A stretch of 64,000 nt of DNA, taken from assembly GCA_950295325.1 (NCBI GenBank), contig OX485806.1:11470001-11534000 (forward strand), written 5' to 3'. The notes under the pieces are model-generated. The model searched no databases. It was not told the origin of the DNA and was given only the letters and a program-made list of their open reading frames with translations. The DNA comes from Polytrichum commune. Lineage: Eukaryota > Streptophyta > Polytrichopsida > Polytrichales > Polytrichaceae. Shown here piece after piece: positions 1 through 64,000 of the stretch. Both the position numbers and the translations under genes were made by a program. Within the stretch, counting starts at the first letter, position 1. The number at the start of each line of letters is the position of its first letter.

Positions 1-354
1 CATGAAGAGTTTCATAGGGAGTTGTGTTCTTGTATAGGTTGTTTCTCCATTGTTAGGACTTATAAATAAACACACGGTCAACAAGTTTTTCTCCAATAAT
101 CGGCCACACTGGAGTTTGATCCCAAGTCTAATTGTATTATCTTGAAAACATGTGCATTGAGCTTTGGAAGTTTTTGGGAGTCGCATGGTTGGTGGACTTG
201 GCCTACCTATTTTTGGAGTATTTGTTGGAACTGGAGAGTCTTCGGCAAACACACCAAAAGACAAAATGCACCTAGGCCTAACACTAGATGGTTCTTTTAA
301 GGACAATTGTAGTGTCCGGTTAATCAAAAAAATAACATGATGAGTCATGAGCCA

Positions 355-955
355 TATAAGCTAAGTGGACCTAATTTTGTCACTTGTCTTAAATGACACC
401 TATATTTCAACATTGTGTTTTTAGGTGTGGATCTAAAAAAAACACTAAACAAACTCGTGTATAAAAGAGATTGGAGTATTCATTCAGCAATTCTTCACCT
501 TTCCAAGGTCAATAGGCAACATAATGGGGGAGACTTGTATTACTCCCTCTGTTTCAAAATAAAATTGTGGTTTCTATTTCAGTGCGGGATTAAGAACAGT
601 GACCGGATTTGAACCACAATGCGCTTTTTAACCAAAATTGGGAGCTGCCGAAAAGTTGCCGACGTCTCTGTCATGCCCGGAGGAGGTCCGTAACGAAACC
701 ATGGTTTTATTCTGGCACGGAGTTTATGCAGAAACCATGGTTTTATTGTGAAACAGAGGGAGTATCATTTAATGAGAAATAAATATTCGGTTTGATATTG
801 AATAAGATATCCATGTGAGCTTTAAAACTTATGAGGAAAATCATGGCTCCACTCACGATTTGGATTTGTTAATCATTTCACACCGATTGCTTGTTTCATA
901 TTCTACGAGAAGTGGGTGCATAGCTGAAAGTGTCCACTTAAGACCCACTTACCTT
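355..955 (+). repeat. Family-H repeat, interrupted by the Stowaway-like MITE
   Basis: The left part (355-540) contains 'taagtggacctaatttt', 'cacctatatttc' and 'aggtgtggatctaa'. The right part (765-955) contains 'gagctttaaaacttatgagg', 'gatttgttaatcatttcac', 'gagaagtgggtgca' and ends near 'gacccacttac'. The ends look like a short inverted repeat around TAAGTGGRCC. Other copies lie in SULTR introns and at 8575-8960 and 34800-35230. Confidence 0.55.
543..762. mobile_element. Stowaway-like MITE with TA duplication
   Basis: The terminal repeats are CTCCCTCTGTTTCA at 543 and its complement TG(A)AACAGAGGGAG ending at 762. Both sides carry TA (541-542 and 763-764), the Tc1/mariner-type target duplication. 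No coding content. It splits a family-H repeat that runs from about 355 to 955. Confidence 0.85.
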
Positions 956-959
956 TACC

Positions 960-2179
960 CTTAACTTCCCGATGCTCTTAGAGACCATTTACCTCTTAAC
1001 ATTTATTTGTTTATTTGAGCATATGCACTTTCAATAGAAAGACTCAGGTCGGGTCTATCCAAAAGATAATGGAGTATGTGAGGTAATGTATATCACAAGT
1101 CCATAAGATTTGAAGTAAGGGGTGTTCAAGACCTGCTTGCCCTAAGGGCCAATTTACACATGGACCAAGTGCCATGACCATGAAAATCCAAGGGCCCTTG
1201 AAATCATCCAAAGGTTGTACCATGTGAATTATTAATCCAATTTTGCAATTGATGGGCCTTCGAGCGTAGTGTAAAATGAAAGTGGACCATGTTGAGGGAC
1301 TGCAACATATTTCTATGGACACTCCAAAATCGTAGGTGGTCTCTATATCCATGTAACTTCTAACATTTTCACCTCATGGAGTTTCACCACTAAATGTCCA
1401 ACCATTTTCACATATTAACACACATTGTTCATTTCTATTAAAAGAAAGTTGCAAGAAAGTAAGAACTTTGTGAAGAATACTTGTTGATATCAATTTAAAG
1501 TTCTTTCTAAATGTGTTTTTGTGGTCTCTATTGCATTCCATTGCACTTGGATTTTACACAACCACTTAAAACATAATAAATGCATAATGAAGGCCTAAAT
1601 AATGAAAACGCTAGAAATCTAAGAAATGCATGTTGAAGGGCTAAAAACGACAAGTGTACGTTAAAATACCATTAATCTTGGAGAAAACACACATATTTGA
1701 ATCCAACAAAACTCTAAAAATGTTTAAATATGCATTAAAAACAAGAGGGACAACATAGTGGACATAGTAAGATTGATTAACTTTGGTATAAAAGTATAAT
1801 ATTGGCAACATATTCCTCAACATGTGAGAAAGTGGCTTGGTGATCTAGTCTAAACCTCCTCTTTTTAAAATTTGGTTGCATATCCTAGGGTCTCTGGTTT
1901 GAAACTCTATCATGGCAATATAATACTTTTAGAAGCCAATGATAATTTAATTCATTATCATGGCCCCTAGTTTTGCGTCAAATCCACCTCTTTTTGATAG
2001 ACTTGATGCAATATCCAATAAAGCATAAAACATTATTCACTTGGTGCAATGAAGGATGCCATGTAGTGTACAATGAACTTGGTCATCTCCAACTTCTTAA
2101 CCAATCACATAATCTGTATATCATGGGTCAAGCTCTAGTGTTTAGTGGCCCTAAGACCTTCATATCAGTATATTGATTG
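960..2179. other. Intergenic stretch, repeat fragments only
   Basis: Near 1144 'taagggccaatttacacatgg' resembles one end of a PIF/Harbinger-like MITE, but I could not find the other end. At about 1828-1930 (plus) a tRNA-like A-box region ('gtggcttggtgatctag') is followed by GGTTTGAAACTC, a possible weak SINE head. No coding region is supported. Confidence 0.4.
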
Positions 2180-2365
2180 TAGTGCATGTTACTATTTGGA
2201 ATTATGTAGTGCAATAAATCTTACATAAGAGTTCGATTTCTACTAACAAAATTCAATAAGTTGTTCAAACATTATAGAACATTAATGACTTTGCTTGGTA
2301 AAATTTTACATTCTCATTAAATAATCATAGCAGTGTGTACCTCCAAAGAGTAACACACACTAAGG
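2180..2365. mobile_element. Family-1 MITE
   Basis: It contains 'gttactatttggaattatg', 'cattatagaacattaatg', 'actttgcttggtaaaat' and 'tacctccaaagagtaacac', matching the family seen in SULTR intron 9. The termini are degenerate, so the limits are approximate. Confidence 0.6.
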
Positions 2366-3133
2366 CTGAGGCATCTATAACAGATGAAATAAGAGAGTTT
2401 ACATCTAATTAGGATGAGTAATGGCAGAGAAATATTTTCCTTGTGAAGAGAATTTTTTTAGGAGAATGCAAGAAATAAAAAGCCATGAATATGGAAATTG
2501 CTGCAAATTTTGAAGCGGTAAAGTTAGGGTAACACAAAGTCGATCCATAAGTTAAACCCATAGTCGCTCATCTAAATTCTAATGCTTGGCTACGACAGTT
2601 ATCAAAACTCTCAAGCATGTAGAGTAGAGGCGCCCATGATCAATGACTTAAAGAGATTTTATGCTAAATTGGAGAGGTATACGATGATGCAAAATTTTCC
2701 CATGTAGGAAGATAGAAATGTGGAAGACTACAATTTTTTTTTCCAGTAATTCGATTCCTTAAATTGAAAATACTATAAACTTTTGAAGCCAAAAGTTGCC
2801 TTGAACAAATTACCAATGTCTAAAGTCTGCCTCAAAATTCCTCCTCACTTGAACACTCAAAACTAGGGACATGTGTCATGACACTATCGATCCCCTGGTG
2901 ATACCATAACCAAAGTTGGAGACTTAGGGTTAGTTTCCATGTCGGCCATTTCACCCACTAGAATCTGGTGGGCAAGAGTCTCTACTCTAATCCATCACAA
3001 GCCGCTCAAACCTTAACTCCATTCACCTAAAAACTATAAATCCCATCCATCTCGGCATTACATGACCCTAGTGAGTTGTTAAATGGACCCGGCCGACTAT
3101 GGATGCCTCAACCTTAAATCGGGATTATGAGTG
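2366..3133. other. Intergenic stretch without recognisable gene
   Basis: AT-rich DNA with frequent stops in all frames. At 2925-2945 'ttagggttagtttccatg' resembles one end of the small element at 51328-51455. Nothing else is recognised. Confidence 0.4.
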
Positions 3134-3136
3134 TAA

Positions 3137-3637
3137 GGGCCACTTCACACACAAGATTGAGAGCCCGTGACCATTACACTTCAAGCACTCTCATTGGTGG
3201 AAAAGGCAGAGCCAGTCCAAGTTCACTTCACACTACGCTTGAGGGACCAACAGAGTATGTGAATGCAAGATGGATGTAAAGTTTACATAGATTCCTACAT
3301 GGCATCGAATGGATCATGTTTCATGGTCACTTGGATTATTTTTGAAAACCACCTCTCGGAGGTAGGCCTAACACAAAACCATGACATCATGGCACTCCGA
3401 ATGCTCACAACCATTGATTTATTCTATTTTATCATGCGTGAGGACCCGCATGAATAGAAATTCATTGAAAGAGCATTTGGTTGAGGGCCCAGTCACATAT
3501 GGCTTCACACTACACTTGCGGATCCGTGACCACACTACATGATGTTGGAGGGTGTGTTGGGACGGCCTTTGAACACTTTCTTTTGGGCTCTCACAATTTC
3601 ATGGTCACGGCTCTTGGCTCGTGTGTGAAGTGGCCCC
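3137..3637. mobile_element. PIF/Harbinger-like MITE, family A, copy 1
   Basis: The ends are GGGCCACTTCACACAC and its complement GTGTGTGAAGTGGCCCC. The flanks are TAA at 3134-3136 and 3638-3640, the 3-bp duplication typical of PIF/Harbinger. A near full-length relative lies at 25235-25733 in the opposite orientation. Confidence 0.85.
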
Positions 3638-3891
3638 TAATTAAGCTCCACATCAATGCGCAACACTGCATTTTGCCTACGTGACACTACATCGATCGTA
3701 CAACAAGGGAGGGAAACACACAAGGCTACATACATCATATACACTTACAACGAAAGGAGCATGATTCACATGAAGCAATCTTGCTTTACGGATATATTGC
3801 AGTCCCCTAGCCTGCTAGCCTGCTGCTAGAAAAGAGTCCCCTCGGAAGGGACTTGCACTGCAAAACCGTAGACGCCCCAACTTTGCAGTTA

Positions 3892-4815
3892 ACCCCTAAA
3901 GGACCGGGGGTGTTTTAGCTTAGGTCATGTTTTCTTGATTAGCTCTTGTAGCAAGCTCAATTTCTTATTAGAGTGGGGTAATTTTCACGATCGGCACCGT
4001 TGAAACTAAAGAAGACTTACATAGCTTGTTTATGAAAAAAAGATCAACAAGATCGCACAATTTCTGAGAAATTGCCACCGTCGAGAAGATTGATGGAAAT
4101 TGTTTGGGCACGGGGTACTTTGTACTTATGCTGGAATCAGATTGCTTAGAAGTGCTCCAAAACATCTAAAACATTTACCACATGTAAAGAGCATTATGAC
4201 CCTCATGTGGAATTTTTTTCGTCAAATTCTGAGGTGTGGAAAAAAAGATATGGGACTCTGAAGTCTCCAAGCAATGAGATTGGGCCCAAAAATTGAAAAC
4301 TCAAAGAATTCGCCAAAAATCCAATCCTTCATCATTTTCTAGATCGGAAAAGACCATTGGATCCATCTCGCAAAAACAACCAGGGTCCTTTCCTCGCAAA
4401 TTTGGGCTTCTTTGGAACAATCTCATCCAATTTGCTTTTTTCTACAATCAAAAGCCCCCTGGGGGCCTTACGGTCCTTAGAAGTGCTCCAAAACATTTGA
4501 AATTTTTACCACATGTAAAGAACATTATGACCCTCATGTGGAATTTTTTTCGTCAAATTCTGAGGTGTGGAAAAAAAGATATGGGACTCTGAAGTCTCCA
4601 AGCAATGAGATTGGGCCAAAAACTGAAAACTCAAAGAATTCGCCAAAAATCCAATCCTTCATCATTTTCCGATCGGAAAAGACCATTGGATCCATCTCGC
4701 AAAAACAGCCAGGGTCCTCTCCTCGCAAATTTGGGCTTCTTTGGAACAATCTCATCCAATTTGCACTTTTCTACAATCAAAAGCCCCCTGGGGGCCTTAC
4801 GGTCCTTTAGGGGTT
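3892..4815. mobile_element. Inverted-repeat element with internal tandem duplication
   Basis: The 16-base ends AACCCCTAAAGGACCG (3892-3907) and CGGTCCTTTAGGGGTT (4800-4815) are perfect complements. Inside, a unit of about 331 bases starting at 4146 is repeated at 4477 with few changes. Shared words are 'agaagtgctccaaaac', 'cgtcaaattctgaggtgtgg' and 'aagccccctgggggcc'. A similar terminal sequence, 'cctttaggggttaagcg', recurs at about 5723-5740. No transposase is seen. Confidence 0.6.
4146..4808. repeat. Tandem duplication, about 331-base unit, two copies
   Basis: Unit 1 begins at 4146 ('ttagaagtgctccaaaac') and unit 2 at 4477 with the same words. Both end at 'cttacggtcctt'. Divergence is only a few substitutions and small indels, so the duplication looks younger than the surrounding repeats. 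Confidence 0.8.
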
Positions 4816-5752
4816 AAGTATTGGCTCCAAAGATTGGGAACATTGAGGTTTTCTGTCCCCTTGGCTACATACAGGGCGGCCTACTAAGGGACTCACCTTA
4901 TGACCTTGGGTTTTGGCCACAGTCAAGCCACAGTAACTGCAAGCGCCACAGTTTGCAGTTGGCCACAAACACAGCCCGGAAGTACACACAGCAAGCAGGG
5001 CCACCACCATCAGCAGGGAAATCTGAATGTCCAGTTCACGGCTACTCGGGAGGTAGAGTAGCCTACAACCCACTAGGTAAGTGAGTTTGAGTTTCAAAAG
5101 TATAGGTACTACTAACGTACTTGGTTTAGAGCGCAAACGGATGAGTTGTAAGAGTGCTCTGCCCTGGTATTATCTTGCACATGTGGCCAGTTATGATTGG
5201 GTGTCTGACCGACAAGATCAAACTTTGGCTCATTTTGGAGACCACTTTGGCGCATCAGTAAATCGCTTGCAACTCGGCTCCACTTGAAGAGCGAGGAGTT
5301 ATGAACACCGTATGTGGCCCGGTTCCGGTTGGCTGTCGAACTTTGGCCCATTCCAGAGATCACTCCTAGGCCTCTTCCCACATGGTAGAGCCAATAGAGT
5401 CTAGAGTATTAAGGTGATTCAAGACAGTCGTGCTAAAACTGCCATGTGGACCCTTCACTCCTAAAGGCTCAAGCAAAAGTCTTCCCAAAATTGCCAGAAA
5501 CAATTTAATCCAATTCGACATCTTGTTGAGGAAAAATGACACCTCTTGTGATAATTTTGACGGTGCAGATGGAATGTTTGTGTAGCTAGGACTCTTCACA
5601 CAAGTTTCCGATTATCCACGTGTCCAAAAAAAAAATTCAGGACATTGGAATGTAAATGTGTACGATGGTATTGTCGAGCACTACTACATTGGTGACTGTA
5701 TGGACAAAAGTGTTAGCCTTAGCCTTTAGGGGTTAAGCGCTATGCATGCAAA
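4816..5752. other. Unclassified stretch between two AACCCCTAAAGG-type ends
   Basis: No convincing coding region. The stretch is bounded on both sides by 'cctttaggggttaag' (4804-4818 and about 5723-5737), so it may belong to a larger or tandem version of the element at 3892-4815. Confidence 0.3.
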
Positions 5753-5935
5753 ATGATAGTACCTTTTTCTTTAGAAAGTGGTGAGGAAAGGATCAAAGAA
5801 CATATCCATTCAATTGATGTATGCATAGAAACTTATAACAATTTGCTTGATGTTTTAGAAGGTAGATCAAGATGGTTCAAAGACCGTCACTTTAACCCCC
5901 AAATGTTGGAGGGTTTGTGCTTAAAAGTTGAATAG
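5753..5935 (+). CDS. Small hypothetical reading frame, probably a gene fragment
   Basis: An ATG-started frame of 60 codons, containing EERIKEHIHSIDVCIETYNN and ending in TAG. I do not recognise it. Part of the DNA ('gtgaggaaaggatcaaagaa', then 'caattgatgtatgca') is repeated about 200 bases downstream near 5990-6035. This favours a duplicated, decaying fragment over a functional small gene. Confidence 0.15.
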   Translation: MIVPFSLESGEERIKEHIHSIDVCIETYNNLLDVLEGRSRWFKDRHFNPQMLEGLCLKVE

Positions 5936-7985
5936 TCAAAGAGTGAAGGTTAATTTATGCAAAAAGATAAAACTAACATAAAGAACGTTGTGAGGAAAGG
6001 ATCAAAGAACACATTCGTACAATTGATGTATGCAAAGAAGCAGAAACCAAATTTTTTGATTCTCTTTAAAGGGTTTTGGTTCAAAATTCCACTAAAATAT
6101 TCATTACATTAGTTTCAAGTAGTGTTATAAGGATCTTGAATGAGAGAATAGGAATTTGGTTGTGGAGTAACAAAGTCAAAGACTAGATTTAGGATAGTGA
6201 GCATGGTATGAAAGGGTGGAACTTAGATAGAGAGTAGATAAGGTGACTATAATGCGATCCCAAACTTAACCTTTTAGGTTTGAGTGGGATCCAAGAATTA
6301 GAGCTTAAATGAGGATGTATTGTTTGACATGTAGGTAGACTAAGTTTCAACCAATATGGTTGGAAAACATTGTTGCCAAAGACATCATACCATGATAGAT
6401 CAAGGCGTGATCTAGCCAAGATTGCACAACGACAAGTTGGTCATGGATGGAAACCAACCTAGTACCATGATTGAGAACACCCGCGTTGAGCTTGATCTAG
6501 GATGAGTATGGAGCTTAAGATCAAGGGGCATGGGAACGTGTTAACAATGTCCCCTCCTTGGAAGGGATCAACGGCTAAATGTGGGATCTATTCCATTGAA
6601 CATGTGACCTAATATGGTTGCATGTATGCTTAAACAATTGGAAGTTTAGCATTTGTACTAAGACCCTATTAAAACATATGGAGATCTTGTTAGCAATTGA
6701 CAAAGGATTTCAATGCACATAGGCATGTCCTATTTGAGTTTTGTATGTGAAATATTATAGAGGTTCAAAGTCTTTTTAGTAGATGATCCAAAACTAGCGT
6801 AGGAGCATGATGCTAAGGAGGTGGACATTTTCATAATCAACATGTACTTATCATGCAAGATTGAAGGGTGTTGCTTCAGGTTGAGGTGTTGGTTTAGCAC
6901 CCTCTACCTTACACTAATCATGGTTATTATTTTGGCCACACTATTGATCTTATTTTCACACTAAAAACATTGGGATGACATTGTTGGTGCACATTGCTTA
7001 TTGACCCACAAATTTTAATTCAGAGGTCCAACATGTAGGTTATCTTAATGCAACGATTGCATTTTAAATGATGTGCATTTGAAAGACTTCCAACCTAGCA
7101 TGATGGACACGAGATGGGAGCTAGGCATATCGTGTGGACATGACAAATGTAACTAGTGTTGAACATTACTTTTGTGTGCAAGGTGTATAGTGTGAGACAC
7201 ATTGCAGGGCTGCTTTAGGGTACTTCACTTTATACATACGCCTGCACTATATACCATAAAAGTCCACTTCTCTAGGAAAAACCTTTTAAGATGATAAGTT
7301 TGAATACTTTTTGTTTAGCCTAGTTTGTCCATATTTGCATAAATTGATCACCGTAATTCAAATTGAATACAAAGCCAACTCACTTTCTTAGGGTGGGTTA
7401 GATTAAGGGTTTGGGTCTAAGAAACTTGAAGTCCAAAACACCTCTAGATCAACCTCACTTTTGAACTCCACATTGGACCCAAACTTGAAGTTTAGTCTTT
7501 AAAATTGGATGAAATAATCTCTTGAGTTAAGACTGATGAGATTTGAGAGGAAAATGATGCCACATTAGCTCGACTTCGTTTTGTCACACGTTGAGCTTGG
7601 GCCCTAGTGTAAACTCCTTGGGTCCAAAAATTCAATATCAACCAACATGATTGCTCAACCACAAGAGACTTGTATTTCCAAGGACGACTCGGAAGATACT
7701 ATTGAGGTTGATGAGGCTGACGAATCCAAATTCCATAGCTGTTGAACGACAACTTTCACCAAACCAACAAAGCTCTTTGGTCTTGGTGCCCTAATGTAAA
7801 ATCGCCCTCATATAGAAAGAATAAGGGAGCACATAGTACTTCTATTTTGTGGCAAGGTATATTGGACTAAATCGAACATTAGTCTTATACAAACTCCTAT
7901 ATTTGAGTGTTATGGCTAGGCCTACAATTAAAGAATGGATACTAGAATGGCACGTGTTATGATGAGATTGAACTATGTGTAAAAA
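5936..7985. other. Intergenic stretch, no gene recognised
   Basis: About 2 kb with stops in all frames. Apart from the short duplicate near 5990, I see no inverted ends, tRNA-like boxes or protein similarity. Confidence 0.4.
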
Positions 7986-7989
7986 TAAG

Positions 7990-8360
7990 GACACCATTCT
8001 CCTCGGAGGTGGACTCTTCCTACCATGCACGAACTAACGTGAGTGTAGAAAGGGGTATAATTCGAGGCATTAGCGTACATAGTATACATAAGAGAGAGAC
8101 ATTATTTCTCTTCAGTGTGAACATTTAGAAAAGCTATTAGGAATTTTGAAGTACAGGTAGATGTACAAAAGGGGACCCTAAGGTTTAGAGAAAAAATTGA
8201 CAATAGGTGTGCTAGTTTCATTCAATTTGCCTTATTTCATCATGTGTTTTAGGGTCATCATATTATTATTACTATGAATTACATCGTATGGATGTTCAAT
8301 GACTTTCCCATTGGAAAGTGAAAGTGGACCATATATGTAAGAAAGAGCTATTTATTTCAT
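7990..8360 (+). repeat. Family-I repeat, copy 1
   Basis: It shares 'ggtggactcttc', 'gaggcattagcgtacatag', 'ggggaccctaaggtttagag' and 'tttcccattggaaagtg' with the inverted copy at 29390-29745. Ends and mechanism are unknown. Confidence 0.55.
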
Positions 8361-8574
8361 GATTGGAAAGGCCTATGTGGTGGCTTTGAGGGACAAATAA
8401 ACATCTTCACTTGGGCCTCTAATGATTTCTACATCTCAACTCCAATTATGAACCTTGAAATGACCATGATTCACAATTGCTAACTAAATGAGAAAATTAC
8501 CAATGACATCCAATGGCTTAAAATTTATGTGGAGTGGGAAGTGCCTTTTATAGGCCGGCATACCTTAAGGTACT

Positions 8575-8960
8575 AGACATGCCTATTTTGGTTACTTATA
8601 CTAATCTGTCACCTATATTTGCTTGGTTGTTGATTAGATGTGGCTCCAAGAACGCATTCCAAAAAGACACATGTTCAATAGAGATTAGACTACATGTTCA
8701 AAATATGCCAATCTTTCTTAGCTCAAGTAGTCAACATAAATTGGGGGAGGGGGAGGAGGACCTACATTCCTACTTTCTAAGCACAACAATCTCAAATTCG
8801 ATAATTAGCAAGGTTTTCATATGAGCTCCAAAAATGATGAGAAAAGTGGCTACAACCTTGGTCATTTGGATTTACTAGCCATCTCGTATTAATTGTGCGT
8901 CTAATATACATCGTTGGAGAAGTGGGCTAGTTGGACGAAGTAACCATTATTGTCTGGGGA
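8575..8960 (+). repeat. Family-H repeat copy
   Basis: It contains 'cacctatatttgcttgg', 'atgtggctccaagaacg', 'gtcaacataaattggggg', 'atgagctccaaaaatgatg' and 'gagaagtgggc', in the same order as the copy in SULTR intron 1. Confidence 0.5.
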
Positions 8961-8988
8961 GGTTTTTGCACATGATCAGTTAAGATCC

Positions 8989-9424
8989 TAGTGTTTCCAA
9001 GTCCAAGTGGTTGCATGTTGTGGTCTTCCAGATTCTCTTTATTCGTTTGAGGTATATTCCATACATTCCTCTAATCCGATCAGTAGTCTTCCTGGAGTCT
9101 TGAACTCCAACTGCTTAATTCTCAAGCTCAACCGGTTCATCTCCAACTAGCGGTCAGCCCTCCCGTTCATTGAAAGTAACCATTTAAAAAAATCATCTAC
9201 CTTATGATGTGCCATAATCAATAACCGAGGAGACCCCGACCACTAGTTAAAGATGAACCGGTTTGAGTTTGAGAATTAACCGACCGGTTCAAGTCCAAGA
9301 CTTCAGGATGACTACCAATTATTCTAGAAGAATGTATGAAATACACCTCAAATGAATAAAGAGAGGGAAAAAAAAACAAAAAAAGGATCACAACACGCAA
9401 CCGCTTGGACTGGGAAGCACTAGG
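8989..9424. repeat. Inverted duplication with AACCGGTT motifs (pair 1)
   Basis: The left arm begins 'cctagtgtttccaagtccaa' at 8989 and contains 'ctcaagctcaaccggttcat'. The right arm is its complement, containing 'gatgaaccggtttgagtttg' and ending '...cttggactgggaagcactagg' near 9424. The arms are about 180 bases with a spacer of about 70, so a foldback hairpin is possible. Confidence 0.6.
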
Positions 9425-9439
9425 CTTTTGACCGGTGAT

Positions 9440-9890
9440 GCCCAGAACTATGTCCGGGGAGAACCGGTGGTTAGCGACAGATGAACCGGTCAAGTTAACC
9501 ACCGGTTGAAGTTGGAGACTTCAGGAGGAGGATGACCGATCATTGTAAAGGAATCCATAGAATATACCTCCTCAAATGAACAAAGCAACACCAGAAGATG
9601 TCAACCAGCAGTGATGAGGGAGATTTTCAGGCACACTAATCGGTTGAGAACCCAGTGTTTGCAAGTCCAACCGGTTACATGCTGGCGACATCCTTCAGGT
9701 TTCCCTTTACTTAAATCAAGGCATATTCCCCAAATTCCCTCTCAACCAACGATCGGTGGTAATTTTTCTCCTGCAATCATAATTCCTCGAACGTCATCAA
9801 CCGGTTTCCCTTATTTCTCCAACTCAACCGGTTCATCGATCTGTCACTAACTGCCGGTTCTCCCCCGATCATCGATGTCAACATGTCACG
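9440..9890. repeat. Second AACCGGTT-rich inverted pair
   Basis: A minus-oriented arm (about 9440-9600, 'agatgaaccggtcaagttaa') is followed by a plus-oriented arm (about 9640-9890, 'gtgtttgcaagtccaaccgg' and 'ctccaactcaaccggttcat'). A single plus-oriented arm of the same family occurs at about 18410-18590. Confidence 0.55.
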
Positions 9891-9991
9891 TAACCTAACC
9901 GGCTGGGTTTAGAATCCACTCGGATCTCGACCGACTACACCCAAACACTTCCCGGGCACTGACCCACAAATCTCCCCGGACACTGGGCACG

Positions 9992-10360
9992 ATGCATCCC
10001 CTCACATACAAACGCTGCCTACTACCTAGTCCTCCGGCTTCTAACAAACAGGCAGGGCAGGGCAGGGCGGGCAGGAGGGCAGGGCAGGGGGGGGGGGCCT
10101 CGAGAACTGTGACTGGTGAAGGGGACGAGGTAGATTGTATTACTTTCCTGGTTGCGAGGCTCGAGCAGATCAGACGGGTCATCGGGCCCTGGGGTGGGGG
10201 GGTAGGGGTCGAGGAGGGAGGGGTGCCTATGTTGTTGGTTTCCCCCCTGCCCCCCTCGGTGGTGGTGGTGGGGGGGGGGGGGGTCCCTTCGCGGGCGCCT
10301 GTCGCTAGTGCAGCGGCTAAAGTCAAGCCTATGCTTAGCACCGGTAAGAGGCCCCCCTAA
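9992..10360 (+). other. GC-rich stretch with long G runs; open frames not credible
   Basis: Two overlapping frames, one per strand, are open here because the DNA is G-rich and low in stops. There are runs of 11 G (10087-10097) and 14 G (10270-10283) and other G tracts, so G-quadruplex formation on the plus strand is likely. The predicted peptides are Gly/Val/Pro low-complexity without recognisable domains. It could be a CpG-rich promoter remnant. Confidence 0.35.
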
Positions 10361-12234
10361 TCGTAATCATTGCCACTAACTGTGTTCTTTTATATTCCAC
10401 CGGCTGCACGAGCAATAGATTACTCATAGGAGCACGTACAAAATGCCAAGAGACATATATATCGTGTGTAAGGAGGAGGTGGTGGTGGTGGTGAGGAGGA
10501 GCCCTAGTGTTGTCTCTTCCGGCCAACTCCGATCCACAGACCGACATTTTCTGGTCGGTCACGGATCGGCTTGGGAATCGTCTCGTCTCGTCCCGTCCCG
10601 GCGCCAATCGATTAGCAATCGCGACGAGTCACGAAGATTTGTCACGAAGGCTTCAGAGTTCAAGACCGGAGTTCGGGTGTTGAGAGTCGGCGGAGGTCAA
10701 AGTGGGGGATTTTCTTTCCCACGGATGGTTTGGAAGGTTCTTCCAATTGTGTTACGTAGTGGGCTTAGAATGGTTAATACATTTCGAGTGGTTTAACTAT
10801 CTATGTTTAACCACTAAATGTTTCCTTTTATGTTCCATTTGCTACGGGAGCAAAATGTCATACATAGGAGCACGTATGAAGGAGATGTATCATGTGGCCC
10901 TAGTTGTTGCTTCCGTCCAACCCCACGCACATTTTATGGTCGGTGGATCGGCTCGGGAATCATCTAGACCTCTGGTTAGCAATTCCGATGAATCACAAGG
11001 GATGTCGTATTGGAGTTCGGATGCAAAAGTCGTAGGAGGTCGAAGTGATTAAAAAAAAACTCATTAATTCAAGTTCTCTTTAAGTGATCACATACATCCT
11101 TCCCACTATGTTACGTGTTGAACCTAGAATGGCTCATTTATTCTGAGTTGTTAATCCAAATTTAACCACAACTTGTGTTAATTGTATTTACCATGTTGCA
11201 TGAGCAATGGGATCATGTGTGGGAGCACGTATGAACAAGATATATGATGTGGTCTTAGTGTTCTCGCTTCTGTCCAACTCCACACACAATTGGGGTCAGT
11301 GGATTGGCTTGGGAGTCATCTCATATGGTAACCAATTCGCGATTGTGATAAACCCCAAAGATTGTCATCTCAAGCCAACTAGAATTGGGAGTTCAAATGG
11401 AAAAGGTCCTAGGAGGTGACAGTGAAGGTTTTCTTCCTCTTTAAGTGATCACATACATAGGTCCTTCCAACCATGTTAACATTTAATTGAACCTATGATG
11501 ATTTCAATACATTTTTAGCACATCATCCAATTGCATTCTTACACTTTCTTAGGACAAGTCTTGCCCTACAAACAAAAGCACTCACATGTAGTTGTTTGTT
11601 TAAGTGTCCACATAACGTGCCGAAACCCTTAACCCTAAACCCTAACCATGCATGAATATCTTGAAAAAGCGAAAACCCTCCTAAATTTTTCATACATGAT
11701 GATGGAGTCCAGTTCATGACACCCACCATTGGGGGGGGGGTAGTAACATGCCCCTCCTAGTTTTGTTATTAATCCCTTCTAGGTCAGTTAATCACTTGGA
11801 CTAAACCTACAAATCGAATTAAAAATCATGCCGAAAAAAAGGACATATCAACATTTACGGACTATACAACATATCCATGCGTTTCCACCTAAACCCTCCT
11901 CCCTCCTCCACGGTAGGCGTTACGAAGCTTTTTACCCACGGCGTTAGCGATACGGGGCGGGATTGGTACAGAGTCATAAGTGGAATACACTTGATAGCGG
12001 TAATTCCCTTTTTCCCTTAAGTATTGGGATGCTAGTAAATGCCGACCCCTCCCCTCCCCTCCTCCTCATCAGTGCAATAAGTTAAGGGTGCCACCGTAGC
12101 GTTCCTAGGTCGTAACTTAGCCCTCGTCGTGAGGCTTCCTGTGGCATCATATAAAACAATAAATCCCCATAATGGGGGCATCCGTGGCTTGACAAGCGAG
12201 GGAGGGGGGAGTTTAGCTACAAGTGTGACTAGTC
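10361..12234. other. Intergenic stretch with a short telomere-like tract
   Basis: Three related segments near 10430-10620, 10850-11010 and 11200-11410 share 'ggagcacgtatgaa'-like and 'cggtcggatcggctygggaa'-like words, suggesting a degenerate direct repeat. At 11628-11646 'cccttaaccctaaaccctaa' gives about three plant telomere-type units. No gene is supported. Confidence 0.4.
11628..11647 (-). repeat. Short interstitial telomere-like repeat
   Basis: The plus strand reads CCCTTAACCCTAAACCCTAA, about three units of the plant telomere repeat TTTAGGG on the minus strand. It is too short to imply a chromosome fusion. Confidence 0.6.
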
Positions 12235-12244
12235 GTGCGCTTTT

Positions 12245-12928
12245 ATGGAGCCACTAGGGTACACTTACATCTCCAATTTAAGAAAACAATGCACACATCA
12301 ATGCGGAGCCTGTTGGCAGTCCCAGCAGCAGCAGTCCGAGCAGCAGCTTGGTACGAGGAAAGGGAGGGAGTCATATATACTGGGCCCAGAAGCTCGCTCG
12401 CTCGCTCGCTCACTTGCTCGGCTCATCTCAACGTCCACACTCTACCCCCGAACCGGTGGACTGCTTTCAGCTTACACGGATGTACCTGGAATTTACAGCC
12501 TGTGTGTCGACAGCCCCTCCCCTCTTCGCCTAATTATTAGCAAATTCAGTATACAGCAGATGGAATTTAACTCAACAACTATTTCTTCCCAGAGACTTGA
12601 TCTCGGCTGCCTCCAATCCAATCCAATCAAAATGAATGGAAATAAACCCCCGCCCATGACCAATACCTGCTGCTGCTGCTGCTACTGTTACTTCTTAACC
12701 GGAAGTCGCGAAAGGCCAGGGCTAGTTTCGCACTCAGAGAAGAGTCACCCGTGCACACTTGAGAGCCCGAGCCGTGCGGTCATATATTTGCATTGGAATT
12801 CAGGACTGTGTAATTTTTTATTTCGTCCGCACATTACAATCTGTCATGTCGGGTATGGCACTTATGAGTCCAAAAGGCGTGTGGAGTTGATTATATATAT
12901 ATATAACACCAGACTTTGCACTCCCTGA
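12245..12928 (+). CDS. Open frame of 227 codons, doubtful
   Basis: This begins at an ATG and is among the longest uninterrupted frames in the window. The predicted protein has Gln, Ser/Ala/Arg (from a CGCTCG repeat), Cys (from TGC/TGT repeats) and no recognisable domain. The DNA carries TATA-like (catatatact) and microsatellite sequence, as in promoters. I treat it as a chance frame unless transcript evidence exists. Confidence 0.15.
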   Translation: MEPLGYTYISNLRKQCTHQCGACWQSQQQQSEQQLGTRKGRESYILGPEARSLARSLARLISTSTLYPRTGGLLSAYTDVPGIYSLCVDSPSPLRLIISKFSIQQMEFNSTTISSQRLDLGCLQSNPIKMNGNKPPPMTNTCCCCCYCYFLTGSRERPGLVSHSEKSHPCTLESPSRAVIYLHWNSGLCNFLFRPHITICHVGYGTYESKRRVELIIYIYNTRLCTP

Positions 12929-13009
12929 TCCAAGAAATCTATTCTGCTCCTGAAATCAAAGCCCATGAATACCTATAACTTAAGGCCAGGGTTGGGAGCC
13001 TGCAGGCAC

Positions 13010-13190
13010 CCATGTTATATCTATTTACTATATATATATATCATAATTGGCCAACAAATGTCAGATTCGTTGTTATAGAACATGAACAACTTTACTTGGT
13101 AAAAAAGTATATCAATCGTAAAAGAGAAGACGAAGATATAGCATTGTGTAACTCCAAGTAGTGAGGGGCACTAAATATCATATTTAGTCT
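13010..13190. mobile_element. Family-1 MITE, partial
   Basis: It matches the copy at 52094-52302 through 'gttatagaacatgaacaac', 'tttacttggtaaaa' and 'gatatagcattgtgtaactc'. The left terminus is lost. It ends in an AT palindrome, 'actaaatatcatatttagt'. Confidence 0.55.
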
Positions 13191-14488
13191 AGTCCTGTTA
13201 CTATGGGCCACAAAACATTTTTAGAGCCCATACCAATTCTCATAATGAGGATATCGTGAGCCACGGTAAAAAAATTTAATCCACGCTAACATTCTAGATG
13301 AAAAGTAGCGTAAAGCTGCAGTAATTGTTTTTTTTCCTAGAATATTTCATGTGTGTTATTATTAGTTTTTTCTATTTTTGAAAAAGTAAGGTGACTATTT
13401 TTATCTGTACAAGTTGGATTTCAGCAGGACTGTGTAAATTTTTTCTTCTCCATGATTGAGAGCAGGTGAAATGAAATTCCGGATTTTCCACATGGATCTT
13501 CAAATCTATCACCTGCTCCAATCAAACGCTCAGAACTGTAACTGAAGGGCCAGGTGTAGCACTCGTTACATCACACTCAGGTGCCTGCAGGTAGCAAAAA
13601 TGAATTGAAACCCAAAACTGTGATATACATTGAAATACTGCAAAGAATATACATATAGCCTGTTGGACAAGCAGCTAGTCCAAAGGCAGTCGAAATCAAT
13701 TATGATCCGGACAGCTTTCGTCACTCATGGATCATAAAATCTATTCGACCCTGAACCTTCACTCGTCCCAGATTCAAAGCCCAATAATCTTACATGTAGC
13801 GATTATAAGGTCGGGCGCAGCAGCACTCGTCCGCGGACCCCTTGAACCAGAGCCTGCAGCAGGCAACACTACGAACTTGGACTTCATTCATCAAGGACTG
13901 TCTACACAATTTCCGCGCGAAGAAGAAAATAGTATATATATATATATTATCATGTCGGACGATGAGACGAGTTGGGTCCAAAAGGTGGGCAAAAGTTATA
14001 TTATAATGTAGGTGTCACTCACAGATTGGCCTGAAATCTACCAATTCTGCCGCTCGGGAACCTTCGATTGCTAGCTCCTTGACGCTCACACAGGCTGTGT
14101 GGGGCCTCAACAATCATGCGAGACTTCAATGTAGTTGCCAGGCGGACGTGGTCGAATGAGTAATTCGTTCATGGCATTTGAAGGACGCTTCCCGAATATA
14201 AATCAACGCCACAACAAAAGAAAGAGATTGTACACTGATGAAGAGGATGTGTCTGAGGTCGAGCAGCGAGGACACCTGATGAATGAATTATTAACTATCC
14301 ATTTTCCCCTGCTTCTTATTATTCTCTCGATGGCTCGTCATTCCCTACCGTAATAACGGATGTCGGCCTGCCCCCTCGCCATGCTGGCCTTATCCGGTGG
14401 CAGCCAATATATGGCTCTATTAAATTTGGCTATGGCTTACACTCAAACGCCTACAATAACTGCCACCATATTGATCATTCCTCGTGAC
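13191..14488. other. Intergenic stretch, no gene recognised
   Basis: Short chance frames only. A (TA)n tract lies near 13932-13947. Some words near 13730-13990 ('aaatctattc', 'tcaaagcccaa', 'catgtcgg') resemble the stretch at 12840-12970, so a diverged duplication is possible. Confidence 0.35.
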
Positions 14489-14491
14489 TGA

Positions 14492-14640
14492 GGCCCGGTT
14501 TACACCACGGACCGTGGTAGAAGACTGGCCTTTTCCCATGGTTAGACTTGATGGTCCAACTTCCATGGTCCGATTTCAGAAAAAGAATCAATTTATAGAA
14601 AGTTTTGGGTCCCTCACTAGGTGCCAACTAAATGTGGACC
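14492..14640. mobile_element. Fragment of PIF/Harbinger-like MITE family C
   Basis: 'ggcccggtttacaccacgg' at 14492 and 'ccaacttccatggtccga' resemble the ends of the elements at 30946-31519 and 36850-37395. Only one end is clear. Confidence 0.4.
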
Positions 14641-15169
14641 AAGAGGAATGATCATGTGCGAGGAATGACCCCCGAGTTGTGGGGGCGGATTTCAAATTGG
14701 TCATGACACCTGACAATATCAAACATTTTGTTGCTTCTTGTTATTCTTTCGACGGCTCCACATTCCCTATGATGATGAATCTCAGCCAGTCCCTACTGGC
14801 TTGTCCCCGTGCCATATTGACTCTCTTGTAACAGTGTCTCTTGTAGCACTATATACAAGCATATGGGTCCTCAGCAATTGATCTGCGTTGCTGAGGAAAT
14901 GTCCTATGTCACTTGAAAGTATGTAAATCTACCACATGTGGTAGAAGTGCATATTTTGCTCATTGACACCTAACAAATTGACTAGGACTCATATGTTGGT
15001 AGTGTAAGGCTATAAGCTCCACTTGCTCCATGTACTCTGTGCATGAGAAATAATTTGGTCAAGGGCTCGGAGTAAACATGTTGTGATGTTTAAGCAACAA
15101 CAACTTCTTCAATCTTACTGTGGCAGTAAGGATTCCAAAGGACAAAGAGAGGAAATCATCGCATACGGG

Positions 15170-15440
15170 CATATCTCTCATTCATCCAACATAAATGCCC
15201 TGAAATAGTACAAAGCTTGGAGGTTACTATTTACAATCTATTTAGCACCGGCATTAGTCTCAAAGAGCTGGAATTAGTCTGGCCCAAGTCATTTGAATTG
15301 GTCACAAACCAATAGGAGGTTGAGGTTTTTATGTTGCATGGATGAGAGGTACACTCATATGTGATAATTCCCCCTCCCTCCCTAGGAAACATTGCATCTC
15401 CTTTATTTTGAAAATGGGTGAAGGGACAATATTGTAACAC
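15170..15440 (+). repeat. Family-K repeat, single copy
   Basis: It shares 'tcatccaacataaatgcc', 'ttggaggttac', 'ggttgaggtttttatgttg' and 'gatgagaggtacactc' with the tandem copies at 31980-32880. No coding content. Confidence 0.55.
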
Positions 15441-16747
15441 CTACTCAATTTCGGCACAAAATAATTATTAAGTTCACTACGGATGCCACATGTCACTCAA
15501 TGGTTGGTTAGAACAAACAAAAAATTAAGTTGATGTGACATGGAAATAAACTAGATTTCGGCACTCAGCATGCCTAACCTGGTTGAGGTAACATGGTAAT
15601 CTTAGTAACGTCGAGGGCTCTCTGTTCCGACAAAAAAACAACTATTTTCCCCTCAAGCTTTCCCACATGTAAAGCTTACATTGGTTGAGACCAGTATCGA
15701 GTTGGTATCGTCTTTCTTATATATATATATATATATACCATTTGGGTATCTTCAATGAGGATTTCATACTTTTTGACGGCTATGGGCATTTGGCGGTATT
15801 TTTGTTTTCAATAACATTTGGATCTATATACCATGCAAGAACCTTCACACGTAGGTAAAAAAAACCACCTTAGCATCAACGTGGTTTAGAATGGTACTAA
15901 CCCAAACAACAACTCGGGTAGAAAAAAATTCTCTCGCCTTGACGTACCCACCAAACATCAATATTCGACTAACACTACAACAGTAAATTCTTTGATACCA
16001 TTGCTGATGTTGATTATCGATACCATTCCATTCACCTACACACCGGTCCAACATTAGTTGAGACCCTCTTGGATCCACTACCCCGCACGGAACCTACATC
16101 CCCACTCTATCCAAGGTGGAAATCGAGCGTCGTCGCCCTCTCCGGTAAATGCTATGGTTAGAGTCACTTGTTTTTCTTCTTCTTCTTCTTCCTCCTCCTT
16201 CCTTTCTCCTTTTTTCTTTTGCATGCACTCAAATGCGCACCCATGACTGCCAGTCACATATTTGATCATTCTGGGGCTCTGAACATCAAGTTGTTAAGGG
16301 CGGAATCAGATCGGCCATGGAATCATGATGAGGACGTGAAGGGACCCGAGTTCGTAATGGTCATTTGTTAAATGCGCGCGTCTGTACCCTTGGCAAGCAG
16401 CAGAAGCTGGAGCTGGAGCTGCTGCTGCCGCTGCTGCTTGTATATATGGAGTCAGTAAGCGGAGTACCACTGTGGCCACCCCCGTTCCGTTCCAGTGGGT
16501 TTTGTGAAGGCCGGTATTGTACTCCAAGTCACACAGACTGCATGGACTTGATGAACGTATTTATAATCCAAAGGACACCCAGGACCAAAAGTGACATCAT
16601 CGCAATTTCTCAAGGTGATTGAATAGAGCGGCTCCGGGCTCCGGAGTCAACGGCCGCCCATCATACGATCGAGGACCCGATTTCGGGTGCACTGAACTGA
16701 AATTGGAGGTGGACGACGACGAAACATGTATGTATGTTGAGATACCC
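15441..16747. other. Intergenic stretch with microsatellites
   Basis: It holds a (TA)n tract at about 15719-15737 and a (TTC/CTC)n tract at about 16170-16205. The remainder, including a GCTGCTGC-rich segment near 16415-16440 with a TATA-like sequence after it, shows no convincing gene. Confidence 0.4.
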
Positions 16748-17553
16748 ACACTAAATACTGCACGTAGTGTCACCAATTCGAGTGTGTGTCTTGCTCAACA
16801 CTCCCTCCGTTTCAGGATAAAAGTTACGTTGTAGAAAATCCGTGGGCTTAAGGTCATTTTTCGCACTTTTAGCATGAGAATTGTGTGCGTCGCGCATATA
16901 GCTCTCACTAAGCGCTTTCCGGTGAGCTAGGGGTGTCTGTAGTAACGCCCGTTCATCGCCATTGACGATTGACATTGATTGATCTCACACATAAAAACTG
17001 CGTCGATGTGCGTCGACGCCGTCGAGTCCAAATATCAATTGTCAAACGAGCGTAAACTGTTATTTGACTTGGTAGTTCATCAGCAATAACATTTACATTG
17101 TTTATGGCAACGTTCCTGGCAACGTTTCAGTTCATTTGGCGAAGTTTGAGAGAAGTTTCACCAAATGTAACTTTTATTTCGTAGCACAGTTTATGTCCAA
17201 ACGTAACTTTTTATTTTGAAATGGAGGGAGTACTAATTTGTGAACCGTCCGTGCAGTGGCACCAACACTAAATGTGAACCTAACTTTATTTTTCATTCCT
17301 CGTAAAACTTTTGGGCAGTGGAGATTTACGGTGTTGCAATTACTGGTAGCTTGCTAAGTGGTTCTCCTTCCAAATTTCAGTCATTCATGACACTCGTTCA
17401 TTACATGGTTCATGGGATGCAAAAATCTGCCAAACTTTGTTTCGACACTTGGCATGGGGATGAACTAGACGTAAATTGAGATGACAACACTTGCCAAGTT
17501 GTTCATATGAAGTGTCATCAAAAAAACTACCACAATGACATAAAATCAGTGTA
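16748..17553. mobile_element. Family-2 MITE split by a Stowaway-like insertion
   Basis: The left part (16748-16800) has 'gtgtcaccaattcg' and 'cttgctcaaca'. The right part (17231-17553) has 'caccaacactaaatg', 'tttacggtgttgcaatta' and 'gaagtgtcatcaaaaaaac'. The same words are continuous in copies at 25782-26180 and 32893-33276. Confidence 0.65.
16801..17230. mobile_element. Stowaway-like MITE nested in family 2
   Basis: The terminal repeats are CTCCCTCCGTTTCA...AAAGTTACGTT at the left and the matching complement, ending 'gaaatggagggag' at 17230, at the right. Length is 430 bases with no coding content. The TA duplication is not perfect on the left. Confidence 0.75.
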
Positions 17554-17587
17554 CTAATTATTTGCTACGTATGTAGTTAGCCTCACT

Positions 17588-17993
17588 ACACTAAATATGA
17601 TATTTAGTGTTTGATTATATTTAATGTTGTTACCACCCTACCTTGCTCAACACTAATTTTTCAATTCCTTTAACAATTAGTGTTAGACATAAATGTGCCG
17701 CTACCTTCTCTACTGCCACCTCCCTTCCTATGAGGAATGAATTTCATTGAACTTGTGATTTCAAGGATGACGTCCCACCTTCATGCTCGTTGATTTCTCA
17801 TTTGCCGAAGTCGATGGCATTCTTTTCATATCCTTACTAAAACTAAAATCAAACATGTAACTTCCACATATCACCATAGTTGATATACAGTGTTTGAGTT
17901 TACAGTTAATGTTACTTACTTTCACAGGGTTATTGACATTTGGTGTATGCGTTCGTATTTAGTGTATCAAACACTAAATATCATATTTAGTGT
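17588..17993. mobile_element. Family-3 MITE, copy 1
   Basis: Both ends carry the AT palindrome 'ctaaatatgatatttag', or its ATC variant, flanked by ACA/TGT. The body words 'gtgttagacataaatgtgcc' and 'gtttacagttaatgttac' recur in the copy at 32118-32424. No coding frame. Confidence 0.7.
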
Positions 17994-18409
17994 ACTACGT
18001 AGTTGTTGTTGTCGTCGTTGTTACCAACAATCAGCTTCAAAACTGGGTTCACATCTTGGACAGTAAAAACAGTTTGATTCGTCACCAAAGGTGGCTGGTA
18101 TGGTCATTAGTGATTGGGGGAGTCAATCACCAACACAAAGGATTGGAGTGTGACGCTTGTCCCTAAGCTTGGTACTAACACAGATGCATACATTTGTGGT
18201 GACATTGACAAGACCCGGGTGTACTTCTTCACTTATTACACCAGCGATTTGGTAAGAAATGAAGTTGAGATGCCTAAGGGAGAGTTATGGAGTAGGGCGG
18301 GCGGGCGGGCAAAGGATGGGTTAGGGGTAATTAAGGAGCACCACATGGAGATTGTCAATTGTAAGATGTAGTCAGTGATCAAGGAGATTTTAGGGCATAA
18401 CCAGGTGAT

Positions 18410-18590
18410 ATCCTAGTGTTTGCAAGTCCAACCGGTTACATGTTGACATCCTCCGGTTTTCCTTTATTGAATTGGGGTATATTCTATAAACTCCTCTAAA
18501 ATGATTGGTAATTTTCCTGCAGTCTTGAACTTCAACCGGTTATTTCTCAAACTCAACCGGTTCATATATAACTAACTACCGGTTCTCTCC
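18410..18590 (+). repeat. Single arm of the AACCGGTT repeat
   Basis: It contains 'gtgtttgcaagtccaaccgg', 'cttcaaccggttatttctc' and 'aactcaaccggttcatat', aligned with the plus arm at 9640-9890. Confidence 0.65.
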
Positions 18591-20269
18591 GATCATAGGA
18601 TGTGGTTGTGCCCCATCATTCACGGTCAAAATTTGATAAAGCACGGAGTTAGGGTTTTCAAGATTGAATGAGACCGTGCTATGCCATCTACTTGGGTGGT
18701 GAAACTTTGGCGAGTTGTTGCACGAGGGTATTGGGGCTGTAGGCCCAAGTGGTGAGTTGGGGCGGAGATGCTCTTAGGGTCAAGTGTGTGGGGTTGGCAA
18801 AACAATAATGTTGACGGAAAGTTAGGTTCACGTAGGGCATCTCCACCGCAACCACCATATCTCCCTCCACACTACTACGTCCAAGTGTGAGAACTCTTTG
18901 GAGCACCACCGCATGCCCTCTACACTCTATTCGGAGGGTCAAAAGGCCTTCAAAGATCTCCGACCTTGGAATTCGACGGGAGGTTAACATGGCACCTCTA
19001 GTATACTTGCAGAGTTCCAATGCTCACAAAAGATCGTCATTGAGCATTATGTATTGGATATTTAGTCTGAATTTGCGGTAGTTGTGGCATCCATGGTTTT
19101 ATTCTCAGGGTCCACATGAACGAATGGACATTACTTAATAATGTTATGTTGTTCATGAGGTCATATTAATTACCTAGTAGGTCCAACTCTACATCATAGA
19201 CTAATATTTTGAGAAACACTTTATTATGGGAAGGACACGACGCTCGATAAATTGTAATATAATATGGACCCTTCCTCTCTACAAAAGTGGGGTTGCAATG
19301 GTGGTCGCTCTGAAATATTCCTTAGTCACTTGTCTCACAAAGGAACACCCCCCCCCCCTTTCCTCTTGACAATTGAAGTGGCAAGTGGACATTGTTAGGT
19401 GGAGGTAATGTATTGGTCATCACTACGCCCCACCGCATCTCCCTCTACACTGGTCAACATAGTTTTTAAGGAACCTCAATGAAGAGGCCACTCTATTTTG
19501 ATGTAGTAATGTAGAGGGCCATTGATCTCATCAAATCTCTTTCAACACGAGAAACCATTCCATCCTTACTTTATTGCTATCAACACACATGCATTATTCT
19601 CTTGCACATTTTGGGATTATATTACTAAGCATAGAGTAACAACTAGTGCCATCACAATGGTGTCTCCGCCATGATAAATTTACAAACCTCTCCACCTAAT
19701 ACTTCATACATTTGTAGGAAAGGTGAGTCTACATGACACGCCAATCTAACACGAAGTGTCCAGAATGACACCGCTTTCCTACTAGTGATAAGCTCCTCCT
19801 CCAGTGATGAAATGGAAACCGGAGGGGAATTGTGGTGGCCATGGTGGAGATACCCTTTTGCAAGAGACGGAAGGTTCCCGTTCCAACATCAAGGAGGGCG
19901 GGACATTGATTCCGAATTTTACTGTGGGAATTCGCATTAAAGGCATATGCAAAGAAAACTACCCCGCTAGACATAAATTTATGCCTGAGTATTCTAGCTT
20001 TTAAAATGACCCACCACCTGTTGTCAAGATGGGTGGATGGAAATTCAATTTCCTGTGCAAGCCAATGATCCCAATATTCATGTAGAAAGTTAAGGGCCAC
20101 ATACATGGAATTTCAAGAGTCGCCTCATTTATGTGCCTTGGAGTTATGTCGTCTCTGTTAGGTGCAGCATGGTGTAAATTGTATCTGGAGAGTATATAAA
20201 TCTCAAGACTCCCAAGTGATGGTCAATACTTAATATCTGATCATTTGTATTCAATCGACATACCTCAAC
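18591..20269. other. Intergenic stretch, no gene recognised
   Basis: At 18765-18845 'ggagatgctcttaggg' and 'gggcatctccacc' form a loose inverted pair, as in small MITEs. A C10 run lies near 19349. Otherwise I see nothing. Confidence 0.35.
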
Positions 20270-20344
20270 CTGCCAGTCACTCTGCATGAGCTTCTCATAA
20301 CCACACTAATAAATACATAAGTTGACAGTCCTAGACAACCGTCT

Positions 20345-20764
20345 TCCGTTTGTGGAAAAAAAAAATACAAAGCCCTATCCAAAATCATCAAAGAAGCCCT
20401 ACACCAAGTCCACACAATATTCCCATCACAAATCAAACAAGAACCAAACTCCGTAACCGAACAACCCACATCACAACAAAATGAGCACTTAACCATGCTA
20501 TTACAACCTCACGACACCAACGGTACCCCTGTCCAAGCAATCACCAATGAGAGAATAAGAAAATGCAAAGACAAATGGGGCGCCCAAGCGACACACCTAC
20601 AGTACTTATGTACATGGCAAACCCCTAATGACACCTTAAAAAAATGGGTTGACGAACAACATGTCCTCCACAAAGACAATCTAACCTACGAACACAACGT
20701 CGCCTTGGTACACAACTTCCTTTGAGCCAAACATAACACCCAAACATTAAACAAATACCCAAAA
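20345..20764 (+). pseudogene. LINE-like element, linker segment upstream of the MTase-like region
   Basis: An open segment reads KYKALSKIIKEALHQVH, then ITNERIRKCKDKWGAQATHL, then KKWVDEQHVLHKDNLTYEH, then a TGA at 20723-20725 followed in frame by AKHNTQTLNKYPKEFHNP. It is hydrophilic, Lys/Gln/His-rich and without recognisable catalytic motifs. I read it as the part lying between the missing reverse transcriptase and the next domain. The frame is broken by at least one stop, and another frame takes over by about 20880. Confidence 0.5.
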
Positions 20765-20969
20765 GAATTCCACAATCCATAATCAAACGACACAAGATTT
20801 GTGAGGACCCCAATAATAGCCCCACCGCACACTCATTACTTAAGAATGTAACCCAAATAAAGACATCCAAGCCCAACAACCCACAATACAAATCCAACTA
20901 GAAAACGCCCATATATTTGACCACAATGGATCACACTTAACTACCCTTACACTATAAAGAATACAATAG

Positions 20970-22298
20970 CTATGGGAAAAATATAACGAAAACCGCACCA
21001 ACCCACAACTCATAGCACTATATCCCCCCCCGCCCAAAAAAAAAATTACCACAAAAATAGTAGGACTTCTCCATATATATGTAACAAACTTACCTAAGAA
21101 GAAACCAAAAACAATACCCTCCAACAACCAACACAAGTCACTAAACCAATCAATTATAAAACTACTAATAGACACATTCACAATCACACACTCATACTAC
21201 TCCTCACCACTCACATGCCCCACAACACTAGAAAACTACAACTCACTCCACCAAAGAGACGCCATATTTGGCTCGCAAGGCCGAGCGCTAGCAACACAAT
21301 GGCAAGGTATAGACATCACGCACCCCACCAACCACCAAACTACAAATGAAGCAATCCATTGGGCCAAAATGGCCGCCAAAGAAAATCCCGACAACATCAC
21401 AATTATGATCCTCAACCACAACGACTGGACACCTCAAAAATTAGCACTACTACAACAAGACATACATATCATAGCCACTATCCCACTCAATACCCTCCGA
21501 CACTCAACAAAACCCCAATGGCCACTCTACTACAACCAACTAGAACCATCACTTACAACTATTGTATGTGTGCATAGCCTAGACTCCTCACCCACTAAAC
21601 AAACATTCGCAAACCAACTACAAAAATTCATTCAAGAAAAATACAATATCATTATCCCCACCCACAACCCCACAATCACCATAAGGCCATATAAAGTAAA
21701 CACATCAAAAAAATGGACAAATGCCCCCAAAACAACATACATAACCCCCACCCCACCCCAAACACCATCCATGCCAGACAAATTTTTTATACCAAAACCA
21801 CTCAAATACGACCTATCAAAAAGTCTATACATGGATGGCTTCTTCATACCACTAAACATACTCTGCACTGAGCTCTATGCTATATGGCTAGCCCTTGCCA
21901 ACATACATAACCCCACACATGATGTCCACATCTTCACCGACGGTTTGAACAGTATATACCTCCTAAACAACCACATAAGACAATCATCCTCCCAACATAA
22001 CCACCTAGACAAACTCCTCATTGCCTCCATAATACACCTCATTACATGGTTCCTATACAAAATTACAATACAAAAAGTCAAAACCCATACATGCATCCAA
22101 GGGAACAAACAAGCACTGGCCACCGAGGGCACCAATAAAATTGCCATAACCTCAATACCGCACATGGTCATAGCACAAACTACACCCTATAGGCTTGCAA
22201 AACCACCCTCAACAACCAACCTCCACAAAATAATAAGGAACCTAAAAACTTTCATAAACAAAGAACACAATAGGGTCACAGTTGAAAAAACCAAATAG
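20970..22298 (+). pseudogene. LINE-like element, MTase-like plus RNase H segment (443-codon open frame)
   Basis: Open without a stop from 20970 to the TAG at 22296; homologous-looking sequence extends upstream in the same frame to about 20880 through two stops. The first half reads YYSSPLTCP (21195), FGSQGR (21267-21284), a block around ITHPT (21315-21329) and ITIMILNHNDW. This order resembles the Rossmann-type adenine methyltransferase region of PCIF1-like proteins, by recollection only. The NPPF/DPPY catalytic motif is absent, HPT standing near its place. The second half is RNase H: YMDGF (Asp near 21834), TELYAIWLALA, IFTDGLNSIYLL, and THTCIQGNKQALATEG. The last usually contains GN-D-x-x-D, so a catalytic Asp looks lost. 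The gap between the first Asp and the Glu is only 12 residues, pointing to an internal deletion. Confidence 0.6.
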
Positions 22299-22545
22299 TT
22301 CCACTACGCGGTTAAATGGATCTCTTACGACCAACTATAGATGCCGAATCACTCAAATCTTAAAATTCAAAACCGCCCAATATATGGGTGACCATAACCT
22401 CGTCTGGCCCCTCAAATTCACCAACCCCAACTGCACAGTACATCCAAATAACGACAAAGACACATGGCCACACCTACTATCTACATGCAACCACAAATTC
22501 CTCAAAGGCCTCAAAATAGCAAGACACGATGCCACAACCCACTGA
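22299..22545 (+). pseudogene. LINE-like element, Cys/His knuckle segment
   Basis: After a frame change the sequence continues TQILKFKTAQYMGDHNLVWP, then PNCTVHPNNDKDTWPHLLST and a Cys, ending in a TGA at 22543-22545. The wording (hydrophobic fragment, then C-x-x-H...DTW-x-H-L-L-x-x-C) is the reverse-transcriptase-associated zinc knuckle seen downstream of RNase H in many LINEs. The second Cys is His here. The copy on the minus strand near 28.6 kb keeps CPLC at this place. Confidence 0.6.
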
Positions 22546-22639
22546 TTGGCCAACCTACTTAAATCATGTATCCACACAAGACACCATACACTCACAAACG
22601 TTGGCAAAATCGACCACAAGACAACACCATCCCACCGTG

Positions 22640-22975
22640 GATACTCCCATGTTCATGCCTAACAACTAAATGCACATGCCTAGCAAGGCTAAGACCATAC
22701 ATCTTATACATCCAAGGAGCACTGTACGAACAACCTAAGCCACATATCCGAACCCCCACCTAACCATCCAAATAATAGTATTCACATTCACACATGACAA
22801 ATACACAACCCTAGCCACTGAAACCAAAAGAGACAAATACAACCCCTTCATAAATACCGTTAAAACACAAGGATGGCAAGTCAACCCCCTCATGGTCATC
22901 ACCGCAAGATTTCGTGGCTCCATACACACAAGAAGTATCGAACTACTAGAAAGCTTACATCCCCCGCCCCTAATG
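22640..22975 (+). pseudogene. LINE-like element, restriction-like endonuclease (REL) remnant
   Basis: Two frames together read CTCLARLRPYILYIQGALYE, a stop at 22761-22763, then IQIIVFTFTHDKY, KRDKYNPF, GWQVNPLMVITARFRGSIHT and SIELLESLH. This fits the REL nuclease of LINEs, with pattern R-P-D...(E)-F-T...K..KY...GW. The Asp is Tyr (codon 22698-22700) and the Glu is Val (codon 22778-22780), so the nuclease should be inactive. A frame change lies between the two halves. Confidence 0.55.
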
Positions 22976-23190
22976 CCTTGAAGAAATCAATGAACACCAT
23001 TCACCACATCCCAATCAAATACCTCACATATCTAGTACTTAACAAAAGAAAACTAGAGAATAAACAAAATCCCATACAACCTCCCACATAGGAGCCACTC
23101 CCCCCACATACACACACCCAATTCCTAAAACAAAATAACCAACGAATTTCAACAACATTAACAACAATAAACATATATTCACATATAATT

Positions 23191-25231
23191 CAATGGTTGC
23201 AAAGTCCAGTGGATGAGGAAGTTCAATACATATAAAAAAAACCGTCTATATATTTAGAATACACACTTGCGAGATTTTGAATTTTCAAATATGGAGTTCA
23301 CACGTGTTATTTGAGAGGTGTTCAAAGCTCATCAGTTGAATGATAAATGTCTCTCATAATGAACAATTTTGAATGCCAATTTCACACATGTTTGGTTCAG
23401 GATGTTGCCGACACTACACAAAATGACCGTTCTTACAATAAACAACACCCATGGGCATGGAATATGGGGTTCCTCCTCCTCCTCCTCCTCCAAAGTAGCC
23501 GGTGTGTCGGGATTAGGGTATAGGCTTCCTTGAACATCTCAATCCCCGTGCCGTATGTAAGGTGAGCGGTTGTACTCTAGATGATGTGACTCGGACTGCC
23601 ATAGTATTATCTCGATATAAATCTTGTCACAAGAATCAAGTGTTTCACGTGATCCATCCATTAGTCAATCCACTACATACAACAAATTATCACGGACACA
23701 AATGTGGCAACATCTTGAAGGTTGGTGAGGTAGTTGACCACCACACCAATTCCCGTTACTTGTGAAGTTGACATGTGAGGAGATGTGTTGGACTCGTATA
23801 TCATCCACTTGGGCATATAGGATGAGGTTTTTCAATTCCACTTTGTTGGTACATGTAGTAGAGTGTGGGTATTTGAGGACCTCTTTCATGTTTTGATATC
23901 GTTGGGTGAGAGTTATATACATGGTGCAAAAATTATGCGTACCTATGATTTAGTGTACTCTATCGATATGGTTTTAGAATGGTGATCATTGACCCAACAC
24001 TTGCTTAAATAATAATTTTGATACGCAAATGTGCATGTCATTACATTTTCTAAGCATTTATTTTATTTTATGGGATTGCATTCCATTCTAGAAGATTAGA
24101 ACAACGTTCCACAATAGTTGACTCGGCAGTGTTATGGATACTCTTCCGGTTCAATGTTGAATCTACACCTTGGAGAATCTTAGAGGACCGATTTGGACAA
24201 AATCCTCAACATGGTCCCACTCTACATGGGGCAACAAGTGAATAATGCTTTGTGAAACCACATAATATTGATGTTTGATTGGTACTTCAATTTTGATACT
24301 GATCAGATGTGATCTTCGGAACCATTAATAGTATCATTCATCGACCATGCACTCACCTATATATCAATCCAATATTGGTAAGAATACTACATGCAATACA
24401 CTGATATATGCAGTCAAGTTGCCTTCACGAACTTGCCACCTCTTTACCCATGCAAATCACCTTGTGTCAAAACTAGATCACAAAAACTCATAACTTGATC
24501 TATCAACGCTTATGACAATTGCAGCAAATTAAATTAAATTAAAAAGCACTTCATGTACTCCTTGCCCCGGGCTAGATCACATCTTCATTTGGCTGGGCCC
24601 CGTCCTTCCCACCCCTCCTTCACTGCCCGGTCTTCCTGTCCGCACCTACATGGGAACTCTTCCCCGTTGGAAACGAATGGTCACTTAGGCCATAAAGCTC
24701 CTTTGGCACGCGAAGGAACTCCACCAATCAACTTGAGAATAATGAAAGTGATATCAACTTGAATATTTGTAATTTTGACCGGGGTATTATCACATTGGTT
24801 CCCATCGAGGAAAAGTTCCCACGCAGGTGCAAGCAAGAAGATTGGACAGTGAAGGAGACGTGGGAGGGGTGGGATCCAGCCAAATGAAGATGTGATGTAG
24901 CCCGGGGCATATTTCTTGTTATTGCGATAAGAATGTATTCCAAAAAAGTTTTGAAATGCAATTTGATTTTGTTTGGTTAATATACATCAATTTTGAAGAC
25001 CGCTTCACTTATCCAACAGGAAGGAGGGTGGCTGCTGCCTAGCTAGTCCGTATCCATGGACACCTGAAATGTCCCTGTATCCCAAACCAACTGTAAAGTG
25101 CATGCGATGATATTTGTCCACAAAAACACACACATCTGATCATTGCACTTTTCTTCCCTTCAACCTTTCCGCTGTCCAGATCTTGATTTATACATAAGTT
25201 TTGATTTTTGTTTTCATTTTTTTTAAGTGTC
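23191..25231. other. Intergenic stretch with a trinucleotide repeat
   Basis: A CTC/CCT tract lies at about 23471-23491. Segments near 24565-24670 and 24790-24910 are related in inverted orientation ('agatcacatcttcatttggc' versus its complement), a small inverted duplication. No gene is supported. Confidence 0.4.
24560..24910. repeat. Small inverted duplication
   Basis: The plus-strand text 'ccccgggctagatcacatct' and 'ttcactgcccggtcttcctg' near 24565-24640 reappears as the complement near 24840-24910 ('gacagtgaaggagacgtgg', 'gatgtgatgtagcccggggc'). The arms are about 80-120 bases around a spacer of about 120. Confidence 0.55.
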
Positions 25232-25234
25232 TAA

Positions 25235-25733
25235 GGGCCACTTCACACACGAGCCAAGAGCTGTGACCATGAAATTGTGAGAGCCCAAAAGAAAGTGTCC
25301 AAAGGCCGTCCCAACACACCTCCAAAATCATGTAGTGTGGTCACAAACCCTCAAGTGTAGTGCGAAGTCATATGTGACCACGCCCTCTACCAAATGCTAT
25401 TTCAATGAATTTCTATACATGCGGGTCCTCAACCATGATAAAATAGAATAAATCAACGGTTGTGAGCGTTCGGAGTGCCATGGTCTCCCGGTTTTGTGTG
25501 AGGCCTACCTCCAAGAGGTGGTTTTTGAAAATAGTCCAAGTAACCATGAAACATGATCCATTGGATGCCATGTAAGAATCCATGTAAACTTTACATCCAT
25601 CTTGCATTCACACACTCCATTAGTCCCTCAAGCGTAGTGCGAAGCAAACTTGGACCGGCTCCTCCTTTTCCACCAATGAGAGTGCTTGAAGCGTAATGGT
25701 CACGGGCTCTCAGTCTCGTGTGTGAAGTGGCCC
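25235..25733. mobile_element. PIF/Harbinger-like MITE, family A, copy 2
   Basis: The ends are GGGCCACTTCACACACGAG and CTCGTGTGTGAAGTGGCCC, flanked by TAA at 25232-25234 and 25734-25736. It is close to the copy at 3137-3637 along its whole length, in reverse orientation. Confidence 0.87.
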
Positions 25734-25781
25734 TAAGTTTATTTTGCAGGGATTTGGCAATGGATTCACACTCGTAACAAC

Positions 25782-26180
25782 ACACTAATTATGATCTTTA
25801 GTGTCACCAGCTCTAATTGTCTTGCTCGATACTGAATTGTAAACCGCGGTGTAGTGTCACCCACACTAAATTGTTAAGCTAACCGTATTTTGTCATTCCT
25901 TGTAAAAAAACATTTTTGGGTATTTTAGGACTACAATGTTGCAAGTATTGTCACTTACTTAAGTGATTTTTCATCCAATTGCATTCGTCGGTTACAATAT
26001 TTCATCACGGATTTGATAAGATGTTGATTATACCAGACTTTGTTTCAATGATTGGCATTTGAATGAACTGAAAGTAAGTTGGGGTGACAATATATGTTAA
26101 CTTATTCATAGAAAGTGTCACTAAAAAAGTTACCGCAGTGACATATAATGCCATATGACACTAAATATCACATTTAGTGT
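25782..26180. mobile_element. Family-2 MITE, uninterrupted copy
   Basis: It runs from 'acactaattatgatctttag' to 'ctaaatatcacatttag' plus TGT, with the family words 'cttgctcgatactgaat', 'caatgttgcaagtattgtc' and 'aagtgtcactaaaaaagtt'. It gives the continuous reference for the split copies. Confidence 0.7.
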
Positions 26181-26359
26181 ACCTCACGTCTGGATTGACT
26201 TAATGGAGAACGCATCCCCCAAGAATAAACTCAAATACTTCAATTGTGATAAGTCTTGGTAGGGGAGAGAAATTTAATTCTCAAACCTATCTTCATCGTG
26301 GGCCTCTCAAGGATTCGAACCTTGGATCTTCTCCATATATATATATGTATGTAAAATAA

Positions 26360-26947
26360 GGACCGGTTTGCACTAGTGACTAGTGATCATCACAATTGTT
26401 TTTTAAAACCTCCCATTGGTTGTGAAATGAGTGGTTGTCCCACTTCATTTAACAAAAGGTCACTTAAGATAGAAGTCAGAAGTCATGTCAAGAAAATGAC
26501 AAAAAATTAGAAGTGACCCTTTGCAACCCTTGAACAATGTTAGAAAATTTATGGAAGTGATATGGTATCCTACATGTCTAGAAATCATGGATAATGTTTA
26601 GTGGTCACCCTGGTTTTGTGGCAAGAGAACCCAAATAAATCATCCTAGTAGACAATAAGGGTGACCATTTTAAAGAGATTTTTTTATTAAGAGTTCTTTA
26701 TTTGATAATTAATCACTTTTAGTAAAGATTATTTTAAGATTTAAATTTATGTATTTCTAATTTGTATGATCACTAAAAACTCTACGTCATGGTCTAAGTC
26801 TGCTTTGCACTATGATGTGTGACTGGGGCCTTTAAATTGTGACATGGATTTCTCTTGGTCATGGTCTTTGGATCGTTGACCATGACCACAATAAATCATT
26901 TTTCTTTTCTTTTCTTGTGATCATTGGTCATGTGTGTAAAACGACCC
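26360..26947. mobile_element. PIF/Harbinger-like MITE, family E
   Basis: The ends 'ggaccggtttgcac' and 'gtgtaaaacgaccc' are imperfect complements. TAA flanks both sides (26357-26359 and 26948-26950). A single copy in the window, without coding content. Confidence 0.6.
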
Positions 26948-28189
26948 TAATTGCCTCTGCCATTCGTACACAAATCCATTCCCATCATCATGAGAGAACC
27001 CTCTTGTACCCCTCCTATTGTTCAAGGGTTGCGAAGTATTGCCAATGTCAGTCGTGTGTTATAAAGTCCTCCATCAAAAGGTGGCAGTAATACATGAATG
27101 ATGGGACTCTTCATTTATAATTACTCCATACAAGTTTTATGCAACTTTTTTTTGGGGGGGGGGGGTCACTAAGCATTATGCAATTCTATCATAATTGTGA
27201 AAAAAATCCAATGATAATGGATGTGTTGCTTGAGACGAACATGGGACTTGTATGGTGGTAATGTACAGTTGCTTCTTGAAGAAGCCTTTATTTAAATGTA
27301 GTTATATACCTATTGTAATCATTCCTTTGCCCTGAGAATTTGTCCAATACTTAATCATATGCTTGTTAAAGGAAAAAAATTACTAGAGAAGAGTAGGATG
27401 AAGTCATTCCTTGATCATTATCAACATACAAGTCCAACGCAACACTGCTTTTGTTACCAAAAGATTTACAACTCTCTCACAATTGTGCAAATTTTAGTAA
27501 CAAAGGTGGCGTTTGGGTGTGTATTTTGGGTTGTTATGCAATATTTATAATTTGTAAAAGAACACAATACATCCATCATTTGGGTGGGAAATATAAATTA
27601 AGATCCTAGCTATGAGTGGTGTAGGCATATAAGTGTAAACATAAGCCCCCAAAAAGGTCAGCATATGTTAAGAGTCTCTTCACTTGAAGGCTACTGCCAC
27701 TTGTCAGTGATGGACTCTATGACTAGGATTTGGACACAATTTAACTGACTGTGGGAGGTAGGGATGAGGTTGGTTAGTGGTAAGAGCATGCATTGGCATG
27801 CAATAAAGGTTAGTGGGTGAGAAGTATGGTCACCTTGGGTTAGGGTTGTCAGTGGTGGATAATCAAAGTGTGAAGGAGATTTAGGGTTTGATTCCTATAA
27901 GACCACTAAGAATGGTAGATGTTATCTTTAAAAATGAGTTGGTAATGGCTCCTCCATGTGTTCAATGTTGGCTTGAGGTTTTGTCACTGGTTTGTTTATG
28001 CCAAAGTAGTATTGGTTTCCAGTATCCTTTTCTTGAGAATAATGGTTGTGAGGTTGATTGAATTCGGGATCTCAAACCTAGTGTTGATGGAAAATATTGG
28101 AAAATCATCAACATAATGATTGAGAGTGTACGACTGTAGTTTGGAATTGTAGTTATAGTTTTTAAATGGTTGTTGATGCTCATTTGATG
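26948..28189. other. Intergenic stretch; G run and weak tRNA-like boxes
   Basis: A run of 12 G lies at 27155-27166. At 27773-27900 (plus) 'tagtggtaagagcatgc' and 'gggtttgattcc' look like Pol III A and B boxes, but their spacing is too long for a normal SINE. No gene is supported. Confidence 0.35.
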
Positions 28190-29045
28190 TGGTTGGTGAG
28201 ATTCATGTGGTTGAAGGTGTTAACCTCATTTTCTTGTTGTGTGGTTGTGTTGAGGAAACGGTTGTGGACGAATGTAAATTCAATATAGTGGAGTGTGAAG
28301 TAGGGGGAAGGGTAGGATGGGAGGGAGTCATGAATGTGGAGGCCTTCAATGAGTAGGATGTCTAGTTATAGGCACGTGAGGCACGAGCATGATGTTGAGG
28401 GGCATATACGTGGAAGGAACCAATTTGCTATTGTATTTTTGGTTGGGTAGGAGGGAGAGTATTTTCCGTTGGTTAGACATTGCTAGCACGTTTGAAGGTT
28501 GGAAAGGATGAGTTCTTTGATGTGGTCAAGGCCTTTATTATGTTGGTCAATGCTGTAGACCATGAAGAGTAGGATGTTGGCAATGGGCAAGTACATTGGG
28601 CCACGTGTCGATTCGGGTGATGCTTGTTTTGCAAAGGGGGCATAAAGGCATTAGACCTTTTTGGGCAAGAAGAGGTGGTTCCGACAATGACCCATATATT
28701 GACCATTTTGAAATCTAAGTGTTTGAGTGATGTGGGGGCCAAGAATGTCTAGATGTTCCTATAAGGTGTTGGAGAGGGTGGCGTCAAGAGATTTGTTGTT
28801 GATCCATTTGTGGAGGATATCCAATAATTGGGTACAATGGTTGTTTGAAGGAATTGTTGGTCAAATAGAAGGAGTTGGGGCCTTTTCAAAAGTGTTTGCT
28901 ATGTAAGTAGTGGGGAGATGAGTAGTAGATGTGAATGGTAGTTTCATCTGAAATCTTTGTATGGAACGTGTAGAAGAGCAAGCCTTATTTGGCAAGTTTG
29001 TACATGATGTCATTGCCTTTTATTCAAGTGTAAGACTAGATCTTG
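28190..29045 (-). mobile_element. Second copy of the LINE-like element (RNase H tail, knuckle, REL), heavily decayed
   Basis: Read on the minus strand through several frames it gives GNDIMYKLAK (about 29017-28988, RNase H end), QTLRFQNGQYMGHCRNHLFL, CPLCKTS (28642-28622) with DTWPNVLAHC, CSCLTC followed by LDILLIEGL (about 28365-28342) and IEFTFVHNRF (about 28287-28258). Each block lines up in order with the element at 20.3-23.2 kb. Here the REL Asp and Glu are both kept, unlike the first copy. Stops and frameshifts are frequent. The 5' and 3' limits are uncertain. Confidence 0.55.
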
Positions 29046-29389
29046 AAAATATGTTTGGGGTAGGGGTGTGAGGTGATTTGAGTGGTGCATATATTCTAAA
29101 CTAGTACATATATTTGAGGCTATGTGTAGTCTCAACATTCTTGATTCTTCTTGCAATTTTTATATAAGAGGTATCAATTTCACCTAGGGTGGACTCTTCA
29201 TTAGAAACCTAGATGACGTGCATGGGGTGACAATGAAATAAAATTCCCTATATATGGGACATTTATAGAGAAAAGAAATGTGTACATACTAACAATAAGC
29301 TATAAAATGGACTCATGTATTTATACAAAGCTTTTCATTTTAATTTGATAAATGTCTACACTACATACACATAATATAATTCAAAACAT
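29046..29389. other. AT-rich stretch upstream of the second LINE-like copy
   Basis: No open frames or repeats recognised. It may include further unrecognisable parts of the LINE-like relic. Confidence 0.3.
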
Positions 29390-29745
29390 AAATGAGCCTT
29401 TTTTACATATATAACCCACTTTCACTTTCCAACAAGAAAGTATTGAACATTTTTTCATCCATAGGATATTACTCATATTCGCATGACCCTAAAACACATT
29501 GTTTGGATGAAATATGGCAAATTGGATAAGAATAACACATCTATTGCCAAATTTTCTCTAAACCTTAGGGCCCCTTTTGTAAATCTACCTTTAGTTTGAA
29601 ATTATTGATTGCCTTTTTAAATGTACACACCAGAGAAAAATAATACCTTTCCTTTATATATACTATGTACACTAATGCCTCAAATATTAACCCTTCCTAC
29701 ACTCACATTAGTTTGTACACGGTATGAAGAGTCCACCCCCCATGC
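29390..29745 (-). repeat. Family-I repeat, copy 2
   Basis: It is the complement of 7990-8360, sharing 'ctttcactttccaac', 'ctctaaaccttagggcccc', 'ctatgtacactaatgcctc' and 'gaagagtccacc'. No coding content. Confidence 0.55.
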
Positions 29746-30942
29746 AATTTCATAAGTGACTTGTGCATGTTAATTTTTATCTTAGTGAAGAGTGCATCCC
29801 CAAGTCTAGCTAATTATAGTCATACATGCCATAAGATGTTTCTCCATGACTTAATGATATGTTTGCTACACAGTTCTCTAAAGAGAAGAGCATGCAAGAT
29901 GAAGTTAAAGTAGAAAAATGGAAAGTGGTGAAAACAACTTGATTCAGCTAGAAAGAGCGGCTTGAAATTTGTGCAATATTTTTCAAAGATGAAGTAGAGG
30001 AAATGGTGAGGAATGCAAGTTGTTTTGTAATTCTAATCCTTGTAATTAATTAATTACATTTTCTCAAAGAGGCAAGTAAGTCAAACTCCCTACTTGTACA
30101 TTAGAGTCTCCCTAGTCCAAGCATTAAACTATCCAACTTTGCATACAAATGCACACAAAATGGGTTAACTTAATGGCACCTATCCAACTAATCATTGCAT
30201 CCTTTTCAGGCCACCTCTTTTACAATTAGCCATTTTGGGTCCACACAAGAATCATTCTACTCCTAGTCTGAGTGCACTAGTAGTGGTCATTCATTGTTTT
30301 CCATTTTTCTACCTTAGTCCTTGAGTTACCATTTGGAAGCAAACTTCACTCCACATGATCTTGTATGAAAGTAATAACTTAGCGAGACACGACCAAGATA
30401 CTTTTATATAATTAGGGATTCATAGTTATTCAGAGTGTCTTTGTAACCTCAATCATTGTGAATGTGAAAAACATAGCCAAACTATTATATAGTATGAAAC
30501 TCATTATTTTGAGATAACATGACTCTTAAAATGAATAAAAACTCCCACGCTAGTATACACCATTTTATGATATTTTAGTGTCACCATACTAATAGTGTCA
30601 ATTACCCTATTATAGGGCCTATCCCGTGTTACGCTAATGGCCAACAAGGCTTATCATTAGTGTAACCACATGACACTTGTCATTTGCATGCTCGAGAAAA
30701 CTTTCTTCTTTGCCTCATCATTTTCTGGAAGTTATCATTAATGTGGACACAAGCACCTCAATTTTCTACACTAAATGTCATGGTATAAATAAGTTTGCAA
30801 CCTTAGAAAGTTACTTGTCTCAACAAATAATGTCATGTTGACAATTAACAAACTTGACACTTCTAAACCTCTAAACATCCACTGTAGGCTCTTTGTGATT
30901 AGTGTATGTGACACTCAATTTTATAAAACGGTTTAATGAGAG
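29746..30942. other. Intergenic stretch, no gene recognised
   Basis: AT-rich DNA with stops in all frames. Around 30560-30900 scattered 'tagtgtcac' words recall the ends of families 1-3, but no element can be delimited. Confidence 0.35.
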
Positions 30943-30945
30943 TCA

Positions 30946-31519
30946 TGGATTGTTTACACCATGGACCATGAAGTCGTCCCAAGGCCTTGTAAAATTTGTG
31001 ATTGGTTGTTGAACTCATCCCGGGACCGTCTTGGTTTACACCAAGGAAAGAATATGTCATAATGACCATGGAGTTCGAGGTCCCCAAAATATTTATTTTA
31101 AGGCCTACATTATCCATGGACATGGTCCAATGAGTATTGAGATGGGAGAGGCAAAAGAAGTGCTTTGGTAGAAAAAGGCAAGGGCCCATGGCAACGAAAT
31201 GTTGTTATAATAAAATCTTTTATGGGAAAAAGAAGACGAAGACAAGAGAAGACAAAAGAATGATCATACTTGATTTTTTGATTTTTTTCTTTCAAACTGG
31301 CCTTTTTGGGTATATATCTAAAAAACTTAGCACATTCACTTTTTGGTGGATGGTCATTCCTCTTGGTTCACATTCAGTTTACACATAGTGAGGGGTCCAA
31401 AGGCTTTGTAAATTGATTCCTTAAGAAATCAGATTATGAAAGTTGGACCATGAAATCGGACCTTGAAAAAAGACCATCATCCATGGTCCGACTTCATAGT
31501 CCATGATGTAAATTGACCC
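30946..31519. mobile_element. PIF/Harbinger-like MITE, family C, copy 1
   Basis: The ends are 'gattgtttacaccatggacc' and its near-complement 'ggtccga...tgatgtaaattgaccc'. The flanks are TCA at 30943-30945 and 31520-31522, a variant of the usual TTA/TAA target. Internal words ('gagatgggagaggcaaaa', 'tttttggtggatggtcat') recur in the copy at 36850-37395. Confidence 0.75.
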
Positions 31520-31979
31520 TCAAATGAAACGAAGTGACCCTTGACCTTTTAGGGAACGTGTTATTAATAGAGCCCCTTCCTTCATCCATGATGGATGAGT
31601 TTACGTAGATGCCACGAAGCCCAAGCCCGTTTTAAATGTATCTCTACCGGGAAGGAGTCGGACTTCACTTCCCCCCCTGCCCGAGTGCCAGTTGGGCTGA
31701 CAAAATTTTGTGTGGGGCATCATGGTTTCTTTATTGGGCAGTGGAGGGGAGACCGGGAAGTACTGGCTCGAACATGCACTTTGATGGCGGCCACAGTGCT
31801 AGATTAATATTGTGGCTTCCACACAAGTCAAATGATAATCATGGGTAATTAAGTTACAATACGGAATCGTCGATATATACTACACCCATCATTCGAGTTA
31901 ACTAATACATGGTACGGTGCATGCGTTTTAGAGCCTTGGTATTTATTAGTTTTGGAATTATGGACACTCCATATGCGAG

Positions 31980-32880
31980 CGAGAGAGAGAGGGAATTTAT
32001 TGTAAACAAGTGTACTTCTCATTCGCCCAACATAAAAGCCTTGAAATAGCATGCAACCCGAAGGTTACTTTTTGTAGTTGATTTGACATTGGAATAAGTT
32101 TTTAAGATTGCGAACTACATTAACAAGGGTAATTAGTGTTGGATTATACTTAATGTTGTTACCACCCTACATGTTCAACACTCGTTTTCAATTCCTTGAC
32201 AATTAGTGTTAGACATAAATGTGCCACTACCTTCCCTACTGCCACATCTCCTCTTGTGAAGCATGGATTTCATATCCTTACAAACACGTGACTTCCACAT
32301 ATTACCATAGTTGATATTTAGTGTTTGAGTTTACATTTAATGTTACCCACTTTCGTAGGGTTATTGATATTTAGTGTATGCATTCGTATTTAGTGTATTA
32401 AACACTAAATATCCTTTTTGGTGTAGTTTGCTTGAGGTCATTTGAGATGAATTGGCAACAAACCTATAGGGGGTCAAGTTTTTATGTTGGATAGATAAGA
32501 GATACACTCGGATGCGATAATTCCTTCTCTCTCATATCAATGGGACGTGACCCACCTGATAAACACTTGGGCACCAAGGCAAATTATTGTATAAGAGCGT
32601 ACCATTCATTCGTCCAAGATAGAAGCCATGAAACAACATGTAACCCGGAGGTTAGTTTTGTATTGATGCAACATCGGAATGGGTTTTAAAGACCCTGAAT
32701 GAGTGTGCTCAAGTTCATTTGAGATGAATTGATAACAAACATATAGGGGATCAAGTTTTTATGTTGGATGGATGAGAGGTACGCTCGTATATGATAATTC
32801 CCTCTCTCCCTTATCAATGGGACTTGACCCACCCGGCAAACACCCAGGCACAAAGGCAAATTTTCTATTCATTCACGAAT
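31980..32880 (+). repeat. Family-K repeat, two tandem units, the first split by a MITE
   Basis: Unit 1 (about 31980-32117, then 32425-32580) and unit 2 (about 32590-32880) share 'catgcaacccgaaggtta'-type, 'agatgaattgryaacaaac' and 'caagtttttatgttggat' words. A family-3 MITE interrupts unit 1 at 32118-32424. Unit length is about 300 bases. No coding content. Confidence 0.6.
32118..32424. mobile_element. Family-3 MITE, copy 2, nested in a family-K repeat
   Basis: It matches 17588-17993 ('atacttaatgttgttacc', 'gtgttagacataaatgtgcc', 'gtgtatgcattcgtattt'), with an internal deletion of about 100 bases. Its right end is a degraded 'aaacactaaatatc...' palindrome. Confidence 0.65.
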
Positions 32881-32892
32881 CCGGGAGCCAAC

Positions 32893-33276
32893 TACATTAA
32901 ACATGATACCTAGTGTCACCAATTCTAATTGCCTTGCTCAATACTAATCGTAAAACACGATACCTAGTGTCACCAACACTAAATGTTAACCCAACATTCT
33001 TTGTCATTCCTTGTGAACTTTTGGGGGGGGGTTATAGATTTACAGTGTTGCAATCACTGTCACTTTCCAAGTGATTTTTCATCCAAATTTCAATCAACCA
33101 TGACAACATTTCCTCACAAGTTGCTGACAAGAGAAGAGAAGGCATGGTTTTGGGCCAACGGATGAACTCATCCATCATCCATGGCAACATTTGTTCACTC
33201 ATTCATACGAAGCGTCATCCGTAAAGTTACCATAGTGGCATTAAATACCATATGACCTAAGTATCATGTTTAGAGT
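32893..33276. mobile_element. Family-2 MITE, copy 3
   Basis: Words shared with 25782-26180 include 'gtgtcaccaattctaattg', 'ccttgctcaatactaat', 'ttacagtgttgcaatcactg' and 'catcatccatggcaacattt'. The terminal palindromes are partly eroded. Confidence 0.65.
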
Positions 33277-33507
33277 AGTAACTTGAGAATATGAATGATG
33301 GTTTCATTATTTGACGGGGCCATGATGCTTCTCAAAGCTCGGCCTCAGGCCAATGGTGTCAAGCCTCTTTGAAGGGAAACATCATGATTGGGCAGCTCGA
33401 AATTGCGCAAGAGCTCGAACTCAAAAGCTTTTACTTACCTCAGCCGGCGGGCAGATGGCTTTGGATATAAGATAAGGTGTACGGGCGGTCTTCGGTTACT
33501 TTTCTTA

Positions 33508-34075
33508 GGGGCCGCTTCACACTATGGGTGTCCAAGTCGAGAGGCCGTGGGATTGAGTGGCCAAACTTTGTTGAGAGTCCAAAGAAATGGGCTGAAAACA
33601 ACCAATAAAATATAGTAAGTGGAGCCTTCGGCCAGGCATAGTGTGAAGCCTCCAAAGGTGAAGCCCAAAGTCTAAACCTTTGGCCATGAACTCCCAAGGC
33701 CTCTCAACTTGGACGCCCATAGTGTAAAGCTTCCAAAGGCCAAGCCCAAAGTCCAAGCCCAAAGGAGCATTCCACTTTATTCCTTGCTCAAAATAACCCC
33801 TTCAATCTAACGGCGAAGATCTAGTCCATGATTGATTTTTTTAATGAAAAAAAACCGACGGCCTCTCGACCATGGTTTGGATTTCCATTCCTGTCTGACC
33901 CAAACTTCCTTCGAGAGTCCGTCGCCTTCTTCAAAAAGTAATCATTTTAAATTGCGATGGCCTTTGGAGTTTGGCCATAGTATGAAGGGTCGAGAGGCCG
34001 AACTCTTGGTTTCTTGCAATTTGATTGGTGGAAATCGATGGCCTCTCGACCTTTGGCCATAGTGTGAAGCGCCCC
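33508..34075. mobile_element. PIF/Harbinger-like MITE, family B, copy 1
   Basis: The ends are GGGGCCGCTTCACACTATGG and CCATAGTGTGAAGCGCCCC, flanked by TTA at 33505-33507 and 34076-34078. Several internal sub-repeats of the same end ('catagtgtgaagc', 'cgagaggcc') suggest internal rearrangement. No transposase is encoded. Confidence 0.88.
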
Positions 34076-34799
34076 TTATTCGGCCACCTAGAGTAGACGG
34101 ACCTATTTCTGTTAACTTAAGCAATTCGTGTAAGTGTAGGATAAGTGTTATCGGGGTGATTTCTCAAAGGTCTGAAAATTGATATCACAACGTTTCACAA
34201 AAAAATCATAATTTATTTCTAAGTTTTGAAATCACTGTAAATCTTCAAAGGCAAGATTCTCTCCCATCCCATATTCACAACATAGGTTGACTTATTTCCA
34301 AATATGGGAGATGAAAACTTGAGTGCCATTCGTGTCTATTTCAAGGAACCCAAATCCGTGCCCTTTTAACTTGCTTTTCCATCATGCCAAATTTGTTGGT
34401 TACATGTGTGATTCTCCATGAATTTTTCCATTACGTTACAAAATGACAACTACGTGTGTGGAATTGCACGACTTTAGAGGACTCTATGTATTAAGATTGA
34501 GGGGTTTTTGGAAATGGGTTTGTCTACTCTATGTTTGAGTGGTGTGTGGTTACGTGAGTTTCAAAGAATAAACACTATAAGACACATGTATGAAAGTGAT
34601 TGGATTATGTCTTGAAATTTTTATTAATGACTTCACTCTCAATAGTGAACATGATTGGGAGGATCTTTGTGTTCATTTGAGGAATCAACAAACATGCCTT
34701 TTCAATAACCATCAATAAATAAGGGGAGATCCAATTTTCAATATAGTTTTTGTTGATGCATCGTCGTAGATTATAAATACACCACATGTTTCATTGTGT

Positions 34800-35230
34800 A
34801 AATTTGATTGGTAGAAGTCACATAACATCAAAAACCAAACCGCATAACACCCATATACCTTGGACATGTGCTGTTTGGACACTTTTCTCTTTGCACCCTC
34901 TTCTCATACAATATGAAACACGCAATTTGTACGAGATGATTAGCAATTCCAAATCGCAAATGTAGCCATTCACCTCATAATTTTTGGGGCTCATATGAAT
35001 ATACTTCACTTTTAAAGCAAAGATTCTTGTTCTTATCAAGTGTACATGTGAGTCCCCCCCAATTTATGTTGACTATTGAGCTTAGAATGGTCAACAAATA
35101 TAGAGTGCGTAGTCCAATCTCTTTTAAGCATGCAACTTTTTGGTGTCCATTCTTATATTCACACCTAACCACATAATACTCAAATTTAGGTGCTTGATTA
35201 AGTCCATTGCGCGATTGAGATCCATCTATA
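34800..35230 (-). repeat. Family-H repeat copy
   Basis: It contains 'gagatgattagcaattcc', 'cctcataatttttggggctc', 'ttatgttgactattgagc', 'gaatggtcaacaaatat' and 'cacacctaaccacata', in the order seen in SULTR intron 7. Confidence 0.6.
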
Positions 35231-36203
35231 ACCTTAAGATATGTGAGAATGTAACAACAATTTTAACTCATACACTTTTGGCCGTTGGATGCAATTCAAA
35301 CTTGACTCACCTTGTAAGCAATTGTGACTCATGACGATTGTTGGTTCAAGTCTCTCAAGGGCCTTGTGTAGTAAACCCTTCCGGGCGATCTGAAGACTAG
35401 TAGGTCCCGTGAAGCTTTCGAGTGTCGAAATTCGAATTTAAAGGTAAGAGAGGAGATTATTTTCTCTCTTTGAGGGATCATATAGATCCTCCTAATCGTG
35501 TTTAAAGCTAAACCTAAAATGGTGTTCTTATATTGAGCACATAGTCCAATCATAACACATGTCTTTGTGGTTTCGATTTTTAGCTACAAGGCTTGGCATA
35601 TACTACTCAACTATTCCAAGACGTTTACATAAGAATAGTGTTCATAATAGTCCTGCATATCTTAGTTGTCTCCACAATTGACTTTGATTTGCAAAACATT
35701 AAGCTATGCAACCCTATTGTGGGCACTTCCAACTCCAAGTACCAAATTTTGGCAGATTGTTGAATCAGATGGAGATTGTCTCATATGGATAGCGATTATG
35801 ATGAATCACAAAGATTGTCTTTTTAATTCAAGATTTTGTATCAAAGTTGGGATGTATACAACATATATATGTGGGCCTAATGTGGTTGCTATTCTTAACC
35901 ATAAACTTATGTAATATGTATGAGTGTTACATCATAGGGCTTGTAGTTTGAAGCAGACACCAAAAAGACACGTGCTATGATGAGATTGGATCGTGTGTTT
36001 ACAATGTAGACACATCATTCTACTTTCAATTGTTAACACAATTAGGAGGGCAGATGTGATTACTTGAAGAAAAAGACAAGTTGGACCTTTTACGATTTTA
36101 GCATTTCTTGGAATTTTTACACTGAAACATAAGGATGCCAAATAGCAAACACTTGTGACAAAAAAAATCACTCTTCATAATTACTAATGTGCTCATGCTA
36201 CCT
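35231..36203. other. Intergenic stretch, family-H-like fragments
   Basis: Fragments such as 'gcacatagtccaatc' (about 35535) and 'agacacgtgctatgatgag' (about 35968) recall family H. They are too eroded to delimit. No gene is supported. Confidence 0.35.
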
Positions 36204-36229
36204 AGATAGATAGATAGATAGAAACTCCG

Positions 36230-36572
36230 GTCCCTTTTTTAGCAAGGGGCCGGAGTGAATAAAGTGTCCGTTCGTAATGCCAATGACCCGATGCCCACTG
36301 GACAAGGGGACATTGGGACAATACTACTCTCCCCTTTCGAGGATGGACACTATAGTGACACACCATACTAGTTCCTAACTAGCCACTAGTGCCTTGAAGA
36401 TACCGGACATGGTATCCCCCCAAAGGGCTTTGAGGTACCCATACAACAAGGTCCAAGGACCCCCCACCATAGTTGGGTGGACTAAGGTGGTGAGCACCAC
36501 GCCGGCATGGGGAATAGAACCCACAACCTCCTCATTGGGGGCCATGAGCCCTAACCACATGCTACCTACCTA
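36230..36572 (-). mobile_element. Probable tRNA-derived SINE
   Basis: The minus strand begins GGTAGCATGTGGTTAGGGC, with a Pol III A box (TAGCATGTGG, 36564-36555). A good B box GGTTCTATTCC (36521-36511) follows at tRNA-like spacing of 33 bases. The body continues about 280 bases with no coding content. The 3' end is followed by a GATA-type tetranucleotide tract (36203-36221), and a similar tract lies beyond the 5' end (36608-36625). Confidence 0.6.
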
Positions 36573-36849
36573 AATGTCAATGCCTTGCATGATAATGCCC
36601 CAACATTAGATAGATAGATAGATAGAAGGGAAGCACCCATGGATAAACCCCCATTTACCCCTCGAACTCTTTCTCGGTCCGTTTTTTTGAGATCTCAATA
36701 CTTTTCCACCACAACGACTCTCAAACACACAAAATATGACATCTTAGTCCCACCTCTCTAATGACTCGGTTGAAACACTCTTTCTCATTTCATCATTACT
36801 GCAGGAATACGAGGCACCATACACCAATCCTCCCTTGATTGTCCCCTTA

Positions 36850-37395
36850 GGGGTTGTTTACACCATGGACCATGAAGTCGTGCCAAGGCTTTGTAAAATC
36901 TATGATTGGCTGTTGAACTCGTCTCAGAGCACTTTTGTTTACACCAAGGAAAATATGTTAGAGTGACCATGAAGTCAAGGTCTCCAAAAGACATTATCCA
37001 TCAACATCGTCCAGCAGGTTTTGCAATGGGAGAGGCAAAAAGGGTGCTCCGGTAGAAAAAGGCATGGGCACATGGTAGAGTAATATTGTTATAATACTTT
37101 TTTAATGATTTTTTTCTTGGTGAAGAGAAGATGAAGACAAGAGAAGACAAAAGAATGGTCAAACTTGAATTTTTTTTTCTTCAAAATCTCCTTTTTGGAA
37201 CATATATCAAAAATATCATCACATTCACTTTTTGGTGCATGGTCATTCTTCTTGGTCCACATTCAGTTTACACCCAGTGAGGGACCCAAAAACTTTGCAA
37301 ATTGACGTTTTTAGGAAATCAGACCATGAAGTCAGACCATGAAAAAAGATCATCTTCCATGGTCCGACTTCATGGTCCATGGTGTAAACCGGCCC
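36850..37395. mobile_element. PIF/Harbinger-like MITE, family C, copy 2
   Basis: The ends are 'ggggttgtttacaccatgg' and 'ccatggtgtaaaccggccc', preceded by TTA and followed by TGA, so the duplication has one mismatch. The interior resembles 30946-31519 ('gaagtcgtgccaaggc', 'ggtccgacttcatggtcca'). Confidence 0.78.
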
Positions 37396-40300
37396 TGAAT
37401 CTGGAAATCCGCAAAAATATAATCAACACTCTCATGAAAACATATTTCTCAAAACGCCATAAAATACCTCACATATATTACACCCAACAAAATAAAAACT
37501 CCCAAAAAATTATGCAGCAGTTACATGAGATTGGCTTTTATTGCTCATCGTACTTTGTTACAATCATTAGAATGTACGGAGAATCCAAAAGTCAACTGAA
37601 CTTTAGGCAAGCAATCCACCGTCTGGTGACTTATATATATATATATATATTAAAAAAATACACTCTTTTGTATGAAGTATTAGCTGATTAGCTTTTTGCA
37701 GTGATGAGACTCACTGTTTTGTGTGCTTTCATCCTTCTTTCCATGAGTCTCTCTCTGGTTAACATATGTGGGTGTTGTTTGGTTCATTCTTCAACTTCTA
37801 CCGATTAGGTTGACACATCTAGACTTATGTTGCATTAGCAAATCTATGATAAAACATCTGCAAAATTTGGATTGAAAATCGGACTTCCCTTGATTTAGTT
37901 ATGGTTGTTGAAAGTGCATGTTTGTTGATTTCTTAACTAAATACACATGTCCTCCCAATTGTGTTCACTTTCTAAGTGTAGAGTAGTTATTAATACTTGA
38001 AGATGTAGTTCAATACCTTATAAACGTGTGACTTTATGATATTTTCTTTTGATTTCTCACTGAACCACATACCAATCAAATATAGGGGTCTGATTAAGTA
38101 ACAAGCCACTTAAGACCCATCCACCTTAATGAAAACATTGAGATATGAATTATTTTGTATTTGACTTTTCACACCTTTTACAAGTTTTTATTTAATCTCC
38201 ATCCTAGCAAAACTAGATCAAAATCTCTTAAGGCCTATCAACAACGTTCACATGTCACCATTCTCTCAAGAACTATTGACTTGTAACCATGGGCGAAATG
38301 CTAGAAATAAAAGAGAAGAAGAAGAAGAAGAAGAAGAAACACCCGTATTCTAGCACCGTTGGCATGAATGTGAGTCCCTTGGTCTAATATTGATCATGGG
38401 TATCCATGATGCAAGAGGAATTGTTGTCCCTTTCTTTTGGAAAGTGAGCTCTATGTTTCAAGGGTTGAAGGCAAGGTGAGGAATAATTATCTAATTTTTT
38501 TATATTTTAATTAGTATAAAGAGGGTGAGGTGTTTTATGGCATTCTGATGTACGTTTTTCATGAGGTGCTTGATGGTGTTTTTCAACATTGCGAGGAGGT
38601 TGTTTAGTTTTTCTCTTACTTCCGGTGTTTCTATAGTGAGGAGGCTCACTTTCCATCCTTTCAGTCTTAATCTTGGTATGAATTGGTCATATTTGGTGTG
38701 TTTGTCTGTGTTGGCCATACCTAACTTTTTATTCTATGAAAGAAGGCCAAACCGTACTGTCAATGCAGTTCCATGTTTGTAAAACTCACGGACCATAGAT
38801 TGTGTGCAGTGGTTCAAGAGCCATGGTATGGAAATCATTTGTAATCTAGAAAAAAATATTTCTTGAGTCATATATGCTTTGATGAGAACGGCAAGAAAAT
38901 TCATATGAGATCTCTTATAACCCATTAGGGTTCTCTGCACCTTAAACTTCAACTTCACCCTACAATCATCCCAACTAATTTCTTGGCACCCCTTGATCTT
39001 GAAGTCCATTCTCGTCCTAGGTCAAGCTCAATTCGGGTATTTTCAATCAATTAACATCTTCTACCCTTATGTTGGTTTCAACCATATCCAACTGTTATTT
39101 GCTGTTAGGGTAAATCACACCTTAATCTGCCAAGATTTGTGTCTCATGTATGGTGCTATATGCTATTATGTTGTGTAGCCTTATTGGTTGGATCTACTTA
39201 CATGTCAATGTTGAACCAATACCTCCTCATATAATCTCTAACTCTTGAATCCAACACATATTTGAATAGTTAAGCCTAGGATCATACGGTAATCATCTTG
39301 AACTACTCATTATACCAGTTTCCAACCTTTCATCCCATGCTTACTATCCTAGATCTACTTTGAAATATCTCTACTTCCCAACCAAACTCCTACTCTCTCA
39401 TTCTAATTTCATGTGACTCTACTTAATTCTATTGAAGAATTCTACTAGTTCTTCGACCCAACAACACTTGCAAGAAAACAATTTGCAACTAACAAGAGAA
39501 ACCCATGTGATCAATCTCAAACATGGTTGTATAGTCTCGTTATTCCAACACTCAAAATGACTAACAAAAAGGGAGTTCAACAACTCCCTTTGGTCCTATC
39601 CTACAACACATGTCTATCTCTCGTTATATAAGATCTAACATTTGAAGTACAAAGTACAAAGAATCTCATGAGCGCCAATCTACCTCTTTCTACATTTAGT
39701 ATATACCCAAGTTTCCCCCTCAAGGAGAATAACGCAAGGTTGGTGCACACTGCATTCCAATTCATGGTGTATGACATTGGGGATAGTATAGTGGGTGCAC
39801 ATTGTATTCCAACCCACAATATATAACATTGGAGGCCTATGTTGTAGGTCAAAATACCTCGTTTGGATGGAAAATAATATGCATTTGAGAAACCTCCAAC
39901 TTAGGGAGATTTGATCCATAACCATCTTGCTTGGATGGTTTTGGATCTAAAAGTAGAGTACATGATTAAATTCCCCAAATAAATTTCAACAGTTATGAAG
40001 AGATTCATGCAAAAACAATCCCCTCAAGGATTAAGGTTCATATTATTTGAATGCATTATGGTGTAAGCATAAATAATAAGCATTGAAGGCTAAGTCACAT
40101 TATAAGTATGCTCACAGTTTTTACCATGGTTCATAAACAATGAAGTTTACTAAAAAAATTTACTATATCCATGTAATGCTTGTGCAACATGTACAATTTG
40201 TCGAAACTACCATGTTGAGTCTAAAATTGTGGTTACTTACTGGATCTCGTTGACTACTCCCGCACATGGTAGTGTGGCCTAGTTGGCACTAGTACAAATA

Positions 40301-40458
40301 TACGCATTCTGCCTAGGTATTCTCTAGATTTACCTAGAGTGTTGTCAAAGAATAGTCTCATACCGTGCATGCACATATACACAATACAATAGAAGTCCAT
40401 ACGGTATTTCATGGACTTTACATTTTTGATGAAAAGTCATTGATGAAAGGAGAACTTT
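37396..40458. other. Intergenic stretch with microsatellites and one short tandem repeat
   Basis: It holds (AT)n at about 37632-37650 and (GAA)n at about 38311-38337. A two-copy degenerate repeat of about 53 bases lies at about 39739-39845 ('ggtgcacactgcattccaa' then 'ggtgcacattgtattccaa'). The short frames present have no family resemblance and no supporting gene structure. Confidence 0.4.
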
Positions 40459-40645
40459 TTGAAATTAAAAAAATTCACACAAGGAAAACTTGAATACGTT
40501 AAAATTGAAGAAGACGTTAAGATTGAACATGTGTGGGTTTCACATGAAAATGAATTGTTCATCATTTCCTCGTTCAAAATTTACAAAGAGAGAGCTAAAG
40601 CCCTGCCTATATTAGGTACGTTAGCCTACATTAGGCTTATGAGCG

Positions 40646-40651
40646 AAAAAA
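40646..40651 (-). terminator. Pol III T-run terminator of tRNA-Gly
   Basis: Six consecutive T on the minus strand begin 17 bases after the discriminator base. This is the normal signal for RNA polymerase III release. Confidence 0.7.
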
Positions 40652-40668
40652 TACACTCTCACAAGCAT

Positions 40669-40740
40669 TGCGTCTGCCGGGAGTCGAACCCGGGTCTATT
40701 GCTTGGAAGGCAATTATCCTAACCGTTGGACTACAGACGC
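40669..40740 (-). tRNA. trnG-UCC: tRNA-Gly (anticodon UCC)
   Basis: The 72-base gene folds as a standard cloverleaf on the minus strand. The acceptor stem is GCGTCTG/CAGACGC with discriminator A, the D arm contains GTCCAACGGTTAGGAT, the anticodon stem is ATTGC/GCAAT around loop CTTCCAA (TCC at 40705-40707), and the T arm is CCGGG TTCGACT CCCGG. There is no intron. A run of six T (plus-strand A at 40646-40651) follows the 3' end and serves as a Pol III terminator. It looks like a functional nuclear gene; no second tRNA gene lies nearby. Confidence 0.96.
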
Positions 40741-41027
40741 TAATGATGGATGTGGAAGAAATCTGATAAAAAATATCTACATTTTCTTACTGAAAGACTG
40801 CATGAATACAATACTAAAATCGGCTTTGACTGTGATTATTAATAAGTTTATTTTTTATTTTTTGAAATGACTAAACACCTGAGATGAGGAGAATGTAAAC
40901 CACTGGGTGGATGCTATTTACATCGCCTGTTTGTTTTTGGCATACTGATCAGTTGTGCGGGAGTTTTGAACTCAAGAAGAACCAGACCATTTTGATTGAT
41001 ATCTTGCTACCAACAGAGCTACACTAA

Positions 41028-41515
41028 GGGCCACTTAACACTGTGGCCATCCAAGTCGAGAGGTTGTGGGATTGAGTGGCCAAACATTGTTGAGAGTCGA
41101 AAGAAATGGGCTGAAAATGCATAGCCAATAAATTATAGTAATTGGAGCTTTCAGCTGGGCATAGTCTGAAGCCTCCAAAGACCAAAGCCCAAAGTCTACA
41201 CCCAAAGGAGCATTCCACTTTATTCTTTGTCCAAAACAACTCCTCCAATCTAACGGCCAAGATCTTGTCAATGATTGAGTTCTTTATGAAAATAAACCGA
41301 TGGCCTCTTGACCATAGTTTGGGTTTCCATTCCTGTCCGACCCAAACTCCTCAAGACTCCGTTGCCTTTGTGAAAAAGTAAGCATTTTAAATTGCGACGG
41401 CCTTTGGACTTTGACCTTAGTGTGAAAGGTCGAGAGGCCGAACTCTTGATTTCTTGCAATCTGATTGGTGGAAATCGATGACCACTTGACCTTCGCCCAT
41501 AGTGTGAAGTGCCCC
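41028..41515. mobile_element. PIF/Harbinger-like MITE, family B, copy 2, inserted in a family-2 MITE
   Basis: It starts GGGCCACTTAACACTGTGG and ends CATAGTGTGAAGTGCCCC. TAA at 41025-41027 and 41516-41518 is the target duplication. Joining the outer flanks recreates the family-2 end 'acactaaatatgatatttag', so the insertion point is the TAA inside that end. Confidence 0.88.
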
Positions 41516-41850
41516 TAAATATGATATTTAGTGTCGCCAATTCCAATTGTCGTGCTCAATAACGTACCGACTGTAAACCTCGTTATAGTGTCACCAACAA
41601 TCAATGTTAACCTCACATTATTTGCCATGTAAATTTTTGGGGGGATTTTAGGTTTACAATGTTGCAGTTATTATCACTTACCAAGTAATTTTTCATCCTA
41701 ATTTCAATCATCCATGACAATATTTCATCACAAGTTGCTGGCAAGAGAAGGTAAGATTTTTGGCTAACAGATGAACACATACATCATCCAGGACAGCATT
41801 TGTTCACTTATTCATGAGAAGTGTCATCCGAAAAGTTACAATAGTTTTAC
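41516..41850. mobile_element. Family-2 MITE, copy 4 (right part)
   Basis: It continues 'aaatatgatatttag' with 'gtcgccaattccaattgtc', 'tttacaatgttgcagttat' and 'gagaagtgtcatccgaaaag'. Its first few bases lie at 41021-41027, left of the nested family-B element. Confidence 0.68.
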
Positions 41851-42344
41851 TATCAAAGGGAAGTAGCCAGCTTATGGACTTGATAGTTTTTGCCATCTCC
41901 ACCATATTATAGAAATTCATAGTTTTAACTGATGAAACCATGAGTCACTTGAATTTGATCACATATTGAAAAGAAGGTCATCACCCATGAAGGAAAAGTG
42001 AAAATAAAACTTCTTTTGTGTATAAAACTGTTTTGTATCCACAAGGGAGGCAATGAAAACTTCCACCACCACCACCTTACAAACATAATCCAGTATTTGG
42101 AGACTACAGGGAACTATCAACAAAGGCTTTGCAACTGTTGCTCAGTTTGAGCGACAACTTATTGTCACCCCACTTTTTTTTTAATGGGATCCAATCTGGC
42201 ATTTGCCAGATATTTCACAGCCTGCTAGGCTACTTATACCTGAAAAATGGGCACCTATGTTCCATAAATTGGATTTTTTTTTAATTTTTTTTTTTTGGGA
42301 CTTCCTTCTGTTTAAAACGAAGAACAAGAAACTCTTCTCATATT
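41851..42344. other. 3' flank of the SULTR gene
   Basis: Includes the presumed 3' UTR on the minus strand just after the TAA at 42347-42345, and A/T tracts near 42280-42297. No clear polyadenylation signal is called. Confidence 0.35.
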
Positions 42345-45300
42345 TTACACTGCTCGGTCAACTGCTGCACGGTTCATCAACATGGTGCAAACTTGGATAG
42401 CTTCCCCGACTGTGAAAAACACCCACTCTGAGCCCAAATGTGCGAGGAATTTTGCATCATCAAGTTTTGTCATAACCAGAGCTCCAGGATTTGCAAATGC
42501 CAACTGCAAGCAATCACAACAATCACATAAACGTTATATTCAAATCCTGTATACACATCTAATTGATTCATAACTCCTATTATGATTCTCTTAATGCTGT
42601 GATTCTCGCGTGATTATAACCTGTGTTAAACATATGTAATCATTACATACCCGAGGGGGAATGCATTAAGAGTTGTAAAATACAATGACATTTCCAAGGC
42701 TTCCAGATAATTATCACAAACGAGAAGTTTGTGAAGCACCATCAAAATAGTTTTGGTCCTCCCATAATGGATTTAGAAGTGAGCCTTTAAATACTCATCA
42801 TCACAAGTTTCATTGTTCTGATGAGTAACTTGATAATATTGGCTGAATTTACAGTTACTATAATTTGGTGGAAGGTCGCAAGCATAATATGACCTCAAAC
42901 TGGCAACACTATCAAAATATCACTTAACATGTGAACCGCTCATGAGGTATAAAGGATAAACATTTATGAAATTTTACATTCAATCTTTTGAAGGGTGACG
43001 GAAAAATTTCAATACCTACGTTTGGGGAAACAAATGCTGAAAGAACTTTATTTTTGAGGTTATTTTTGAGGCTATCTCATCATTAAAGGTCAAGAGTCCT
43101 TGCAAATACCTGGATATTTCGTCTTGTCAACGTCTTTTCAAGCTCCTCAAAGGCAATAATCCCACTCGTATCAATATTTGTAACAGCTGCATACAGCAGG
43201 AAACATGAACAACAAAATGAATATGTAAAGAAGGATGAAATATATATTGACCAAATATGATGTGCCTTGGACAACACTGATTATCCGAATTAGTGCGTGT
43301 ACCTATTCGAAGTTACACAGTGCTATTTAATGAGAATGTGATATTTTACCAAGCAAAGTCATTTATGATCTATAATGTCCGAACAACCTATTGAACTTTC
43401 ACTGAATGAAATTGAACTCCAAAGTGAGACGATATTGCACTGCGTAATTCCAAATAGTAACACGCACTAATTCGGATAATCTGTGTAGCTATTTCAATTA
43501 AAATCAAAACTGTAAGTAGGATGTTGGAAACTTACGAGTTAAATCAACAATAAGGTATTGAATATTAGGCCCTCCAGTTTTCTCCAGCTTCTTGAACTCC
43601 TCTTCCAAGTACCCAAGAATCTTATCATGGATGTAATTAGAGTTGGAGAAGTAAATAGCCGCATCCACACGAATGGGCAAGATTCCAGGCACAAGGGTGG
43701 CTTCCGGGTATTGGGTCACATTTCGATACACACTTGTACCGGGAATGTTTCCAAGGCGGGCCGTGTGGGGACGTGTAACATTATATAATATTTTCACAAA
43801 TGAGATGCACACCTGTAGGATAAATCCACACAACCAAGTTAACACATAACATCTTTCAGTAGCCTATTTAGATTCAAAGGCAGACAGGATAATATTCGGG
43901 TAATCCGGAGAACCCTAAGAATGATCTCATCGGGGACTCGTGCACCTCTTCACCTCTTCAATTTAATCTTGGTAGACGGAAGACTTTATGTTCATGAGAT
44001 AGCCAACAATGAGGTCTCAACTAATGAGAGCTTGCCAAGACAACCAAGTCAAGACATAACTTTCTTGAGTAGCCTATTCAGGTTCTACTCTACATCATTG
44101 CAAATGGAACAATTTTTAGGTAATCCGGGTACTCCAACAATTATTCCATTGCGGACGTGTGTCTACAATTCAATCTTGGTAAGTGGAAGAAGACTTTGTG
44201 TCCAAAGACAGGAACAACGAAGTTGACTTTACTCGGCATTCATACATGTTCAAAGACTTTACATTCTTGATATTTTTATTCTTGAAGCTAGAAAAGAAAG
44301 AGGGTGTGTTTACACATGACACTTAAGAGTTCGAGCATGCATTCTTAAGAACTTGATAAACTTTTCAAAGAGAAAGGAAACCTGGTAATTATGTATGTAT
44401 ACTTACCGCAATCAGAAGGCCAATCTCAACGGACACAAAGAAAACTCCAAGGAAAGCACCCAAACATGCGAGGAAGTCAAACTTGTCAATCTTCCAAATT
44501 AGCCACGCGGCTCGCAGGTCGATCAAGGACAGGACAGCTGAAATGATGATTGCTGAAAGAATGCAATTTGGTGTATACTTGAACAAGGGTGTGAGCACCA
44601 ACAAGACGACAAGCACAACGATAGCCATAATGATGTTTGACATAGCCGTGAACACACCCGCATTAAAATTGACGGCTGACCTTGAAAATGAACCTGCCAC
44701 AACATGACCACATTTTTTTACTGTGCAAAAAGTAGAGGTTTAAATATGACTTTTTTTTCCCTATCACCATGCACAACACAATATGCATCAATACAGACTA
44801 CAGATATGAAATTGACTGTATTTTCAACCTATCTATCCATACATCATGAAATTTCAGGTTTTTTAGTATATAAGTGACTCCCAAGTATACTCAAGGAGCA
44901 AGTTCTCTTTAACATAAGCAGGCGTTAAATGGACGCTTTTGGCTCTGCACTCGCTTTTCCTAGAATATGTATCACACGATTAGTGTGAGATGATTGCCAA
45001 ATCCAAATCATACCCATAGCCATTTCCCTCATAATTTTCAGAGCTCATATGAAAAAGCTTATTCATTATCAAAGTGAAGCTTCTCGAGCTCATTAAATGG
45101 TCATATAGGTCCCCAAGTTTATGTTGACTATTGAGCCTAATAGAATGGTCAACAAAGTCTGAGCATATAATCCAATCTCTTTACACACGTGTCTTTTTGT
45201 TATCCATTCTTAGATCCACAAAAACACACACACCACCAAATATAGCTCTGCGCTTTTAGAAAAAAGGGACCATAAAAGGCCCACACTCCTTAAGTCAACA

Positions 45301-48300
45301 CCTCATTCTGACAAATTCTTTTCCCATCTACTAAGATTCAACTAAAAGACCTTGCCAATAACAATCCCACCAAGTGTATACTCTCCAAGATGCTTAACTA
45401 GGGAGAACACCCTCCACACCACTTCAGAATCCTATGCGTGGAAAAATAATTAAGTGATTTTGACAAATTGACAAAAAGGCAATGAACATTTTAGTGCAGA
45501 AACAAACCTGTAGTAACATAGCAAGAGGTGACGGAGCCACAAAGATTCATGACGCCAAAGGCAATCATCTCCTTGTTGCCATCAATGTGGTAATCCCGTA
45601 GTGCGGCAAATGTTCGCCCAATTGCCACCCCTTCTGTGAGTGCAATGAGAGCGGCAACAATGCCAATTTTTGCACCTGATGCCATAAGCGGTCCCGAGAG
45701 GAAAAGTTGATGAGCGGAGGGCGGATTTACTCCCTTCGTGATAGGTCCTACCTGAAAAGTTTGGCATTTCACCAATGACTAAGGTTAACATGTCTTAAAT
45801 GGTTAGTTTTTGTTGTTTGCCATAATTCTCAACTTGGATCTCATAATTAAGATCTTGCTTTATATCTGTGCATGTCATATGCAACTTTAGCGACAATCTA
45901 TGGAATTTTCAGATCTCCCTTCTTGCTTCCATGATTTTTTGAAGTCAAAAGTGCTGGAGCTGTAAAACAACCAGGTAGGGCCCCCACAATTATGTTGACT
46001 CTTAAGCCTAAAATGGTTAACAAATATTGAGGACGTAGTCTAATTTCTTTAAAACACAGGATGTTTTTTTGGAGTCTGTTCTTAGATCCACACCTAACCA
46101 CACACCACTCAAATATAGGTGTGCAATTAAGATAACCAAATTAAACACGTTTGCCTACCATTTGTATAGAACTCAAAGGATTAATGTTCAAGAGAGGACT
46201 GCAACATTTGAACTGATTGTAAGAAAAGGTAATAAGAACTTACAATTTTCACTCCATGCTGATCAGCTCGTGTGAGAAAGACGCACAAAGTTGCAAGGAT
46301 AACAGAAGTGAGGGGTGCAATTGCAGCTATCCAGAAGAGCTTCTTCTTCTTTTTGGCCTGTGTCATTTCCCAAACAAACGAATTCAGGAAACAGTAGAAG
46401 GCAGATCCCAAAAAGGGAAAAAAACCAAAAAACCAAAAAACCAAAAAAAAGTATATAGATAGAAGGGTTTAGAATTTAGGGTTCATGAATTTGGAAAGAA
46501 ACAGAATAGGAAAAGGGCGCACCAGGTATTTCGTGCCCAAGAGAAATGCCAAAAATGCAAGTCCGATCACAATCGACCTCCAGTTCCACTGCATGAAATT
46601 CGTACTAAGATCATTGATGATTGTATTTCTTAATATCAACTGACCTGGAAGTCAGTACAGACTTGGACAAATTTAACAGCGGACCCACTACACTGTACGT
46701 TCAGATCTAATTGAGCACGTCTATGCCTAAATTCAGTTTCCATGCAATCTTTTTGGACACCCCTGTCATTGTCATTCCTCAAGTACCGTGCAATAACTGG
46801 TCAAACCACCGTTTGGACCTCAAGCAGAGCAAGTGTAGTGGTCCTTTTGAAATTCTAGACCTTGTACCTTGAGCCAAATAAATCCACTTTAGTGGACAAT
46901 GCCTGCAGTCACAAAAAAAATTGCATCCAACCAAGCCACGTGCTACAATAAACTAAGTGTCTAGGAATGGCACCGTGTACTCACACTCACTATGACAAGA
47001 GAAAACTAGCTAGTAAACAATGAATTTGAATTTCCATTACCTGATCAAGGTGCCCAAAAACTGATTTCATGACCGAGATGAAGTCAGTGGCAGTAGTGAA
47101 GTCTGTGATGTTAAGCAGGCCCTTCAACTGCTGCAAGGCAATGGTGACTGCCGCACCTGCCATGAAGCCTACAATGGCCGCATGCGATAAAAACTCTGTA
47201 ATAAAACCCAACCTGCAGCATTTGCCAGACCGCCATTAAGAAAAAATGGACAAGATATAAACCTTGAATCAATACGGGGAAACAATGTATAGAAAATCAT
47301 AATTTGATGTGATTATTTTATCCAGCCAACAAGGAAACACACAATTAAATAAAGCTGGTAGCAGAATGGAAGACTCAGACTGACCTAAGAATTCCCAAGC
47401 CAGCCTGGAAAATGCCAGCGAAAAATGTGGCAGTGAAAGCTAGGTGTAAGTAAGTGGTTGGCTCTTTTGTAGGGCTGACTTCTTGCTTCAACAGTGTTCC
47501 TAACAAGAGTGACACCACAGCTACAGGACCAATGGCTATGTCGCGAGAACTTCCAAGCACCGCGTAGATCAGGGGCGGCACAAAACTTGAATCTATTGCA
47601 CACAAACAAGACAAAAAACAATTTAGTGAACTCAAACTTCCACTTTGCGCCAAGGTCATTTCATAGTGCTGAGAAGTTAATCACTTGACTAAGCAAATGA
47701 GTATGATGAATTTTCAAAATTTAACTCACATAAACCATTCACAGGTGGCACTCCCGCTAGTTTTGCATATCCAAGATCCTGTATTCACAACAACATACAT
47801 AAATTATCAGGTGCCTAATCTTTCTTTACATCCTAAAGGTGCAGAAAATTACACCAGTCTTACTTGCCTATGAATTTGTTTAATTTCAGATACGGAGGAG
47901 CTAAGTTGCACAACTGGACAAAACAAACCCTATGTGAAAATGATTCGTATCTTATAGTATATTCCAATTTGTGAGGATTGTTCCATCATGAAAATTTACG
48001 TATTTAGAGCTAATTCACAATAAGGCATGTGGGCCTAATTTGGTTACTTATCTTGATCGGACACCTATATTTGAGTGGAATATGGGTAGGTGTGGATCTA
48101 AGAACAGAGACCACAAAATCATTGTATGATTAATAAAGAATGGTCTCCATGCTCAACATCGGTTAACAACTCTAGATTCAGTCATGAACATAAATTAGGG
48201 GGGGGACCTATAAGACCACTTAATAAGAATCTTCTCTTTGATAATGAATAAGATCAATTCATATGAGCTCCAAACCAAATTATGAGGAAATGGCTACAGC

Positions 48301-48815
48301 TTCAATTTGGGCTTGCTAATTCATCTCGTGCTAATTGCATGTATAATGTCCTAGGAGAAGTGGGTGCAGAGCTAGAAGCACGCTAGAAGTGTCCGTTTTT
48401 GGCCCACTTATGTTAATCGCACAATGTTCCAAAAAAGTGCAACCTCCACAAACAGGCTGTACAAAGTTACAGGATAGTTTACTTGCAATGGGTCTGATCA
48501 TGATGATACCTGAGGTATGGCGAGACTGGCGATGGTGAGGCCGGCAATTAAATCACCACCAAACTTTTTAGGTGTATATGTGGTGATCCACTCCAGTATG
48601 GGAAACACAAATTTGAGGCCCAAAATGCCCTTTTGCCTCTTACTCTGGCCTTTGAATTTGTCAAGAGGAGCATCATAGAAAAAAGTTTCCCGTACCGCGA
48701 CTGCGATTTCTTTTACAATGCTGCCCTTGGGAGGCACTTTCACCTTGTGCACCAGAGGCATCTCCTCATTATTGAACTTCCTAACCCCATTCTCATCGTG
48801 CACATTGGACGCCAT
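42345..48815 (-). CDS. SULTR3: SULTR3-like sulfate/anion transporter, 11 exons, 652 aa
   Basis: Exons, read on the minus strand, are 48815-48510, 47778-47730, 47592-47385, 47212-47041, 46588-46523, 46357-46244, 45751-45508, 44693-44407, 43812-43536, 43186-43110 and 42503-42345. All ten introns are GT-AG, phases agree, and the 1,959 coding bases end in TAA. The product is an SLC26/SulP membrane transporter, which moves sulfate or related anions across a plasma or plastid membrane. Residues about 75-500 form the multi-pass domain and include SLAIPQ, the family signature [28 protein letters not shown] and [14 protein letters not shown]. Residues about 520-640 are a STAS domain with IDTSG at 579-583, whose Thr matches the regulatory site known in plant SULTRs. 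Length is normal for the family. The N-terminal VHKVKVPPK and overall wording fit group 3 best, near SULTR3;3/3;4. The stretch [18 protein letters not shown] is more like groups 1/2, so subgroup is uncertain. The start is the first ATG of exon 1. Confidence 0.93.
43275..43495. mobile_element. Family-1 MITE inside SULTR intron 9
   Basis: The terminal inverted repeats are CAC(T/A)GATTATCCGAATTAG at 43275-43299 and its complement at 43471-43495. The body ('ttggtaaaat', 'gttacacagtgctat', 'caaatagtaacacg') matches, in opposite orientation, the copies at 2180-2365, 13010-13190 and 52094-52302. I could not define a clean target duplication. It fills most of the 349-base intron without touching the splice sites. 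Confidence 0.7.
44694..45507 (-). other. SULTR intron 7 carrying a family-H repeat
   Basis: This is the longest intron (814 bases). At about 44900-45290 it holds a minus-oriented family-H copy, with 'gtgagatgattgccaaatcc', 'cctcataattttcagagctc' and 'ttatgttgactattgagcc'. It is the most complete of the intronic copies. Confidence 0.65.
45752..46243 (-). other. SULTR intron 6 carrying a family-H repeat
   Basis: The 492-base intron contains, at about 45880-46150, a minus-oriented family-H fragment. It shows 'ttatgttgactcttaagcc', 'aaaatggttaacaaatattg' and 'agatccacacctaaccacac'. The flanking exons are intact and the splice sites are canonical. Confidence 0.65.
47779..48509 (-). other. SULTR intron 1 carrying a family-H repeat
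   Basis: The 731-base intron begins GTATCATC after CAG and ends in CAG before GATCTTGG. From about 48020 to 48420 it contains a plus-oriented copy of the repeat here called family H. Recognisable words are 'cacctatatttgagtgg', 'aggtgtggatctaagaac', 'aacataaattagggggg' and 'agaagtgggtgcagagc'. The same words occur in minus orientation in introns 6 and 7. Confidence 0.7.
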
Positions 48816-50755
48816 ATTTCCTCACCTGTTCAAATTTCCATCAACATTTTCAAAAACAGTCCATCCATAATACTCACAAAACATCACAAGTGTTGAGAGG
48901 AATTCAGACAACATACTTGACATGAAAGAGGATTCAAACATTAGACAATACCAAAGTAAAAATGCAATTACGCTGGGGATGCGAGTATGTAGAAAAAGAA
49001 TAATGAGGTTTGGTTGGCTATGACGTGATTACATTAACCATTCTCAACAGTCACTCCATAATACTCAACAACGACATTACAAGTGGAAGAGGAATTAAAA
49101 AAACTTAAATGGCAACTTTAGAGTAGGATTCAGAGAGTTTGACCGAATCAAATTAAATGGCAACTTTCCTACACAGATGAACAACTACCCGGGGTGCCAG
49201 TGTGTAGAAGAAATAAATGATTTAGTTTGGTGTGAATTTTTCCCTTGTTAAGGAGCCATGATGGTGTCAAGCTACATTGGCCTTGTGCAATTCAATTCCA
49301 CAATCTAAGCTTGTCAATCCACAACAATGACACAGAAGTGTTACAAGGGAATTAAGACAGTAGACTTGACATGAAGTAGGATTTAAGGAATTATGCCATA
49401 CCCGAAGTCGATTGCACCAACTACACCACTACGTAGATGAACAACTTACCCGGGGAAGCAAGTATGTAAAAAAGAAAATCATGTAGTTTGGTGGAATATT
49501 GCCCTTCTTAACAAGACGTAAAATTCTACAACCTGAGGTTATTCATGATGACAAGTTCAACTTCGTGAGCTTCAATCTCTCGGAAGGAACTTAGAGCATA
49601 ATGTAGCTGGGTCATTACCAAAAACTCAAAAGATACATATACATATATATATATATATAACCTTGTGTATAATCTCTGACACCATCTCCGGACAGCAACC
49701 ATAAAAAGGGAAATTCAAAATGAAAAAAACTCGGAAGCTTAGACAACAATGCCAGGCCAGGACTTTGAAGTTTAACCACCCACAACGGCGTTTCACCAAT
49801 GCAGGTGCCGAAAGAAGAGAGCCTGGGAGCCAAGGGAATCCCAATTGCGACAACCCATAAGTTGCATCAAAACTCACCAAAATTCTTCAAAGTGGTAAAC
49901 CGACCTCCGCCGAACCTTCAAACAAACTCGGGAGCCAGACAGACAGACAGATGCTTCACAACCTCGAAGTCAGTTTCCCAGTTCTCTATCACCCTCAAAA
50001 ATCAACCTCAAGTTTTGTTTTTAGATGATGATGGTCCCTCATCAAACTGCCGCTGGCCGATTCCTTCTTCCGACATTTTTTGAATCCCTCCATTCTTCTT
50101 TCTCTCTCCTCAGGTTTCTTTGAAGCTAAGAACCCGGAGCTCTCAAGCATTGACACTAACTTAACCCCCAACAACAATTTTCTATCACCTCGCAGCTACC
50201 ACAAACAAACAAACCGAAGGAAGAGGAGGAGAAACCATGAGAATACACAAAGCTAGGCAGAGGTATAGGAAACGCTGCAAATAACAACCAAGCAAGTAGA
50301 CCAGTTATCACAAAGGTGGAAGTGGAGAACACCAAACTCTCTTTCGTTGAATTCACATACCCAAGTTGCAAGATCCTTCCAATTCCGTCACAAGCCCGCC
50401 CCTATGTCGCAGTGCTTGTTTTCCCACCGAGTCCTAAAACCCTGCTCCTAACCCAAAACCCCCCACCACCACCACCGCTGCCGCCGCCATCACCACCGCC
50501 CCCCTCTTCCGAAACTCCCAAATTCCCCAAACTCTTCACACCACTAACCAAAAACCAATCCTCCCGCCGTAATGGACACACACCCAAAATTGAATGAGTC
50601 CAAGTACACTTGGCAGTCAGACTTGCTGCGAGGGAAGGACTTCAACCCAATGATGCGTCTTCAGTATATGAATGTGTATATGAATGTGTATATGAATGAT
50701 AGAGTATGTAATACGTTGAGCTCAGAAAAGACTGAGTTGCAGGGAGAGTGAGTGG
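48816..50755 (-). other. Upstream/5' UTR region of SULTR, contents unresolved
   Basis: Imperfect direct repeats appear at about 48900-49500, each with a phrase like 'acatgaagtaggattyaa' and 'gatgaacaacttacccgggg'. A (TA)n tract lies at 49640-49660. Proline-coding CCACCG runs at 50460-50510 open frames on both strands, but these are chance frames lacking ATG starts. It probably includes a leader or a leader intron. Confidence 0.35.
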
Positions 50756-50762
50756 TTTTATA
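50756..50762 (-). promoter_or_regulatory. Candidate TATA box for a minus-strand transcript
   Basis: The minus strand reads CACATATAAAACCACTC here, a good plant TATA box that would place a start near 50725. Upstream (50770-51000) lies a purine/pyrimidine-skewed tract with repeated gaagga units, as is common in plant promoters. The next gene downstream on this strand is the SULTR gene, whose ATG is about 1.9 kb away. The minus strand offers a possible donor (CTTGG/GTATGTG near 50357) and a possible acceptor (TTTGAACAG just upstream of the ATG). A 5' UTR intron is therefore possible but unproven. Confidence 0.35.
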
Positions 50763-51327
50763 TGTGAGGAAGAGGGAAGGGAGAGAAGGAAGGGGAGGAG
50801 AAGGAGAAGGAGAAGGAAGTGGGAGTAGGACGTAGCATGGGCCTGTGGATGGGTTTTATAGCGCCAAATGTAATGTGGGTAACAAGGGAGTGTGATGCGG
50901 GATCAGGGACTGTGAAAAAACAAACTGCGGGAAAAGAGGAAAAAGGCCGGTTCTGAGTCATTCTCCTGCAGGAATCCGACTCATGCATTGGTCACCTGTT
51001 TCATTGTGTATGTAGTGTTGTGTAATTGTTGGGCTGTCATGAATCATTGCGTTACTTTCTTTCTTGTTACCGTATGGTTGGATGATGCTGTTGGTATAAT
51101 GAGGAAGGTTTCTAGGTTAGGTGCCCAGATGGTTACTTGTTCTTCGCTTGGCTGCGCATTGGAAGTAGAGGAAGGTTCGGGCTGTGCATTCGCGGTGGGC
51201 CGGCGAGACACAGGAGGGAGAGAGAGAGAGGATCTTTCGCTTCTTTCTTTGGGGCTTTCCTTTCTTCTGTCAGTTTTTTACTAAGAACCTACCCAAGAGC
51301 TTACGTACATTACAACAGGTCCACTAA

Positions 51328-51455
51328 CGTAGTTTCCATGTAGGCCGCTTGCCCACCAGATTCTCAGATTCTAGTGAATATGTAGATTCCACCTGGTGGA
51401 AATCTACATTTCCACTAGAATCAAATGAGCGAGCAGCATGCATGGAAACTAGCCC
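51328..51455. mobile_element. Tiny PIF/Harbinger-like MITE, family F
   Basis: The ends 'tagtttccatg' and 'catggaaactagccc' are complementary. TAA flanks at 51325-51327 and 51456-51458. The interior is itself palindromic ('gattctagtg...cactagaatc', 'gtagattccacctggtgg'). Confidence 0.6.
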
Positions 51456-51574
51456 TAAGTGCACAAAAGGGGATTCTTAAAGCGGTCACATAGTTTGTTA
51501 AATCAATCACAAATATTGACGCATGGTCATATGACCTGCCAAACTGTGAATTCTCATCACACACATGAAGAGGA

Positions 51575-51965
51575 GCCATGCATCATTCAGTTGCATGGTT
51601 GTGTTTCATTTTGTATTTAGCATGTGACATGGGCCTCCACTATTTTACCTTCACGGGAACAAACCTAGAAAATAGGAGGAAACTGACACTAGTACGAAGA
51701 ATGAATAGTGCCGGTATAAATAGTATGAATATTATGGATAATGTTGGTATTTTTAGTGAATGTGTTGTTATTAATAATAATTTTATGAATAATACTGGGA
51801 TGAATAGTGGATCGTGTGAATAGTGCTGGGAGTATAACTCCACCCAAATTTCCAAGTGTTAGCTTGAATGTATGAATAGTAAATGAATATTCTTACTTGG
51901 CCCACAAAATATAATTGACATATTCTAGGGTCATGGAACAAGCCCACATGGTTGAATAATGTTAT
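51575..51965. repeat. Family-J repeat, copy 1, with degenerate GAATAGTG units
   Basis: Shared words with 58435-58835 are 'gacatgggcctccactattt', 'agaaaataggaggaaactga', 'gggagtataactccaccc' and 'cttgaatgtatga'. The middle is a run of loose 'atgaatagtg' units separated by AT-rich spacers. Confidence 0.65.
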
Positions 51966-52093
51966 GGCAAGGTATTAGGTTTGTGTTAGAATTAATAAAT
52001 TTGACCAACTTGGAAGACATGTCGAAGCTTAGTCGACACCTTACATCATGATTGTGGTAGTTTTAACCAATGTGTGGTTGATTTGACAATCCC

Positions 52094-52302
52094 CACACTG
52101 AATATTGTATTTAGTGTCACTTGCTATTTGGAATTATGCAATGCTATATCTCTATTTAAAATATATCTCATATTTTGCCAACAATTGTCAAATTGGTTGT
52201 TTGGACGTTATAGAAACATTAACAACTTTACTTGGTAGAAATTACATGAATAGCAAAAAAGATATAGCATTGTGTAACTCCAAATAGTAAGTGACACTAA
52301 AT
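52094..52302. mobile_element. Family-1 MITE, most complete copy
   Basis: It runs 'cactgaatattgtatttag', 'cacttgctatttggaattat', ... 'actccaaatagtaagtgaca'. The inverted subterminal words CTATTTGGAATTA and AACTCCAAATAG define the family. No coding content. Confidence 0.65.
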
Positions 52303-55300
52303 AATCCCATAATTGAGTGGCTAGGGCTAGACGGGGTGAATAATGCCAACACGATTCAGTTTTGTCACACTTACCGAGGGGGCTTACTAAGTCAAAACCC
52401 ACCCCTTTAGGTTTGTTGTTGGTTTATACTAATTTAAGTACATTTGACTAATTTGGGTTCTTGTTTGATCCAGGGGTTAATATTTCAAAAGATAGCAAAC
52501 TTCAGGTTGTATATTAACAAAGAACATTTTTCATCCTCCCCCTTGGTGAGGGGTTGTGAACAATACCTACCAAAGGGGAGGGTAAACCATGGGAGAGGAG
52601 GGTAAACCATACTCATCATTAATGTAGATCATGGATGTTCCTATTTTAAGGAAAAAGTAACTCTTAGGTTTATCATGATTGGAGACCCCAAGTTGGTCCA
52701 GTGAGCATAAATTGGGATGGGCCAACAACAAACCTATAAGGGGCATGCTTTTAATGTTCCCCCTTGGTAGGTGTTATGAAACAAAACCATCTGGACACTT
52801 TGCCTTTTGAGATAGGCCTCAAAAGTATTAGCTAAGGTGGAAAGGTAGTCACTTCTGTAATAGCAAGTATACATCATTTTTTAAGTTGATTTTGATCCTG
52901 TAGTTAGCAACAAAGACCCCAAAATAGTGCAAGGGGACCCACACATCTACAGGGTCATGTTTTTACTAAACCCCCTTCACCTTAGTAACATTGGTGAGGG
53001 CCCTCAAAGACAAGGCCTCTACTCATGACCCTTTGATGCAATCTTTAAGTTGCCATATAAAGAGGGTCCCAGTGTGAGTTGGGGTTTTATTGAGTTAGGG
53101 TCACAAGAATCAAACAAGACACTTCTCAAGCTCTTCATCGTTGGTTCATCTAACCAAAAAAATTGCCACGGGGAAGACACATCACATGCATACGAACGTG
53201 AATATGATATGTGGAATAGTTGCATGCAGTGAGTAGGAAAAAACGTCCAAAACTCATGTTTGACCCGAAGTTGACATGTTTACAAAATCTAGACTTTTTG
53301 GTTAACTAGATCACATGGGCAGATTGTACTCGTTGTACTCATAATCTAGTATTTGCGTCCTCACCAGCTGATGTATCCAAACCCCACCGATCAAAACTCC
53401 TACAAACTTCTCCAAACATTTTCACCATGTTGGCTTGCGATCGAGTACATTCAATAATTCTTATTGGTCCCTCAACTACGCCACCCATCCCAAAAAAAAA
53501 TACAACAACATGGGGACGAAGAGACTCTTCACTCATGCGTGCTCCCTAGGGAGCTAACATTCACATCTATCTACCTCTAGTCTTGAGATGATTCGTACTA
53601 GGAGTTCAATACTTCAAAGGCTTTTCATGGTGGTGTAACAAACATGCATAGAAGCACCTTTGATTGTGAGACATTTTCTGACATTGTACTTGAAACCCTA
53701 CACGGCCATAAAGTTGGGTTAAGATTTATGGCATACATAGTCCAACATGAAGCCCCTTTGAAGCATGGTGTCCAAGATTCGGAACCATGTGGTCAAGACT
53801 TAGGGAGTAAAGCTTTAGTTGTGACATGTCAATACATGATTCGCCAAATGTTTTTTAAACCACAACCACCATAGTACCTCACCTATCGGTTTCAAACACT
53901 TCGGGTGTTGAAGTTGAGCTCAATTTTATGCCACGTCATCAACCTTTGCAAATGATCCGACCGACAATTTTGTTTGACACACAGCACCCACTCGCTCCAA
54001 AATAATAATTGATTGATGTTGATGAGGTCCAAGTTAGTACTCCTACAGTATTATAACTTGTAGTGGGTCCGCTAGCGACATTTCTCTTGCTCTCTCATAT
54101 GGGAGTGTGGGAACTAGCATAATGTATGCCTGCCATAAAACAGTCCCCGAGTCTCTTGTGTCATTATCAATAGGTTAGTGTTGAAATAAAGGTTGTAAAT
54201 GCACTTAACATTATCAAGCAATGTACGTTCGTTCATCGGGGTCTTAAGAGTACAATCGTGGGATGCCACAGCTAGTGCATAATCATTCTTCACTTATTTT
54301 GGTCACCTCTGCAAGATGAACAATACTCAATCTTAGTATTATTCAGTTTGTCGAGGTGAACAAACATGCGGGGTCATGCTACTAGGAAGTTATTGAATAT
54401 TATTAATGTGATACATGTTAGTCAAAACACATCAGTTGGCATGCCGTGTGGGGCCCAACAACGGTTGGGCAGGTTGTAACAGAATCTCTTATCATGTATG
54501 TTGGGTAGGTTCCAACAAAATCTTTGAAGTTCCCCCTTTTGGAAAGGGAGCTTTGCCCCTAGGTTATGTAATGTTAAAGCCATATCCCCTAACACAAATA
54601 TCATAATACAATTGATGGAGCTCACCTTTTGTCATGACGTATGCACAAAGACATCAACACACACACACACACACAAACTAACTACAATGTCTTAATATAC
54701 GCAACTAGAAACAAAAATTGGAAAGCTAAGTCCCTTATAGTAATCAATGTCGGCGTAAGGGGGAGCATACACACAACAATCATGAAACAACTCAAAGACA
54801 TTTAAATCCTACCCTTACAAATACATATATAATGAAAGACTTGCACCAAACCTCGATCAAAGACCTAACCAACTTTTCCCTAAACAAGAGGAAATTGGAC
54901 AATAAGAAAAACCCAATCGTAGCCCCCTCCCCATGCCTTTCCCCTGCAAACTTGGATTAGGTAGAAACACACCACTTGAGTCCACCCACGTGGAGGGCAA
55001 TGTCAAATTTTTATTAAATTGCGTAAGAAAAAAATATAGGGTGTTTTTAATTCAAGGGAGAGGAAAATTATACAAATTCTGGAATTATTATAGCTTGGAT
55101 GAAATGACCCGCATAATAGTAAGTGAAAAATATAGGTAGTATTTAATTTTTATTAATGTAGTAAGGTCTATTATATTTGGAGGAATGAAGAATATATGTA
55201 AGGTTCAATGAATGTCTTTGGATTGGATGAGAAGTTGCCTTAATTGACTAAAAGTCATCAAATTTAGATGTTGGCAAGCTTGGTCACTGAGAATTTCAAG

Positions 55301-55366
55301 ATAGTGCTAGATTGTTTCGAGATAATGATGCAACTAGGTACCATTCAAATTTATTTGCACATACTG
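52303..55366. other. Intergenic stretch, no gene recognised
   Basis: Stops in all frames. A short (AC)n tract lies at about 54658-54674. A few words near 52560-52760 are repeated locally ('gggaggggaaaccat'-like, 'accaaaggggaggg'). No gene or delimitable element is supported. Confidence 0.4.
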
Positions 55367-55369
55367 TTA

Positions 55370-55961
55370 GGACCGCTTCACACTATGGCCGAAGGTTAAC
55401 ATGCCGTTAGTTTCCACCAATCAGATTGCAACAAACCAAGAATTCAGCCTCTCGACCCTTCACACACTAGCGGCCAAAGTCCAAAGGCCATCGCTCTCCA
55501 AAATGCCTTCATGGCAATATTTTTTTTTACCAAGGCGATGGACTCTTAAAGGAAGTTTGGGTCGGATAGGAATGGAAACCCAAACTATGGTCAAGAGGTT
55601 ATCGATTTTTTATCATTAAAAATTTTCAAAAACTAACAAGATCTTGGCCGTTAGATTGGAGGGGTTGTTTTGGGTAGGGAATAAAGTGTGATGCTCCTCC
55701 TTCATGGGATGGGTTTGGACTTTGGGCTTGGCCCTTGCAGGCTTCACACTATGGTTGTCCAAGTCGAGAGGTTGTGGGAGTTCATGGCCAAAGATTTGGA
55801 CTATGGGCTTAGCCTTTGGAGGCTTCACACTATGCCCGGCTGAAGGCTCCAATTCCTATATTTTATTGGCTATTTGCAACCCGTTTCTTTGGACTCTCAA
55901 CAAAGTTTGGCCATTCAATCCACGGCCTCTCAACTTAGACGACCATAATGCGAAGTGGCCC
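55370..55961. mobile_element. PIF/Harbinger-like MITE, family B, copy 3
   Basis: The left end GGACCGCTTCACACTATGG and right end CGAAGTGGCCC are flanked by TTA at 55367-55369 and 55962-55964. The interior ('tggccgttagattggagggg', 'ggacttt...cttggccctt', 'cacggcctctcaac') matches the other two copies, in reverse orientation. Confidence 0.86.
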
Positions 55962-55964
55962 TTA

Positions 55965-57774
55965 GTGTGTTGTTGTCATTTTGTTTATGAATTAACGTCA
56001 ATTTATGTCAAAAATCCAAAATTATGATAAATGGTACAATTTGCAAACAAAGTAGAGTCTATAAAATAAATTTATAGTATACATTATATCTACCTATAGG
56101 GTCTTGGAAAATAACTCAAAATACCATTTCATCTACTAATAGGCTATCAATTATTCAAGAAATTTAGATAATTAGCCCATCTTTAATTAACTCATGACCA
56201 CATGTTGTTTACAAAAGTATATAGCTTTGTGATCTCCCTGTGAGTCCACCCTTTGAAAGAAAGAGACTAAACCATGTAATCATACCCAACTCACATGCAT
56301 AAATAACTTGGCAAACGAGCTCATATTAGTGTAGAATACACCAATGTTTCTAATTTGTTTACTTCCTTTTCCTTGTCATCCAAAGAAGATTTTCCATGAT
56401 AACTGTAAAACTCCGACTTGTTCATGAAAGTAATTACATAATACTTACATATTCTATAATCATGAATTTAAACATGTGATCATATTTATTATTTCATATT
56501 ATATTCTTAAATTTTGTGTTGTTGCTAATTGAGGAGGATTTCAAGACATCCTAGCATGTAGTTTTTGGCCACTCTATAAATAAAAAATAACCTTTTGAAG
56601 TGTCGATTTGCATGTGTGTTTGAAACTAAACCCTTTATAAGGGTCCCTTTTGGGTTAGGGTAAAAAACTTGACAATCAATAGGTGTATGTATCAATTATG
56701 GCCCTTCTCAAGTGTTGTAAAGACCCGTTCCCGACCAAGTCCAAGAGAAAGCTCTTTTAGCTTTGTGTTCACATTCATGGAAGTAATGTAGTCCAAAGGA
56801 AATTTGCCTTTCATTATTGTACCATCAAGACGTGGTGCATGAAAGTAAGGGCAAATAACCCTTCTCAAGTGGTGTGGCCCATTGCATCTAGCGCATCTAA
56901 TAAGATATCTCTACACTAGCTTGATGGAGTGAACAAACACTATATTCTATATCTAATTTAGTGTATCTCACATTATTCATCATTCATTACCCATAAACGA
57001 TCTTGCAATCACTAGACGACAACCATAGATGATGGTATGGAAAACTTGTTTTTTGGGGGTTTGGAACACATGAGGCGTTTGACCACCTGGCTAGTTATTA
57101 TGTCAAGTAGAGAGAAGATTTCATGGTCAGGAATCGAACCGCCATCCACTCCATTTAGTTTTGGGTACTTCTCCACTATCATGCACTAGTTTAGGGTCAT
57201 CTCGGACCGGTTACAGAACACTTGTTGCTACAAGATAAATCATAAAGGTCACCATGATTAATGTGGCACAATTATTGTGCCTCGGTGGGATTATATGTGG
57301 CATTGGCCACATGGAGAAATTGTGTCAGAATTAAGCAAGTGCAAGGTATGTGGATATTATTTGGTTCATTTGTCATGTTTGCAATCTTCTACTAAGTACA
57401 TTTACACAATGAAATTGTGTTACATTAGCAAATACACAATGAACCATTGGCAAAAATATGGGGAATATTTTGCAAAATATTGTCAGTCCCACATAACATT
57501 GTTATGAATCTAAATAATGTTATGCACATATTGCCTAAAAAATCACTTCTTGTAGTTGAGATAAATATTTTTGGATGAGATAAGAATGGATGCCCCACAA
57601 GATGGATGGAAAACTAATTGTGGACACACTTGGGACACACATGGTGGTCTAGGGAAGTTCTATATTGGGACTTATAGAAGGACTAGAGGAAGAAAAAATT
57701 GTATGTGACTAGAGTTATATGTAAGTTAAGTCTTTTTCATGGACATTCACAACACTGAAAGATTGTGACTTTAA
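55965..57774. other. Intergenic stretch; possible SINE and zinc-finger-like remnant
   Basis: At 57130-57140 the minus strand has GGTTCGATTCC, a perfect B box, with an A-box-like TAGTGGAGAAG at 57178-57168: a possible second SINE. At 57277-57360 (plus) a short frame reads MWHWPHGEIVSELSKCKVCG, faintly like a BED-type zinc finger of hAT transposases. Both are weak. Confidence 0.3.
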
Positions 57775-58202
57775 GGGCCAGTTCACATGGGATCCCAAGT
57801 CCAAAGTTCCATGTCACTTGAGGTCAATCATGCAATCTCAACCGTTGAGAGCATGGGAAGTTGGGACTTACCACTTCACATGGGGTCCCAAGTCCCAAGT
57901 CTCAAGTCTCAAGTCTCAAGTCTCAAGTCTCAAGTATGACTTGGATGCCTACATGACAACACGTTTTGGAGGTGAGGCTTGGGACTTGTGTTGAGAGTTA
58001 GGTCAAGCAAAAAGCCAGACCCAACTCTCAACACAATTCCCTCAATCACTTTTTGCATAAAAAAAAATTAAGATATGACTTTATTGATAATCAACCATAT
58101 TTTAATGATATCTTGAGGCTCAAAGGTTGGGACTTTGCCTCCATGTTGTGACTTGCTAGCATAAGTGGGACTTGGGACTTGGGACCCCATATGAACCAAA
58201 CC
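57775..58202. mobile_element. PIF/Harbinger-like MITE, family D, with internal octamer repeats
   Basis: The ends 'gggccagttcacatgggat' and 'accccatatgaaccaaacc' are flanked by TAA (57772-57774 and 58203-58205). Inside, 57889-57935 repeats the unit CAAGTCTC (with CAAGTCCC variants) about six times. Subterminal 'gggacttgggaccccat' mirrors 'atgggatcccaagtcc'. Confidence 0.75.
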
Positions 58203-58434
58203 TAAGGATGAAGAAAAAACTTTTGGGGGGTGAAGGCATTAACTTCTTTTGGATGCACTTCTATACCTAGTTGGGAGCAAAGGTCCTCAATGTACACACT
58301 ATTGTGGTATGGTATATAGGTGAATGAATGGTATCAATAACTAACATCAGTAATGGTATCAAAGAACCTACCCATGGGCACCAAAATTGTAATACCATTC
58401 AAATATTGATATTTGGTGAGTATGTCAACACCAC

Positions 58435-58835
58435 GTTATTCAACTTCATGGTTGTGATATATTCTATATTTAGCATTTGACATGGGCCTCCACTATTTGA
58501 CCTTCATGGGAAGAAAACTTAGAAAATAGGAAGAAACTGATGCTAGTATGAAGAGTATGAATAGTGTCATTGTTTTCAATGATAATGCTACTATGAATAA
58601 TATTTCTAATGAATAATACAAGGATGAACAATGTTTCTTGCGAATAGTGCAAGGATGAACAACAATTCCTATGAATAGTGTTGGGAGTATAACTTCACCC
58701 AAAATTCCAAGTGTCAACCTTGAATGTATGAGTTGTACACAAATAATCTTGCTTTGTTCAAGGGGGCACATAATATAATTGACATATTCTAGGGTCATGG
58801 AACCAACTCACATGGTTGAATAATGTTATGATTTT
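58435..58835. repeat. Family-J repeat, copy 2
   Basis: It aligns in the same orientation with 51575-51965 over its length, including 'gacatattctagggtcatgg' and 'ggttgaataatgttatg' at the right. It also has an inner stretch of 'atgaatagtg'-like units, of different number and spacing. Confidence 0.65.
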
Positions 58836-61800
58836 GCTTAGGTATGGAAGTTCTTGCATGGTATATAGATCCAAATGGTATTGAAAAAAAAAATGTTGTT
58901 GAACATCCGTACCCTCTTTGTATATATTTTTTCTCAAATTCTCATTACACAACCCAAATGGTATTAAAAAAAAACGATACCGTACCAACACCAATACAAA
59001 CTCTTTCGTGAAATAAGCAACGAGTAAACCTTCATGCATGTCTAATACTCTACGTTTCCACTTTCACGGTCATGTTTTGTAATTGTGATTTGTTGAAAGG
59101 TTAAAATGGTCCGGGGCAAGGGGTCACTATTCTTAGTGTTAGAAATATAGGTGAGTCCAAAGATAGGATGTCATTATAGCTACCAAGTAAGAAAATTGAA
59201 GTATTTAAAAATGACAGAGGTCCTCTGAAATCATATTAGAGTATATTTATGTAACATCCTTTGAAATCTGGAAGATTCCAAGAATACTTATTTTTCATGG
59301 GTCCCCCACAAAATACCCTTTAGACGCATGTGGTTGCCAAAACATTTAGAATGTGTACCCCCCTCCCCCGGTCCGTAAAAGACGTAGTAAGGTGGGACCC
59401 AACTACATCAACTGCCAATAACAATCTAGATCACCATATTCAATCCATGCTCAAATTAGGTTGGAGAATGGTGGATGCTAGAATCAAGACTGGTAGATGT
59501 TAGAGGATTGGTCTGAGGGGCTGATCACACCAGCCACTTCTGACACCATCCGTCAACATCTCAGGTTGTAGTTATGTGAAAAAATAGTGTCCAGACCAAC
59601 ATCTATTTTTGAACATAATCCTCAACAATTTCACGGCTGGAACCAGACGGAAAGTTTGGTGTGGTCGGGGCATGAAACCGGCAGTCTTCAATGAGGAACG
59701 ACCAAGTTCTAAACGTGAGTAAACAATGCACAATAAACGTGGTTGAAGAGTGTTATGATATACACTTGGAAGCCTTGGTGGAGGAGAGAGTGAACGTATT
59801 GGAACCGACAAGTGCACTTGATGAAGCTCCATGGCACCCACTTTGAAGGCAGGCAATCAAGCAAGCAGAGTTTGTTTGAAGCTTCAAAAGTTTTGGCAGA
59901 GAATTTTGGTTGAGCTTGCCAGTCTGATCTCACATGGATAGAGCTAAGTGCCATAGACCGGTGCCAGGTCCACCACTTCGAGTGCCGAAAGGTGGTTTCC
60001 AACTGGCTTTTTATCAGAGTCCCAACAATGGGAAGTTGACACGTGGCAAGAATAACATTAAAAGCCCTTTTTGTGTCGAACTGGTCAGTGTGTAGTATGC
60101 TCTTTAACTTACGACACAATTTTGCTGCAGCCTAGCCCATTCAACACGAAATGCCTCCTTTCTGCAGAGTGATGATGGTTGGATGGAGCACACGCCACCA
60201 CTTGAGGTTTCAAGTACCTCAAGTTTCAATGGTCAAATTAAGTGGAAAAAAAAACGTGGGTATTCTATTGGGGTCGTTTGTAAAGTCATCAAAAGTGGGA
60301 CTCACTCGAGGTTTTGGGGGGGGGGGGGGGGGGTCTTTCATAGTTGTCACTATCAACACTTTGAGTTGTTAGCGATTGTATGAAAAAACACCGGCGAGGG
60401 AAGTCTTTTTGCTCTATTATGTGGGAACTTTCACTACTAACATATGAGTCCCATCCAATCACTCCACATCGATGACAGGACAAATATAAATCTACCACTG
60501 CGCTAGATTTGTAATGTTTCCAGTGACGTAGGTCAATTGCCTAGGACTCGTATGCTTGTAGTGTTTGATGAAAAAAATTAATTGAGTTATTTTATGAGTT
60601 TAATTGTAGTTGGGGAGTACACAAGTGTAGAGATCATAAGAAAGGTGCAAGTGCACATAGGTGACAAGAAAATGAGAAGATGCTAAATTGTTTAGAGATA
60701 GTAAAACTTGTTGAAGAAAAAGAAATAAAAATAAAAAACCCATCAAAATCAAAGATGTTCTCCAAGAATTTTGGAGGAACTCAAACAAGTGACCATTAGA
60801 GAATTTCAACCCCAGTTCATCCCCATGCTTTACATTTAGCTCTACTACAACTTGTTAAAAACTTTTGTTAAAGTATGTGGGGCCTCATGTGATCGCTCTC
60901 CTTGATTGGATACCTATATTTGAGTGGCCAGTGCCAAAGCTAATAGTTAAGAATGGATTGCAAAAAGACACGTGATACGGAGAGAAATAGAATCTTCTCC
61001 TTTGGCCTCTTATACTACTAGTATTTGGAATCCAACTTTGATACTAAAAACGTGTCATGAATTCATGTATGGTGTGTGGGCCTTGTTGGGTCGATCTTCT
61101 TAATTACACGCATCCATTTGAGTAGTACATGGTAAGAGTTTATAGCTACGAGCAAACACTTAAACTACATGTGGTATGATGGTTGCAAAAATGATAGATG
61201 CCATTTTAGGTTCAATTGTTAACATGGTTGTGGAGTGTCAAGCAATTCGTTTGAGCATCTTGAGTTTGACGTCTTATAACATTCGCAAACATTGAACCTT
61301 GAAATAAGAATCGTTGTGATTCACAACTACGACCTAGTTGAGATAATGTCAGATCCGGTCCGATGGCCAAAACTACATGTGGAGTTGAAAGTGCCTACAA
61401 CTAGACCACGTACCCTCTACGCTACAACACATTGTCTTTGTTGGTGATTGACAAAAATGAGATTAAATTATGTGCTCAAAACCAAAACACCAATATGAGT
61501 TTAATAGTTTAGAATGCAACTATGAGTGTCTCATATTACGATCGTTTGAAGAGAATTAGAATCTTGAGTGGGGACCTCTTAGAACTTTTGATCCTCAACT
61601 TTGATTTTGACACTTGACACGACATTCTTCGTGGCTCATGATTGCAAACCGGGTGAGACAAACCCCGATACGATCCAATGACCAAAATTGTGGATGGTGT
61701 TGGAAGTGCCCACAATAGGGCCACATAGGAACCTTGCGTACAATAACAAGTCCGTTTCAATGCCAAACACCCGACCCTACTAAAACTTTATTCTCCAAGT

Positions 61801-62479
61801 ACACATTTGTTTGCCATTCATAAATGACTCTCACAGCCATTGCAAGGGGGCTTCTCAAGTTCCTTTAAGTGCTAGCTACTCATTTGGAGAGTGACCCAAT
61901 TCCACACCACATTTGCACCCTTTCGGCTACAAAGAGCACATTGGGGAGGGTGTCAACCTAACGAGAGACACACCCTATCATGGACATTTTCCAACTTATT
62001 TAAGCATGCAACATAACATCCCTTCATCACCAGGGTGTTGCATCCCTAGTGTCAAGAATTTTGTAAGTATCCTTCCTCCTTTATGTTGGATCACCCTTGC
62101 AAAATGAGCAGTGTTGAGCACGGGTATTGTTCACTCTTACAAGGGTGAACCTACGTGTGGGATTATGCCACCGAAATACACTTCATGCTTGGTTTAAAAT
62201 GTTTCGCTAGCCACCCTATTGGTTGTTGGGTTGGCCACATGGAACCCCACATCGGGAGTTTATATTGACAATAGTGTGGAATATCGACATATTAATGTGG
62301 GACAACTAGTGGTACATTTTTATTTATTTTATTTTAAAATTGTTCATCAAATTTTGAGGTTTTTTTTAAAAAATAAAAATAAAAATAAATTCACTACTAC
62401 AGTCAGTCCATGCCAGTAGGACGATTATAGACATACACAACTTTGCCAATTGTTCATATTACCATATAGCATTAGTACA
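58836..62479. other. Intergenic stretch, mainly eroded repeats
   Basis: An 18-G run lies at 60316-60333. Family-H-like words occur near 60890-61010 ('ggatacctatatttgagtgg', 'aaaagacacgtgata') and 61085-61260. No gene is supported. Confidence 0.4.
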
Positions 62480-62671
62480 TCAAACTCTAAGCAATTGCGC
62501 CAAGAGATGGAGAATGACAACGATGACATTGAGGAGGACGACGACGTTGAACAAGACGAATTTCGCATCGGGGACGATTCAAGCGTAGTCTTGGATCAAT
62601 ACTTGGGCAGAGAATAGCTTGAAGAACTAATCATGGAAGAGGGGGATGTTTTCGATAATGACTTGTCATAA
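62480..62671 (+). pseudogene. Acidic C-terminal-like protein remnant
   Basis: The frame reads SNSKQLRQE, then MENDNDDIEEDDDVEQDEFR, GDDSSVVLDQYLGRE, a TAG, and LEELIMEEGDVFDNDLS with a TAA at 62669-62671. The internal stop and continued acidic reading suggest a dead coding end. Acidic tails like this occur in some transposases, including hAT types, but I cannot assign it. Confidence 0.25.
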
Positions 62672-64000
62672 AGGACCTCATGGATTGATGTCTTCGACGA
62701 TTTTCAATTAAAAAATAAATTAAAGAACGTTTTGAAATATTTTAAAATGTATTTTATAATGTTGCCTCCGACCTCTAGAATTAATCATGCAACACTAGGG
62801 ACAACCTAATTGCATATACCAACCATTGTAGATTTGGAGATGTATGTATGTCATAAACGACCTATTATGATTTCCTTTCAAAAATTGCACATTTTGAGAC
62901 TTGGATATTTACCTATTCATGAAAACAAAACATGGGGACAGTCACGGTTCATGACAAGTGGATTTGGGTGAACCAATCCATACACTTGTTTCTTGTCGGA
63001 TGCCTAAACCCTTGCCTTCAAAGAACCAGCGTACGGGTTGGTTCGCCCCAGCCATGACAAGTGCCACTCCCTTTACGGTCGGATCAAAAAGTCTATTTCT
63101 TCCACCACATTCACACAAAGAAAGATCCTCACATTCACTCGCACACGAGCACATCCCAAACAACACACACTATAGCCTATAGGTGTCACACTCCTAAAAA
63201 CACCGACCGGGCTCACAACTTCCGCACAAGATAAGCATAAAATTGTGGACTTAAAAAGCGCGAGATCCTTTTTCAGGTTTGGTTTTTGTTTTTAGGTGCG
63301 ACGACCACGTTCGATGTACATACTAACTCGTGCAAAATGCCACCAAATTATTAGTCGATGAAGCTCAATAGGCCTTCAATTTGCCCACTAAAGTCTCTTG
63401 CTTAATTTGGACGGTTCGATGCACCTGGATTCCCAACCCCCGTCCAAGTTCGAAGGGCCGAGTTTCTAAATAAAAGCGAGCCTTGCTCGTCAGGAGTCAT
63501 AGACTCGTTCAATGGATCCGGTCCCAAAACCAAGGCCAGCTTCATTAAGTTTAAGGGTGTGTGGATGTTGTTGGGTTGGGTTAGTTTTCTCATGTTGTCC
63601 AACTAATAAGTTACGGTTCTCCCTCTTTAGTATGACACGTTTGGGAAACACAAAAAGGTCGTAGTATTGAGGTGTCGTCTTCTCATTAATATGACAAATG
63701 GCGTAAAGTTGTCGTCCTATTGAGGGAATACGAAAACGTGAGTAATGTGAGCTTTAAAATCTATACAACGAGTTTAAGTAATCTAGATGGTATGAAATAA
63801 CAACTTATAACTCCAAACAAATATAGATATTCTCGAGATAGGAGTCCAAAGATCTCCGGTGTTGCCTATCCAAGTTAGTGACTGTCATCTTATCTAAATC
63901 CCCTACTAACTTCTGGAAACTAATCATTTCATTAACACCAAAATACAAAAGAGTTTTCTAATAAGAAACTAGACAACAATGATGCATGATGTTTAGCAGC
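62672..64000. other. Intergenic stretch, no gene recognised
   Basis: Short chance frames only, including an overlapping pair near 62942-63182 on opposite strands. No repeats shared with the rest of the window were recognised. Confidence 0.35.

Follow-up and report, generated by a model that had tools for sequence, protein, structure and literature searches.

A PCIF1-like domain with a replaced catalytic motif between the reverse transcriptase and RNase H of a moss LINE

Does a LINE carry a methyltransferase-like domain between its reverse transcriptase (RT) and its RNase H, and if so, what is the domain kept for? The question was raised by a stretch of 64,000 nucleotides from the moss Polytrichum commune (GenBank assembly GCA_950295325.1, contig OX485806.1, positions 11,470,001 to 11,534,000 of the forward strand), hereafter called the window. 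An earlier note, made from the letters of this stretch, had proposed that a segment directly upstream of an RNase H domain resembles the fold of PCIF1- or phage-type adenine methyltransferases, and that the NPPF-like catalytic motif of these enzymes is not preserved in it.

Homology of the window domain to PCIF1

The peptides quoted for the proposed domain, YYSSPLTCP, FGSQGR, HPT and ITIMILNHNDW, were all found in one frame (20970-22298, plus strand), which extends from stop to stop over 442 codons. The region 20970-21620 matches the Pfam family PF12237 (PCIF1_WW, the PCIF1 methyltransferase region) with an E-value of 1.3e-7 and 31.8 bits, the curated cut-off of the family being 31.1 bits. The whole open reading frame (ORF) scores just below this cut-off (E 5.4e-7, 29.8 bits), and two shorter pieces of the frame still match the family (31.1 and 25.9 bits). 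The controls were negative for PCIF1: a reversed copy, four residue shuffles (scanned of eight made) and two further reading frames of this DNA. Single-sequence comparisons of the window protein were negative: phmmer returned nothing relevant from PDB, BLASTP gave no match to a piece of human PCIF1, and no significant match came from PHROGs or NCBIfam.

Twelve copies of the domain, including that of the window, were aligned, and PF12237 was matched by all 12 of these chosen copies. Searched against PDB up to an E-value of 10, the profile of the 12 sequences found two distinct sequences, both of them PCIF1 (2.6e-4 and 7.5e-3). Set against PCIF1 segments of human and zebrafish in hhalign, the LINE domain gave a probability of 93.5 and an E-value of 2.3e-7, with 25% identity over 128 columns, and its AHPHN was placed on ANPPF of PCIF1. 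Within the PCIF1 chains, the profile match does not extend beyond the methyltransferase part to the cap-binding helical domain. The resemblance of the window domain to PCIF1 is above chance, in agreement with the fold that the earlier note had guessed.

What the window holds of this abundant LINE (non-LTR retrotransposon) is a dead copy truncated at its 5' end; its parts are listed in Table 1. Strong GC and AT skew was observed over about 20-23 kb of the window, and the coding pieces of the copy lie in three frames, with stops. Its start near 20340 is apparently due to 5' truncation, and no RT was found in this copy. No convincing Pfam match was obtained for the upstream open-frame piece; by its position, it would correspond to the stretch that separates RT from the PCIF1-like domain. 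RNase H was likewise not detected by Pfam in the window copy. Elsewhere in the window, short pieces from the 3' part of related copies lie at 28342-28734 (minus strand) and 54576-54939 (plus strand), and positions 4145-4807 hold a tandem duplication of a 331-base unit in two copies with 96% matches.

Table 1. Parts of the LINE copy in the window, and related loci with a 2A-like peptide
Feature	Position	Strand	Basis or remark
Whole LINE remnant, 5'-truncated and decayed	20340..23200 (ends approximate)	+	Skew; coding pieces in three frames
Upstream open-frame piece	20321..20725	+	Taken, by position, as region between RT and PCIF1-like domain
Open frame of 442 codons with PCIF1-like domain and RNase H remnant	20970..22298	+	ORF list
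PCIF1-like (PF12237) match, frame residues 26-149	21045..21416	+	Pfam, E 1.3e-7; controls; relatives
YYSSPLTC, the SP-C stretch (FASPLNC in PCIF1)	21195..21218	+	Copy alignment; PCIF1 alignment
FGSQG, counterpart of PCIF1 FGSRG	21267..21281	+	Copy alignment; PCIF1 alignment
HPTN where PCIF1 has catalytic NPPF	21321..21332	+	Copy alignment; hhalign
ITIMILNHNDW, strand after the motif	21396..21428	+	Frame translation and copy alignment
RNase H remnant, internal deletion of ~34 residues	21822..22274	+	Alignment to intact relatives
Zinc-finger-like block (C..DTWPHLLSTCNH)	22258..22545	+	By eye against CPIC..DTWLHVLLKC of locus L012
C-terminal region resembling restriction-like endonuclease, motif only	22739..23070	+	By eye
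2A-like peptide in loci L010, L012, L013, L017, L019, L021, L022, L025 and L028	N-terminal part of LINE ORF		

Relatives and architecture of the element

The genome searched, in which the window lies, comprises 408 Mb in 64 contigs, at least seven of which are 42-78 Mb long. A search with PF12237 yielded 697 first-look candidates, and all 150 of the 150 that were scored exceeded the cut-off. With the window protein as query, 3503 first-look candidates were found, of which 95 were scored, giving 187 matches; the best other copy among these 95 is 55% identical to the window protein. Altogether 72 loci were retrieved, 20 of them about 10 kb long, and an open frame of more than 2,500 aa is present in five of these 20. 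Three copies are about 99% identical to locus L012 over 6.1-8.5 kb. A hairpin-like stretch (GCCGG..CCGG) and, behind it, a TATC-type repeat tail, (TATC)n, are shared by the 3' ends of eleven loci; the flanks beyond the tail differ between copies. The nearly identical copies, together with these shared 3' ends in differing surroundings, suggest that the LINE moved recently. Two loci, G000:C3:874345-874734 on a chromosome-size contig and G000:C24:11558-11947 on a 37-kb contig, have equal scores and open-frame lengths and are perhaps a redundant assembly or a recent duplication. A 113-aa piece of human PCIF1 gave no match in the genome, which is uninformative as to a host PCIF1 gene.

Three of the five ORFs above 2,500 aa were scanned with Pfam, and the order RVT_1, PCIF1_WW, RNase_H was found in all three, so that the position between RT and RNase H supposed in the earlier note is borne out in long ORFs of the same genome. 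These relatives speak against another fold or an ordinary connector for the segment. RNase H was detected in the three ORFs with scores of 3e-12 to 1.3e-14. No WW family was found in them at E-values up to 0.1, nor did Pfam find any further part of PCIF1. In PDB, the RT profile matched R2 best (5e-32), and LINE-1 ORF2 was matched with 6e-18. An RT of the non-LTR type, together with the absence of LTRs, the shared 3' hairpin, the (TATC)n tail and the differing flanks, identifies the element as a LINE.

An APE-type endonuclease sits upstream of the RT. Exo_endo_phos was detected in one of the three long ORFs (25.7 bits against a cut-off of 24.5), and when the N-terminal endonuclease region of seven copies was searched at E-values up to 0.01, Exo_endo_phos_2 was found in seven and Exo_endo_phos in six; the first APE member scored under its curated cut-off (22.3 against 27.4 bits). 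The L012 protein contains the motifs QET, GDFN, SDH, YADD, CPIC..H..C, RPD and IEFT, the last two of which give the C-terminus a likeness, by motif only, to a restriction-like endonuclease. A profile of the relatives' C-terminal region found nothing in PDB. A 2A-like ribosome-skipping peptide, GDIE[PST]NPGP, stands directly before MPNI in 9 of the 20 loci, truncated loci being counted with the others. The long-frame relatives encode a single polyprotein. From the N-terminus it comprises the APE endonuclease, the RT, the PCIF1-like domain and RNase H, followed by a block resembling a zinc finger and by a C-terminal part similar in its motifs to restriction-like endonucleases; in many copies the 2A-like peptide precedes all of these.

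The replaced motif, selection and co-inheritance

The absence of NPPF extends beyond the decayed copy in the window. None of the 69 aligned copies (that of the window plus 68 loci) has the motif, which rules out a decay confined to the window copy. The motif reads YAHPHN in 47 copies, YAHPHT in 15 and YAHPPN in four, with three singletons. Asn was found at the catalytic position in none of the 69, His in 68 and Tyr in one, and the following Pro is present in every copy. SSP and the C of the SP-C stretch are likewise invariant (69/69), as are F, G and the second G of FGS-G. The PCIF1 signature (SP-C, D..FGS-G and the following strands) is retained, and the NPPF loop is replaced. The loop reads HP[HPTY][NT], and FPTD in the clade nearest the window; among four further loci nearest the window, three have LAFPTD and one, a broken copy, has YAHPTN.

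Genome-wide, the expression W..G..GYAHP gave 226+194 = 420 exact matches (one for the reversed-pattern control), W..G..G[LF]AFP gave 45+37 (control 0) and W..G..GYANP gave one (control 0). This lone match with Asn at the motif lies at G000:C2:49738930-49738955. In 69 loci caught by the motif expression, the His codons are CAC in 33 and CAT in 32, the others being three Phe and one Tyr. The canonical loop was lost before the LINE subfamilies spread.

The ratio dN/dS was estimated by the NG86 method between subfamily representatives; with many dS values above 1, the figures are rough. It was found to be 0.06-0.24 for the PCIF1-like domain (17 of 21 pairs, four being dropped for saturated dS), 0.06-0.09 for the RT (6 of 10 pairs), 0.06-0.19 for RNase H (19 of 21 pairs) and 0.14-0.58 for the linker behind the PCIF1-like domain (13 of 15 pairs). 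Three pairs from the window clade gave about 0.18, 0.11 and 0.09 over 130 codons. The PCIF1-like domain is under purifying selection, with a constraint near that of RNase H, stronger than that of the linker and somewhat weaker than that of the RT. Identity in the domain follows identity in the RT closely (r = 0.986 over 91 pairs, which are non-independent). This divergence in step indicates that joint inheritance of the domain and the RT predates the split of these subfamilies. The loss of NPPF in every aligned copy, the purifying selection, the APE endonuclease and the 2A-like peptide (9/20) go beyond what the earlier note had claimed.

Proposed role and known systems

With homology to PCIF1, a place between RT and RNase H, a replaced motif, purifying selection and divergence in step with the RT, the domain is probably a non-catalytic domain of the PCIF1 type in a Dualen/RandI-like LINE, where it would serve as a connector that binds nucleic acid and links RT with RNase H. 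As the catalytic letters are replaced, the domain is probably kept for another job, and from its maintenance by selection without the NPPF loop we infer a role other than methylation. The connector would hold the RNA of the element or the RNA/cDNA hybrid, and this holding would assist target-primed reverse transcription. Such a role is suggested by analogy with retroviral RT, in which the connection domain, set between RT and RNase H, is a degenerate enzyme fold. PCIF1 mutants at N553 and F556 serve as inactive controls, and a Drosophila PCIF1 homologue is described as catalytically dead, in one report (PMC10544176). The conservation of His (68/69) and Pro (69/69), which would be unneeded at a functionless site, makes some chemistry possible and counts against a non-catalytic domain. 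The slightly weaker constraint on the domain than on the RT also counts against the proposed role.

It is unlikely that the domain has no connector role and acts instead as a cap- or SAM-binding regulator, which would bind the element RNA at its capped 5' end (or sense SAM) and thereby favour reverse transcription of the element's own mRNA. Homology to a cap-specific enzyme would suit such a regulator, as would the reported link of the catalytically dead Drosophila homologue to gene expression; however, PCIF1 is reported to recognise the cap via its helical domain (PMC10544176), and no further PCIF1 part was found by Pfam in the long ORFs.

A domain that is still an active methyltransferase, marking the RNA or cDNA of the element by means of an unorthodox His-Pro (or Phe-Pro) loop, is quite unlikely. 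The catalytic Asn and the aromatic residue of PCIF1 are both replaced, Phe takes the place of His in the clade nearest the window, and NPPF mutants of PCIF1 are described as inactive (PMC10544176), although His-Pro persists in 68 of 69 copies with CAC and CAT used equally, SP-C and FGS-G are invariant, and methyltransferases in retrotransposons have precedent (PMC5890265). It is equally doubtful that, while target-primed reverse transcription proceeds, a LINE-borne PCIF1-type methyltransferase with a rebuilt His-Pro loop modifies the RNA of its element or the cDNA being made; if it did, it would be a retrotransposon-encoded enzyme marking its own RNA/DNA hybrid. A resemblance that arose by chance, or from the richness of the strand in A and C, would fit the strongly skewed composition and the negative single-sequence PDB and BLASTP comparisons. 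It is ruled out by the negative controls (one reversed copy, four shuffles, two further frames) and by the independent copies and the family profile, which point to PCIF1 alone.

Dualen/RandI LINEs combine APE, RT and RNase H on a single protein, with a restriction-like endonuclease at the C-terminus and a simple-repeat 3' tail. The moss LINE shares the combination of these three and the type of tail, its C-terminus may be a second endonuclease, and by these features it may be called Dualen/RandI-like. It differs in the PCIF1-like domain between RT and RNase H and in the 2A-like peptide (9/20 loci), and no cysteine protease family was found in its three scanned ORFs. Two papers accompany this comparison (PMC4640811, PMC3747384).

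No relatives were found in viral, prokaryote, phage and plasmid collections. Jumbo-phage methylases are placed close to the PCIF1 clade in PMC7824862 and likewise reside in non-cellular genomes, but they are phage proteins; a tblastn search with one LINE domain gave no hit among 50,697 phage records, and one strict pattern (FGS..GSFF..NPP[FY]) found none in IMG/VR, which is weak evidence. The accessible part of a review of N6-adenosine methyltransferases gives PCIF1 from eukaryotes only and makes no mention of transposons (PMC8868631). In the literature on PCIF1 and retrotransposons, as represented by titles and opening abstract lines and with few subscription papers covered, no transposon-borne PCIF1 was found. 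Cytosine and Dam-type methyltransferases in retrotransposons are already known, and a PCIF1-type domain in a LINE appears new, which is short of proof of novelty.

According to PMC5890265, cytosine methyltransferases (DNMTs) were captured by LINE, DIRS and Gypsy retrotransposons, and these elements likewise hold a methyltransferase-type domain under purifying selection. The Symbiodinium LINEs described there carry the DNMT in an upstream ORF, whereas the moss domain is of the PCIF1 type, lies inside the RT-RNase H polyprotein and has its catalytic motif replaced. DIRS elements with a Dam-like adenine methyltransferase share with the moss LINE an adenine-methyltransferase-related domain in a retroelement, but their domain is of the Dam family and the element is of the tyrosine-recombinase type (PMC6338049, PMC5890265). 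The cap-specific adenosine N6-methyltransferase PCIF1/CAPAM (PDB 6irv, 6irx) has a homologous methyltransferase region and shares SP-C and FGS-G; unlike it, the LINE domain has NPPF replaced, sits in a LINE polyprotein and was found with no WW domain. Since the motif is replaced in every aligned copy and the domain is kept by selection, it can be asked with the LINE domain what a domain of the methyltransferase type can contribute to a retroelement when it does not methylate, and the Drosophila PCIF1 reported as catalytically dead can be compared with it.
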